Positions 1 to 46,466 of a DNA stretch of 46,466 nucleotides are shown piece by piece (position 1 is the first letter of the stretch; each line of letters starts with the position of its first letter). The stretch lies in the NCBI GenBank assembly GCA_024278935.1, contig JAJRSF010000056.1, forward strand, positions 1 through 46,466, read 5' to 3'. Under the pieces are notes generated by a model. The model did not search any database. It was not told the origin of the DNA and saw only the letters and a list, made by a program, of their open reading frames with translations. Position numbers and translations under genes: made by a program. Source of the DNA: Candidatus Zixiibacteriota bacterium. Its GTDB lineage: Bacteria > Zixibacteria > MSB-5A5 > GN15 > FEB-12.

Positions 1-180
1 CCGACCAAAATTATTGTAGGTGATTCGGATAAGATGTTTCTGCCTCTTTCTGAAAAACTTCATGAGCTTATCCCAAATTCTCAACTTTCGATAATAGAAA
101 ACTGCGGTCATCTGGTAAATTTGGAATCACCTGATAAGTTTCAGGAAGAATTATTATCATTTCTTGAAAAACAGGATTAG
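1..180 (+). CDS. Alpha/beta hydrolase, C-terminal fragment
   Basis: The window opens inside a reading frame that runs in frame 1 to a TAG at 178-180, giving the last 59 residues of a protein. The fragment reads PTKIIVGDSDKMF near its start and ENCGHLVNLESPDKF further on. This is the usual end of an alpha/beta hydrolase: a beta strand followed by the acidic member of the triad (Asp in GDSDKMF), then the catalytic His in CGHLVNLE, then a final helix. The nucleophile region lies upstream of the window, so the substrate cannot be judged. Family call is fairly safe; the specific function is unknown. Confidence 0.75.
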   Translation, partial: PTKIIVGDSDKMFLPLSEKLHELIPNSQLSIIENCGHLVNLESPDKFQEELLSFLEKQD

Positions 181-234
181 GAAAAAGAAAGAATGTAAGG
201 GCAACAATAACTTTAATTTATAAGGCTAAACGAT

Positions 235-699
235 ATGACGAAGTCGATTATTAAAGCAAAGTATTCTTCAAGAGTAAAATTAAAGTATATGCTTAATGGC
301 GTGTTTATTATTTCTGTTTATGTATCTTTGTTGTTTTTGTGGACAAAATATCGTATTCAAGGTGAATATATAATACCCATTATGATTTTTATATTTTTAA
401 TACTTCTGTATTCTATTATTGATATGTTTCTTTTGAAATATATTATTTCAGATAAATATGTTGAACGCGTAGGGATTAATAAATTTCAAATGAAATATGA
501 TGATGTTATAAAAATTTCAATTGATAATGAACAGCTAGAATTATATAAAAAATTCTGTTATATGAAGATTTCTAAAGATATAGATAATAGACATTCAATA
601 ATTGAAGAGATATTAAAGCAAACATACAACATATCTCATATTAGTATAATTGGTGATGATAAAGTTATAGATAATTTTATGAAAATAAAACGTTCTTAG
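235..699 (+). CDS. Small two-helix membrane protein, possibly with a bacterial PH-like domain
   Basis: I do not recognise a named family. The 154-residue product has two hydrophobic segments (about residues 20-38 and 45-67), then a soluble part of about 85 residues. The stretch after the second helix (YIISDKYVERVGINKFQMKY, then DDVIKISI) has the strand pattern of bacterial PH-like domains attached to membrane hairpins, a weak resemblance only. The Shine-Dalgarno is poor (AAGG about 9 bases before ATG). The gene is visibly richer in A/T and in Lys, Ile, Asn and Tyr codons than the purine genes next to it, which suits recent acquisition or relaxed constraint. Confidence 0.55.
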   Translation: MTKSIIKAKYSSRVKLKYMLNGVFIISVYVSLLFLWTKYRIQGEYIIPIMIFIFLILLYSIIDMFLLKYIISDKYVERVGINKFQMKYDDVIKISIDNEQLELYKKFCYMKISKDIDNRHSIIEEILKQTYNISHISIIGDDKVIDNFMKIKRS

Positions 700-825
700 T
701 ATTGTAGGTACCGTCTTTCCGAGACCTGACAATGTCCCAATATTCAATATAATTTAAAATCAATCCGATATAGCTTGACTATATTTCTACCGCTATTATA
801 ATTGTCGTTTAAAGGTAATGAGCAT

Positions 826-850
826 ACTTCGACAAGCTCAGCATGACAGA
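826..850 (+). repeat. Short interspersed repeat-like sequence upstream of purN
   Basis: ACTTCGACAAGCTCAGCATG followed by ACAGA lies just before the purN ribosome-binding site. From memory, near-identical short sequences recur between genes in many draft bacterial genomes. Only one copy is visible here, so its repeat status rests on recall and not on this window. The rest of the 700-880 gap, including a GTAGGTACCGTCTTTCCGAG segment at 704-723, shows no gene. Confidence 0.35.
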
Positions 851-880
851 TTTTGATAGATTGATGTAGATGGAGAATAT

Positions 881-1495
881 GTGAGTTCGGATAGAAAAAA
901 AGTAGCGGTATTTATCTCAGGTGGTGGCTCGAATTTGCAGTCAATAATTGATGCATCCAAGTCTGGAAATCTTTCTGCTGATGTAGTCTGGGTTGTTTCG
1001 AATATGCGTAAAGCATTTGGAGTCACTCGGGCTAAAAATGAGGGGATAGAAACTTTCATTTTCAAGAAGAAAAACTACGATTCTCCACAGTCGGCGGGTG
1101 ACGAATTACTTCAAAAATTACAAGAACGAAATATTGACTATCTTGCCACAGCAGGCTATCTTCAGCTTCTGCCTGAAGCAGTTGTACGGGCGTATAGAAA
1201 TAAGATATTGAATATACATCCTGCCCTTCTGCCAAAGTATGGTGGCAAGGGAATGTATGGTCAGTATGTGCATCAGGCGGTGATTGAGTCCGGCGATACG
1301 GAGTCAGGTCCGACGGTGCATTTAGTAGATGAGATATATGATAATGGAAAGATTTTAGAGCAGGTCAAGGTGCCGGTTTTACAGGATGATACCCCCGAGA
1401 GTTTAGCGGCAAGGGTGCTTGAGCAAGAGCATAAACTATTTCCGATAGTGATAGAGAAACTTATTAAAGGAAAGTATGAGATAAACGATGGATAA
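881..1495 (+). CDS. purN: Phosphoribosylglycinamide formyltransferase (GAR transformylase)
   Basis: Transfers a formyl group from 10-formyl-THF to glycinamide ribonucleotide in cytosolic de novo purine synthesis. The 204-residue product has the family's usual length. The N-terminal loop VFISGGGSNLQSII (residues 10-23) binds the phosphate. NIHPALLPKYGGKGMYG starts at residue 111 and supplies catalytic Asn111 and His113. HLVDEIYDNG (147-156) supplies the catalytic Asp, probably D150. The start is GTG, chosen because TGGAGA lies 5 bases upstream and the frame cannot extend sensibly further. It overlaps purC by 8 bases, so the two are translationally coupled in a purN-purC-purH operon. Confidence 0.95.
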   Translation: MSSDRKKVAVFISGGGSNLQSIIDASKSGNLSADVVWVVSNMRKAFGVTRAKNEGIETFIFKKKNYDSPQSAGDELLQKLQERNIDYLATAGYLQLLPEAVVRAYRNKILNIHPALLPKYGGKGMYGQYVHQAVIESGDTESGPTVHLVDEIYDNGKILEQVKVPVLQDDTPESLAARVLEQEHKLFPIVIEKLIKGKYEINDG

Positions 1496-2384
1496 CGTTG
1501 TACTACAAACAGATATAAAAGAATATCCGCTTAAGTGGCGTGGTAAAGTGCGTGACATTTATGACTTAGGTGACTCACTTTTATTTATCGCATCAGACAG
1601 AATTTCTGCCTTTGATGTTGTCTTACCGAATGGTATTCCGAACAAGGGTAAAGTGTTGACAGCGATGTCGCTTTTTTGGTTTGACTATCTCAAAGATGTC
1701 GTCGATTCACATTTGATAACTGCTAATATTGATGAGTTCCCATCTGACTTACATAAGTACCGTGATCAGCTTGAAGGACGCTCAATGATCGTGGTCAAGG
1801 CTGACCGTATCGATGCTGAGTGTATTGTCCGTGGCTATATTTCTGGTTCAATGTGGAAAGAGTTATTGTCGGCTCGCAAAAATAATTCTAATACGGTGCA
1901 TGGGTTTGACTTTCCTGCCGATTTACAGGAATCACAAAAATTGCCTGAAACACTTTTTACGCCATCATCAAAAGCTGATGAAGGGCATGATGAAAATATC
2001 AGTTATCAGCAGTTAGTTGATTTGTTAGGAGCAGAGACAGCTCAACTTTGTCAGCAAAAATCACTTGAAGTCTATACTAAAGCTGCCGACTATGCTTTGA
2101 CAAAAGGAATTATTATTGCCGATACAAAGTTTGAATTTGGGTTTAAAGATGGTAAGTTTATTATAATTGACGAAGTATTGTCACCTGATTCAAGTCGTTT
2201 CTGGCCTGTAGACAAATATGAAGTTGGTGTAAGTCAACCATCGTTTGATAAGCAACCAATACGTGATTATTTACATACCCTTGATTGGGATAAGAAGGCT
2301 CCGGGCCCTGAACTTCCTGATTCAGTAATTCAGGAATCAGCCGCGAGATATTTGGAAGCACAAAAATTATTAACGGGTAAATAA
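1488..2384 (+). CDS. purC: Phosphoribosylaminoimidazole-succinocarboxamide synthase (SAICAR synthetase)
   Basis: Joins aspartate to CAIR with ATP, a middle step of purine synthesis. The 298-residue length matches the longer bacterial/eukaryotic type of about 290-300 residues. Recognisable segments are RGKVRDIYDLGDSLLFIASD (residues 19-38, nucleotide-binding loop), SDRISAFDVVLPNGIPNKGK, VVKADRIDAECIVRGYISGS and the acidic EFGFKDGKFIIIDEVLSPDS near residues 216-235. The ATG lies inside the end of purN (8-base overlap) and the stop is one base before the purH start codon, so expression is tightly coupled to both neighbours. Confidence 0.96.
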   Translation: MDNVVLQTDIKEYPLKWRGKVRDIYDLGDSLLFIASDRISAFDVVLPNGIPNKGKVLTAMSLFWFDYLKDVVDSHLITANIDEFPSDLHKYRDQLEGRSMIVVKADRIDAECIVRGYISGSMWKELLSARKNNSNTVHGFDFPADLQESQKLPETLFTPSSKADEGHDENISYQQLVDLLGAETAQLCQQKSLEVYTKAADYALTKGIIIADTKFEFGFKDGKFIIIDEVLSPDSSRFWPVDKYEVGVSQPSFDKQPIRDYLHTLDWDKKAPGPELPDSVIQESAARYLEAQKLLTGK

Positions 2385-2385
2385 T

Positions 2386-3954
2386 ATGTCTAATGTAAAA
2401 ATTAAAAGAGCCTTGATTTCTGTCTCTGATAAAACAGGGGTTGTTGAGTTTGCTCGTGAGTTAGAGTCGATGGGCGTTGAGCTTATTTCGACCGGTGGTA
2501 CTCTGAAAACTATTAAAGATGCCGGGGTTCATATTATCTCTGTGTCGAGTTTTACCGGAGCTCCTGAGATTTTGGGTGGAAGAGTGAAAACGCTTCATCC
2601 GAAAGTACATGCCGGGATTCTTTTTAGAAGAGGCAATGAAGGCGATATTGAACAGATGAGTCAGTCTGATTATAAGGGCATAGATTTAGTGGTTGTCAAT
2701 TTGTATCCATTCCAGGAGACAGTTGCCAAGCCTGATTCTGATGATGATTTGATTATTGAAAATATCGACATCGGTGGTCCATCGATGATTCGTTCTGCAG
2801 CAAAAAACCATGCATCGGTAACGGTTGTTGTAGACCCCTCAGATTATGAACCAATGCTTGAGCAGTTGCGTGAAAATGATTGTTCGACAAATTTTGAATT
2901 CCGTCGTGAATGTGCCAAAAAAGGATTTTCATTAACGGCTGAATATGATTCTGCTATTTCGGAATATTTTATATTTGGTAAAGATGCTGATAATTCTGAA
3001 TGTCCTGGTGGCTTTGCGTTGTCGCTTGAGAAAAAGTCGAAGTTACGATATGGCGAAAATCCGCACCAGGAAGCATCACTATATAAGCTCCAAGGTTTCA
3101 CCGGTCCATCGCTTTTGAACTCTGAACAACTTGCTGGCAAAGAGTTGTCTTATAATAATTATAGTGACCTTGATGCTTGCTTAGATATGCTTTTGGACTT
3201 CTCTGATCCGTTTGCTTGTGTGCTGAAACATGCCAACCCATGTGGTGCAGCAACTGGTGATACAGTTGCTGATGCGTATAAGAAAGCGTATGAGTCAGAC
3301 CCACTTTCGGCGTTTGGTTCAATTATCGGTTTAAATAAAGAAGTCGATATGGCTGCGGCAGAATTGCTACATGATACTCCGTTTGTAGAGTGTATTTTGG
3401 CACCATCGTTTTCTGAAGATGCATATAAATTATTGAAAAAGAAAAAGGCAAGACGGCTACTCACCTTGGATGCAATCACAAATGGTCGCTCTGATGGTGA
3501 GCTGATTTACAAATATATCCGTGGTGGATTTTTAGTACAGTCTGCTGATGACAAACTGACTTTACCATCGGAATTTAAGGTTGTGACTAAACGTCAGCCG
3601 ACCGAAGATGAAATCAAAGAGATGCTTTTTGGATGGAAAATTGTCAAACATACAAAATCGAATGCAATCGTATTGTCGAAAAACTGTGCGACTGTCGGAA
3701 TTGGTATGGGGCAGACCTCGCGTGTTGACGCCGGATTTCTTGCGGTGAAACGAGCAGGTGATCGGACAAAAGGTGCCGTGATGTCATCGGATGCTTTTTA
3801 TCCAATGCCTGATGGAGTCGAAATTGGAACCGATGCCGGGGTGACTGCGATAATTCAGCCGGGTGGTTCAAAAGGTGATGACCAAGCAATTGAAGCTGCT
3901 GATAAGGCAAATGCAACTATGGTTTTCACAGGCGTGAGACATTTTAAACATTAG
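2386..3954 (+). CDS. purH: Bifunctional AICAR formyltransferase / IMP cyclohydrolase
   Basis: Catalyses the last two steps to IMP: formylation of AICAR, then ring closure. At 522 residues it is full length. The N-terminal MGS-like cyclohydrolase domain (about 1-200) shows ALISVSDKTGVVEFAREL, STGGTLKTIKDAG and GGRVKTLHPKVHAGIL. The C-terminal AICAR transformylase domain shows KLRYGENPHQEASLY, the catalytic KHANPCGAA motif and SDAFYPMPDGVE. The start codon follows the purC stop by one base. The gene closes the purine operon, with a strong intrinsic terminator 66 bases beyond its stop codon. Confidence 0.97.
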   Translation: MSNVKIKRALISVSDKTGVVEFARELESMGVELISTGGTLKTIKDAGVHIISVSSFTGAPEILGGRVKTLHPKVHAGILFRRGNEGDIEQMSQSDYKGIDLVVVNLYPFQETVAKPDSDDDLIIENIDIGGPSMIRSAAKNHASVTVVVDPSDYEPMLEQLRENDCSTNFEFRRECAKKGFSLTAEYDSAISEYFIFGKDADNSECPGGFALSLEKKSKLRYGENPHQEASLYKLQGFTGPSLLNSEQLAGKELSYNNYSDLDACLDMLLDFSDPFACVLKHANPCGAATGDTVADAYKKAYESDPLSAFGSIIGLNKEVDMAAAELLHDTPFVECILAPSFSEDAYKLLKKKKARRLLTLDAITNGRSDGELIYKYIRGGFLVQSADDKLTLPSEFKVVTKRQPTEDEIKEMLFGWKIVKHTKSNAIVLSKNCATVGIGMGQTSRVDAGFLAVKRAGDRTKGAVMSSDAFYPMPDGVEIGTDAGVTAIIQPGGSKGDDQAIEAADKANATMVFTGVRHFKH

Positions 3955-4020
3955 AATTACAATTTAGAAAATCAATAGTCGGTCGATTAAAGTCGGCTGA
4001 CTGCTCATCTATAAGTCATG

Positions 4021-4053
4021 AAACGGGATTATGAAAATAATCCTGTTTTTTTT
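4021..4053 (+). terminator. Intrinsic terminator of the pur operon
   Basis: AAACGGGATTAT, a GAAA tetraloop, then ATAATCCTGTTT form a 12-bp stem with one G-U pair, and eight T residues follow. It sits downstream of purH with no other gene before it, so it ends the purNCH transcript. Confidence 0.92.
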
Positions 4054-4113
4054 GGGAACTAATTTAACGTTAAAGTTGTTTTAAATATATTCTAACAAGG
4101 AGAAGAAATTTTT

Positions 4114-5136
4114 ATGCGTAAATTTATCTTTCCGTTTCTCATTTTGTTATTGATCGCATCATCGGCAGTTACCTATCCACGATTATCAGTAGAACATAAG
4201 GCACCATGTAAAAATTGTCATATCAGCCCAAATGGTGGGGGGATGCGAACTGAGTTTGCAAATTATGCCGTTGCCTTAAATGAGCTGACTTTGCCATCGA
4301 CAAAAAAAATAGCCGTTAAAAATTATAAGGGACCTCGACTGTCAGAATCGGTTACTTTTGGATTTGATACTCGTCATCTTATTTTTGATGATGGGACACT
4401 TTTTAGAATGCAGACTGACTTTTTTGCTAATCTTGAACTTTTTGAAAACATGAATTATACTCTTCGTTTTTCAGAAACAGGTATCACTGAAAATTACGGC
4501 ATGCTGACATTTGATAAACAAAAACATTATGTGCGGTTTGGTCGGTTCGCTCCATCGTTTGGGCTTAAACAGTCTGACCATAAATCGTATTCTCGGGAAC
4601 GATTAGGGCATGGTTCTTTAAACTATCTTGATGGTTTAGGAGTTGGAGTAGATCTGAGCGGTGTGCTGGTGAATGCCGAGTTTTTAAGTTACGGTCAGCA
4701 GTCATTGTTTCTTGGACATGTGATGAAAAATTTTCATCTGAATTCTTTCGGGCTATTTGCGGGAGCATCGGTGCAGCTTCCTGAAGAAGAAATCGGGCAT
4801 GATCGGTTCAGACAAGCGAAAGCAATTTTTGGCGGGTTGTCGTATGATCGGTTTACATTGATGGGTGAGGTAGATTTTGTTGGAAATTCAAGTGACACTT
4901 TAATTTCATATTTGAACTTTACCAGCCGTATAGAATACGGACTTTATTTTATAACTGAATATAATTTCTTTGACGGGGATAGAGATGTTGCCGATGGTAC
5001 CGAAGAGTATTATCGTTTTTCGGTAGAGTTGTATCCGATTTCATTTTTCCAGATAAGACCATCGTATACATATTATACCGAGGGTGCCTTAAAAGATGAA
5101 ACCGATTTTTTTGTACAAGTGCATTTTGGATACTAG
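4114..5136 (+). CDS. Exported haem-c protein fused to a predicted outer-membrane beta-barrel
   Basis: I do not recognise a named family. The 340-residue product starts with a signal peptide (about residues 1-20). Directly after it comes one c-type haem motif, CKNCH at 32-36, followed by the small-residue stretch ISPNGGGMR. The remaining 290 residues alternate polar and hydrophobic residues in short strands rich in aromatic and glycine residues, and the chain ends DFFVQVHFGY with a terminal aromatic, both typical of outer-membrane beta-barrels. AAGGAGAAG lies about 10 bases before the ATG. The gene begins a cluster with a cytochrome-like lipoprotein and a YceI-like gene. Inference: a haem at the periplasmic mouth or inside of a barrel, possibly for electron transfer or as a redox sensor. 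Confidence 0.7.
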   Translation: MRKFIFPFLILLLIASSAVTYPRLSVEHKAPCKNCHISPNGGGMRTEFANYAVALNELTLPSTKKIAVKNYKGPRLSESVTFGFDTRHLIFDDGTLFRMQTDFFANLELFENMNYTLRFSETGITENYGMLTFDKQKHYVRFGRFAPSFGLKQSDHKSYSRERLGHGSLNYLDGLGVGVDLSGVLVNAEFLSYGQQSLFLGHVMKNFHLNSFGLFAGASVQLPEEEIGHDRFRQAKAIFGGLSYDRFTLMGEVDFVGNSSDTLISYLNFTSRIEYGLYFITEYNFFDGDRDVADGTEEYYRFSVELYPISFFQIRPSYTYYTEGALKDETDFFVQVHFGY

Positions 5137-5166
5137 TTTGAAAAAATAAAAAAGGAGATTTGAAAA

Positions 5167-5589
5167 ATGAAAATGTTAAAATTAGCTCTGTTGATTTTAC
5201 CAATTTTTATTCTTGGTTGTTCCGATTCGGGTGATTCTCCAACAGCTCCAAGTAATGGTGGGGGGGGAACTGTTACCGATCCGAGTTTTGCGACAGATAT
5301 TGCTCCGCTTATTGTTGGGAATAATTGTCTGAACTCCGGTTGTCATGGAAGCGGTTCTATATCGGGTGGTCTTTCTTTAGGTTCCGGTTCGTACTCAGAT
5401 ATTAGAAATGGGGCAGGTTTACATGGTGCTATTATAACTGTCAATAATGCCGCCTCGAGTAATTTTTATTTGAAGCTGACATCATCACCTCCTTTTGGAA
5501 GTCAGATGCCTCTCACCGGTACGAAGTTGTCGACGACAAATTTAGATAAAATAAGAGACTGGATCAATCAGGGAGCCAAAGATAACTAA
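5167..5589 (+). CDS. Lipoprotein with a single cytochrome-c-like haem site (CX4CH)
   Basis: A 140-residue protein with a lipoprotein signal peptide; the lipobox ends ILGC at residues 15-18, so Cys18 would be lipidated. A low-complexity Ser/Gly/Pro linker (19-38) leads to FATDIAPLIVGNNC. The haem motif is CLNSGCHG, with Cys54, Cys59 and His60: four residues between the cysteines instead of the usual two. SQMPLTG (112-118) offers Met114 as a likely sixth ligand, and the C-terminal KIRDWINQGAKDN is typical of small periplasmic cytochrome domains found in lipoproteins. AAAGGAGAT provides a good Shine-Dalgarno. It follows the haem-barrel gene by 30 bases and overlaps the next gene's ATG by one base. 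Confidence 0.75.
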   Translation: MKMLKLALLILPIFILGCSDSGDSPTAPSNGGGGTVTDPSFATDIAPLIVGNNCLNSGCHGSGSISGGLSLGSGSYSDIRNGAGLHGAIITVNNAASSNFYLKLTSSPPFGSQMPLTGTKLSTTNLDKIRDWINQGAKDN

Positions 5590-6213
5590 TGCAGAAATAT
5601 CTGTTATTTTTATTCCTGCTCATATTTGTATCACAAGTAGAGTCGGCAGATTATGTTTTGAAACCTGTCGAGAAACTTGATACTCTTGAATTTGAATCTG
5701 ATGCAAAGCTTGAATTTATTGTTGGCAAGACTACAGTATAGAAGGTCATTTTTCATTTGATATTGACCATCCAAAGGACTCTCTGTATGGGATTATCAAA
5801 GTTGATCTTGATAGTTTGAAAACAGCTATTGCCGCCAGAGACAAAGATATGAAGAAGATTATTTGGAAACGGACAAATTTCAATTTGCCTATTTTGAGAT
5901 TTTGTCAGCTTTGGATTTGCCCGAAATAATCAAACAAGATTCTCTTTATTCTGTCGTTGGTGATGGTAATTTTTATCTGCATGGAGTCAAAAACAAACTA
6001 AAGCCGGAACTAACTTTCAAACTGCAAACAGATGGTGACTTAAACATGTTAGAGGTGACTGCAAAGTTTCATGTTTTGCTTGAGGATTATGATATCGAAC
6101 GACCTCAATTGGTTATTTTGAAAGTCGCCAGACAGATAAATATTCAGATTTCTTTTAAGTTGTTTCAGGCTGAAACATTTGAGCCGATTGTCATCCCGAA
6201 TATTTATAAGTAA
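5589..6213 (+). pseudogene. YceI-like periplasmic protein, reading frame broken by two single-base deletions
   Basis: Starting at the ATG at 5589 (TAATG overlap with the lipoprotein gene) a signal peptide MQKYLLFLFLLIFVSQVESA and about 30 more residues are read before a TAG at 5739-5741. The protein continues in the next frame from about 5741 (EGHFSFDIDHPKDSLYG, then AIAARDKDMKK) and again in a third frame from about 5860 (LETDKFQFAYFE onward) to 6213. The RDKDMKK...LETDKF pattern is the hallmark of YceI-type lipocalin-like proteins, which bind isoprenoid lipids in the periplasm. Both shifts equal one missing base, and restoring them gives about 208 residues, the usual length with signal peptide. 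Sequence error is as likely as decay. Confidence 0.72.
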
Positions 6214-6293
6214 AGTTAAAAAATATGCAATCTTAACTTGCGTATAATACGTTCCAAGTGTATCTTCGGTTTATATGCTTGGAGCCGATAGAT

Positions 6294-6767
6294 ATGAGAA
6301 ATAGAATTTTAGAGATAGTCGTTTTTTTAATGGATTTTATGCGTGAGCATAGCGAACGCCAACCTGCCCCTGACGATATCTCACTTGAGTTAAAAGACAT
6401 GGGCTATTCAGATAATGAAATCAATACAGCCTATAGTTGGTTCTTAGAACAATTTAATTCTTCAATAGAAGAATATTACCGAGACTTCCCAGAAACTGTT
6501 AACTCGATTCGAATTTTGACTGAGGAAGAACGTCTGCAGCTCTCATCGGAATCTTATGGATTCCTGCTGAAACTTCTCAATAATCGGATTGTTAATTCAG
6601 AACAGTTTGAAGCAATTTTGGAACGGATTTTACTTTTGACCGGCGAGACTATCGATGTCGACCGTATGAAAATTATCGTTTCATCGGTACTGTTTAAAGA
6701 GATCGAACAGGGTGATGTCGGTTTGTTCTTTGAGACAACAAGCGAACAATCAAACTTTTTCCACTAA
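6294..6767 (+). CDS. smg: Smg / DUF494 family protein
   Basis: A 157-residue cytosolic protein of the Smg (DUF494) family, the same length as Escherichia coli Smg; its role is unknown. It begins MRNRILEIVVFLMDFM, characteristic of the family, and continues with acidic alpha-helical sequence and a helix-rich C-terminal half. I chose ATG 6294 because GGAG at 6281-6284 is correctly placed; the in-frame GTG at 6258 would add 12 residues without a ribosome site. Only three bases separate it from coaBC, so the two are co-transcribed. In other bacteria this family often neighbours translation or DNA-processing genes, and here it heads a coaBC-udg-dnaB-radA-tgt run. Confidence 0.85.
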   Translation: MRNRILEIVVFLMDFMREHSERQPAPDDISLELKDMGYSDNEINTAYSWFLEQFNSSIEEYYRDFPETVNSIRILTEEERLQLSSESYGFLLKLLNNRIVNSEQFEAILERILLLTGETIDVDRMKIIVSSVLFKEIEQGDVGLFFETTSEQSNFFH

Positions 6768-6770
6768 CAA

Positions 6771-8006
6771 ATGTCTTTATCCAAAAAGAAAATATTAATC
6801 GGAATGACCGGCGGAATTGCCTGTTATAAAATTCCGTATCTTGTGCGTGCTTTAAAAAAAGCAGATGCCGAAGTTATGGTTGTCATGACTGAAGCGGCGA
6901 CAAAATTTATTACTCCACTTACGATGGAAACAGTATCCGGTAATCCGGTAGCGGTTGGTATGTTTGAGGGGAAAACGTATATCGCGACTCGTCATATTGA
7001 CTTGTCGGAATGGGCTGATGTTAATCTGATAGCTCCTGCAACGGCGAACTGTATCGGTAAGATTGCCTCGGGTATTTCAGATGACTTGCTCACGACGGTT
7101 CTTTGTGCATCGACTACGCATACGATTTTTTCACCTGCTATGAACGTGCATATGTGGGAGAATAAAATTACACAAAGAAATATTGCTATGCTCAAAGAAG
7201 TCGGCTACTTATTTATTGATCCGACTGAAGGGGATATGGCCTGTAATCATTATGGGGTCGGGCGGATGCCAGAGCCTGAAGATTTATTCAGTGTAATCCA
7301 AGCATACTTCAATAAAAACAGACAAAGTCTAAAAAACGAACATAGTTCGGCGAAAAAAAAAAGCCTCAAAAATAAAAAAATCTTAATTACCGCCGGACCA
7401 ACCAAAGAACAGATTGACCCGGTTCGGTTTATTTCAAATAATTCATCGGGGAAAATGGGCTACGCTTTGGCAAGTGTTGCTGTTGAGCTTGGTGCGGAAG
7501 TAACTTTGATTTCGGGTCCGACATCTGAAGAAGTTCCTGCGAATTTAAAACTGATTCAAATTAAGACAACTGATGAACTTTTGAAAGCGGTACAAAAAGA
7601 GTATAAAAAAACGGACTGTCTTATTATGGCTGCTGCTCCTGCAGATATCAGACCATCCCAAATTGCTAAGTCTAAAATTAAAAAAGATAATCAGAAGATG
7701 GAAATAGCACTTGAGCCAACGACTGATATTTTGAAAGAAATTACAAAAAATAAGACTGTTAATTCTGCCAAGATTATCGGCTTTGCCCTTGAAACCGATA
7801 ACGGTTTAGCCAATGCGAAGAAGAAACTCAAAGATAAAAAGTTGGATGCTATTGTCTTAAACCAGCCTTCTGAGAAGACCGCATTTGAGTCTGACACCAA
7901 CGAGGTTACTTTGCTGATTCCGAAACGAAAAGCGGTTCACATTCCGCTTGATACGAAGCGAAATATTTCAATCCGATTACTTGATATTATTAGCAAATTG
8001 TTGTAG
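6771..8006 (+). CDS. coaBC: Bifunctional phosphopantothenoylcysteine decarboxylase / phosphopantothenate-cysteine ligase
   Basis: Two consecutive steps of coenzyme A synthesis on one 411-residue chain. The N-terminal flavoprotein CoaC domain (about 1-190) has ILIGMTGGIACYKIPYLVRA, the catalytic His in TRHIDLSEW, PAMNVHMW, and GDMACNHYGVGRM, which carries the active-site Cys of the substrate clamp. A Lys/Ser-rich linker (about 185-200) leads to the CoaB domain, starting KILITAGPTKEQIDPVRFIS, with NNSSGKMGYALA and AAAPADIRP. The domain order and length are standard. The ATG is three bases after smg, and the next gene starts 32 bases downstream. Confidence 0.96.
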   Translation: MSLSKKKILIGMTGGIACYKIPYLVRALKKADAEVMVVMTEAATKFITPLTMETVSGNPVAVGMFEGKTYIATRHIDLSEWADVNLIAPATANCIGKIASGISDDLLTTVLCASTTHTIFSPAMNVHMWENKITQRNIAMLKEVGYLFIDPTEGDMACNHYGVGRMPEPEDLFSVIQAYFNKNRQSLKNEHSSAKKKSLKNKKILITAGPTKEQIDPVRFISNNSSGKMGYALASVAVELGAEVTLISGPTSEEVPANLKLIQIKTTDELLKAVQKEYKKTDCLIMAAAPADIRPSQIAKSKIKKDNQKMEIALEPTTDILKEITKNKTVNSAKIIGFALETDNGLANAKKKLKDKKLDAIVLNQPSEKTAFESDTNEVTLLIPKRKAVHIPLDTKRNISIRLLDIISKLL

Positions 8007-8038
8007 AATACAGACCCCTTTCAGATAAGAAAATAGAG

Positions 8039-8755
8039 ATGACTGATAAATTAAATTTACAAGAATTAGTACGACGTGCCTTTCAATCTGAGATTGATAT
8101 GGGCGTTGGTGAAGCTATTATCAATAAGCAAGCAACGCTACCATCTCAGACTGTTGTCGTGGAAGAAAACAAGCAGGCTACAACGCAGGTGACTTCTTCG
8201 TATGCTAATTTAGATGAACATTTTGCTGCTATTTCAAGTTGTCAAAAATGTTCACTCGGGAAAACACGAAATAAATTTGTCTATGGCGTTGGTAACCCAA
8301 ATGCTGATTTGCTCATTATCGGGGAAGCACCCGGAGCAAAAGAGGATGAACTCGGTGAACCATTTGTTGGGGCATCAGGAGCTTTGCTTGATAAAATGCT
8401 TGCAGCTATTCAGCTAAGTAGACAAACTGTTTATATTGCCAATATATTAAAATGTCGTCCGCCAGAAAATCGAAATCCATTACCAGAAGAACGAGAACTT
8501 TGTTTTCCATATTTGTATGAACAGATTGATATGATTAAACCAAAACTTATATGTACATTTGGATTGGTATCATCTCAAGCGTTGTTGGATACTACAGAAA
8601 GTTTAGGTGGTTTGAGAAATAAATGGCATGAGTTTCGTGGGGTACCAGTGATGGTTACATATCATCCTGCTTTGTTGTTACGGAATCCACATTTTAAACG
8701 TGATGCTTGGGAAGATATGAAAAAATTAAAAGTAAGTTATGAAAGTATGAGATAA
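8039..8755 (+). CDS. Type 4 uracil-DNA glycosylase (Fe-S cluster family)
   Basis: Removes uracil from DNA in base-excision repair. After a weakly conserved N-terminal extension of about 60 residues come the family signatures: CQKCSLGKTR with Cys68 and Cys71, the uracil-binding GEAPGAKEDELGEPFVG, NILKCRPPENRNPLP and ELCFPYL, which provide the third and fourth cluster cysteines, and TYHPALLLRNP with the catalytic-region His. All four cysteines of the [4Fe-4S] site are present. At 238 residues it is a little longer than the minimal enzyme because of the N-terminal extension. It sits between coaBC and dnaB in the same direction with short gaps. Confidence 0.92.
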   Translation: MTDKLNLQELVRRAFQSEIDMGVGEAIINKQATLPSQTVVVEENKQATTQVTSSYANLDEHFAAISSCQKCSLGKTRNKFVYGVGNPNADLLIIGEAPGAKEDELGEPFVGASGALLDKMLAAIQLSRQTVYIANILKCRPPENRNPLPEERELCFPYLYEQIDMIKPKLICTFGLVSSQALLDTTESLGGLRNKWHEFRGVPVMVTYHPALLLRNPHFKRDAWEDMKKLKVSYESMR

Positions 8756-8765
8756 ATTTTAAGTT

Positions 8766-10202
8766 ATGTATGATAACAATCGTCCAAGAACAAAAAAAGT
8801 AGACAAGACTGTATCTCCAAATTCGGTTGATGCCGAACGGGCAGTACTGGGTGCAATTTTAAAAGACCAAGATGGTATTTCAATAGTGCTTGAAGTGTTT
8901 AATGCTCCTGAACATTTTTATGTTCCGAAGCATCGGATAATTTTTAAAGCGATACTTTCTCTCTATGGAAAAAATGAACCTGCCGATATTACAACTGTTT
9001 CAAACGAACTACAAAAAACAGATGAGCTGGAACCAATCGGCGGACGTGTCTATCTGGTTGGGTTGATTGAAGAGATCGTTTCTATTGCCAACTTAAAATA
9101 TCATTGTGATATTGTTTTAGAAAAATCTACTCTTCGTAAACTTATAAATACATCTACTGAAATTATTACAAATTGCTATGCTGCCGATATGCCTGCCGAT
9201 GAATTGCTCAATGATGCCGAGTCGAGTATTTTTTCTATCTCTCAAGCAAGATTGAAACAGGGGTTTGTGCCTCTTAAAGATTTGATGCCCGGAACGTTTA
9301 ATGATATTGAAGATTTGCAGTCTGATAATTCATCGCTTGTTGGAATCAAAACGGGTTATGATGAGTTAGATGAGATGACGAACGGATTTCATAATGGTGA
9401 TTTGATTATTATCGCGGGGAGACCGTCGATGGGAAAATCATCGCTTGCGATGAACATTGCCGAACATATTGCCGTTGAACATAAAAAACCTGTTGGTGTA
9501 TTTTCACTTGAAATGTCAAAAGAAGCATTAGCACTTCGCCTGTTATGTGGTCGTGCGAAAATTTCTCAACAAAAATTACGTGCCGGAAAACTTCGTGATG
9601 ATGAATGGCCACGGCTTACATCTGCCGGAGGAGTCTTAGCAGATGCACCGATTTATATAGATGATACTGCCGATTTAGGGACTCTTGAAATGCTTGCCAA
9701 AGCACGTCGCTTAAAATCACAGCATGATCTGGGAGCGGTGATTGTCGATTATATTCAGATGATGCAAATGTCAGGTCGTCATGAGAACCGTCAGCAGGAG
9801 ATGTCTGCAATTTCCAGAAGTATGAAAGTGCTTGCGAAAGAATTAAATATCCCGGTAATTGCATTATCGCAGCTTTCTCGACAGGTAGAATCTCGACCTG
9901 ATAAGCGTCCGATGCTTTCTGATTTGCGTGAGTCGGGTGCGATTGAGCAGGATGCCGATATAGTCATGTTCGTTTTCCGTGAAGAACATTATATGGCTCA
10001 TATTGAACAGACTGATCCGAAATATTTAGAAGTTGAGGGTAAGGCAGAAATTATTATTGCTAAGCAACGTAATGGCCCTACCGGAAATATAAAGCTTGCG
10101 TTCGTTAAAGAGATTGCTCGGTTTGAAAATTTGGCTCCCGGGTATCGTGAGGTTCCCGCAGGTGTTGAACCGGTTGCAGGCGACGAACCTTCTCCGTTTT
10201 AA
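8766..10202 (+). CDS. dnaB: Replicative DNA helicase DnaB
   Basis: Hexameric helicase that unwinds DNA ahead of the replisome. The 478-residue chain has the N-terminal DnaB domain beginning VSPNSVDAERAVLGAIL (residues 16-32), a linker region, and the RecA-like C-terminal domain. The Walker A motif is GRPSMGKSS (218-226), followed by GVFSLEMSKEAL, the Walker B strand LGAVIVDYIQMM, LAKELNIPVIALSQLSRQ, and SDLRESGAIEQDADIVMFVF. No intein is present. The start is 10 bases after the uracil-DNA glycosylase stop. Confidence 0.97.
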   Translation: MYDNNRPRTKKVDKTVSPNSVDAERAVLGAILKDQDGISIVLEVFNAPEHFYVPKHRIIFKAILSLYGKNEPADITTVSNELQKTDELEPIGGRVYLVGLIEEIVSIANLKYHCDIVLEKSTLRKLINTSTEIITNCYAADMPADELLNDAESSIFSISQARLKQGFVPLKDLMPGTFNDIEDLQSDNSSLVGIKTGYDELDEMTNGFHNGDLIIIAGRPSMGKSSLAMNIAEHIAVEHKKPVGVFSLEMSKEALALRLLCGRAKISQQKLRAGKLRDDEWPRLTSAGGVLADAPIYIDDTADLGTLEMLAKARRLKSQHDLGAVIVDYIQMMQMSGRHENRQQEMSAISRSMKVLAKELNIPVIALSQLSRQVESRPDKRPMLSDLRESGAIEQDADIVMFVFREEHYMAHIEQTDPKYLEVEGKAEIIIAKQRNGPTGNIKLAFVKEIARFENLAPGYREVPAGVEPVAGDEPSPF

Positions 10203-10289
10203 TCTGCTCAATATGTGATAGAGGTATATGATTGTTGAGGTTATATTTATCATAAATATTAACCGAACTATGTGAGGTCATAAAAATAA

Positions 10290-11653
10290 ATGGCGATAAC
10301 TAAAAAAATAAAATCAGCATATTTTTGTTCACAGTGCGGGGCAGAACATCCCAAGTGGCAAGGTCAATGCAAAGAGTGCAACGCTTGGAATTCCTTGATG
10401 GAAGAAAAAGTAACGACCAAAAGAGGGCAAACTTCTAAAGTTACAGCATCAAAAAAATACGTATCCCTGATATTGAAATGTCGCAATCGTTTGGCTACAA
10501 AAGTGGAATCGATGAGTTTGACCGAGTCCTTGGCGGACATCTCTTGCCCGGCATGACAATTCTTATCGGTGGAGAACCTGGGATTGGGAAGTCGACACTT
10601 ATACTTCAGGCAGCTGAAGCGTATTCCAAATTGGGTCTGCAGGTTTTGTATGTGACCGGTGAAGAATCGCTGACACAACTCAAACTTCGTTCAAACCGTC
10701 TGCAAGTTGTAGGTGAAAATGTCACCGCTATAAATACTACTTCTCTTGAAGAAATCAATTCACTTATTTCCAAAGAAAGATATCAAGTCATCATTGTCGA
10801 TTCTATTCAGACAATTTCATCGACAATGCTTGATTCTCCTCCCGGAACTGTCGGGCAGATTCGCGAAGTGGCACATCAGTTGATATTGTCAGCTAAAGCA
10901 AATGACACAGCTCTGTTTTTAATCGGCCATGTAACCAAAGATGGTGTTGTGGCAGGTCCAAAACTTTTAGAACATATGGTTGATACGGTAATTTATTTTG
11001 AGGGAGACCATACCCATTTGTATCGGATGCTTCGTGCCAACAAAAATCGGTTTGGTTCGGTAGCAGAGATTGGTCTTTTTGAAATGCGACAGGAAGGACT
11101 TGTTGAAGTAAGTAATCCGTCATCACTTTTCCTCTCCGAAAAATATCAGGAACAACGAAGTGGGGCGGTTGTCACGGCGTTGTGCGAAGGGAGCCGTCCG
11201 ATACTTGTAGAGATACAGGCGTTGGTGACATCGGCGAACTATGGCACCGCTCAAAGAGTGGCGACAGGAATTGAGAATAAACGGTTGGCGTTGCTTCTGG
11301 CAATTTTGGAGAAACGATGCGGGTACCCAATGGGAACCAACGATGTATTTGTAAATCCGGCGGGTGGACTCAAGATTGCAGAACCTTCGGTTGATTTGGC
11401 TCTGCTTTTGTCGATAGTTTCATCGCTTCTGAACAAACCTATCGACCCATATACATTGGTGTTTGGTGAGGTTGGATTGTCGGGTGAAGTGCGTGGCGTG
11501 TCGCTTGCTGATAGACGAATCAATGAGGCGGAGAAAATGGGATTTAAAAAAGTGCTGCTTCCAAAATCAAATATTTCAAAAATTACCGATAGCAAAATTG
11601 AGCTTGTTGGAGTTGAAAATTTACAAACCGCAATAGAGAGTTTACTGAATTGA
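10290..11653 (+). pseudogene. radA: DNA repair protein RadA, one-base frameshift near codon 55
   Basis: RadA (Sms) is a RecA-like ATPase and branch-migration factor in recombination. The first frame, from ATG 10290, reads the C4 zinc finger (Cys13, Cys16, Cys27, Cys30, within CSQCGAEHPKWQGQCKEC) but goes out of frame at an A7 run at 10451-10457. The rest is intact in the next frame from that point: IRIPDIEMSQSF, Walker A GGEPGIGKSTL, the RadA-specific KNRFG motif within RANKNRFGSVAEIG, and the Lon-protease-like C-terminal domain to 11653. One extra A in the run restores a 454-residue protein of normal length. No other damage is seen, so a sequencing error or slippage at the A-run is more likely than decay. 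Confidence 0.9.
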
Positions 11654-11654
11654 T

Positions 11655-12791
11655 ATGACTGAAAAAATATATAAAAAAATAACAACCGATGGTGCCGCAC
11701 GACGTGGCGAAGTCACCACCGCTCATGGAACTATCCAAACGCCTGCGTTTATGCCTGTCGGAACATCGGGGGCGGTCAAGGCACTTATCTCTTCGGATTT
11801 GGAAGAGTGCGGAGCTGAAATAATTTTGGGGAATACTTATCATCTCTATCTTCGCCCCGGAATTGAAGTAATACAAAAGATGGGCGGGTTGGCAAAGTTT
11901 AACGGATGGAACAAACCGACTCTGACTGATTCGGGTGGTTTCCAAGTTTTTTCTCTTCGTGATATTGCTAAAATCACCGACGAGGGTGTCAAGTTTCAGT
12001 CGCATATTGATGGGTCGTATCATATGTTCACACCTGAATCTGTCATGGAAGTTGAACACGCTATCGGTGCCGATATTATTATGGCGTTTGACCAATGCGT
12101 GCAGTATCCTGCCGATTTGAAACTCGCTCAACATGGTGTTGATCGGACTTATGCATGGGCAAAACGGTGTGTGAAACGACATTAAGAGTTGATTGAAAAT
12201 GGCGGCTCGGATTACTCGATGCTCTTTGGGATTGTGCAAGGTTCTACCTATAAAGATTTGCGGACGCAGTCGGCGGAGCAGATTGTCTCGCTTGATTTTG
12301 TCGGTAATGCAATCGGTGGGCTTTCGGTTGGGGAACCTAAGGATGAGATGGAAGAGATGCTTGCCCATACGATTCAATACCTCCCTGAAGACAAACCTCG
12401 TTACTTGATGGGGGTTGGATATCCTGAAGATTTACTGATGGCGGTTTCGCATGGTGTCGATATGTTTGACTGCGTGCTTCCGACTCGGAACGCTCGGACT
12501 GGACATGTCTTTACATCGGAGGGACCTCTCATCTATCGCAACGCTACTCATACACTCGAAGATAAACCGCTCGACCCAAATTGTGATTGTAAAGTTTGCC
12601 AGCGGTATTCACGTTCGTATATCCGTCATTTGTATAATCAAAAAGAGATTACCGTGATAATTCTTGCGACTTATCATTCGACATATTTTTATCAGAAACT
12701 GATGCAAAATATTCGGAGATCGATTCAAGGTAATTGTTTTGACCTCTTCCGCAAAGAGTTCTTGGAGTTGTATAGCACTAATGGACGGTAG
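11655..12791 (+). pseudogene. tgt: tRNA-guanine transglycosylase (queuine/preQ1), interrupted by an in-frame TAA
   Basis: Exchanges guanine-34 for preQ1 in tRNAs with GUN anticodons during queuosine synthesis. The frame starts one base after the radA stop and reads normal Tgt sequence (QTPAFMPVGTSGAVKAL, LTDSGGFQVFSLRDIAKI) up to WAKRCVKRH, where TAA occupies 12183-12185. The same frame continues at once with ELIENGGSDYSMLFGIVQGS, then VDMFDCVLPTRNARTGH containing the nucleophilic Asp, and the zinc site CDCKVCQRYSRSYIRH. Both parts together make 378 codons, normal for the family. Only one codon is wrong, so a point mutation or base-call error is likely. It overlaps the convergent PIN-like gene by 14 bases. 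Confidence 0.9.
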
Positions 12792-13617
12792 GGGGATAAG
12801 CTAATTCTCTAATAAATTTCATTTTTTTTATAGTCGTCAAATTTAATGTGTTTTCATTGCGTTTAATTTGATTGAGAATATTACAATTGTCCTTTTCAAT
12901 TATAGCATATTCACAATATGGGATTGCGTGTAAATGTGCTAAATCTCCAAAATCAGAAAGGTCTTTTGGCTCTCGATTTCCCAAATAATATTTGTAGAAA
13001 ATCAATTGAGCATAAAGTTGGATTGACCGAAAAGAGTTGATGTTTATCTTTGTAGCATCTTCTTTAAAAGTCAAAAGAAAATCCTCATCATAGTCCTTTA
13101 ACCATTGTACAACGATACAAAATGTAAACAAATTCTCATCTTTTAATATATACTTACTTCCAAATTGAGGTGAAAAATTTTCTTTTAATTGATTGAATCG
13201 CTTAAGCATTTTCTTCGCGTAATTTGTTTGGTCTATATTAGAACGTGTAATTTTTTCAGATGAAATTTGATTTGATAGCTTCTTAACACCATTATTTTCC
13301 AGAAGCATTGAGTTTAAAGGTGTTAATAAGAGAGAATCTTTTCTTTTTTCAGGGTGAGATTCAAGCTCTTCTCTTAAAATCATATCCCAAGGTTTTATAT
13401 ATGCTGAAGGTAATAATAACAATAAATTGACTAACTCATCATGTAACTTCTGTACAGGAGCAAGTTCAACTAAGTGTTGCCCAGTAATAGCTATTGTTAA
13501 ATCATTTTTAATTAAAAAATCTCTAAGGGGTTTCCAAGGTAACTTCTTCTTTGCAAGCTCACTAAGTATATTTGTATCTAAATATATGAATTTTGAAAAC
13601 GTGTGTTTTCTTTCCAT
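12778..13617 (-). CDS. PIN-like domain protein, putative ribonuclease
   Basis: A 279-residue protein without a name I recognise. Its N-terminus FSKFIYLDTNILSELAKK (residues 7-24) is the first acidic strand-turn of PIN-type nucleases, with Asp14 and Asn16. ITGQHLVELAPV, around residue 50, could carry the second acidic residue. Near the C-terminus DFGDLAHLHAIPYCEYAIIE followed by KD matches the pattern of the last metal-binding acids. The middle part is long and helical, making the protein about twice the size of a VapC toxin, and no small antitoxin gene is next to it. It is AT-rich, has no clear Shine-Dalgarno and runs into the end of tgt. Probably an accessory gene. Confidence 0.6.
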   Translation of the reverse strand: MERKHTFSKFIYLDTNILSELAKKKLPWKPLRDFLIKNDLTIAITGQHLVELAPVQKLHDELVNLLLLLPSAYIKPWDMILREELESHPEKRKDSLLLTPLNSMLLENNGVKKLSNQISSEKITRSNIDQTNYAKKMLKRFNQLKENFSPQFGSKYILKDENLFTFCIVVQWLKDYDEDFLLTFKEDATKININSFRSIQLYAQLIFYKYYLGNREPKDLSDFGDLAHLHAIPYCEYAIIEKDNCNILNQIKRNENTLNLTTIKKMKFIRELAYPPTVH

Positions 13618-13698
13618 TATTAACTTTTTAAATTAGTTTTATGGTTTACTCTATTTATAAAAGAATACACATTAGAAGCGATTGTCAATTATAAAAGG

Positions 13699-13730
13699 AC
13701 TGGATTCCTGCCTACGCAGGAAAGGGGTTC
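13699..13730 (+). repeat. Palindromic repeat unit, copy 1
   Basis: GACTGGATTCCTGCCTACGC followed by AGGAAAGGGG holds a perfect hairpin, TTCCTGC (13706-13712), loop CTAC, GCAGGAA (13717-13723). A related copy lies at 14023-14052. Sequences of this form (TGGATTCCTGC...GCAGGAA) are, from memory, frequent intergenic repeats in bacterial genomes. Confidence 0.6.
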
Positions 13731-13764
13731 GGTAATAGTTCCGTAGGAAAGACTAACTGGGTAG

Positions 13765-13817
13765 CTCACCCCTTGGGGTGAGTATCTATTCTGGATTCCC
13801 TTTTTTAAGGGAATGAC
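13765..13817 (+). repeat. Two further perfect hairpins in the repeat-rich gap
   Basis: CTCACCCC-TT-GGGGTGAG at 13765-13782 is an 8-bp hairpin. ATTCCCTT-TTTT-AAGGGAAT at 13795-13814 is a second one, framed by CTGG before and GAC after, which resembles a degenerate form of the TGGATTCC...GGAATGAC repeat. No gene-like frame crosses them. They could act as transcription or mRNA-end signals for the minus-strand gene, but neither has a convincing T-run for that role. Confidence 0.55.
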
Positions 13818-14022
13818 AAGTATAACATTTTTTCTACATATCTTATGTTGTTACGTTTTGTCTACTGTAATATGAAATGAAAATTTTATTTTCAAGTAAA
13901 AGAGAAAACCAAATAATACGCTATTTCGAAAAACGAACCCATTTCCTTGTAACCAAAACAAGCACACTTAATTACAGCGAAAAAGTTCTTTTACAATGTG
14001 GATAACTTCTCCCGATTGAAAT

Positions 14023-14120
14023 GACTGGATCCGGTCTTTCGCAGGAAAGGGGTGGGCATTGACAATTTTGTCGGGTTCTGCATCCACCTATCGGTGCTCA
14101 CTTGGAACGCCGACCTACGA
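14023..14120 (+). repeat. Palindromic repeat unit, copy 2, plus an imperfect hairpin
   Basis: GACTGGATCCGGTCTTTCGC followed by AGGAAAGGGG (14023-14052) matches copy 1 at both ends but has lost the left arm of its hairpin. Next to it, GTCGGGTTC (14070-14078) and GAACGCCGAC (14105-14114) form an imperfect long stem enclosing CACC-TATC-GGTG. The element ends just downstream of the minus-strand barrel gene. Between the repeats, at 13821-14022, I see no gene. Confidence 0.5.
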
Positions 14121-14128
14121 GAGAATAT

Positions 14129-14740
14129 TTATTTCAATTTGAACAAATAGCCGATGGAGAGTTTGACATAGTTGGCTCGGAAATTGAGTTCTTCTTCGGC
14201 AAAAGAATCTGTTCCGGTTTGATTGAAGTAGACAAACGAGGGGGAGATCTCAGTGACAATAACTTCAATTGAATATTTGTGTTGTATTCGCATTCCCAAA
14301 ATAATTCGATACCCATATGCATTTGAAAAAGAAATATCTTGCGGAGGTCCATTGATACGATTTTCAAAATAATTACTTTCCGTCAGATCAAAATTTCCTA
14401 GACCATAGAGACCACCAAAACCAATATAGATAGTCATCTTTTTTGTACCTCGATAGTAAAGTGCTTCGGTTGAAAAAGAGTGTCTGCGAATTGTGCCATT
14501 CGGATAATTGAGAGCATCGACTTTTCCAAACATCAAATCAAATGATGAACGAAAAATAAAAGGATGCTTGAACAGGTATTCAAATTTGAGAGACATCTCA
14601 GGTCCCGCTAATATCATCGCACTTTGACTACTAACTCCTGCTGTCACATGCAGATTCATCGTATTAACCGTATCTTGAGTGGTAGGGTTTAACGGATAAT
14701 TTGACATACTGAGTAAAGTGGCAAGTATTATAGTAAACAA
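14129..14740 (-). CDS. Small predicted outer-membrane beta-barrel protein
   Basis: I do not recognise the family. The 203-residue product has a short hydrophobic N-terminus (FTIILATLLSM) that could be a signal peptide. Amphipathic strand-like segments with aromatic girdles follow (STEALYYRGTKKMTIYIGFG, AYGYRIILGM), and the end NYVKLSIGYLFKLK is typical of 8-strand outer-membrane proteins with a porin-like fold. The start is TTG at 14738-14740, chosen because AAGGAG lies 7 bases before it and no ATG fits better; it could also start further in. It faces away from the aldehyde dehydrogenase gene, separated from it by a 330-base regulatory gap. Confidence 0.6.
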   Translation of the reverse strand: MFTIILATLLSMSNYPLNPTTQDTVNTMNLHVTAGVSSQSAMILAGPEMSLKFEYLFKHPFIFRSSFDLMFGKVDALNYPNGTIRRHSFSTEALYYRGTKKMTIYIGFGGLYGLGNFDLTESNYFENRINGPPQDISFSNAYGYRIILGMRIQHKYSIEVIVTEISPSFVYFNQTGTDSFAEEELNFRANYVKLSIGYLFKLK

Positions 14741-14957
14741 AGTTTATCTCCTTGGAAGTAACTGTCTACTATATAAACGGATATATCGGTCAAAAGGTCA
14801 AAAGAAAAATTTTCATTCGCAAAATTAGTGGAGAAAATAGAGCAATCTCAGAAATTAAAAAAATAGAATTATGCGGACTAATTACAACCTATTTAGTAAT
14901 CTATGTAAGTCGTTGTCTTTCAACAGAAAAAAGTTAGTAAATGATAAATAATAGCTA

Positions 14958-14985
14958 TTGACATAAGACTTTAAACAACTATATT
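14958..14985 (+). promoter_or_regulatory. Sigma-70-like promoter for the aldehyde dehydrogenase gene
   Basis: TTGACA at 14958-14963 and TATATT at 14980-14985 are separated by 16 bases. The -35 is a perfect match to the common consensus and the -10 matches 5 of 6. It lies about 90 bases before the start codon at 15075. The rest of the 14741-14957 gap shows no credible gene. Confidence 0.65.
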
Positions 14986-15006
14986 TACCGGATTGTAGAT
15001 AGGGAC

Positions 15007-15022
15007 TGTGAATAAATTCACA
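15007..15022 (+). promoter_or_regulatory. CRP/FNR-family-like palindromic operator
   Basis: TGTGAATAAATTCACA is a perfect 7-bp inverted repeat around AA and exactly fits TGTGA-N6-TCACA, the binding form of Crp. It sits about 20 bases downstream of the -10 above and 8 bases upstream of a second TATAAT (15030-15035). It overlaps one arm of a larger inverted repeat, GGATTGT (14990-14996) with ACAATCC (15020-15026). Likely a control site for the aldehyde dehydrogenase gene; the regulator is not in the window. Confidence 0.5.
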
Positions 15023-15074
15023 ATCCTTATATAATAGAAAGAAATGAAAAATAGTAGTATACATGGAGATTATC

Positions 15075-16564
15075 ATGGCAGAAGTATTCAAAAATTTTAT
15101 CAACGGAAATGGGTAGAGTCAAAATCCGGGGAAACATTTACAAATGTAAACCCTGCAGACTCTGATGATGTGTTAGGTGAATTTCAAAAATCAAACGAAG
15201 ATGATGTAAACGATGCTATCGTAGCAGCAGCAGAAGCGTACAAGACATGGCGTTTAATGCCTGCTCCAAAACGTGGCGAGATTTTATACCGTGTTGCCAA
15301 TCGTCTGCTTGCTGACAAAGAACGTATCTCTCAAGAGATGACACGCGAGATGGGTAAAGTTATCAAAGAGACTCGTGGTGATACACAAGAAGCTATCGAC
15401 ATGACCTACTACATGGCTGGTGAAGGTAGACGTTTGTATGGAATGACTACACCATCTGAAATGGAATCAAAATTCAACATGACTATTCGTCAACCTCTTG
15501 GCGTTTGTTCTTTCATCACACCATGGAACTTCCCAATCGCTATTCCATCATGGAAAATGATGCCAGCACTTATTTGTGGTAACACTATCGTAATTAAACC
15601 TGCAACCGATACACCTCTTTCAGTTGTTAACTTAATGAAAGCATGTGAAGCCGAAGGCGTTCCTCCTGGAGTTGTTAATATGGTAACCGGTTCCGGTGGT
15701 GCAGTTGGTACTCCAATGATGAAACATAAAGATGTTAAAGTTGTATCGTTCACAGGTTCTACCGAAGTAGGTAGAATTGTTGCCAGTGCTTGCGCTCCTA
15801 ATTTTAAACATACCTGTTTAGAAATGGGTGGTAAAAACGTTCAGATGGTTATGGATGATGCTAAATTAGAATTAGCTGTTGAAGGTGCCTTGTGGGGTGC
15901 TTTTGGTACAACAGGTCAACGTTGTACAGCGACTTCACGATTAGTTGTTCATGAAAAAGTTTATGATAAATTCTTAGAACTTCTTGTTGAAAAAGTAGCC
16001 AAGTTAAAAGTTGGTAACGGTCTTGACGAATCTATCGACATGGGACCTTGTGTTAACCAAGATCAATTGAACACAGTTTTAAAATATATTGATATTGCGA
16101 AAAAAGATGGCGGTCGTCTTGTTGCCGGTGGCGAAAGATTAACCGGTGGTGCTTATGACAAAGGGTTCTTTGTGCAACCTACTATCTTTGCTGATATCAC
16201 TCAAGATATGACAATCTGGAAAGAAGAAATCTTCGGACCTGTCTTAGCAGTTTCAAAATGTTCTTCTTTTGAACAAGCTATTGAAATGGCAAACGATACT
16301 GTCTATGGATTGTCGGCATCACTTTATACACAAGATGTGAACAAAGCATACACTGCCATGAGAGAGATCGAAACTGGAATCTTTTATGTGAACGCTCCTA
16401 CAATTGGTGCTGAAACTCATCTTCCGTTTGGTGGCGTAAAAGAAACAGGTAACGGACATCGCGAAGCATCAGAAGCTGCGTTGGATGTTTACTCTGAATG
16501 GAAATCAATCTATGTCGATTACTCCGGTAAATTACAAAGACCACAGATTGATAACTTAGACTGA
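15075..16564 (+). CDS. NAD(P)-dependent aldehyde dehydrogenase, one-base frameshift at codon 12
   Basis: Oxidises an aldehyde to the acid with NAD(P); the substrate is not evident. The real start is ATG 15075 (GGAG at 15064-15067), reading [11 protein letters not shown]; the frame then breaks at GGAAATGGG (15101-15110), where one missing A would give [14 protein letters not shown]. The rest is uninterrupted to 16564, about 496 residues in all, normal for the family. Key parts are the cofactor loop [12 protein letters not shown], the Glu in LEMGGKNVQ (about residue 250) and the catalytic Cys in [12 protein letters not shown] (about residue 284). The pattern is closest to the semialdehyde-type group ([10 protein letters not shown]). 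An alternative upstream start at 15044 would avoid the frameshift but replace the conserved N-terminus. Confidence 0.9.
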
Positions 16565-16746
16565 TAGAAGGATTTTTATTATACAGTTATGACAAGATGC
16601 AAATCTATATATGAAGATAACCAAGTGTTGATGCTTTTATATGTCATCTTTTTCATCTGGATGGCATCGTCGATTTGGTGATGCGCAAATATAGCAAAAG
16701 AAATTTTAGTGATAACTGTTAATTTAAAATAAATGGAGTTTTTAAA

Positions 16747-18090
16747 ATGGCGAAGAAAAAAGTAATTATCATGGGTGCTGCTGGTAGAGATTTTCATAAT
16801 TTCAATACTCTCTATCGCGACAATGCCGATGTGCAAATCGTAGCTTTTACAGCAACACAGATTCCTGATATTGATGGTCGTAAATACCCAGCTGCTTTAG
16901 CAGGTAAATTGTATCCTAAAGGTATTCCGATTTATGATGAGTCAGAACTTTTAGGTCTGATTAAAAAACATAAAATTGATGAAGTTATTTTCTCATATTC
17001 AGATGTTCCTTATCATTACGTTATGGAAAAAGCTGCTTATGTAAATGAAGCTGGTGCACGTTTTGTCTTAGAGGGCGGAGAACCTACTATGATAAAATCA
17101 ACCAAACCGGTTATCGCTGTTTGTGCTATCCGTACTGGTTGTGGTAAATCTAAAACAACTCGTAAAGTTGCCGAAGTTCTTATGGCAATGGGTAAAAAAG
17201 TTGTCGCGATTCGTCATCCTATGCCATACGGTGATCTTGCTAAACAGGCATGTCAACGTTTTGCGAAGCTTTCTGATTTAGATAAACATAAATGTACTAT
17301 TGAAGAACGAGAAGAATACGAACCGCATATTATGAGTGGTGTTGTAATTTATTCCGGTGTTGATTATGAAATGATTGTTCGCGAAGCTGAAAAAGAAGCG
17401 GATGTTATTTTATGGGATGGCGGGAACAATGATATTCCGTTCTATAAACCTGACTACATGATTACTGTTGTCGATCCACATCGTCCTGGTCATGAACTTG
17501 CTTATTTCCCGGGACAACAAAACTTATTGATGGCCGACTGTGTCTTAATCAATAAAATTGATTATGCTGACCCAGATGGTATCGCAGAAGTTCGTGAAAA
17601 TATCGCAGCTTATAATCCTGATGCCGTTGTTATTGATGCAGCTTCACCACTTGGTGCTGATTTCCCTGAAAAGATTAAAGGGAAAAAAGTATTAGTTGTT
17701 GAAGATGGTCCTACACTGACTCATGGTGAAATGACTTATGGTGCCGGTGTTGTAGCAGCTCAAAAATATGGTGCTGCTGAACTTGTAGACCCTAGACCAT
17801 ATACGGTCAAGTCTATCACAGCAACATATGAAAAATATCCGAATATCGGAATTTTACTTCCTGCTATGGGTTATGGTAAACAACAGGTTAAAGATTTAGA
17901 AACTACAATCAATAAAGTAAAATGCGACGTTGTTGTTGTTGCGACTCCTATTGATTTAACAAGAATATTGAAAATCAAAAAACCTACAGTTCGTATAACA
18001 TACGATCTTCAGGAAATCGGAACTCCGAATCTTGAAATGGTTTTAGGTGACTTTCTTAAAGGTTCTAAAAAGAAAACAAAAAAGAAATAA
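16747..18090 (+). CDS. COG2403 GTPase related to cyclic 2,3-diphosphoglycerate synthetase
   Basis: A 447-residue predicted P-loop protein of the COG2403 group, whose best-known member is the cyclic 2,3-diphosphoglycerate synthetase of methanogens; in bacteria the function is unsettled. An N-terminal Rossmann-like part starts VIIMGAAGRDFHNFNTLYRD (residues 7-26). The nucleotide loop is AIRTGCGKSKTTRKV (127-141), a variant Walker A. ILWDGGNNDIPFYKPD (about 215-230) and VLINKIDYAD (NKxD specificity motif) follow. The C-terminus ends in a lysine-rich tail, KGSKKKTKKK. ATGGAG gives a clear Shine-Dalgarno 8 bases before the start. Carbamate kinase follows, an arrangement I recall from other bacterial genomes. 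Confidence 0.82.
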   Translation: MAKKKVIIMGAAGRDFHNFNTLYRDNADVQIVAFTATQIPDIDGRKYPAALAGKLYPKGIPIYDESELLGLIKKHKIDEVIFSYSDVPYHYVMEKAAYVNEAGARFVLEGGEPTMIKSTKPVIAVCAIRTGCGKSKTTRKVAEVLMAMGKKVVAIRHPMPYGDLAKQACQRFAKLSDLDKHKCTIEEREEYEPHIMSGVVIYSGVDYEMIVREAEKEADVILWDGGNNDIPFYKPDYMITVVDPHRPGHELAYFPGQQNLLMADCVLINKIDYADPDGIAEVRENIAAYNPDAVVIDAASPLGADFPEKIKGKKVLVVEDGPTLTHGEMTYGAGVVAAQKYGAAELVDPRPYTVKSITATYEKYPNIGILLPAMGYGKQQVKDLETTINKVKCDVVVVATPIDLTRILKIKKPTVRITYDLQEIGTPNLEMVLGDFLKGSKKKTKKK

Positions 18091-18103
18091 TTTGATTTGA
18101 TAC

Positions 18104-18131
18104 CGACAGACCGAAGAAATTCGGTCTGTCG
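18104..18131 (+). other. Perfect GNRA-capped hairpin between the GTPase gene and arcC
   Basis: CGACAGACCGAA, loop GAAA, TTCGGTCTGTCG form a perfect 12-bp stem 13 bases after the GTPase stop codon and 10 bases before the first arcC ATG. TATAATAAAG follows it, not a T-run, so it is not a classical terminator. It may be an RNA-processing or mRNA-stability element that sets different levels for the two genes, or a leaky terminator. Confidence 0.6.
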
Positions 18132-18141
18132 TATAATAAAG

Positions 18142-19092
18142 ATGAAAAGTATGAAAACAGCAGTTCTAGCCCTTGGCGGAAACGCCATTACCCAACCGGG
18201 ACAAGAAGATACAATCGCCCGTCAGTTTGCCAATACTCGGCGTTCACTTGACGGTATTGTTGAGCTTGTGCAAGAGGGCTATAATCTGGTTGTGACACAT
18301 GGGAACGGTCCTCAAGTTGGCAATGCATTGTTGCGTTGTGAACTTTCTCGAGGGATGGCTCCTGATTTACCTCTGGGAGTGCTTGTTGCTGATACCGAAG
18401 GTGGTATGGGTTATATGATTGAGCAGTCCTTGCAGAACCGTTTGCGAAAAGAAAATATTGAGCGACCTGTTGTGACTATTATCACACAGATGCTTGTTGA
18501 TAAAAACGACCCAGCCATCAAAAACCCTACAAAATTTATTGGACAGTTTTATTCCGAAGAAGAGGCTCATATATTTATGGAGTCACGCGGATGGCGTATG
18601 AAAAAAGATGTCGATCGTGGATGGCGTCGGGTGGTGGCATCACCAAAACCTTTATCATCGGTACAGTCTGAAACTATAAAGATGTTAGTGCAGAATGGAA
18701 TTATCGTTGTTGCCGGTGGCGGTGGCGGAATTCCGGTCTATATTGACAATCATGGAAACTATGAAGGACTCGATGCGGTCATAGACAAAGATTTTGCGTC
18801 GGCAGTTTTGGCAAAAGAAGTTGGTGCCGATGTCCTTGCTATTCTGACAGCGGTTGAACATGTTTCGATTAACTTCGGGAAATCGGACGAGATAAAAATT
18901 GAAGAAATAACAGCAAGCGAAATGAAAAAGCATCTTGATGATGGCCAGTTTCCTGCAGGTTCTATGGGGCCGAAGGTACGGGCTGCGTTGAAGTTTTTAG
19001 ATGAAGGCGGCAAGATGGTCGTGATTACATCACTTGAACATGCCAAGCAAGGTGTCATGGGACAATTTGGAACAAGGATTATAGCGGACTGA
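18142..19092 (+). CDS. arcC: Carbamate kinase
   Basis: Interconverts carbamoyl phosphate plus ADP with carbamate plus ATP, usually in the ATP-yielding direction. The 316-residue product has the amino-acid-kinase fold signatures: AVLALGGNAITQPGQ at the N-terminus, VTHGNGPQVGNALLR, DTEGGMGYMIEQSL, VVAGGGGGIPVYID and FPAGSMGPKVRAALKF. The start is ATG 18142 or ATG 18151; both are in frame, neither has a strong Shine-Dalgarno, and a hairpin sits just upstream. No arginine deiminase or carbamoyltransferase gene is in the window, so the source of carbamoyl phosphate is unknown. Its TGA overlaps the next ATG by one base. Confidence 0.93.
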   Translation: MKSMKTAVLALGGNAITQPGQEDTIARQFANTRRSLDGIVELVQEGYNLVVTHGNGPQVGNALLRCELSRGMAPDLPLGVLVADTEGGMGYMIEQSLQNRLRKENIERPVVTIITQMLVDKNDPAIKNPTKFIGQFYSEEEAHIFMESRGWRMKKDVDRGWRRVVASPKPLSSVQSETIKMLVQNGIIVVAGGGGGIPVYIDNHGNYEGLDAVIDKDFASAVLAKEVGADVLAILTAVEHVSINFGKSDEIKIEEITASEMKKHLDDGQFPAGSMGPKVRAALKFLDEGGKMVVITSLEHAKQGVMGQFGTRIIAD

Positions 19093-20492
19093 TGCATATG
19101 TGTACACTCACAACTGACACAATCAATGAAATCCTCAAAGTAGGCTCTATCTATGAAGTCGGTGGTGCGGTACGTGATAAATTACTCTATCAAAATATCA
19201 AACCTAAAGATCGTGACTATATAGTCACCGGGATTCCATACAATGAACTTTCCAAAATGCTTAAAGAATTTGGCAAAGTTGATATGGTCGGGCGTTCATT
19301 TGGTGTTATAAAATTCACTCAGTTCAAAGACGGCAATCCGAAAACATTTGATATTACTTCACCTCGCAAAGAACATTCGACCGGTACAGGTCATAAAGAT
19401 TTCGAAGTAGATTTTGACGCTGACTTAGATATTGAAACAGATTTATATCGCCGTGATTTGACTATCAACGCCATGGCTGTTTCTTTAGAAGATAAAGTTT
19501 TGATTGATCCGCTTGATGGACAGACAGATTTAAAAAATAGAAAAATTCGGATGGTCTATCCAGACTCATTCGCCGATGATCCCCTTCGGATGCTTCGGGC
19601 TGTTCAATTTGCAGGACGTTTTGAATTTGAAATTGAAGCAGAAACATATAAAGCTCTCAAAAAACATGCACATCTGATTTCTACTATTTCTCCTGAACGA
19701 ATTGCTGAAGAGCTGAATAAATTGTTAGAACTTTCAGAAAAACCTTCGATTGGTGTTCGGTTGATGCAGGAGACGGGACTTCTAAAAGAGATTCTTCCTG
19801 AACTTGAAATTTGTGTTGGTGTTGAACAACCAGGTGGTTTTCATAAGTACGATGTTTTTGAACATACTATGCATGTACTAGATGCTGCCCCTAAAGATTT
19901 AAAAATTAGATTGTCCGCACTTGTTCATGACATCAACAAACCACAGCATCGCAGATTAGTTGAGAAGGGTGCTACTTTTTACGGACATGAAATGTCAGCC
20001 GGTAAAACTGCCAAAGCAGTGATGACGCGGTTGAGATATTCAAACGATTTGATTAAAGATGTCAAACTGCTGGTCGAGCGTCATATGTTTACTGTTGATG
20101 TAACTCCAAAAGGATTGCGTCGACTGATTCGTCAGGTGAGTGTTGATCTGATTTTTGATCTGCTTGAATTACGACGTGCCGATGTTGAGGGGCTGGGGAT
20201 GAATAACTCTATTGATGATATAAATCAGTTTGAAGATGATATCAAAGCAGAGATAGACAGTAAGGCTCCATTTTCACTAAAAGATATTGAGATAAATGGA
20301 AATGATTTGATGGAAATGTTTAATCTCAAACCCGGCAAAGAGGTTGGAGATATTTTAAATTATCTTATGGAAAAAGTTTTAGATAATCAAGAAGATAATA
20401 ATGAAAATAAATTAGTAGAATTGTCAAAAAAATATTATAATGAAAAAATAAATAAGAGTATTGATAAAGGATTAACGAATGAAAATTCATGA
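19092..20492 (+). CDS. cca: CCA tRNA nucleotidyltransferase with HD domain
   Basis: Adds or repairs the 3' CCA of tRNA. The 466-residue chain carries the class II nucleotidyltransferase head: EVGGAVRD (residues 22-29), the metal-binding pair in KDRDYIVTG (Asp40, Asp42), RRDLTINAMAV (120-130) and DPLRMLRAVQFAGRF. An HD-type domain follows, with His279-Asp280 in SALVHDINKP. The C-terminus is a lysine/asparagine-rich tail of about 40 residues that runs 14 bases into sucC. A poly(A) polymerase of the same family cannot be excluded by eye. Its ATG overlaps the arcC stop (TGATG), so it is co-translated with arcC. Confidence 0.88.
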   Translation: MHMCTLTTDTINEILKVGSIYEVGGAVRDKLLYQNIKPKDRDYIVTGIPYNELSKMLKEFGKVDMVGRSFGVIKFTQFKDGNPKTFDITSPRKEHSTGTGHKDFEVDFDADLDIETDLYRRDLTINAMAVSLEDKVLIDPLDGQTDLKNRKIRMVYPDSFADDPLRMLRAVQFAGRFEFEIEAETYKALKKHAHLISTISPERIAEELNKLLELSEKPSIGVRLMQETGLLKEILPELEICVGVEQPGGFHKYDVFEHTMHVLDAAPKDLKIRLSALVHDINKPQHRRLVEKGATFYGHEMSAGKTAKAVMTRLRYSNDLIKDVKLLVERHMFTVDVTPKGLRRLIRQVSVDLIFDLLELRRADVEGLGMNNSIDDINQFEDDIKAEIDSKAPFSLKDIEINGNDLMEMFNLKPGKEVGDILNYLMEKVLDNQEDNNENKLVELSKKYYNEKINKSIDKGLTNENS

Positions 20493-21612
20493 GTATCAGG
20501 CAAAACAAATATTTGCTGCTGCTGGTATTGTAGTACCAGAGGGTGATATTGCAACAACTCCTGTTGAAGCTTATAATCTCGCAGTAAAATACAACAAACC
20601 AGTAATGGTAAAATCTCAAGTACATGTTGGTGGACGTGGTAAAGCAGGCGGTATTAAATATGCTGAAAATGCTGAAGCTGCAAAAATTCTAGCAACACAA
20701 ATTTTAGGTATGGATATCAAAGGTCTCACAGTTAAGAAAGTTCTTGTGACTGTTGCCGAAGATATTATTTCTGAATCATATGTCGGAATTATTTTAGACC
20801 GTGCATCCAAAAAACCGGTCATCATGGTTTCATCTGCCGGTGGTGTTGACATCGAAGAAGTCGCTGCCAAAACTCCTGAAAAGATTTTTAAACTGTTTGT
20901 CGATCCTGTCGAAGGTCTCAAAGCTTTCCAAGCTCGCAACCTTGCTTATAAATTATATCGTGATATAAATCAAGTACGTAAAGCTGCTGATATTATTATG
21001 AAACTATATAAAACATTCTGGGAATCTGATGCTTCTTTAGTTGAGATCAATCCTTTGATTACAAATACAGCTAGCGATGTTATCGCCTTAGATGCTAAAA
21101 TGAATATTGATGATAACTGTTTGTATCGCCAACCTGATATTTCAGCAATGCGTGATTTAGATGCTGAAGATCCTGCCGAAGTAAAAGCTCGTGAAGCAGA
21201 TTTATCATTTGTGAAACTTGATGGTTCTATCGGTTGTATCGTAAATGGTGCCGGACTTGCAATGGCGACTATGGATTTAGTAAAACGCTATGGTGGCGAA
21301 CCTGCCAACTTCTTAGATATCGGTGGTTCATCAAATCCTCAAAAAGTTGTTGATGCGGTCGATATTATTCTTTCTGATTCAAATGTAAAAGCAATTTTGA
21401 TAAATATTTTCGGTGGTATCACTCGCTGTGACGACGTTGCCAACGGAATTGTCGAAGCTGTCAAGCAACTGCAACCGGAAGTGCCAATCGTTGTTCGTTT
21501 AACAGGAACCAACGAAAAAGAAGCTGCCAAGATTCTGAAGAAAGTGAAATTACCATCTGAAGATACTCTTGATAAAGTTGTAAAGAAAACAATTGAATTA
21601 GCTGGAATCTAA
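20479..21612 (+). CDS. sucC: Succinyl-CoA synthetase (ADP-forming), beta subunit
   Basis: Forms succinyl-CoA or, in reverse, makes ATP from it, together with SucD in the TCA cycle. The 377-residue product has the ATP-grasp start MKIHEYQAKQIFAAAGI, the nucleotide-binding VKSQVHVGGRGKAGG, SLVEINPLIT, and the C-terminal ligase domain with INIFGGITRCDDVANG. Residue length and order are standard. AAAGGATT supplies the Shine-Dalgarno, located inside the end of cca. sucD follows after 30 bases, then korDABC, so succinyl-CoA formed by the ferredoxin enzyme is used directly by this pair. Confidence 0.96.
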   Translation: MKIHEYQAKQIFAAAGIVVPEGDIATTPVEAYNLAVKYNKPVMVKSQVHVGGRGKAGGIKYAENAEAAKILATQILGMDIKGLTVKKVLVTVAEDIISESYVGIILDRASKKPVIMVSSAGGVDIEEVAAKTPEKIFKLFVDPVEGLKAFQARNLAYKLYRDINQVRKAADIIMKLYKTFWESDASLVEINPLITNTASDVIALDAKMNIDDNCLYRQPDISAMRDLDAEDPAEVKAREADLSFVKLDGSIGCIVNGAGLAMATMDLVKRYGGEPANFLDIGGSSNPQKVVDAVDIILSDSNVKAILINIFGGITRCDDVANGIVEAVKQLQPEVPIVVRLTGTNEKEAAKILKKVKLPSEDTLDKVVKKTIELAGI

Positions 21613-21642
21613 GTATAAAAATCAGGTTTTAAGGAAAATAAA

Positions 21643-22605
21643 ATGTCGATATTTATTAATAAAAGAACGAAGTTGGTTGTACAGGGAATTACCGGTAGAG
21701 ACGGTTCTTTCCATGCCAAACAAATGAAAAGATATGGTACAAATGTTGTCGCCGGTGTTACACCTGGTAAAGGTGGTTCAAAAGTTGGAGCAATCCCGGT
21801 ATTTAATACTGTTGAAGAAGCTATCGCAAAAACTAAAGCGAATACATCGGTAATTTATGTCCCACCTCCATTTGCTGTTGATGCTATTTATGAAGCAATT
21901 GATGCTAGAATCAAATTAGTTATCTGTATCACCGAAGGTGTTCCGGCTAATGAAATGATGAAAGTCTATCAATATGTAAAAGAAAAAGGCGCAAGATTGA
22001 TTGGTCCTAACTGTCCTGGTCTAATTTCACCGGGTGAATCCAAAGTTGGTATTATGCCTGGTTCTATTGTGAAAAAAGGAAATATCGGAGTTGTCTCTCG
22101 CTCTGGTACATTAACATACGAAGCAATTTGGGCGTTAACATCTGCCGGCATGGGTCAGTCAACATGTGTTGGTATTGGTGGCGACCAAGTTATCGGTACA
22201 AACTTTATTGATTGTCTAGAAGCATTCGAAGCTGACCGTTCTACCAAAGCAATTGTTATGCTTGGTGAAATTGGTGGTTCCGACGAAGAAGATGCTGCCA
22301 AATACATAAAAAAATATGTCACAAAACCGGTCGTTTCATTCATCGCAGGTCAAACAGCTCCTCCAGGGAAACGTATGGGGCATGCGGGTGCTATCATTTC
22401 CGGTGGTTCCGGATTAGCAGTTGACAAGATTAAAGCTTTGAATAAAGTTGGAGTTCCTGTAGCATATTCACCAACTGAAATTCCTGTTTTGATTAAAGAG
22501 CAGATTAAGCTGAAAGCTGAAAAAGCAAAAGCGAAAGCGAATAAAACAGGTGTTAAAAAAGTGGCAAAAAAAGTTGCCAAGAAAAAAACAGCAAAGAAAA
22601 AATAA
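21643..22605 (+). CDS. sucD: Succinyl-CoA synthetase alpha subunit with lysine-rich tail
   Basis: Partner of SucC; carries the phosphorylated histidine. The CoA-binding Rossmann part shows [17 protein letters not shown] and [11 protein letters not shown], then [13 protein letters not shown]. The active-site His is His247 in [16 protein letters not shown]. The E. coli enzyme has about 289 residues; here the product has 320 because of a C-terminal extension (about 291-320) made almost only of Lys, Ala and Val, with 15 lysines in 30 residues. That tail resembles histone-H1-like tails and is unusual for this enzyme. AAGGAAAATAAA precedes the ATG. Confidence 0.95.
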
Positions 22606-22638
22606 TTTTATTAAAATAAATGTACTTAGGAAAATAAA

Positions 22639-22899
22639 ATGAGTGATGCCAATCAGGACAGCCAACAAGCTGCTCCAAAAAAGAAGAATAAACATGATTT
22701 TTCAGAGAATAATTTACCTCTGAATATAAATCTCAGTTGGTGTAAGGCTTGTAATATTTGTATAGCTTTGTGTCCACAACAGATTTTTGAACCTGACCGT
22801 GATGGAAGGCCTATACAAACAAGACCGGCTGACTGCACACAATGTACAATCTGCTGGGTACACTGTCCAGATTTTTGTATAACCTCAACAGTGAAGTAG
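22639..22899 (+). CDS. korD: 2-oxoglutarate:ferredoxin oxidoreductase, ferredoxin-like (delta) subunit
   Basis: An 86-residue electron-transfer subunit with two [4Fe-4S] motifs: WCKACNICIALCP and, 22 residues later, CTQCTICWVHCPDF. Both show the C-x2-C-x2-C-x3-CP pattern, so both clusters should form. The N-terminal 35 residues are polar and Lys/Gln-rich. It passes electrons from KorAB to soluble ferredoxin. TTAGGAAAATAAAATG, the upstream signal, is nearly the same as that of sucD. It starts 33 bases after sucD and 9 bases before korA. Confidence 0.93.
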   Translation: MSDANQDSQQAAPKKKNKHDFSENNLPLNINLSWCKACNICIALCPQQIFEPDRDGRPIQTRPADCTQCTICWVHCPDFCITSTVK

Positions 22900-22908
22900 G
22901 TAGAAATT

Positions 22909-24045
22909 ATGGCTAATAAACAAAAGAAATTACTGCAAGGTAACGGAGCTTGTGTAGAAGGTGCTATTTACGCCGGGATGACTGTTTATGCCGGTTATCC
23001 GATTACACCATCTACCGAAATTGCCGAAGGCTGTGCGAGAGAACTACCTAAACTTGGCGGTAGGTTTATCCAGATGGAAGATGAAATTGCTTCTATCGCA
23101 GCAATCATCGGTGCATCTGTGACCGGTAGAAAAGTATTAACGGGAACATCGGGTCCCGGTTATTCTCTCATGTCTGAATTATTTGGATATGCGTATATGA
23201 CAGAAACACCGATTGTAGTTGTCAACGTTCAGCGTGGGGGACCATCAACCGGTTTGCCTACAAAAGTTGGACAAGCTGACACAATGCAGGCACGTTGGGG
23301 AACTCATGGCGATTACAATGCTATCGCTATCGCTCCATCAACTGTTGGTGAATGTTTGACTGAAACTATCAGAGCATTTAATCTTGCCGAACGTTTCCGT
23401 ACTCCGGTAACAGTATTGCTTGATGAAGTTATGGGTCACATGCGTGAGATTATTGAACTACCTGAAAAAGGTGACCATGAAGTTTTTGACCGTGTGAAAC
23501 CAACTGTGCCACCTGAAGAATTTGAAGCATTTGCGATGACTGATAATTTAGTTTCTCCTATGCCATCATATGGTGAAGGGTATCGTTACAACGTGACTGG
23601 TTTAACTCATGATGTAAAAGGGTTCTCAACAAACCGTACCGATGAAACTATTCAGAAATTAGATAAGCTTTTTAATAAAATTGAACATTTCACCGATGAG
23701 ATTTTCAAAAGTCGTGTTGAATTGGTTGAAGATGCTGATGTTGTATTTATTTCATACGGTACAGTATCACGGGCTGCTTTACAAGCGATGCAAATTGCTC
23801 GGAAAGCCGGTGCCAAAGTTGGTTCTATTCAGCTTTACACTATTTGGCCGTTTGATTATGAAATGATTAAAAGGGCAACTAAAAACTGTCATACAGTAGT
23901 AGTTGCTGAAATGAATATGGGACAGATTTGTCATGAAATTCAAAAAGTACTCGACCCAAGTAAAAAACTTGAAACTGTACAAAGATACGATGGCGAAATT
24001 ATTACTCCTATGGAACTCTTAGAAAAACTTGAGGAGGTGCTGTAA
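22909..24045 (+). CDS. korA: 2-oxoglutarate:ferredoxin oxidoreductase, alpha subunit
   Basis: Part of the complex that turns 2-oxoglutarate plus CoA into succinyl-CoA, CO2 and reduced ferredoxin. The 378-residue chain has LLQGNGACVEGAIYAGMTVY, YAGYPITPSTEIAEG (domain I substrate-binding TPST motif), QMEDEIASIAAIIGAS and TGTSGPGYSLMSELFGYA, followed by the domain II part near VVFISYGTVSRAALQAMQ. SucCD directly upstream makes 2-oxoglutarate the likely substrate, but the family also includes other 2-oxoacid enzymes. Its stop codon overlaps the korB start (TAATG). Confidence 0.94.
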   Translation: MANKQKKLLQGNGACVEGAIYAGMTVYAGYPITPSTEIAEGCARELPKLGGRFIQMEDEIASIAAIIGASVTGRKVLTGTSGPGYSLMSELFGYAYMTETPIVVVNVQRGGPSTGLPTKVGQADTMQARWGTHGDYNAIAIAPSTVGECLTETIRAFNLAERFRTPVTVLLDEVMGHMREIIELPEKGDHEVFDRVKPTVPPEEFEAFAMTDNLVSPMPSYGEGYRYNVTGLTHDVKGFSTNRTDETIQKLDKLFNKIEHFTDEIFKSRVELVEDADVVFISYGTVSRAALQAMQIARKAGAKVGSIQLYTIWPFDYEMIKRATKNCHTVVVAEMNMGQICHEIQKVLDPSKKLETVQRYDGEIITPMELLEKLEEVL

Positions 24046-24887
24046 TGGCTACTACTGAGAAACAAAAATCAGATGTAATGCTGAAGTATTTAAGACCTCA
24101 AAAAAGTTTCCCATCTGTGTGGTGTCCGGGCTGCGGTAATGGTATCGTAATGGGCGCTTTTATTCGGGCAGTTGATAAATTAGGTTACACAAATGATGAA
24201 GTTGCGATGGTCTCAGGTATTGGTTGTACAAGTCGTATGCCGGTATACCTTGATTTCAATTCACTTCATACTGCGCATGGTCGTGCATTAGCTTTTGCGA
24301 CCGGTGTAAAATTTGCTGAACCAAAGATGAAAGTTGTAGTAATCACCGGTGACGGCGATGCTTTAGCTATCGGCGGTAATCACTTTATTCATGCATGTCG
24401 TAGAAATATTGATATTACCTGTATCTTAATTAATAACCATACTTATGGTATGACCGGTGGTCAAGGTTCGCCTACTACTCCAGCGGATGCTCTCTCGACA
24501 ACTACTCCATACGGTAATGTTGAAAAACATTTTGACCCTTGCGACTTAGCTAAGTCAGCAGGTGCTACATATGTTGCCAGAGGAACTGTCTATCATTATC
24601 CACAACTTGAAAAAATCATCACTGCTGCTTTGGAGCATAAAGGATTTTCATTGGTTGAAGTTATCGCTAACTGCCATACATATTACGGTCGTTTGAATCG
24701 TAAAGGTGACGCTCCTGCGATGCTTGAACAATTTAAAGAAAATTCTATTACAACTGGTAAAGCAAAGAATATGGAAGCATCTGAACTTGAAGGTAAATTT
24801 GTTATCGGTAAGATTCATGAAGATGCTGTCAAATCTGAGTTCTGTGATGAATACCAAAAACTTGTCGAAGTACAGAAAGGGAAGTGA
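24045..24887 (+). CDS. korB: 2-oxoglutarate:ferredoxin oxidoreductase, beta (TPP-binding) subunit
   Basis: Thiamine-diphosphate subunit, 280 residues. It opens with the WCPGCGNGIVMGAFIRA cluster/TPP-contact region, followed by VSGIGCTSRMPVYLDF and LHTAHGRALAFATGVKFA. The TPP signature GDGDALAIGGNHFIHACRRN continues with NNHTYGMTGGQ. A strong GAGGAGG ribosome site lies within the end of korA, ahead of the overlapping ATG. The C-terminal part from about residue 200 carries GDAPAMLEQF. The complex is cytosolic and oxygen-sensitive in most known members. Confidence 0.94.
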   Translation: MATTEKQKSDVMLKYLRPQKSFPSVWCPGCGNGIVMGAFIRAVDKLGYTNDEVAMVSGIGCTSRMPVYLDFNSLHTAHGRALAFATGVKFAEPKMKVVVITGDGDALAIGGNHFIHACRRNIDITCILINNHTYGMTGGQGSPTTPADALSTTTPYGNVEKHFDPCDLAKSAGATYVARGTVYHYPQLEKIITAALEHKGFSLVEVIANCHTYYGRLNRKGDAPAMLEQFKENSITTGKAKNMEASELEGKFVIGKIHEDAVKSEFCDEYQKLVEVQKGK

Positions 24888-24895
24888 GCCTAATT

Positions 24896-25468
24896 ATGTC
24901 AAAAATACTTGATAAAATAGAGATTCCAACCGACCGATTTGAAATTCGCCTTTCAGGTTCCGGTGGACAGGGAATGATTTTTGGCTCTGTTGTACTCTGT
25001 GAAGCAATTGGTCAATCAGGCGATAAGTCTGTTGTACAATCTCAATCGTATGGACCGGAAGCTCGCGGTGGCGCATCAAAAGCTGATGTTGTTATCTCTG
25101 ATGATGAAATCTATTATCCAAAAGCGATGAAACTTGATCTGCTCTTAGCAATGACTCAGGAATCGCTAGATAAATATTATGGTGATTTAAAAGATCATGG
25201 AACACTTATTGTAGATACTTCTTTAATTACTGAATTACCTACAGAAGATTATTATGGTTTAGAATTTACCCGTCTTGCTCGTAACGAAGTTGGTTCTATT
25301 GTTGTCGCAACTGTTATGGCATTAGGAGCAATCTGTGCCTTGACCGGTTTGTTCTCAAAAGAAGCACTTACCGAAGCTGTTTTAGCTCGTGCACCTCGTG
25401 GTACTGAAGACCGTAATAAAAAAGCTATCGACATCGGTTACGATGAAGCGATGAAAATAAAAAAGTAA
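24896..25468 (+). CDS. korC: 2-oxoglutarate:ferredoxin oxidoreductase, gamma subunit
   Basis: A 190-residue gamma subunit. It has the characteristic IRLSGSGGQGMIFGSVVLCE near the N-terminus, QSYGPEARGGASKADVVISD, and the C-terminal RAPRGTEDRNKKAIDIGYD. I start it at ATG 24896 (MSKILDKIEIP); the in-frame GTG at 24884 overlaps the korB stop and would add only four residues. It completes korDABC and precedes ndk by 13 bases. Confidence 0.93.
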   Translation: MSKILDKIEIPTDRFEIRLSGSGGQGMIFGSVVLCEAIGQSGDKSVVQSQSYGPEARGGASKADVVISDDEIYYPKAMKLDLLLAMTQESLDKYYGDLKDHGTLIVDTSLITELPTEDYYGLEFTRLARNEVGSIVVATVMALGAICALTGLFSKEALTEAVLARAPRGTEDRNKKAIDIGYDEAMKIKK

Positions 25469-25481
25469 TAAAAGGAGTCAC

Positions 25482-25880
25482 ATGAGTCGCACTTTATTGA
25501 TTGTTAAACCGGATGCTACCGAACGAAATCTTATCGGTCATGTAGTCAGTCGGTTGGAAAAAGCACGCTATAAAATTGTTGAGATGAGAATGGTCAGATT
25601 GACCGAAGAACAAGCTCGCAAATTTTATGCTGTTCACGAAGGAAAACCATTTCTGGATGACCTAGTTAAATTTATGACATCCGGTCCTGTTGTTCCTATG
25701 GTACTTGAAAAAGAAAATGCGGTTCTGGATTTGAGAACTTGCATTGGTGCTACCAACCCGGCGAATGCCGACTGTGGTACTATTCGTTATGAAATAGCTG
25801 TTGATATTGAAAAGAATTCGGTACACGCATCTGATTCAGATGAAAATGCTAAAATAGAAATAGAATTCTTTTTTAACTAA
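25482..25880 (+). CDS. ndk: Nucleoside diphosphate kinase
   Basis: Balances nucleoside triphosphates by passing phosphate from ATP via an active-site histidine. The 132-residue product is slightly short for the family but has every signature: LLIVKPDATERNLIGHV (Lys9), HEGKPFLDDLV, and KNSVHASDS with Asn112 and the phosphorylated His115. AAAGGAG lies 5 bases before the ATG. Its place behind sucCD-kor is meaningful: ATP or GTP formed by succinyl-CoA synthetase can be shared with other nucleotides. A strong terminator follows immediately. Confidence 0.96.
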   Translation: MSRTLLIVKPDATERNLIGHVVSRLEKARYKIVEMRMVRLTEEQARKFYAVHEGKPFLDDLVKFMTSGPVVPMVLEKENAVLDLRTCIGATNPANADCGTIRYEIAVDIEKNSVHASDSDENAKIEIEFFFN

Positions 25881-25888
25881 TATATGTT

Positions 25889-25922
25889 AAGCCGCAGTAT
25901 TTAAATACTGCGGCTTTTTTTT
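25889..25922 (+). terminator. Intrinsic terminator after ndk
   Basis: GCCGCAGTATTT and AAATACTGCGGC form a perfect 12-bp palindromic stem, flanked by AA upstream and TT downstream and followed by eight T residues. It ends the long sucCD-korDABC-ndk transcript. Because AAA precedes the stem, it may also work weakly in the other direction. Confidence 0.95.
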
Positions 25923-25936
25923 AAAGGATTTTTCTG

Positions 25937-27169
25937 TTGCAGGAAGTCGCATTGGCATACATGGATGATACGCTAAAAATTGATTTTCCCGAATCATCTC
26001 AAGTTGACATATTCAAACCTTTGTCGTCAGACAATTCTTTAGACTTTGCATCTTTTGCAGAGGCTTATAAAAATTCTGATGCATCATCTTATTTAAATTC
26101 TGGCAATCTTCTTATCGTTGTAAATGATGCTCACAGATCTACTCCCACATCTCTTATTTTAAAATGGTTCAAAAAACTTTCTCCCAAACAGTTTTCATCG
26201 GCTACTTTTTTAGTCGCTTGTGGTACTCATAAATTACCATCGGAAAAAGAGTGCATCACAATTTTTGGAGATTTGTATGACGAGATAAAAGAGTCGCTTT
26301 ATTTTCATGATTGTCACAATGCCGATGAACTTAAGTCGATTGGAAAAGATACATTTGGGGAAGAGGTCTTTCTTAACAAGAAATTATTCTCGCATGATAA
26401 AGTCTGGACAATTAATACTGTCGAGCCTCATTATTTTGCGGGGTACACCGGAGGTCGGAAGTCTCTAGTACCCGGGTTGGCGGATTTTAAAACTATTGAG
26501 CGAAACCATAATTTGGCTAACTCTTTAGATTGTTCTCCGACAAAACTTCAGGGCAATCCGATGGCGGAGCATCTGGATTCTATACTTGATATGATAGACC
26601 AGACAAATATTATTTCTCTGCAAATTGTTACTGATAAAGAAAACAGAATTTCCGATCTGTTTTTTGGCTCGCTGAAATCTTCATTTGAAAAGGCGGTTAA
26701 GTCTGCCTCTGCTGTCTATGTCAATAAGTGCTCTTCGCTCTACGACTTACTTATTTTAGAAATAGCAACCCCGCTTGACAGGTCGATTTACCAAGCACAA
26801 AAGGCGTTGGAAAATTGTCATGCAGTTGTCAAAGAGGGTGGAGCGGTTATCATTTGTTCTGCCTGCAAAGATGGAATCGGTTCTGAACATTTCTACAAAT
26901 TGGCAGAAAACTGGGACGCAAAAACGAACAAACCAAAAAACGGGAAATTAACATTTGGGTCACATAAACTTAAACGAGTAATTGAAATCGGAAAACATAT
27001 TAATATCTTTTTAAAATCTACATTGGCTGATGACATTGTAATAAAATTGTTTTATACTCCTATCGAGGATGTTTCTGGCTATGTTGAACATGCTTTTTGT
27101 AAGAATGAAAAATTGAAAATCGGAGTAGTATATGATGCTGCTCATTTAGTTTTGATAAAAGAAAATTAG
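25937..27169 (+). CDS. LarA-family nickel-dependent hydroxyacid racemase (DUF2088)
   Basis: A 410-residue member of the LarA superfamily, which racemises or epimerises 2-hydroxyacids using a nickel-pincer cofactor. Residues known from lactobacillar LarA are present at matching spacing: Arg67 in DAHRSTPT, His98 in CGTHKLP, His165 in EPHYFAGYTGGRKS, Lys175 (cofactor attachment) ten residues on, and His191 (nickel ligand) sixteen after that. The start is TTG with AAAGGA 8 bases upstream. No larB, larC or larE cofactor genes are in the window. It precedes mdh by 42 bases in an apparent operon with mdh and icd, so malate is a candidate substrate; that is inference. Confidence 0.85.
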   Translation: MQEVALAYMDDTLKIDFPESSQVDIFKPLSSDNSLDFASFAEAYKNSDASSYLNSGNLLIVVNDAHRSTPTSLILKWFKKLSPKQFSSATFLVACGTHKLPSEKECITIFGDLYDEIKESLYFHDCHNADELKSIGKDTFGEEVFLNKKLFSHDKVWTINTVEPHYFAGYTGGRKSLVPGLADFKTIERNHNLANSLDCSPTKLQGNPMAEHLDSILDMIDQTNIISLQIVTDKENRISDLFFGSLKSSFEKAVKSASAVYVNKCSSLYDLLILEIATPLDRSIYQAQKALENCHAVVKEGGAVIICSACKDGIGSEHFYKLAENWDAKTNKPKNGKLTFGSHKLKRVIEIGKHINIFLKSTLADDIVIKLFYTPIEDVSGYVEHAFCKNEKLKIGVVYDAAHLVLIKEN

Positions 27170-27211
27170 GTATTTATTATATTAAACAATGGAACTATTA
27201 AGGAATAAGCA

Positions 27212-28135
27212 ATGAACAAAAAAATCGCAGTCATTGGTGCCGGTAATGTTGGTGCCTCATGTGCTATGTATTTAGCAGAAGCAAATTTTGCCGATGTTGT
27301 TATGCTTGATATTATCGACGGTGTCCCACAAGGGAAAGCTCTCGATTTAACACAAGCAGGTCCGGTCCGTGGATACAACTGTATGGTAACGGGTACAACC
27401 AAATATAAAGATATCAAAGGTGCTGACATTGTAATCATGACAGCTGGCTTCCCACGCAAACCTGGAATGTCTCGTGAAGACTTGATTGCCAAAAATGCCG
27501 AAATCGTTGGCATCGCTGCAAAGAACATTAAAAAGTTTGCTCCAAAAGCATTTGTTATCGTTGTCTCAAATCCTCTTGATCTGATGACATACCATATGCA
27601 AAAAGTAACAGGCTTCCCAAAAAATCGTGTTGTTGGTCAAGCAGGTGTTTTAGATTCTATTCGCATGCGTGCTTTCATCGCTATGGAATTAGGCGTCGCA
27701 ATGTCTGATACAAATGCAATGGTTTTAGGTGGTCATGGTGATACAATGGTACCGCTTCCTCGTTATACAACTGTTGCCGGTGTTCCTATCACAGAACTTA
27801 TGCCTAAAGATCGTATCAAAGCAATTTCAGAACGCACCAAAGGTGGCGGTGGAGAAATTGTAAAACTTCTCAAAACTGGTTCCGCTTATTATGCTCCTGC
27901 TGCGGCAGCTGTTGATATGTGTAAAGCAATTTTCAATGATGAGAAAAAAGTTTTACCGGCATCTGCTTTCTTATCAGGCCAATATGGTATCAAAGATATC
28001 TACATTGGCGTTCCTGTTGTTTTAGGTGCCAAAGGTGTTGAAAAAATCTTAGAATTAAAACTCACAAAAAGCGAACTGAAAGCATTACAAGGTTCTGCTG
28101 CAACATATAAAAAACTAATAAAAGTCGTCAAGTAA
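27212..28135 (+). CDS. mdh: Malate dehydrogenase
   Basis: NAD-dependent malate/oxaloacetate interconversion in the TCA cycle. The 307-residue chain is of the LDH-like bacterial type: the NAD loop [19 protein letters not shown] (residues 5-23), [16 protein letters not shown] with the mobile-loop arginines that bind malate, [11 protein letters not shown], and the catalytic His in [11 protein letters not shown]. Arg in the substrate-contact loop and not Gln supports malate over lactate. AAGGAATAAGCA precedes the ATG. icd follows after 16 bases. Confidence 0.96.
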
Positions 28136-28151
28136 TAAGGATAATAAAGAA

Positions 28152-29399
28152 ATGCCAAAATACAAAAATATTGTAATTCCTGAAAAAGGAAAACGGATTA
28201 CCGTTAAAAATAAAAAAATAAATGTACCTGCCAATCCTATCATTCCTTTTATCGAGGGTGACGGAATTGGTCCTGACATTATGAAAGCTACTCTTCGTGT
28301 TATCGATGCTGCCGTTGAAAAATCATACAAAGGTCGTAAAAAAATCTCTTGGATGGAAGTATACGCCGGTGAAAAAGCTTTTGATATCTACAAAGAATGG
28401 CTTCCAAAAGAAACTACCGAAGCTATCCAACATTATTATGTCGCACTAAAAGGTCCTTTGACTACTCCTGTTGGTGGTGGTTTCCGTTCGTTGAATGTGT
28501 CGCTTCGTCAAATCATGACATTGTACGCATGTGTTCGTCCTGTGAATTATTTCAAAGGTGTTGGCTCTCCGGTTGTACATCCTGAAAAACTTGATGTTGT
28601 TATTTTCCGTGAAAATACTGAAGATGTCTATTCTGGTATTGAATGGAAAAAAGGAACCAAAGATGCTAAAAAAGTTATCAACTGGTTGAACGAAAATATG
28701 AAAACATCTATTCGTGCTGATTCCGGTCTTGGTGTTAAACCAATTTCTGTAACCGGTACAAAACGTTTAGTTCGCAAAGCGATTGAATTTGCTATCAAGA
28801 ACAAACGTCGTTCAGTTACTTTGGTTCACAAAGGTAATATTATGAAATTTACCGAAGGTGCTTTCAAAGACTGGGGATATGAACTTGCTGTTAAAGAATT
28901 CCGTAACAAGATTGTGACTGAAGATGAGCTTTGGGGTAAACACAAAGGCAAAATGCCTAAAAACAAAGTTCTTATCAATGACCGTATTGCTGATTCTATT
29001 TTCCAACAGGTGCTTACACGCCCTGATGAATATGATGTATTAGCAACTCCAAACTTGAACGGTGATTATCTTTCTGATGCATGTGCTGCACAAGTTGGTG
29101 GTTTAGGTATGGCTCCAGGTGCAAACATGGGTGACTATATTGGACTCTTTGAAGCAACTCACGGTACTGCACCGAAGTATGCTGACAAAGATGTTATCAA
29201 TCCTAGTTCTGTGATTTTATCTGCTGCTATGATGCTTGACTATCTTGGTTGGGGCAAAGCTGGTGACATGGTTAGAAAGACTATGCAGAAAACAATTGAT
29301 AAGAAAACGGTTACATATGATTTACATCGTCAGATGAAGGGTGCGAAAAAAGTTGGTACAACTGCTTTTGCCGATCATTTGATTAAAAATATGAAATAA
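28152..29399 (+). CDS. icd: Isocitrate dehydrogenase, NADP-dependent
   Basis: Oxidative decarboxylation of isocitrate to 2-oxoglutarate, the substrate of KorDABC encoded upstream. The 415-residue chain aligns closely with the E. coli type: [16 protein letters not shown], the isocitrate loop SLNVSLRQ at residues 113-120, [15 protein letters not shown], and [30 protein letters not shown] keeps the Lys-Tyr pair and VTYDLHRQM keeps the Tyr and Arg that select NADP over NAD in characterised enzymes. AAGGATAATAAAGAA precedes the ATG. A terminator follows 35 bases later. Confidence 0.96.
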
Positions 29400-29434
29400 G
29401 TCGCAAGCGACTATTATCTTATTATGTTTTGTAG

Positions 29435-29465
29435 GGCGGAACCCTTTAGTGGTTCCGCCTTTTTT
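29435..29465 (+). terminator. Intrinsic terminator after icd
   Basis: GGCGGAACC, a 7-base loop and GGTTCCGCC form a perfect 9-bp GC-rich stem, followed by six T residues. It closes the larA-like/mdh/icd transcript. Confidence 0.93.
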
Positions 29466-29556
29466 AATTGCATTATGTTTTGACCTACTAGTTGACAATG
29501 TAATAACTTATTTATAGTTTATATAACTAAGAACTTTTTTAAAAATGGAGGATTGG

Positions 29557-30687
29557 ATGTTCATAATCGATAAAGATAACAATCGAATTAAAGAGTTGTC
29601 TGAAAAAACATTTACTGAATTAGGGTTTAAGGAGAGAGATCATTTGCAGGAATGGATTGCTAATTATCCGACTGCTGTTGGTGAAGAATTGCTCATAATT
29701 CAAAAAGAGTTTGCTGGTTTTAGTGATACCCATGAGAGATTGGATTTACTTGCTTTAGATAAAGAGGGTAATCTTGTCATTATTGAAAACAAGTTAGATG
29801 ATTCTGGTAAAGATGTTGTTTGGCAAGCACTAAAATATGCATCGTATTGTTCAGGTCTAACAAAAGAAAATATTTGTAAAATATATCAAGATTATTTAGA
29901 TAAAAATAGAATAGAAGCAAAAGCAAATGATAGATTAGCAGAGTTTTTTGAACCTTTAGAATTTGAAGAAATTTTATTAAACACCGGGTTTACTCAACGA
30001 ATTATTTTTGTAGCAGCAAAATTTAGAAAAGAGGTTACGTCGACTGCCCTTTGGTTGATGAATTATAACTTGCAAATACAATGCTTTAAAGTTACTCCAT
30101 ATTCATTAGAGAATCAACTTTTCTTAACTTTTGATCAGATTATACCTACTCGTGATGCTGAAGAATTTATGATAAATATGGCTGAAAAGGCACAAACTGA
30201 TAGAAGTGCTAAGTCAGAACTTAAAACTCGACATGTATATAGAAAAGAATTTTGGGATTGTCTTTTAGAAGAAATGAATAAGAAATCTAAATTGTTTCAA
30301 AATATCAGCTCTTCTAAATTTAACTGGATAGGTGCAGGAATGGGGATAGGTGGACTAGGTTTAAATTTTGCAGTATCGCTAAAATATGGTAGAGCAGAAA
30401 TATACATAGATAAAGGTAATTATGATTTAAATAAAAACATTTTTGATCATCTTGAAAATAACAAAGAAGAAATAGAAAAGAAATTTTCTACTGATTTAAC
30501 TTGGGAACGATTGGATGATAAAAGAGCTTGTCGTATCAAAACTGAAATTGATGGTAGTTTATATGATAAAGAAACTTGGGACGATATGATTAAGTTTATG
30601 ATTAAAAATATGATTACTTTTGAAAATACATTTAAGGAGTATGCTCCTGAACTTATTATGAAAATTAAAGAATGGAATAAAAAATAA
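29557..30687 (+). CDS. DUF4268 protein with PD-(D/E)XK nuclease-like N-terminal domain
   Basis: A 376-residue protein of the group that joins a NucS/DUF91-like nuclease fold to a C-terminal DUF4268 domain. The N-terminal half carries RLDLLALDKEGNLVIIENKL, an acidic residue on one strand and Glu-x-Lys on the next, the metal-binding core of PD-(D/E)XK enzymes. The C-terminal half (about residues 225-376) contains YRKEFWDCLLEEMNKKSK, typical of DUF4268. I start it at ATG 29557 because the sequence TGGAGG sits about 5 bases before it; the ATG at 29545 overlaps that site. It is noticeably AT-rich. A role in DNA modification defence or nucleic-acid turnover is possible but unproven. Confidence 0.78.
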   Translation: MFIIDKDNNRIKELSEKTFTELGFKERDHLQEWIANYPTAVGEELLIIQKEFAGFSDTHERLDLLALDKEGNLVIIENKLDDSGKDVVWQALKYASYCSGLTKENICKIYQDYLDKNRIEAKANDRLAEFFEPLEFEEILLNTGFTQRIIFVAAKFRKEVTSTALWLMNYNLQIQCFKVTPYSLENQLFLTFDQIIPTRDAEEFMINMAEKAQTDRSAKSELKTRHVYRKEFWDCLLEEMNKKSKLFQNISSSKFNWIGAGMGIGGLGLNFAVSLKYGRAEIYIDKGNYDLNKNIFDHLENNKEEIEKKFSTDLTWERLDDKRACRIKTEIDGSLYDKETWDDMIKFMIKNMITFENTFKEYAPELIMKIKEWNKK

Positions 30688-30756
30688 TTATAAATTTACT
30701 TTAATTGCTCCTGAATTAATATATATGCTATATATTTATAACTCAAGGAAATGTAT

Positions 30757-31245
30757 ATGCTGAAAGTATCATCTGAAATTAAACTACTCTTAGAAATCTA
30801 TGACCAAGCGTTTGACCAAACCGCATGGCATGGGACAAATTTGCGTGGTTCGCTGAAAGGATTGAAGCTACCTGAATTACTTTATCGAGCTCAAGGCAAG
30901 CGTCATAATATTTGGGAGATAACGCTTCATTGTGCTTACTGGAAATATGTTGTCCTACGTCGTTTAGTAGGCGGAAAGAAAGGAGAGTTCCCTCGGAAGC
31001 CATCCGATTTTCCAAAACTTCCAGATAATCCAACTCTCAAAGATTGGAAAGAAGATTTAAAATTACTCGAAGATTATCATGTTAGACTACGAGAAGCAAT
31101 CGAACATTTTCCTGAATCTAAATTGTATAAAACTCCAAAGAATTCTAAAGTCAGTTATACCAAAACGATATATGGTATTTCTTCGCATGATTTATATCAC
31201 GCCGGGCAGATTCAGCTTGTCAAAAGAATGATAAGGTCGAAGTAA
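30757..31245 (+). CDS. DinB-like four-helix metal-binding protein
   Basis: A 162-residue protein of the DinB/YfiT-like four-helix bundle superfamily, whose members include metal-dependent thiol transferases; the substrate is unknown. ITLHCAYWKYVVLRRLVG holds the first candidate ligand His, and SSHDLYHAGQIQLVKRM near the C-terminus holds the HxxxH pair that completes the usual three-His site. The start is ATG 30757, with AAGGA 7 bases upstream; the ATG at 30751 would leave a gap of one base. It shares no overlap with its neighbours. Confidence 0.8.
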   Translation: MLKVSSEIKLLLEIYDQAFDQTAWHGTNLRGSLKGLKLPELLYRAQGKRHNIWEITLHCAYWKYVVLRRLVGGKKGEFPRKPSDFPKLPDNPTLKDWKEDLKLLEDYHVRLREAIEHFPESKLYKTPKNSKVSYTKTIYGISSHDLYHAGQIQLVKRMIRSK

Positions 31246-31402
31246 ATCAAATTTTTATGGAACAAATCGACTTTAAATCCCTACAATAATTAAATTGGGT
31301 AAAATCTTAAATGGTTTGCCTCAAATTGAAAATTTTTGTATATTATTTGGATAAAATTCAGAAAAATCAAAACTTGGAATTTATTGCCAAACAAGCAGTT
31401 AA

Positions 31403-34398
31403 ATGAATAAAAAGATAGAATTTAAAGATAAAACCAATCTCATCGTTGGTTTATTTGTCTGGGCAATCGTATTTACAGTCTATAATCTCACCAAGGCACC
31501 AACTTTATCGTTTTGGGATTGTGGCGAATTTATCGCTGCAGCCGTAAAACTCCAAATCCCACATCCTCCCGGTTCACCATTTTATATTTTGCTTGGGCGA
31601 GTATTTGCTATTTTACCGATAGCTTCTGATTTAGCCGTTCGGATAAATCTGCTTTCGGTGGTGTCGTCATCATTTACAGCTCTGTTTATCTATTTTTCAG
31701 CTGTTCAAATCATGCGATTGTCGCTTGAGCCTGTAAAGAATTTATTGAATCAAATTATTGTCTATGGGGGAGCGGTGGCATCGGCAGGCTTTGTTGCTTT
31801 TGCTTTGACAAATTGGAACAACTCGGTAGAAACTGAAGTGTATGGTTTGTCGATGATGCTTCTGACTGCAATGTTTTGGCTTTCATTTATGTATTGGGAG
31901 CATAAAGGTACAGTTCTTGCTGACAAGCTGATGTACCTAATCTTTTTTATAACATTTTGGGGGTAGGCGTTCATCTGACGACTTTCTTAATTCTGCCTGT
32001 TATTGCAATGTTTTTTATCATAGACAAATCGACAACAAAAAATGTATGGTACCTGTTTGGAACACTTTTCCTCTTTGAATTATATCTTATCTTTGCCTTT
32101 TCATCAAAGCCCGGCGAGATAGGTTTTTATATTCCACTTGTAATAGTATTTTTATTCTATCTTTTTTATATTTTCTCATTTGAAAAGATGGATAAGATTT
32201 ATACCATAGTCGGTGCTGGATTTCTATTATCATCGTTGCCATTGATCGGCGATTTGTTAGTTGTTGCTGACAGCACACGCTTTCAAACAATCAGTTCAAA
32301 TTTACATTTAGCTGGGATCCTTGGTTTTGTAGCATTACTGGCATCGGGGATTTATACCTTCTCACTCTATTGGAAAAGTCGAGACAGTAAAGATGTGAAA
32401 CAACATCATTTGATAGCTTCATTGTTTGCTCTGTTCGCATCGTTTATGATTCTTTTCTTATATCCTATCCATGGCTTTGATGCCTATAAACCGTTTTTGA
32501 TTTTGACAGCTATATTTATCTTTATCTTTTTATTAAGTTTTAAAAACCAGATCAACTGGCTCAATCTGATTGCAATCGGTGGAGTTTCATTGGTGATGAT
32601 TGGTGTCAAACCATTTTTTATGAGCATGTTGATAGCATCGGTTTTGATAATTGTTTTAGGACTCCCGAAAAAATTCCCGGGTTGGACAAATGCATTGATG
32701 ATTGTAGTGGTCGCATTTATCGGCTACTCGACTCATCTGTATATCCCGATTCGATCTCAGCAGAACCCAATTATGAACGAGAACAATCCCGGTTCATCTA
32801 TGCAGGCAACGATAGATTATATCGAACGAAAGCAATATGGTTCTATGTCGATGACCGAACGGATGTTTAAGCGAAGAGGTTCGTGGCAAAATCAGTTTGG
32901 TACACACCGTCATATGGGTTTCTGGGGTTATTTTCAAGAACAGTTTGGAACCAAAAGGGTTTCATTCCTTCCGTTATTTATGCTTGGAATTTTTGGATTA
33001 TGGGAAGTCGTCAGGCTGCGATCATCGATAGGCGTTCCATTTTTATTGGCAGTTTTCTTAGCATCGATAGGTTTGATTTTGTATATGAACTTTGCCGATG
33101 GTACTCGGATGCATCCGCAAACAGGACAAGACTATCTTGAAGTTCGTGACCGTGACTATTTCTTTACTCCGGCTTTTATTTTCTTTGGCTTAGCAATTGG
33201 AATTGGTTTATCATATATAGTCTACACAATCAAAGAGTGGTCATCTAAGCATTTGAAAAATTTGACCGTGCCAATAACTGTCGTATCGTCATTGCTTTTC
33301 TTGTCGCCAATAATTGCACTCTCGAGCAACTATTCGATTGCCAATAGAGCAAATAATTATATCGCTTTTGACTATGGTTGGAACCTTCTAACATCAGCCG
33401 ATAAAAATGCTGTTTTATTCACGGTAGGTGATAACGATACATTTACACTTTGGTGTTTACAGGATGTCTATGGGATTCGGACCGATGTGGCAGTAGTAAA
33501 TTTGTCGCTTGCAAATACTAAATGGTATATCAAACAACTTCCTACGAATTTAGGTGTGAAAACAAGTTGGAGTGAAAGCCAAGTTGACAATATGCGACCT
33601 TACCGAGATCAAAACGGAAATTATTTTGGTATGTCAGACCAAGTTGTTTCTGAAATCATCAAACAAAATTTTGCAACAAGACCGATAAATTTCTCTGTTA
33701 CAGTTCCGGAAAGCCGATGGAAGTTTTATGGAAGAGAAATTGATTCACTTATGTCACTACGTGGTATGGCGTGGCAGATGAAAAGAGAGGGCGGAGGTCC
33801 AAAAGTTGATATCGACTCAACATTGGCTTTCTTGTTAGACAGTGATCGGATGAGGTTGACGGGGATTTCTGATACGACAATTTATAAAGATGCAACGACA
33901 TTACGGTTGACAAAAAACTTTGCCCGAACTTTTATTCGTGTTGCTGATACTTTACAAAATGCAGGCGAGAACGAACGAGCCGAACAGTTAGTTGAACGAG
34001 CTGTGCGAGATGTACCGCATACTATCGATGCTATTTATTATCTTGCTGAATTATATAGTGAGAATCATTCTGATGAAAAACTTATTAAGTTGATTGAAAC
34101 GGATAGATATGCTGATAAAAAAATTCTCCGAACTTATTTAGGCAGGCTTTATTTTAGAGCGAATCAACTAGAGAAAGCAGAAACAACTTATCAGGCAGTG
34201 CTCAACGAGGACCCTACATTTCGGAAAGCGTTTGATGAATTGTTGCGGTTATATTTTGAATTAAAATATCCTGAAAAAATGAAAAAAATTGTACAAACTT
34301 GGATTGATAATAATCCGCCAGACCCTCAGATGGATGCTTTGCTGAATTCAATAGATAAAGAATTTGAACGATTAAATAGAAATAATACGAAACGATGA
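31403..34398 (+). pseudogene. DUF2723 polytopic membrane glycosyltransferase with C-terminal TPRs, one-base frameshift
   Basis: A GT-C type membrane protein of the DUF2723 family; its vertebrate relative TMEM260 is a protein O-mannosyltransferase. The first 187 codons carry the family signature APTLSFWDCGEFIAAAVKLQ, then IPHPPGSPFYILLGR. The frame breaks at TTTTGGGGG (31955-31963); one extra T or G joins FFITF to GVGVHLTTF in the next frame, which continues to 34398. Restored length is about 998 residues. The long second part has many membrane segments, a large soluble region from about 550, and TPR-like repeats near the C-terminus (LAELYSENHSDEKL, YLGRLYFRANQLEKAETTYQ). No other damage is seen, so a base-call error is likely. 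Confidence 0.85.
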
Positions 34399-35501
34399 AA
34401 ATACTTGCTCTAAATTGGAATGACTTACAGAATCCGTTGGGGGGAGGTGCTGAAGTTCATCTTGAAGAACTACTCAGACGTTTAGTGAGCTACGGCCATG
34501 ATGTAACATTGTTTTGTTCCGGCTATGAAAATTGTCCGCCTGAAGAAACTATCGAGGGTGTGAGAATTATTCGTCGAGGCAATAGATATAATTTTAATCT
34601 GATAGCTCCATCGCATCTAAAGAAATTAGTTAAAGAAGAAAAATTTGATATTTTAGTCGAAGATATAAATAAAATTCCTTTTTACACTCCGTGGTATCTT
34701 GATTTGAAAACATTAGTCGTCATCCCACATCTTTTTGCAACTACTGTCTTTCATGAAACCAATTTTATTTTGGCTACATATATTTATCTGGCTGAAAAAC
34801 CTCTGGTATCGGTTTATAAAGGGAAGCACTACAATGTGATTTCTGAGTCAACAGCTGAAGATATGTATTCGCGTGGTGTTCCGAAAAAAGATGTTTCGAT
34901 TATTCATTGTGGCATCAATCGAGAATTGTATGCTCATGATGCCTCTGTAAAAAAGTATGACTATCCATCGGTACTTTATCTTGGACGTATAAAAAAATAT
35001 AAATCGGTGCAGCATCTTATTGAAGCGTTCAAAATTGTAAAAGAAAAATTGCCTGACGCCAAGTTGACAATTGTCGGTGATGGTGATTATGTTGCTGAAT
35101 TAAAAAAACTGACTGAGTCTATCGGGTTGCAAGACTCTGTTTTATTTACCGGGTATGTCTCAAGTGAAGAAAAAGTCGAACGGCTTCGGAAGTCGCATGT
35201 AGCTGTGCTGCCATCACTGAAAGAAGGATGGGGACTGACAAACATCGAGGCAAATTCTGTTGGAACAACTGTTGTTGCGGCAAATTCTCCGGGGTTACGA
35301 GATTCTGTAAAAGATGATGAAACCGGATTTTTATATGAGTATGGAAATATCGAAGAGCTTGTTGAAAAACTAATGATTATTTTAACTGATTCAGCAAAAC
35401 GAATTGAGCTTGAGAAAAATGGTCTGCTATGGGCTGAAAAATTTAACTGGGATTCGGCTGCCAAAAAATTTGAAGAACTTGTTATTAAAATCGTGGAATA
35501 A
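34395..35501 (+). CDS. Glycosyltransferase family 4
   Basis: A 368-residue GT-B glycosyltransferase transferring a sugar from a nucleotide donor to a lipid or glycan acceptor on the cytosolic face. The acceptor-domain start MKILALNWNDLQNPLGGGAE is typical of GT4. In the donor domain are VLYLGRIKKYKSVQHLIEAF, KLTIVGDGDYVAEL and the EX7E region LKEGWGLTNIEANSVGTTVV. The ATG overlaps the end of the DUF2723 gene by 4 bases (ATGA), so they are translationally coupled. Confidence 0.92.
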   Translation: MKILALNWNDLQNPLGGGAEVHLEELLRRLVSYGHDVTLFCSGYENCPPEETIEGVRIIRRGNRYNFNLIAPSHLKKLVKEEKFDILVEDINKIPFYTPWYLDLKTLVVIPHLFATTVFHETNFILATYIYLAEKPLVSVYKGKHYNVISESTAEDMYSRGVPKKDVSIIHCGINRELYAHDASVKKYDYPSVLYLGRIKKYKSVQHLIEAFKIVKEKLPDAKLTIVGDGDYVAELKKLTESIGLQDSVLFTGYVSSEEKVERLRKSHVAVLPSLKEGWGLTNIEANSVGTTVVAANSPGLRDSVKDDETGFLYEYGNIEELVEKLMIILTDSAKRIELEKNGLLWAEKFNWDSAAKKFEELVIKIVE

Positions 35502-35507
35502 AAGTAA

Positions 35508-36545
35508 ATGACTTCAAAAGTTAAAAAAATTATATATCTGTTTATCGGATTGTTAGTAACGGGTTTCTTAATCTATGAAGTATTCGGAAGTATTGATTTT
35601 GGGAAGCTCGTTACGGTTTTAGAAAATGCAAATTATTTCTGGTTGATTCCAAATATACTCTTAATTGTTTTTGCTATGTATCAAAGAGCTTTTAGGTGGA
35701 AGTTCATGCTTGCTCCTATCAAAGATGTGAAATTTAAAAATCTTTTGGCAGGTACTTGTGTTGGCTTTATGGCAAACAATGTTTTACCTGCTCGTCTTGG
35801 AGAATTTGTACGAGCCTATTCGTTGTCATCACAGGATAAAGATATTTCGAAATCAGCATCGCTTGCAACAATATTTGTTGAGAGAATGATTTTTGACCTT
35901 GTAGCATTGTTACTTATTTTCGGATCGATAATGTTATTCTCCGATAATCTGCAATCACAGCTAGAGACTGATTTAGAATTTGGAACAAAAATTATCTATG
36001 GTGCTCGTTTTGCAATTGCTGTGGCACTCATTGGTATTGTCAGTATGCTTATTGTGGCACACAAGCCGGAGCGTATAGGGCAGATGATGTCCAAGTATCT
36101 CTTTTTCTTACCTCAAAAAATTCGAAATATGATAGTATCGATTGTTGATAAATTTGCCGATGGGCTAAAATTTCTCACAGACATAAAAGCGGTTCTTGCC
36201 GTTGGCGCCCAGACATTGCTGCTCTGGATTTTTATGGGACTGTCTAACTATTTTGTTTTTATGACATTCGGATTTGATATTCCTTTTGAAGCAACTTTTG
36301 TACTGCTTGTTGTTGTCTCTATACTTATCATGGCACCATCGACCCCTGGTTTTATAGGTGTCTACCATTATGGCGTAGTTGTCTCTTTGGGACTGTATGG
36401 GATTTCAGGGGAAGAGGCAGGAGCTTGTGCTTTAGTACTACATGCAACTCAATATATTGTTATCACCCTTATGGGTTTTTACTTCTTGAAAAAAGAACAT
36501 CTCTCTTTAAAAGAACTCGAAGAAACCGCCGAAAAAAGTATGTAA
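35508..36545 (+). CDS. Lysylphosphatidylglycerol-synthase-like transmembrane protein (UPF0104/YbhN type)
   Basis: An integral membrane protein of 345 residues with about eight hydrophobic segments. The family pattern is plain: FMANNVLPARLGEFVRAYSL (around residue 85), then APSTPGFIGVYHYGVVVSLG near the C-terminus. Members are flippase-like domains found as stand-alone proteins in many glycan loci; the catalytic MprF half is missing, so lysyl transfer is not expected. A function in moving lipid-linked sugars across the inner membrane is reasonable inference from the flanking glycosyltransferases. It starts 6 bases after the GT4 gene. Confidence 0.85.
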   Translation: MTSKVKKIIYLFIGLLVTGFLIYEVFGSIDFGKLVTVLENANYFWLIPNILLIVFAMYQRAFRWKFMLAPIKDVKFKNLLAGTCVGFMANNVLPARLGEFVRAYSLSSQDKDISKSASLATIFVERMIFDLVALLLIFGSIMLFSDNLQSQLETDLEFGTKIIYGARFAIAVALIGIVSMLIVAHKPERIGQMMSKYLFFLPQKIRNMIVSIVDKFADGLKFLTDIKAVLAVGAQTLLLWIFMGLSNYFVFMTFGFDIPFEATFVLLVVVSILIMAPSTPGFIGVYHYGVVVSLGLYGISGEEAGACALVLHATQYIVITLMGFYFLKKEHLSLKELEETAEKSM

Positions 36546-36560
36546 AAGAAAATTATTTTT

Positions 36561-37820
36561 ATGACTGGTTTATCTTTTCGTAAACAAATACAGATAGTTC
36601 TCATTATTTCCATTCTGTTCAGGTTTGGATTTCTAATCTTTGGCGATATAGTTCCTGTTATGTGGGACGCCCGAAGATACGTGGGAGCATCGATAGGACT
36701 TATTTCATACATTGATTCTTCAGGTGATGTTGCTTTTCAAACGGAAGATCAAGACAGGGAACGGTTCAAACATTATACTGATAAATATATCCAGGGGGAG
36801 CAGATTGAATGGTTAAAATATCAACCGTTCACGCTTACTGAAGCACGAAATGAGATATTTATCGGAGGACCACTATATCCACTTGCGTGTGGTTTGCTCA
36901 TGACTCTATCACCGACAAATGATTTTTTTGTGTTACGCCTGTTTAATATGTTTCTTGATCTGCTTGCAAACTTAATGGTACTCTGGATTGCGGTTAGGCT
37001 GATTGGGGAAAAAAGTGCTATTATTGCCGGTCTGTTATACGCATTATATTTTCCATTCACACTATTGACTACTATGATGCTCTTGGAATCATCGACGACT
37101 TTGCTAATGCTTGTTGCAATTTATTATATGATTAGAGGAGTCGATGAAAAGCATAACAACTATTTTCTTTATGCTGGTTTAGCATCAGGGTTGTTATTAC
37201 TCAATAAACCAACAGCACTTCTGTTAGTCTTTCCGTTTATCGCATCTTTTATTTGGTATGCAAAATCTGAAATGTCGTACCGCATGATGATTCCAAAGCT
37301 CGTTAAGTTTTTTATACCATTCGCAATCATAGGTATTTACTGGATGTCTGTAGCGTCGTTTAAATATGGCGAGTTGACATTACGAGACCCATCGTATAAA
37401 GAAGCGAACTTACGGCAGTCATCAAATATCATTTACGAAGGTTACGATTTAGACAAAGTAGAAAAAGAATTCTGGAAATACTCGATAACAGAACATATTA
37501 GCAATGATAAACTTGGTTATGTCGGCTTGCTTGCGAAAAAGTTTGAGCGTATGTGGAGTAAGTCAGCGAATGATTTTAAAAAACCGTACATACTTTCATC
37601 CAGTGGGTGGGAGAAAGTGCATCTTTTTCTTGTGCTGTCTGGGTTAATCGGATTGATACTGCTGACCGTTAATAATTCACGAGCGGCAGTTTGGATACTT
37701 CTGATTGCGATGTACTACACATCGATACATATTATTTTCCACTCGGTCTCGCGATATAGTTTTAATGTCTTGCCTCTGTTATTTATAGCGAGTTCCTATT
37801 TCTTCGTGAAACTATATTAG
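36561..37820 (+). CDS. GT39-like membrane glycosyltransferase
   Basis: A 419-residue polytopic protein resembling ArnT/PMT (GT-C) glycosyltransferases that use lipid-linked sugars. The first loop after the first helix carries an acidic residue (PVMWDARRYVGAS), as in GT-C enzymes, and FIGGPLYPLACGLLMTLSP resembles the family's GxPPxYP region. IIAGLLYALYFPFTLLTTMM, then LLESSTTLLM is the typical helix pair, and the C-terminus HSVSRYSFNVLPLLFI matches the conserved R-Y-R/F-P end. The stop TAG at 37818-37820 is followed in the same frame by the next gene with no gap and no Shine-Dalgarno. Confidence 0.8.
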   Translation: MTGLSFRKQIQIVLIISILFRFGFLIFGDIVPVMWDARRYVGASIGLISYIDSSGDVAFQTEDQDRERFKHYTDKYIQGEQIEWLKYQPFTLTEARNEIFIGGPLYPLACGLLMTLSPTNDFFVLRLFNMFLDLLANLMVLWIAVRLIGEKSAIIAGLLYALYFPFTLLTTMMLLESSTTLLMLVAIYYMIRGVDEKHNNYFLYAGLASGLLLLNKPTALLLVFPFIASFIWYAKSEMSYRMMIPKLVKFFIPFAIIGIYWMSVASFKYGELTLRDPSYKEANLRQSSNIIYEGYDLDKVEKEFWKYSITEHISNDKLGYVGLLAKKFERMWSKSANDFKKPYILSSSGWEKVHLFLVLSGLIGLILLTVNNSRAAVWILLIAMYYTSIHIIFHSVSRYSFNVLPLLFIASSYFFVKLY

Positions 37821-37823
37821 TTT

Positions 37824-38780
37824 TTGAAATCTGACAATCCGCAGAAGAAAAATATATTGTATTCAATGGCAGGACTACTTATTGTCTCACTCTGGAAATT
37901 TGAATACCTCAATTCAATCTTACAGATGCAGTTAACAGAATTGAAAATTATTACGGTAGTTATCATATTAATATCAATCTGCTTTTATGCAATGTTTGTC
38001 ATATCAAAAATCTTTGTCGAGAAAAAATCACTAACCAAAATTTTATTACTTCCTGTAGTTTCATCTCTGATTCTCATTTGCGGTTTCTATTCGACTGTTC
38101 TCTCTCGAGCAGAATGGTCAGAGTTCTCTTGCACTTTATCTAATACAGATATGAAAGCAGGAAGCAGAATTTATATAGATAAAACAAATTTGAAAAACGA
38201 TCCGGGATTGTATGCAGTAGTCATTGATGTGAACTCCGGTGCCGGGCGTGAAAATAGTTTTACCGTTTCAATAGGCGGAGTAGAGCAGGAATACGTCGGA
38301 GGAAAACCGCCTTTACGTGATCTGTTTTATCCGAAACCTACTTATCGTTTTTATTCAATGTATACCCCTCTTGAAATTGAGGAGTTCCGTCAGTATGCAA
38401 TTATCCCTGTTGCCTATGATCTAATCAGCGAGCTATTGAACAAAAACGGGTATCTTGATGTTTCGATTGCTATTAATGAACGGTTTATAGAAGAGAATAA
38501 TTTTATAAATCTGTACGGAAGTTTTGAAACGAACGAAGCAGAACATTATATTCCGGCAATACGGTTTACTTCGGTTGAACGGTATGTACATCGGGGTGAT
38601 CCTCGTATAAAGTATCCGGTAAAATATCTATCCAAAAATGTGATTTCATATTATATTAAACGTAATTTAGAAGATGTCGCTATGTCGACTGACTTATCTC
38701 CATCGGCGGGTCGACAGTCCGGGCGGTACAATTTGTTTTTAATACATTTTTCTCCTAGCGGGGAATTCAAAGTTTATTAG
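37824..38780 (+). CDS. Membrane protein of unknown function with extracytoplasmic domain
   Basis: Not recognised. The 318-residue product has about three hydrophobic segments in its first 95 residues (around 14-22, 42-62, 72-92), then a soluble domain of about 220 residues with strand-rich sequence (GLYAVVIDVNSGAGRENSFT, LDVSIAINERF), probably outside the inner membrane and sugar-binding-like. The listed start is a TTG with no Shine-Dalgarno, three bases after the previous TAG and in the same frame; ATG 37866 is the first ATG. It may be the C-terminal part of the preceding glycosyltransferase, separated by one stop codon, or a coupled second gene. Confidence 0.6.
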   Translation: MKSDNPQKKNILYSMAGLLIVSLWKFEYLNSILQMQLTELKIITVVIILISICFYAMFVISKIFVEKKSLTKILLLPVVSSLILICGFYSTVLSRAEWSEFSCTLSNTDMKAGSRIYIDKTNLKNDPGLYAVVIDVNSGAGRENSFTVSIGGVEQEYVGGKPPLRDLFYPKPTYRFYSMYTPLEIEEFRQYAIIPVAYDLISELLNKNGYLDVSIAINERFIEENNFINLYGSFETNEAEHYIPAIRFTSVERYVHRGDPRIKYPVKYLSKNVISYYIKRNLEDVAMSTDLSPSAGRQSGRYNLFLIHFSPSGEFKVY

Positions 38781-38788
38781 AGGTCGTT

Positions 38789-39796
38789 ATGAATATAGGT
38801 GTCATTGGTTGTGGTTATTGGGGACCGAATTTAATTCGGAATTTTAATGCATTAAACGATACAACTGTTGTATCGGTATCAGATAAAAGAAAAGAACGAT
38901 TAGATTGTATTGCCAGACAGTTTCCGTCTATAAAAAATCTTACAACAGATGCAAATGAAATATTGCGAGCTACAGATATCGATGCGGTCGTTATTGCAAC
39001 GCCGGTCTCGACCCATTTTCCGCTTGCTATGGAAGCACTTAAAAATGGAAAGCATGTCTTGCTTGAAAAACCTTTTACTGCTACAGTGGCTGAATCGGAA
39101 CAATTGATTGAAGAAGCCGAAAAAAGAAATCTGCAGATTATGGTCGACCATACTTTTATTTATACCGGAGCTGTGCAGACGATAAAAAAATATATTGATT
39201 CAGGTGAGCTTGGTGATTTATATTATTTCGATTCTGTGCGGGTTAACCTTGGACTTTTCCAACATGATGTAAACGTAATTTGGGATCTAGCTCCACACGA
39301 TGTTTCAATTATGGATTATCTCATAGAGAAACAGCCCGTTGCGATTTCAGCAACCGGGATGGCTCACTTTGATTCTGGTATTGAAAATATCGCCTATATC
39401 TCTATTTATTATGAAAATAATTTCCTCGGGCATATTCATGTCAATTGGTTATCTCCGGCAAAATTACGCAAGACGATTATCTCAGGTTCTCGTAAAATGA
39501 TTATCTATGACGATATGGAACCATCTGAGAAAGTAAAGATTTATGACAAGGGTGTTGATATTGTCAAAGATAAAGAACAAATTTATGACATGCTCGTCCA
39601 GTACCGTACCGGTGATATGATAGCCCCACAGATTGCAATCACCGAAGCACTCAAAAATATCGCACAAGAATTTTATGATTCGATTCAAGAAAGCAGAGCT
39701 CCATTGACCGACGGTAAAGCAGGACTTCGAGTAGTGCAGATTTTGGAAGCTGCCAACAAGTCTATCAAAGCGAATGGGAAAGTGATCGAACTCTAA
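38789..39796 (+). CDS. Gfo/Idh/MocA-family oxidoreductase, probably sugar-nucleotide dehydrogenase
   Basis: A 335-residue NAD(P)-dependent oxidoreductase. It has the Rossmann loop IGVIGCGYWGPNLIRNF (residues 3-19) and the family's KHVLLEKPFT motif with the catalytic Lys (about residue 94), then the C-terminal domain with WDLAPHDVSIMDYL, including the His-Asp pair often involved in substrate binding. Pairing with a WbpD-like acetyltransferase directly after it (ATG overlaps the stop, TAATG) is the WbpB/WbpD arrangement that makes UDP-3-amino-2,3-dideoxy-glucuronic acid derivatives; the aminotransferase of that path is not in the window. Shine-Dalgarno GAGGT is well placed. Confidence 0.88.
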   Translation: MNIGVIGCGYWGPNLIRNFNALNDTTVVSVSDKRKERLDCIARQFPSIKNLTTDANEILRATDIDAVVIATPVSTHFPLAMEALKNGKHVLLEKPFTATVAESEQLIEEAEKRNLQIMVDHTFIYTGAVQTIKKYIDSGELGDLYYFDSVRVNLGLFQHDVNVIWDLAPHDVSIMDYLIEKQPVAISATGMAHFDSGIENIAYISIYYENNFLGHIHVNWLSPAKLRKTIISGSRKMIIYDDMEPSEKVKIYDKGVDIVKDKEQIYDMLVQYRTGDMIAPQIAITEALKNIAQEFYDSIQESRAPLTDGKAGLRVVQILEAANKSIKANGKVIEL

Positions 39797-40362
39797 TGTC
39801 TAAAAAATATTCTGTACATCATTCTGCTTTAGTAGCGACTGAAAATATAGGCGATGATACCCGTATCTGGGCGTTTTGTAATATTTTAAGCGGTGCTAAA
39901 ATTGGTGACGATTGCAATATCTGCGACCATTGCTCTATCGAAGGCGAAGTTATTATCGGCGATAGAGTCACCGTTAAAAATTCGGTCTCACTTTGGAATG
40001 GGATGGTTATCGAGGATGATGTTTTCATCGGTCCTAGTGCTGTTTTCACCAACGACATTTATCCTCGGAGTAAAGTCTATCATGATGAAGTTGATAAGAC
40101 TCTTCTCAAGCAAGGGGCTACTATCGGAGCCAACGCGGTGATTGTCGCAGGGCATACGGTAGGTAAATATGCTTTCATTGGTGCCGGTGCTGTGGTGACA
40201 AAAAATATACCTGACCATACAATTTGGTATGGCAACCCGGCGCAATTTGCGGGCTATGTTTGCAAATGCGGGAAGCGTTTACCTGATTCAAAAACTTCGG
40301 AGCTTACTTGTTCATGCGGTAATTCATATACACTTGATGATGGAATAGTTTCAGCGAAATAA
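39796..40362 (+). CDS. WbpD-like hexapeptide-repeat N-acetyltransferase with C-terminal zinc ribbon
   Basis: A 188-residue left-handed beta-helix acyltransferase. Hexapeptide turns run through the chain (NIGDDTRIWAFCNILSGAKI, IGDRVTVKNSVSLWNG, VFIGPSAVFTNDIYPRSKVY, ATIGANAVIVAGHTVG) and end with IPDHTIWYGNPAQFAGYVC. The last 35 residues contain CKCGKRL and CSCGNSY, two CxC-type pairs that look like a small zinc ribbon, also seen in some WbpD-like enzymes. Its N-terminus overlaps the dehydrogenase stop. Likely acetylates a 3-amino sugar nucleotide; substrate unproven. Confidence 0.85.
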   Translation: MSKKYSVHHSALVATENIGDDTRIWAFCNILSGAKIGDDCNICDHCSIEGEVIIGDRVTVKNSVSLWNGMVIEDDVFIGPSAVFTNDIYPRSKVYHDEVDKTLLKQGATIGANAVIVAGHTVGKYAFIGAGAVVTKNIPDHTIWYGNPAQFAGYVCKCGKRLPDSKTSELTCSCGNSYTLDDGIVSAK

Positions 40363-40368
40363 TATCTG

Positions 40369-41091
40369 ATGATGCAGCCGACTTTGAAATTTCTCGTTAC
40401 TGTCCTTACTTTTAATGAGGGTGAAAAACTTAAAAAGCTGTATGCAGATTTTCCAAAAGAAAAAAACTATGATATTCTTTTTGTCAATGATGGCTCTACT
40501 GATAAGACTGAACAATTTTTAAAAGAGAAAAATCTAACCTACTTAAATCATACTACCAATCTAGGCGTTGGAGCCGGGATTCGTACTGCAACTGCTTACG
40601 CAAATGACCATGGTTACAATGCGATAGTTATTATGGCAGGTAATGGCAAGATGCTTCCATCGGAGATTAACCGACTTATTGAGCCTCTCCAAAATAATTC
40701 TGCTGACTATGTGCAGGGGTCGAGGTATCTCGATGGGGGAGATGCCCCGCATCTTCCTGCGTTCCGAAATATCGCAATCAAACTGTTTACCGGAATGACA
40801 AATCTGATTTTAGGTTTCAAAGGGACTGACATAACTTGCGGCTTCCGAGCTTATCGACTTTCTATATTTGAAAATGAACAGATCGACATTCATCAGGAAT
40901 GGCTCGGTCAATATGAGATGGAATATTATATACATTTCAAAGTTATCAAAACAGGTTTTCGGGTCGTTGAAGTTCCCGTTTCTATGGTCTACCCAAAAGA
41001 GGGCAAAAATTACACCAAGATCAAACCATTTATCGGATGGTGGTCTATGATCCGTCCTTGGGTATTTCTTACTTTACGTATCAAGAAGTAA
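40369..41091 (+). CDS. Glycosyltransferase family 2, polyprenol-phosphate sugar synthase type
   Basis: A 240-residue GT-A protein resembling dolichol-phosphate mannose synthase. The N-terminus LVTVLTFNEGEKLKKL leads to ILFVNDGSTDKTEQFL, the nucleotide-sugar site, and to HTTNLGVGAGIRTAT. Where most relatives have the D-x-D-G-Q motif this one has VIMAGNGKMLPSEI, a substitution found in a subset of the family. SRYLDGGDAPHLPAFRNIA and KGTDITCGFRAY follow. There is no membrane anchor, so it is a soluble or peripheral enzyme that probably makes the lipid-linked sugar used by the GT-C proteins encoded upstream. The start may be either codon of ATGATG. Confidence 0.85.
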   Translation: MMQPTLKFLVTVLTFNEGEKLKKLYADFPKEKNYDILFVNDGSTDKTEQFLKEKNLTYLNHTTNLGVGAGIRTATAYANDHGYNAIVIMAGNGKMLPSEINRLIEPLQNNSADYVQGSRYLDGGDAPHLPAFRNIAIKLFTGMTNLILGFKGTDITCGFRAYRLSIFENEQIDIHQEWLGQYEMEYYIHFKVIKTGFRVVEVPVSMVYPKEGKNYTKIKPFIGWWSMIRPWVFLTLRIKK

Positions 41092-41155
41092 ATAGCTCTG
41101 TCGCAACAGGATAACATCTGCTTGTATTCCAAAATATTAATTAAAATGTTAAAAC

Positions 41156-41184
41156 TTGACCTTCGTAGGGAAGTTTAATATCCT
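41156..41184 (+). promoter_or_regulatory. Sigma-70-like promoter upstream of the coiled-coil protein gene
   Basis: TTGACC at 41156-41161 and TATCCT at 41179-41184 stand 17 bases apart, 28 bases ahead of the start codon at 41212. The -35 matches 5 of 6 and the -10 matches 4 of 6. No terminator is visible after the preceding glycosyltransferase gene. Confidence 0.45.
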
Positions 41185-41211
41185 TTTTTTATAAAATATG
41201 GAGATTTATAG

Positions 41212-41760
41212 ATGTTTCGAAAAATTTTGATCGCATTTGCTTTTTTTCTTTTATTAGCCGGTGTCAGCTATGTGAAAACATTACAGGATTATGCCCAAGA
41301 AGATGCGGTGTATGATAAAGCAAAGTCCGATGTTGAATCTGAAAATAAAACTGATGTAAACAGATTTGAAAATAGTATAGACTCACTCGGTACAGTTCTT
41401 CTGGCTAACAAAGAATCGTTTGAATCTACTCTGACCGATAAATCCGATGCATATGAAACTCAACTTGATTCATTAGAAAATATTATAGATAAACAATCAG
41501 CAAAAATAACTACTTTGAATAAAGCTGTTTCTAAAAAAACGACTACAGTAGCCAAAAAGAAAAAGAAACCGACCCAGCTTTCTCAACACGAAAAAATTTA
41601 TCGCTATTATAAAAAAAGATATACTAACTTACCGGGTGATCTTTCTACTTATGAACAGAAAATTGCCCTGAGTGAAATTCGCGAAGAGACAGCATCAAAG
41701 TTTTCTATCTCACTCAAAGAATTGTCAAGAATACGCAAAGAGTATAAGTTAAACTACTAA
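41212..41760 (+). CDS. Membrane-anchored coiled-coil protein of unknown function
   Basis: Not recognised. The 182-residue product has one N-terminal hydrophobic anchor (about residues 4-19), an acidic helical, coiled-coil-prone stretch (about 35-108, NSIDSLGTVLLANKE, YETQLDSLENIIDKQS), a short basic patch KKKKKP (115-120), and a second helical region at the C-terminus with EIREETASKFSISLKELSRI. A GGAG site lies 8 bases before the ATG. It is followed after 17 bases by the sigma-region-4-like gene, and the pair may be one transcript. Confidence 0.7.
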   Translation: MFRKILIAFAFFLLLAGVSYVKTLQDYAQEDAVYDKAKSDVESENKTDVNRFENSIDSLGTVLLANKESFESTLTDKSDAYETQLDSLENIIDKQSAKITTLNKAVSKKTTTVAKKKKKPTQLSQHEKIYRYYKKRYTNLPGDLSTYEQKIALSEIREETASKFSISLKELSRIRKEYKLNY

Positions 41761-41777
41761 GAAAAGAATTTACAGCT

Positions 41778-42095
41778 ATGGAAAAGAGAAAAGAATATCA
41801 GTATGCCGAGGTAAGAGTTGATAAGCTTTTCTTGGAATCATTTTCAGGTGAAAACTCAGCCTATCATCGTAATTCTGAAGAACTTATGAAGCTCACATCG
41901 CTTGATAAATTCAAATCAAAGTTGAAATGGCATATAAAACGGTCATTATCTAAACGTCAAAAAGAAGTTATCGAATATTATCTTGTTGGGAAAACTGAGA
42001 GGGAAATCGCTCAAATATTGGGAGTTACTCAACAGGTGGTAAATATCTATAAACATCGTGCTATCAAAAAGTTACACAAAATAATCACAAACTAG
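41778..42095 (+). CDS. Small helix-turn-helix protein resembling sigma-70 region 4
   Basis: A 105-residue protein. Residues 56-100 (SLSKRQKEVIEYYLVGKTER then EIAQILGVTQQVVNIYKHRA) match the region 4 helix-turn-helix of sigma factors and of LuxR-type domains: a helix starting with the -S-x-R-Q-K-E-V-I- pattern, the GKTEREIA turn and a recognition helix ending in KHRAIKKL. The first 50 residues show no region 2, so this is not a complete sigma factor; it may be a DNA-binding regulator or an anti-sigma-like partner. It ends 255 bases before the next gene. Confidence 0.72.
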   Translation: MEKRKEYQYAEVRVDKLFLESFSGENSAYHRNSEELMKLTSLDKFKSKLKWHIKRSLSKRQKEVIEYYLVGKTEREIAQILGVTQQVVNIYKHRAIKKLHKIITN

Positions 42096-42349
42096 GTGTA
42101 TGTCAAAAAACTACTAGTTGAAACAATTCAGAACAATGAGCTAAACAGAAATAAATTATAATCTTATTACTTTTTTACGTACTATATGTAAAGCATGTAT
42201 TAAATATCTTAAACTTGTTTTAGGAGGTGATACTCTAAAGTAACTTTTGTAGTCCCTAATTTTCATCACTGTCATATATAATAATTGTGAATAAAACAAT
42301 GACTTCAAACATGATGGGGGGATGAACATTTAATAGGGAGAATGACATT
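42096..42349 (+). other. Gap with an unusually strong Shine-Dalgarno and no matching start codon
   Basis: No open frame of useful length is seen. TAGGAGGTGATAC at 42221-42233 matches the 16S anti-Shine-Dalgarno almost perfectly, yet no ATG, GTG or TTG follows at 5-12 bases that would open a frame. AGGGAG at 42335-42340 is the ribosome site of the next gene, 9 bases from its ATG. TATATAATAAT near 42275 could be a -10 element, without a matching -35. Confidence 0.4.
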
Positions 42350-42541
42350 ATGCCGAAACGAAAAGAAGAAGAAATTTTTGCTCCATTAGGTGAAAAAGAT
42401 AGTTGGCACGCCTATAGTTTGCAAATACTGAATACGTCAAAATTTACTGCCGTAGTTGGTCAAATATTAAAGGGCAACTACTCACTTGTTCTCACCAGAG
42501 GTGCTGAGAATACTGAGAATAAAGAACAACGAGCTAATTAA
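42350..42541 (+). CDS. Small protein of 63 residues, function unknown
   Basis: MPKRKEEEIFAPLGEKDSWH begins a short, charged, soluble chain without a signal peptide or recognisable motif; the middle AYSLQILNTSKFTAVVGQIL could form one amphipathic helix. AGGGAG at 42335-42340 makes a good ribosome site, and the stop lies 33 bases before a clear terminator, both supporting a real gene. No close family is recognised. Confidence 0.55.
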   Translation: MPKRKEEEIFAPLGEKDSWHAYSLQILNTSKFTAVVGQILKGNYSLVLTRGAENTENKEQRAN

Positions 42542-42574
42542 ATTCGTTGTAACAAAAAGGTATATAAAAATATT

Positions 42575-42607
42575 AAAAGGTTCGACTTTGGTTGAACCTT
42601 TTTTTTT
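42575..42607 (+). terminator. Intrinsic terminator of the small-gene cluster
   Basis: AAAAGGTTCGAC, loop TTTG, GTTGAACCTTTT form a 12-bp stem with one G-U pair and end in a T-run. It serves the plus-strand 63-residue gene and lies just past a second, oppositely oriented terminator. Confidence 0.9.
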
Positions 42608-42611
42608 GCAT

Positions 42612-42644
42612 AAAAAAAAGCAGAACCAAAATTGATTCTGCTTT
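42612..42644 (-). terminator. Intrinsic terminator of the pta-aminotransferase-pckA operon
   Basis: Read on the minus strand, AAAGCAGAATCAA, a short loop and TTGGTTCTGCTTT form an 11- to 13-bp stem with one G-U pair, followed by an eight-T run. It begins 24 bases beyond the pckA stop and marks the end of the minus-strand operon. Confidence 0.88.
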
Positions 42645-42667
42645 GAAGAACTATGTGAAAATTTAAA

Positions 42668-44329
42668 TTATAAATTTAACTTAGCATCTTTATTTGGTCC
42701 CGCTTCAATAAGCCCGTCAGGACAACTTTCGGAGAATTTTTTGAAGTTCTCAATAAAGAGAGCAGCAAGAGTGAGGTACTTTTCTTCAAATGCTTTTTTG
42801 TCTCCCCAAGTATTAACCGGATGTAAAACATCATCTGGAACACCTTCACAATGATTAGGAACTTCAAATCCAAACACCGGATCTTTGTAATAATCAACAT
42901 TGTCAAGTTTGCCTTCTAAGGCTGCGTTTAATAATGCTCTGGTATATTTGATCGACATACGTTTGCCAATCCCGTAAGGACCACCGGACCAACCGGTATT
43001 TACAATCCAGCAAGTAGCATCATGCTTTAAGATATTTTCTTTGAGCATTTTAGCATACTTGTATGGATGATGCACCATAAACGGAGCGCCAAAACAGGCT
43101 GAGAATGTAATTTCAGGTTCTTTGCCTAAGCCGACTTCGGTTCCACCAACTTTTGATGTGTACCCAGAAATAAAGTGGTACATCGCTTGATCAGGAGTAA
43201 GTCTCGCGATTGGAGGCATAACGCCCGAAGCATCGCATGTGAGCATAATTACATTTTTAGGATGACCAGCCATTTTGTCAGGAACTGAATTCGAAATATT
43301 TTCTATCGTATAAGCAGCTCTTGTATTTTCAGTAAGAGTATCATCATCTAGATCAATAAGACGAGTCTTCGGATCAAAGACAACATTTTCTAAAATCGTG
43401 CCGAACATTTCGGTTGTGGCGTGAATCTCAGGTTCTGCAGATGGGGAGAGGTTGATAACTTTTGCGTAACATCCGCCTTCAAAGTTAAAGACACCTTTGT
43501 TAGACCAGCCATGTTCATCATCGCCGATTAATCCACGTTTGGGATCTGCTGATAATGTTGTTTTGCCTGTTCCTGATAATCCAAAGAAGAGAGCAGAGTC
43601 ATCGTCGTCACCAACATTAGCTGAACAATGCATACTCAGTACACCTTGGAGAGGGAGAAGATAATTTAAAACAGTGAATACAGATTTTTTAATTTCGCCA
43701 CCGTATCCGGTATTGCCGATGATACAAATTTTTTCTTCAAAGTTCAGAAGAATAAATGTTTCCGTATTGATACCATCAATTTCAGGCATTCCTTTAAAAG
43801 ATGGAATCGACATGACAGTAAAATCAGGAATAAATTTACCGATTTCTTCAATTGTTTCCGTTTGGATAAACATGTTGCGGGCAAACTGAGAGTGCCATGC
43901 ATACTCAGTTATAATACGAATCGGCATACGATAGGTAGGGTCAGCACCGGCATAACAATCTTGGACAAACAGATCACGACCTTGTAAAAACCCAAGCATT
44001 CTTTGATAGACAGCATTAAATTTTTCTTTTGTCATAGGTCTGTTGCCGGGATTCCAATCAATATGATCTTCCGATGGCGACGCTTTGACAATAAATTTAT
44101 CCTTAGCCGAGCGAGCTGTGTGGGCACCAGTGTTAACTATAAATGCACCTTTATGAGAGATTTTACCTTCACTGCGGAAAATAGCTTCTTCATATAAAGC
44201 TTCAGGGGTTAAGTTCCAATAGACACGGTTCAGGTTTTTTAGACCGATATTGTCTAAACCGTATTCACTTTTTAAAGCACTTGCATGATCTAACGCCGGG
44301 GTTTTAACATTTAAAATGTCGTTGGTCAT
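42668..44329 (-). CDS. pckA: Phosphoenolpyruvate carboxykinase (ATP)
   Basis: Converts oxaloacetate plus ATP to phosphoenolpyruvate, CO2 and ADP, the entry to gluconeogenesis. The 553-residue enzyme is full length. It shows YWNLTPEALYEEAI near the N-terminus, FVQDCYAGADPTYRMPIRII, MHCSANVG, the P-loop FFGLSGTGKTTLSADPKR (residues 248-265) and GDDEHGWSNKGVFNFEGGCY, with the metal-site acidic residues. The start is ATG 44329 with AAGGA 7 bases upstream; the TTG at 44335 would leave one base of spacing. The ATG overlaps the aminotransferase TGA by 4 bases (ATGA), and the two share a transcript. Confidence 0.96.
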   Translation of the reverse strand: MTNDILNVKTPALDHASALKSEYGLDNIGLKNLNRVYWNLTPEALYEEAIFRSEGKISHKGAFIVNTGAHTARSAKDKFIVKASPSEDHIDWNPGNRPMTKEKFNAVYQRMLGFLQGRDLFVQDCYAGADPTYRMPIRIITEYAWHSQFARNMFIQTETIEEIGKFIPDFTVMSIPSFKGMPEIDGINTETFILLNFEEKICIIGNTGYGGEIKKSVFTVLNYLLPLQGVLSMHCSANVGDDDDSALFFGLSGTGKTTLSADPKRGLIGDDEHGWSNKGVFNFEGGCYAKVINLSPSAEPEIHATTEMFGTILENVVFDPKTRLIDLDDDTLTENTRAAYTIENISNSVPDKMAGHPKNVIMLTCDASGVMPPIARLTPDQAMYHFISGYTSKVGGTEVGLGKEPEITFSACFGAPFMVHHPYKYAKMLKENILKHDATCWIVNTGWSGGPYGIGKRMSIKYTRALLNAALEGKLDNVDYYKDPVFGFEVPNHCEGVPDDVLHPVNTWGDKKAFEEKYLTLAALFIENFKKFSESCPDGLIEAGPNKDAKLNL

Positions 44330-45549
44330 TTCCAATTCCTTCTCATTTTTCTTTCACCAATATAAATTTCATTTGGTGAGTTTAAATCAAGAGCCCATTT
44401 AATCCGTGCGATCCCTTCGATAATATCACTTATCGATACGCAATAACTTAGCCGAAGATGTCCTTCAAAACCAAATTCTCCACCGGGAACTGTGACAACC
44501 AACGCTTTTTCAAGCAGGAAGTTGGAAAGTTTTACCGACGAATTACTGTATGCTGAAAAATCGGGCAGACAATAGAAGGTTCCTTGCGGTTCTCTGACTT
44601 TTACACCATTAAAAGCTCTTAATTCTCTCATCATAATATTTTTATTATTTTCAAGTGTGAGCCGTAAAGACTCGACTCCACTCTGGATACCAGTCAACGC
44701 TCCAACTGCTGCCGATTGTAAAACCACCGACGGACAAGAAGTGTTTTGTGCTGATACATTTCTCATTGCTAGTGTTATTTCTCTGTTAGCAATCGCCCAA
44801 CCGATTCTAAAGCCGGTCATCGCATAAGCCTTGGAGATACCATTTATAACAACTATTTTGGAATTGTCAATACTTTTATGAGAATATTTATATACAGAAA
44901 CTGGTTTAGTCTTGCCAAAATAGAGCTGATGATAAATATCATCCATTATTAAATAGATTCCTTTAGTCTCACAAAAATCTACCAATTTAGCAATTAACTC
45001 ATCGGAGTAAATACAGCCCGATGGATTATTGGGAGAATTGACCATAATCGCTTTGGTATAAGAACTTACAGCTTTTGTAATATCTTCGAATCTAGGCTCA
45101 AACCGTCCATCTTCAGGAGTCACGATAACTGGAATGCCATGTACCATCTTGACAATTTCGGTGTAACTCACCCAATATGGAGCTAGAATAATAACTTCAT
45201 CTTGTGGGTCTATAATTGACATCATCAGGTTGAAAATTGCCTGTTTTGCTCCACCTGATGAAACTAAGATATTTTCAGGCATAATTACTTTGGCGTAATG
45301 CTCTTCGGTGTATCTACAAATTGCTTTCAAAAGAGGTGGAATGCCTTCGGTTGAAGTGTAGTGAATATTGGCAGTCCGCAATGTTGCTGTGCAACTCATG
45401 ATTGCGTCAAATGGAGTTTTACTCTTTGGTTCGCCTGAACCAAGATGTATAACTGGTTCGCCTCTTTCTCGTAAAATCCGAGCTTTTTCATTAAAGACAA
45501 GTGTTGGTGATTCTTTTATTTCTCTGGCTAATTGGCTGACACTCATCAT
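44326..45549 (-). CDS. Class I/II pyridoxal-phosphate aminotransferase, aspartate-type
   Basis: A 407-residue fold-type I aminotransferase, most like the bacterial aspartate (1-gamma) group. Signatures: IHLGSGEPKSKTPF, TSTEGIPPLLKAICRY, VSSGGAKQAIFNLM, ILAPYWVSY, NSPNNPSGCIY with the PLP-contacting Asn and Asp of the following segment, and the Schiff-base Lys240 in GISKAYAMTGFRIGW with Arg248. Aspartate/oxaloacetate exchange would fit its place between pta and pckA. The ATGATG start follows the pta stop with no gap (TAAATGATG). Confidence 0.9.
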   Translation of the reverse strand: MMSVSQLAREIKESPTLVFNEKARILRERGEPVIHLGSGEPKSKTPFDAIMSCTATLRTANIHYTSTEGIPPLLKAICRYTEEHYAKVIMPENILVSSGGAKQAIFNLMMSIIDPQDEVIILAPYWVSYTEIVKMVHGIPVIVTPEDGRFEPRFEDITKAVSSYTKAIMVNSPNNPSGCIYSDELIAKLVDFCETKGIYLIMDDIYHQLYFGKTKPVSVYKYSHKSIDNSKIVVINGISKAYAMTGFRIGWAIANREITLAMRNVSAQNTSCPSVVLQSAAVGALTGIQSGVESLRLTLENNKNIMMRELRAFNGVKVREPQGTFYCLPDFSAYSNSSVKLSNFLLEKALVVTVPGGEFGFEGHLRLSYCVSISDIIEGIARIKWALDLNSPNEIYIGERKMRRNWK

Positions 45550-46466
45550 TTATCCTTTCATTAAAACAGCAATCGCTGTTACATCTACGATATCATTAAC
45601 AGAACATCCGCGCGATAAATCATTTGCGGGTTTGGCTAGTCCTTGAATTATAGGACCTGTGGCAGTAGCATTGGCAAGACGCTGGGTAAGTTTGTAGCCA
45701 ATGTTACCGGCATCTAAATCAGGGAAAATTAAAATATTTGCATCACCAGCTAAGGTAGAGTCTGGTGCTTTTGATTTGGCGACCTCCGGTACAATTGCAG
45801 CATCGAGCTGGAACTCACCGTCGGCGATAGTATCAGGATATTCTTTTTTGAACATTTCGACCGCTTTTGTGACTTTGTTTACATCAGGATGCGATGCAGA
45901 TCCTTTGGTTGAAAAAGAAAGGAATGCAATCTTTGGTTCCATGCCCAATAAATTTCTCATTGTATCGGCAGTCGAGGCAGCAATAGAAACTAACTGCTCG
46001 GCTGTTGGGTTTGGCATAACAGCACCATCGGCATAAAGGAAAACTTTGTTGTGTTCATCACGGTACTTCGGAAGAGTCATCATGAAACAACTTGAGACTG
46101 TGTTGATACCTTCTTTTAAACCTATGACAGAAATCGCAGCTCGCATTACATCGCCTGTTGTGTTAACAGCACCTGCAACCGAAGCGTCAGCTTTGTCGTG
46201 ACGAACAAGCATAGCTCCAAAAAAGAGAGGCTTGGCGATAGTCGCTTTGGCATCTTCAAGGCTTAGTTTTTTATGTTTCCGAATCTCCATGAAATCAGCA
46301 ACATATGCATTAAAGTCAGGAGAGTGGGTTGGGTTGATAACTTCAACTTTGGCAAGATTTAAACCATGCTCTTTGGCAAGTGGTTCAATTTTTGCTAAAT
46401 CTCCTATGAGAGTAACCTGTGCGATCTCTTCAAACAAAATCTTCTTGGCAGCTTGTACCATGCGAG
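45550..46466 (-). CDS. pta: Phosphate acetyltransferase, N-terminus cut by the window edge
   Basis: Interconverts acetyl-CoA and acetyl phosphate. 305 codons and a stop are visible; the frame is open to the edge, so the true start lies outside. The visible N-terminal part RMVQAAKKILFEEIAQVTLI is the usual Pta pattern. ATIAKPLFFGAMLVRHDKAD, ASVAGAVNTTGDVMRAAISV, FLYADGAVMPNPTAEQLVSI and DANILIFPDLDAGNIGYKLT are typical, as is the closing ANDLSRGCSVNDIVDVTAI. No acetate kinase gene is in view. A phosphate butyryltransferase is less likely because the ALVxGxV-type segment here fits Pta. Confidence 0.9.
   Translation of the reverse strand, partial: RMVQAAKKILFEEIAQVTLIGDLAKIEPLAKEHGLNLAKVEVINPTHSPDFNAYVADFMEIRKHKKLSLEDAKATIAKPLFFGAMLVRHDKADASVAGAVNTTGDVMRAAISVIGLKEGINTVSSCFMMTLPKYRDEHNKVFLYADGAVMPNPTAEQLVSIAASTADTMRNLLGMEPKIAFLSFSTKGSASHPDVNKVTKAVEMFKKEYPDTIADGEFQLDAAIVPEVAKSKAPDSTLAGDANILIFPDLDAGNIGYKLTQRLANATATGPIIQGLAKPANDLSRGCSVNDIVDVTAIAVLMKG

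Follow-up and report, generated by a model that had tools for sequence, protein, structure and literature searches.

Organization of the locus

The window, that is the whole stretch of 46,466 nucleotides of DNA analysed here, is contig 57 of a 3.4-Mb Zixibacteria genome. It carries three consecutive genes on the + strand, which encode a haem-c/barrel fusion protein (4114-5136), a lipoprotein cytochrome (5167-5589) and a YceI-like protein (5589-6213), and the reality of these three genes is plain. The features of the locus are as follows.

4020-4055, + strand: terminator-like hairpin of 13 pairs with a loop of 4, then a run of T
4064-4091, + strand: possible sigma-70-like promoter, TTAACG-16-TATATT, 9/12 consensus positions, weak
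4114-5136, + strand: ORF of 340 aa (P0001), fused monohaem cytochrome c/beta-barrel protein, homologues in 35/132 genomes of the phylum
4207-4221, + strand: haem-c site CKNCH, residues 32-36, inside the conserved family signature
4351-5133, + strand: predicted 16-stranded outer-membrane barrel, residues 80-340, from profile match and strand amphipathicity
5122-5124, + strand: His337, candidate second axial haem ligand, from conservation and strand parity
5167-5589, + strand: ORF of 140 aa (P0002), haem-c lipoprotein
5218-5220, + strand: lipobox cysteine Cys18 (ILGC, residues 15-18), invariant in the lipoprotein alignment A3
5326-5346, + strand: haem-c site CLNSGCH (CX4CH), residues 54-60; Cys, Cys and His invariant in 33 haem domains
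5506-5508, + strand: Met114 of the Met-Pro pair (residues 114-115), invariant in alignments A3 and A9
5589-6213, + strand: YceI-like lipocalin gene; start overlaps the previous stop; two frameshifts in this assembly

The strong hairpin and its T run sit between purH and the three-gene module, in a region (3975-4065) that folds at -31.8 kcal/mol (z -6.1 versus shuffles); the hairpin is absent from the list produced by a simple consensus terminator scan. The promoter is graded as weak because the number of promoter-like sites in the region, 12 versus 8.4 +- 2.8 expected, is not clearly above chance. At the second joint, for which the original prediction gave coupled translation, the ATG of the YceI gene (5589-5591) overlaps the stop codon of the lipoprotein gene in the sequence TAATG.

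The assignment of the third gene to the YceI family is upheld by its Pfam match but it does not stand as an open frame, the gene being broken twice here. Tblastn with an intact relative recovers YceI as three successive pieces, each in a different frame (5628-5735 in frame 3, 5738-5857 in frame 2 and 5842-6210 in frame 1), which places one frameshift near 5736 and the other between 5842 and 5857. Read across the breaks, the protein scores 56.2 bits versus Pfam PF04264 (cut-off 23.7; E 6.6e-15); the 116-aa ORF ending at 6213 by itself reaches 23.6 bits versus the same cut-off of 23.7. Since YceI is an intact single ORF in relatives and since radA, a TPR membrane protein and tgt have defects in this window as well, the breaks are likelier to be assembly errors than signs of a dead gene. 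Frameshifts at base runs (A7, G5) affect radA (10290-11653) and the TPR membrane protein gene (31403-34398; break at about 31.96 kb), and tgt (11655-12791) carries an in-frame stop in this assembly. Just after tgt, on the opposite strand, a 279-aa protein is encoded that has no Pfam match (12778-13617, - strand), and further on lies the gene for a secreted barrel-like protein of 203 aa with a weak match to DUF3575 (14129-14740, - strand; E 0.08).

The nearest named relatives of the host are Zixibacteria metagenome-assembled genomes, two of which are Dive96 bins, a sample name as in a Southwest Indian Ridge vent study (PMC9769843). Zixibacteria are uncultured (PMC8478452) and have been reported as iron cyclers (PMC9769843, PMC8478452). 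The host genome contains cytochrome c maturation and assembly genes and three genes of the haem-copper oxidase family; an MtrB/PioB conduit (PF11854) was not found over the cut-off in this genome.

The 340-residue fusion protein

The first gene encodes, on a single chain, a hydrophobic N-terminal signal sequence, one CKNCH at residues 32-36 and a barrel-like body with the aromatic C-terminal end FGY, a composition that had been predicted and on which the ORF and the porin profile match agree. The 340-aa protein has no match in a Pfam search, Porin_O_P (PF07396) included, and its kinship with porins appears at the profile-profile level only. In hhalign comparisons the part after about residue 75 aligns with the Porin_O_P members of the phylum at 95.9% (E 5.5e-9) over 234 columns up to the C-terminus, as compared with 0.4% for a reversed profile, 1.9% for FadL and 0.1% for Phenol_MetA. 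Its putative strands, whose count of 16 is approximate since the segments were picked partly from AlphaFold secondary structure, alternate between hydrophobic and polar residues with a score of 2.63 versus 1.30 +- 0.23 in shuffles (0/2000 as high). The LbtU siderophore porin model and the OMP_b-brl model each match three barrel relatives (best E 3.6e-4 and 1.3e-3, respectively), and in the PDB the barrel profile had weak matches to OprO (E 0.4) and to the haem-site regions of cytochromes, which were not taken as evidence by themselves. AlphaFold modeling of the barrel protein (4 sequences), a check set beforehand, yielded an uninformative model with a pLDDT of 34.6, and the barrel assignment therefore rests on homology and strand pattern. 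From these we predict that the chain carries an outer-membrane barrel of the OprO/OprP-type porin superfamily.

The haem site lies within the family signature P-(R)-[LF]-x7-C-x2-C-H-x2-P-x-G-G-G-x-R. Conservation of CxxCH in homologues had been set beforehand as a test of the original prediction, and the motif is kept in all 31 full-length relatives, which are 20-80% identical; P22, C32, C35, H36, P39, G41 and R45 are invariant in the same 31 proteins. Counting back from the C-terminus, the fourth residue is His337, which is conserved in 29 of the 31 relatives and replaced by Tyr in two. As judged by strand parity it faces the pore near the periplasmic rim, and it is a candidate for the second axial ligand of this haem. 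Two methionines were considered in this context and dropped, Met44 as the distal ligand, as it is Ala in several relatives, and Met99, as it is lipid-facing by parity.

The partner lipoprotein

The second protein is, as originally described, a lipoprotein with a CX4CH haem site, having the lipobox ILGC with Cys18 and CLNSGCH at residues 54-60. Both cysteines, the histidine, the Met-Pro pair and a Trp-Ile pair are invariant across 33 haem domains. By analogy with FoxE-type cytochromes, from which the role of the Met ligand is drawn (PMC10654088), Met114 is the likely distal ligand of a His/Met-coordinated haem. In the PDB, the haem domain profile has its best match in FoxE, an iron oxidase from Rhodobacter ferrooxidans (PDB 5mab; E 5.1e-12); next come the alpha subunit of hydrazine synthase and cytochrome c6. 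FoxE shares with the family a haem-c domain ending MP...WI..GA and has His/Met ligation. Different from the window lipoprotein, however, which is a lipid-anchored monohaem protein with a CX4CH site, FoxE is dihaem and has no described lipid anchor.

The planctomycete-type cytochrome c domain PSCyt1 (PF07635) matches most haem domains of the family (24/33, best E 1.1e-10), but the window member, at 12.7 bits, stays below the curated Pfam cut-off of 22, and haem spacing in the family ranges from CX2CH to CX6CH. PccH matches four members of the family. Among 37 lipoprotein sites the spacing is CX4CH in 28, CX2CH in seven and CX5CH and CX6CH in one each. The latter two (L030:9411-10166 in G010 and L027:6819-7226 in G004) are unusual within one homologous family, close relatives carrying CX4CH and CX2CH. 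Some relatives insert a Calx-beta or Ig-like spacer between the lipid anchor and the haem domain. The AlphaFold models of the haem domain (4 sequences), with a pLDDT of 39.6, were again uninformative.

Distribution and gene linkage in the phylum

By profile, the barrel was found in 35 of 132 genomes of the phylum, belonging to 25 genera and eight families; a scan of contigs with a single barrel sequence picked up three close relatives, and plasmid records contained no match to the locus. A haem-c lipoprotein gene lies beside the barrel gene in 33 of the 34 genomes with a readable neighbourhood (in family f17 one gene further on), the exception being G118, in which a barrel fragment is located at the start of a contig. 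Lipoprotein haem domains are present in 33 of the 35 barrel genomes as opposed to 12 of the 97 others.

YceI accompanies 22 of 33 barrel loci. The gene order is barrel-lipoprotein-YceI in f1 and f5 and barrel-YceI-lipoprotein in f17, and YceI is divergently oriented in one f15 genome. It is missing in f3, f8, f16 and f19 and in one f5 genome that has a transposase-like gene. Most f1 genomes carry the unit at a purH-DUF494 site, in G022 the trio is found away from purH, and in f3 the barrel and lipoprotein(s) lie near an enolase-like gene. Gene order in relatives had been named as a point on which the original prediction could fail; linkage turned out to hold in many genera although the genomic site differs, and chance adjacency of the trio is rejected on this ground.

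Of the 12 genomes that have the lipoprotein but no haem barrel, six belong to f1, keep the lipoprotein alone at the purH-DUF494 site and have lost barrel and YceI together. Within f1, 17 genomes thus contain both barrel and YceI, six neither and none only one of them, a pattern for which the p-value is optimistic through shared ancestry; both states occur within the single genus g28. The lipoprotein-only loci (L148-L151, L155 and L156 in G011, G077, G026, G030, G023 and G006) come from several genera. A weak YceI-like match in G011 was discarded, as it falls inside the lipoprotein gene of that genome.

In five of the other six genomes YceI and a DUF5777-like barrel come after the lipoprotein gene, whereas G051 has both nearby on the opposite strand (loci L145, L146, L147, L152, L153 and L154 in G042, G050, G056, G131, G098 and G051, respectively). 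The barrel of G042 matches PF19089 at E 1e-56. The sets of G042, G050, G056, G098 and G131 are similar to the window locus in that a related lipoprotein cytochrome and YceI accompany an outer-membrane barrel, but their barrel lacks a haem site. This looks like a second way to pair the lipoprotein/YceI core with a barrel. Upstream of the sets in G042, G050 and G056, a secreted protein is encoded that has one CxxCH and Reeler/dockerin matches.

Relation to Cyc2 and other conduits

The original prediction had supposed that a monohaem barrel beside a lipoprotein cytochrome would be a different layout from the usual porin-cytochrome conduits. The fused layout is not new, since the iron oxidase Cyc2 already joins a monohaem cytochrome to an OprO/OprP-like porin of 16 strands (Keffer et al. 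2021, PMC8406198), and Cyc2-like proteins occur in the phylum. Like Cyc2, the window protein combines on one chain a signal peptide, one CxxCH close to the N-terminus and a predicted porin barrel. Cyc2 is defined, however, by the motifs AXPXFAR[QK][TY] and PXL plus a length rule (PMC8406198). Upstream of CxxCH, where Cyc2 has AXPXFAR[Q/K][T/Y], the window protein reads VTYPRLSVEHKAPCKNCH; downstream, where the PXL motif of Cyc2 follows at four residues, it reads CKNCHISPNGGG, with P at +3 and no L; and its 340 residues compare with at least 365 in the FeGenie rule and mostly more than 400 in Cyc2, several distant members of the window family exceeding 365 aa. In place of the Cyc2 motifs the family has PR[LF]..E....CxxCH..P.GGG.R, and it also differs from Cyc2 by the near-invariant His in the last strand and by its pairing with a FoxE-like lipoprotein and often YceI. 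Since it departs from both published motifs and the length rule, we file the family as a Cyc2-like variant, which by the published definition is outside Cyc2.

To what extent the two are related can be judged from the phylum itself. The DNA pattern P.FAR[KQ]....C..CH has matches in 38 of 132 genomes, as opposed to none for the reversed pattern, and the matches that were read out are mostly haem-barrel proteins of 389-458 residues, whose barrels match Porin_O_P at 97.5%. Such Cyc2-like haem-barrel proteins (e.g. L100-L109) are widespread and form several distinct groups. In profile alignments from the haem site on, they match the window family at 96% (E 4.5e-9); barrel against barrel the value is 29%, and the match is carried mainly by the haem segment. 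This falls short of direct descent from Cyc2, and we conclude that the window family probably is related to Cyc2 and works in the same way. Twelve genomes hold matches to both kinds of protein, a co-occurrence not above chance (p 0.39). In the host genome canonical Cyc2 gave neither a pattern match nor a profile match, the empty profile result being weak evidence. The MtrAB/PioAB conduits share with the proposed system the purpose of electron transfer through an outer-membrane barrel but consist of a 26-strand barrel and a separate decahaem protein, whereas the partner protein here is monohaem.

Proposed function

The best explanation for the locus is the outer-membrane redox module that had been put forward as plausible, backed by the conservation of CxxCH and by gene linkage; the architecture and the linkage of the genes are well supported, with the fusion, the conserved haem site, the porin homology and the lipoprotein cytochrome all established by computation. 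With moderate confidence we read it as a compact, Cyc2-type conduit for electrons at the outer membrane, in which they would pass from a small soluble reductant such as Fe(II) to the barrel haem and on to the lipoprotein, with YceI as an auxiliary. The porin match, which Cyc2-like proteins of the phylum share, CxxCH in 31/31 relatives, the lipoprotein pairing in 33/34 and at different genomic sites, the FoxE and PccH matches, the oxidase and maturation genes, the lack of an MtrB/PioB match over the cut-off and the reports of iron cycling by Zixibacteria count in favour of such a conduit. Against it we count the low pLDDT of the AlphaFold models, the 29% in the barrel-against-barrel comparison with Cyc2-like proteins, the chance-level co-occurrence with their genes and the occurrence of FoxE/PSCyt1-type domains in hydrazine synthase and other non-iron proteins as well.

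As to the position of the plug, the haem ligands, the substrate, the direction of electron flow and the role of YceI, we infer the following. By analogy with Cyc2, the N-terminal segment with its haem would sit like a plug in the periplasmic mouth of a 16-stranded OprP-like pore, and His337 in the last strand might provide the second ligand. From outside the cell a small soluble reductant, Fe(II) being the most plausible one, would enter the pore and reduce this haem, from which the lipid-anchored His/Met cytochrome, FoxE/PSCyt1-like and presumably on the periplasmic face, would accept the electron and hand it to the periplasmic pool and then to a terminal oxidase. YceI might bind a periplasmic isoprenoid or quinone, which it would supply or protect, acting as an additional carrier or removing lipid radicals that arise at the site. 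An accessory role of this kind fits because YceI proteins bind ubiquinone-8 and have been tied to redox reactions or radical quenching (PMC9113575, PMC8981238).

But could electrons flow in the opposite direction? YceI domains bind ubiquinone-8 and are found alongside c-type cytochrome domains in Cbp2D, a secreted redox protein that uses its cytochrome to reduce polysaccharide monooxygenases (PMC8981238), and the joint retention or loss of barrel and YceI in f1 (17/6/0) would suit a unit in which YceI-bound quinol and the lipoprotein feed the barrel haem for delivery to an extracellular Fe(III) chelate, humic quinone or enzyme. However, about one third of the barrel loci (f3, f8, f16, f19) do without YceI, which then is not an obligate electron source, and among solved structures the lipoprotein is closest to an iron oxidase. 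We regard outward delivery as unlikely. Alternatively, the barrel might serve as a porin through which a small anion or chelate is taken up, with the haem segment as a mere gate, redox sensor or structural plug. Its grouping with OprO/OprP-type porins and the match of the LbtU siderophore-porin model to three relatives would agree with that, but the dedicated haem-c lipoprotein partner is near-universal (33/34) and favours electron transfer, and uptake appears improbable to us. Much the same can be said of a role in envelope protection, in which a BcnA-like YceI would quench lipid peroxyl radicals of the outer membrane while the haem proteins would regenerate it or break down peroxides. YceI lipocalins together with a linked cytochrome b561 do so in Gram-negative bacteria (PMC9113575), and by sequence the window YceI belongs to the YceI/BcnA lipocalins (PF04264). 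Different from the BcnA/LcoA system, however, it is accompanied by c-type cytochromes and a barrel in place of a cytochrome b561, what stays constant is the pairing of barrel and lipoprotein while YceI is optional, and a porin with a built-in haem would be left unexplained; we think this quite improbable. Finally, that the family is simply a divergent Cyc2 orthologue seems very improbable, for although layout and porin superfamily are shared and distant members come near the motif (ALPEFSVRYGQNCQLCH in G122 versus AXPXFAR[QK][TY]), the window protein departs from both published motifs and from the length limit, and 12 genomes contain the family as well as Cyc2-like motif matches.

The reading as a conduit may be extended, although we do this tentatively and regard the extension as possible rather than probable. 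The family could represent a second kind of fused monohaem cytochrome-porin, whose haem is ligated by the His of its own last strand and which together with the FoxE-like lipoprotein forms a complete outer-membrane oxidase of Fe(II) or another small reductant. Lipoprotein and YceI would then constitute a reusable core that serves either the haem barrel or the haem-free DUF5777 barrel, in some genomes along with a separate monohaem protein.

The barrel family has no Pfam or NCBIfam model that names it. Markers of neutral-pH iron oxidation rest largely on the Cyc2 motifs and a length filter, which the window family would escape. Should the locus indeed move electrons, it would be a candidate route of extracellular electron uptake in an uncultured phylum that has repeatedly been tied to iron cycling, and its 340-residue barrel with a fixed partner gene would offer a small system for the biochemistry of a one-haem porin.
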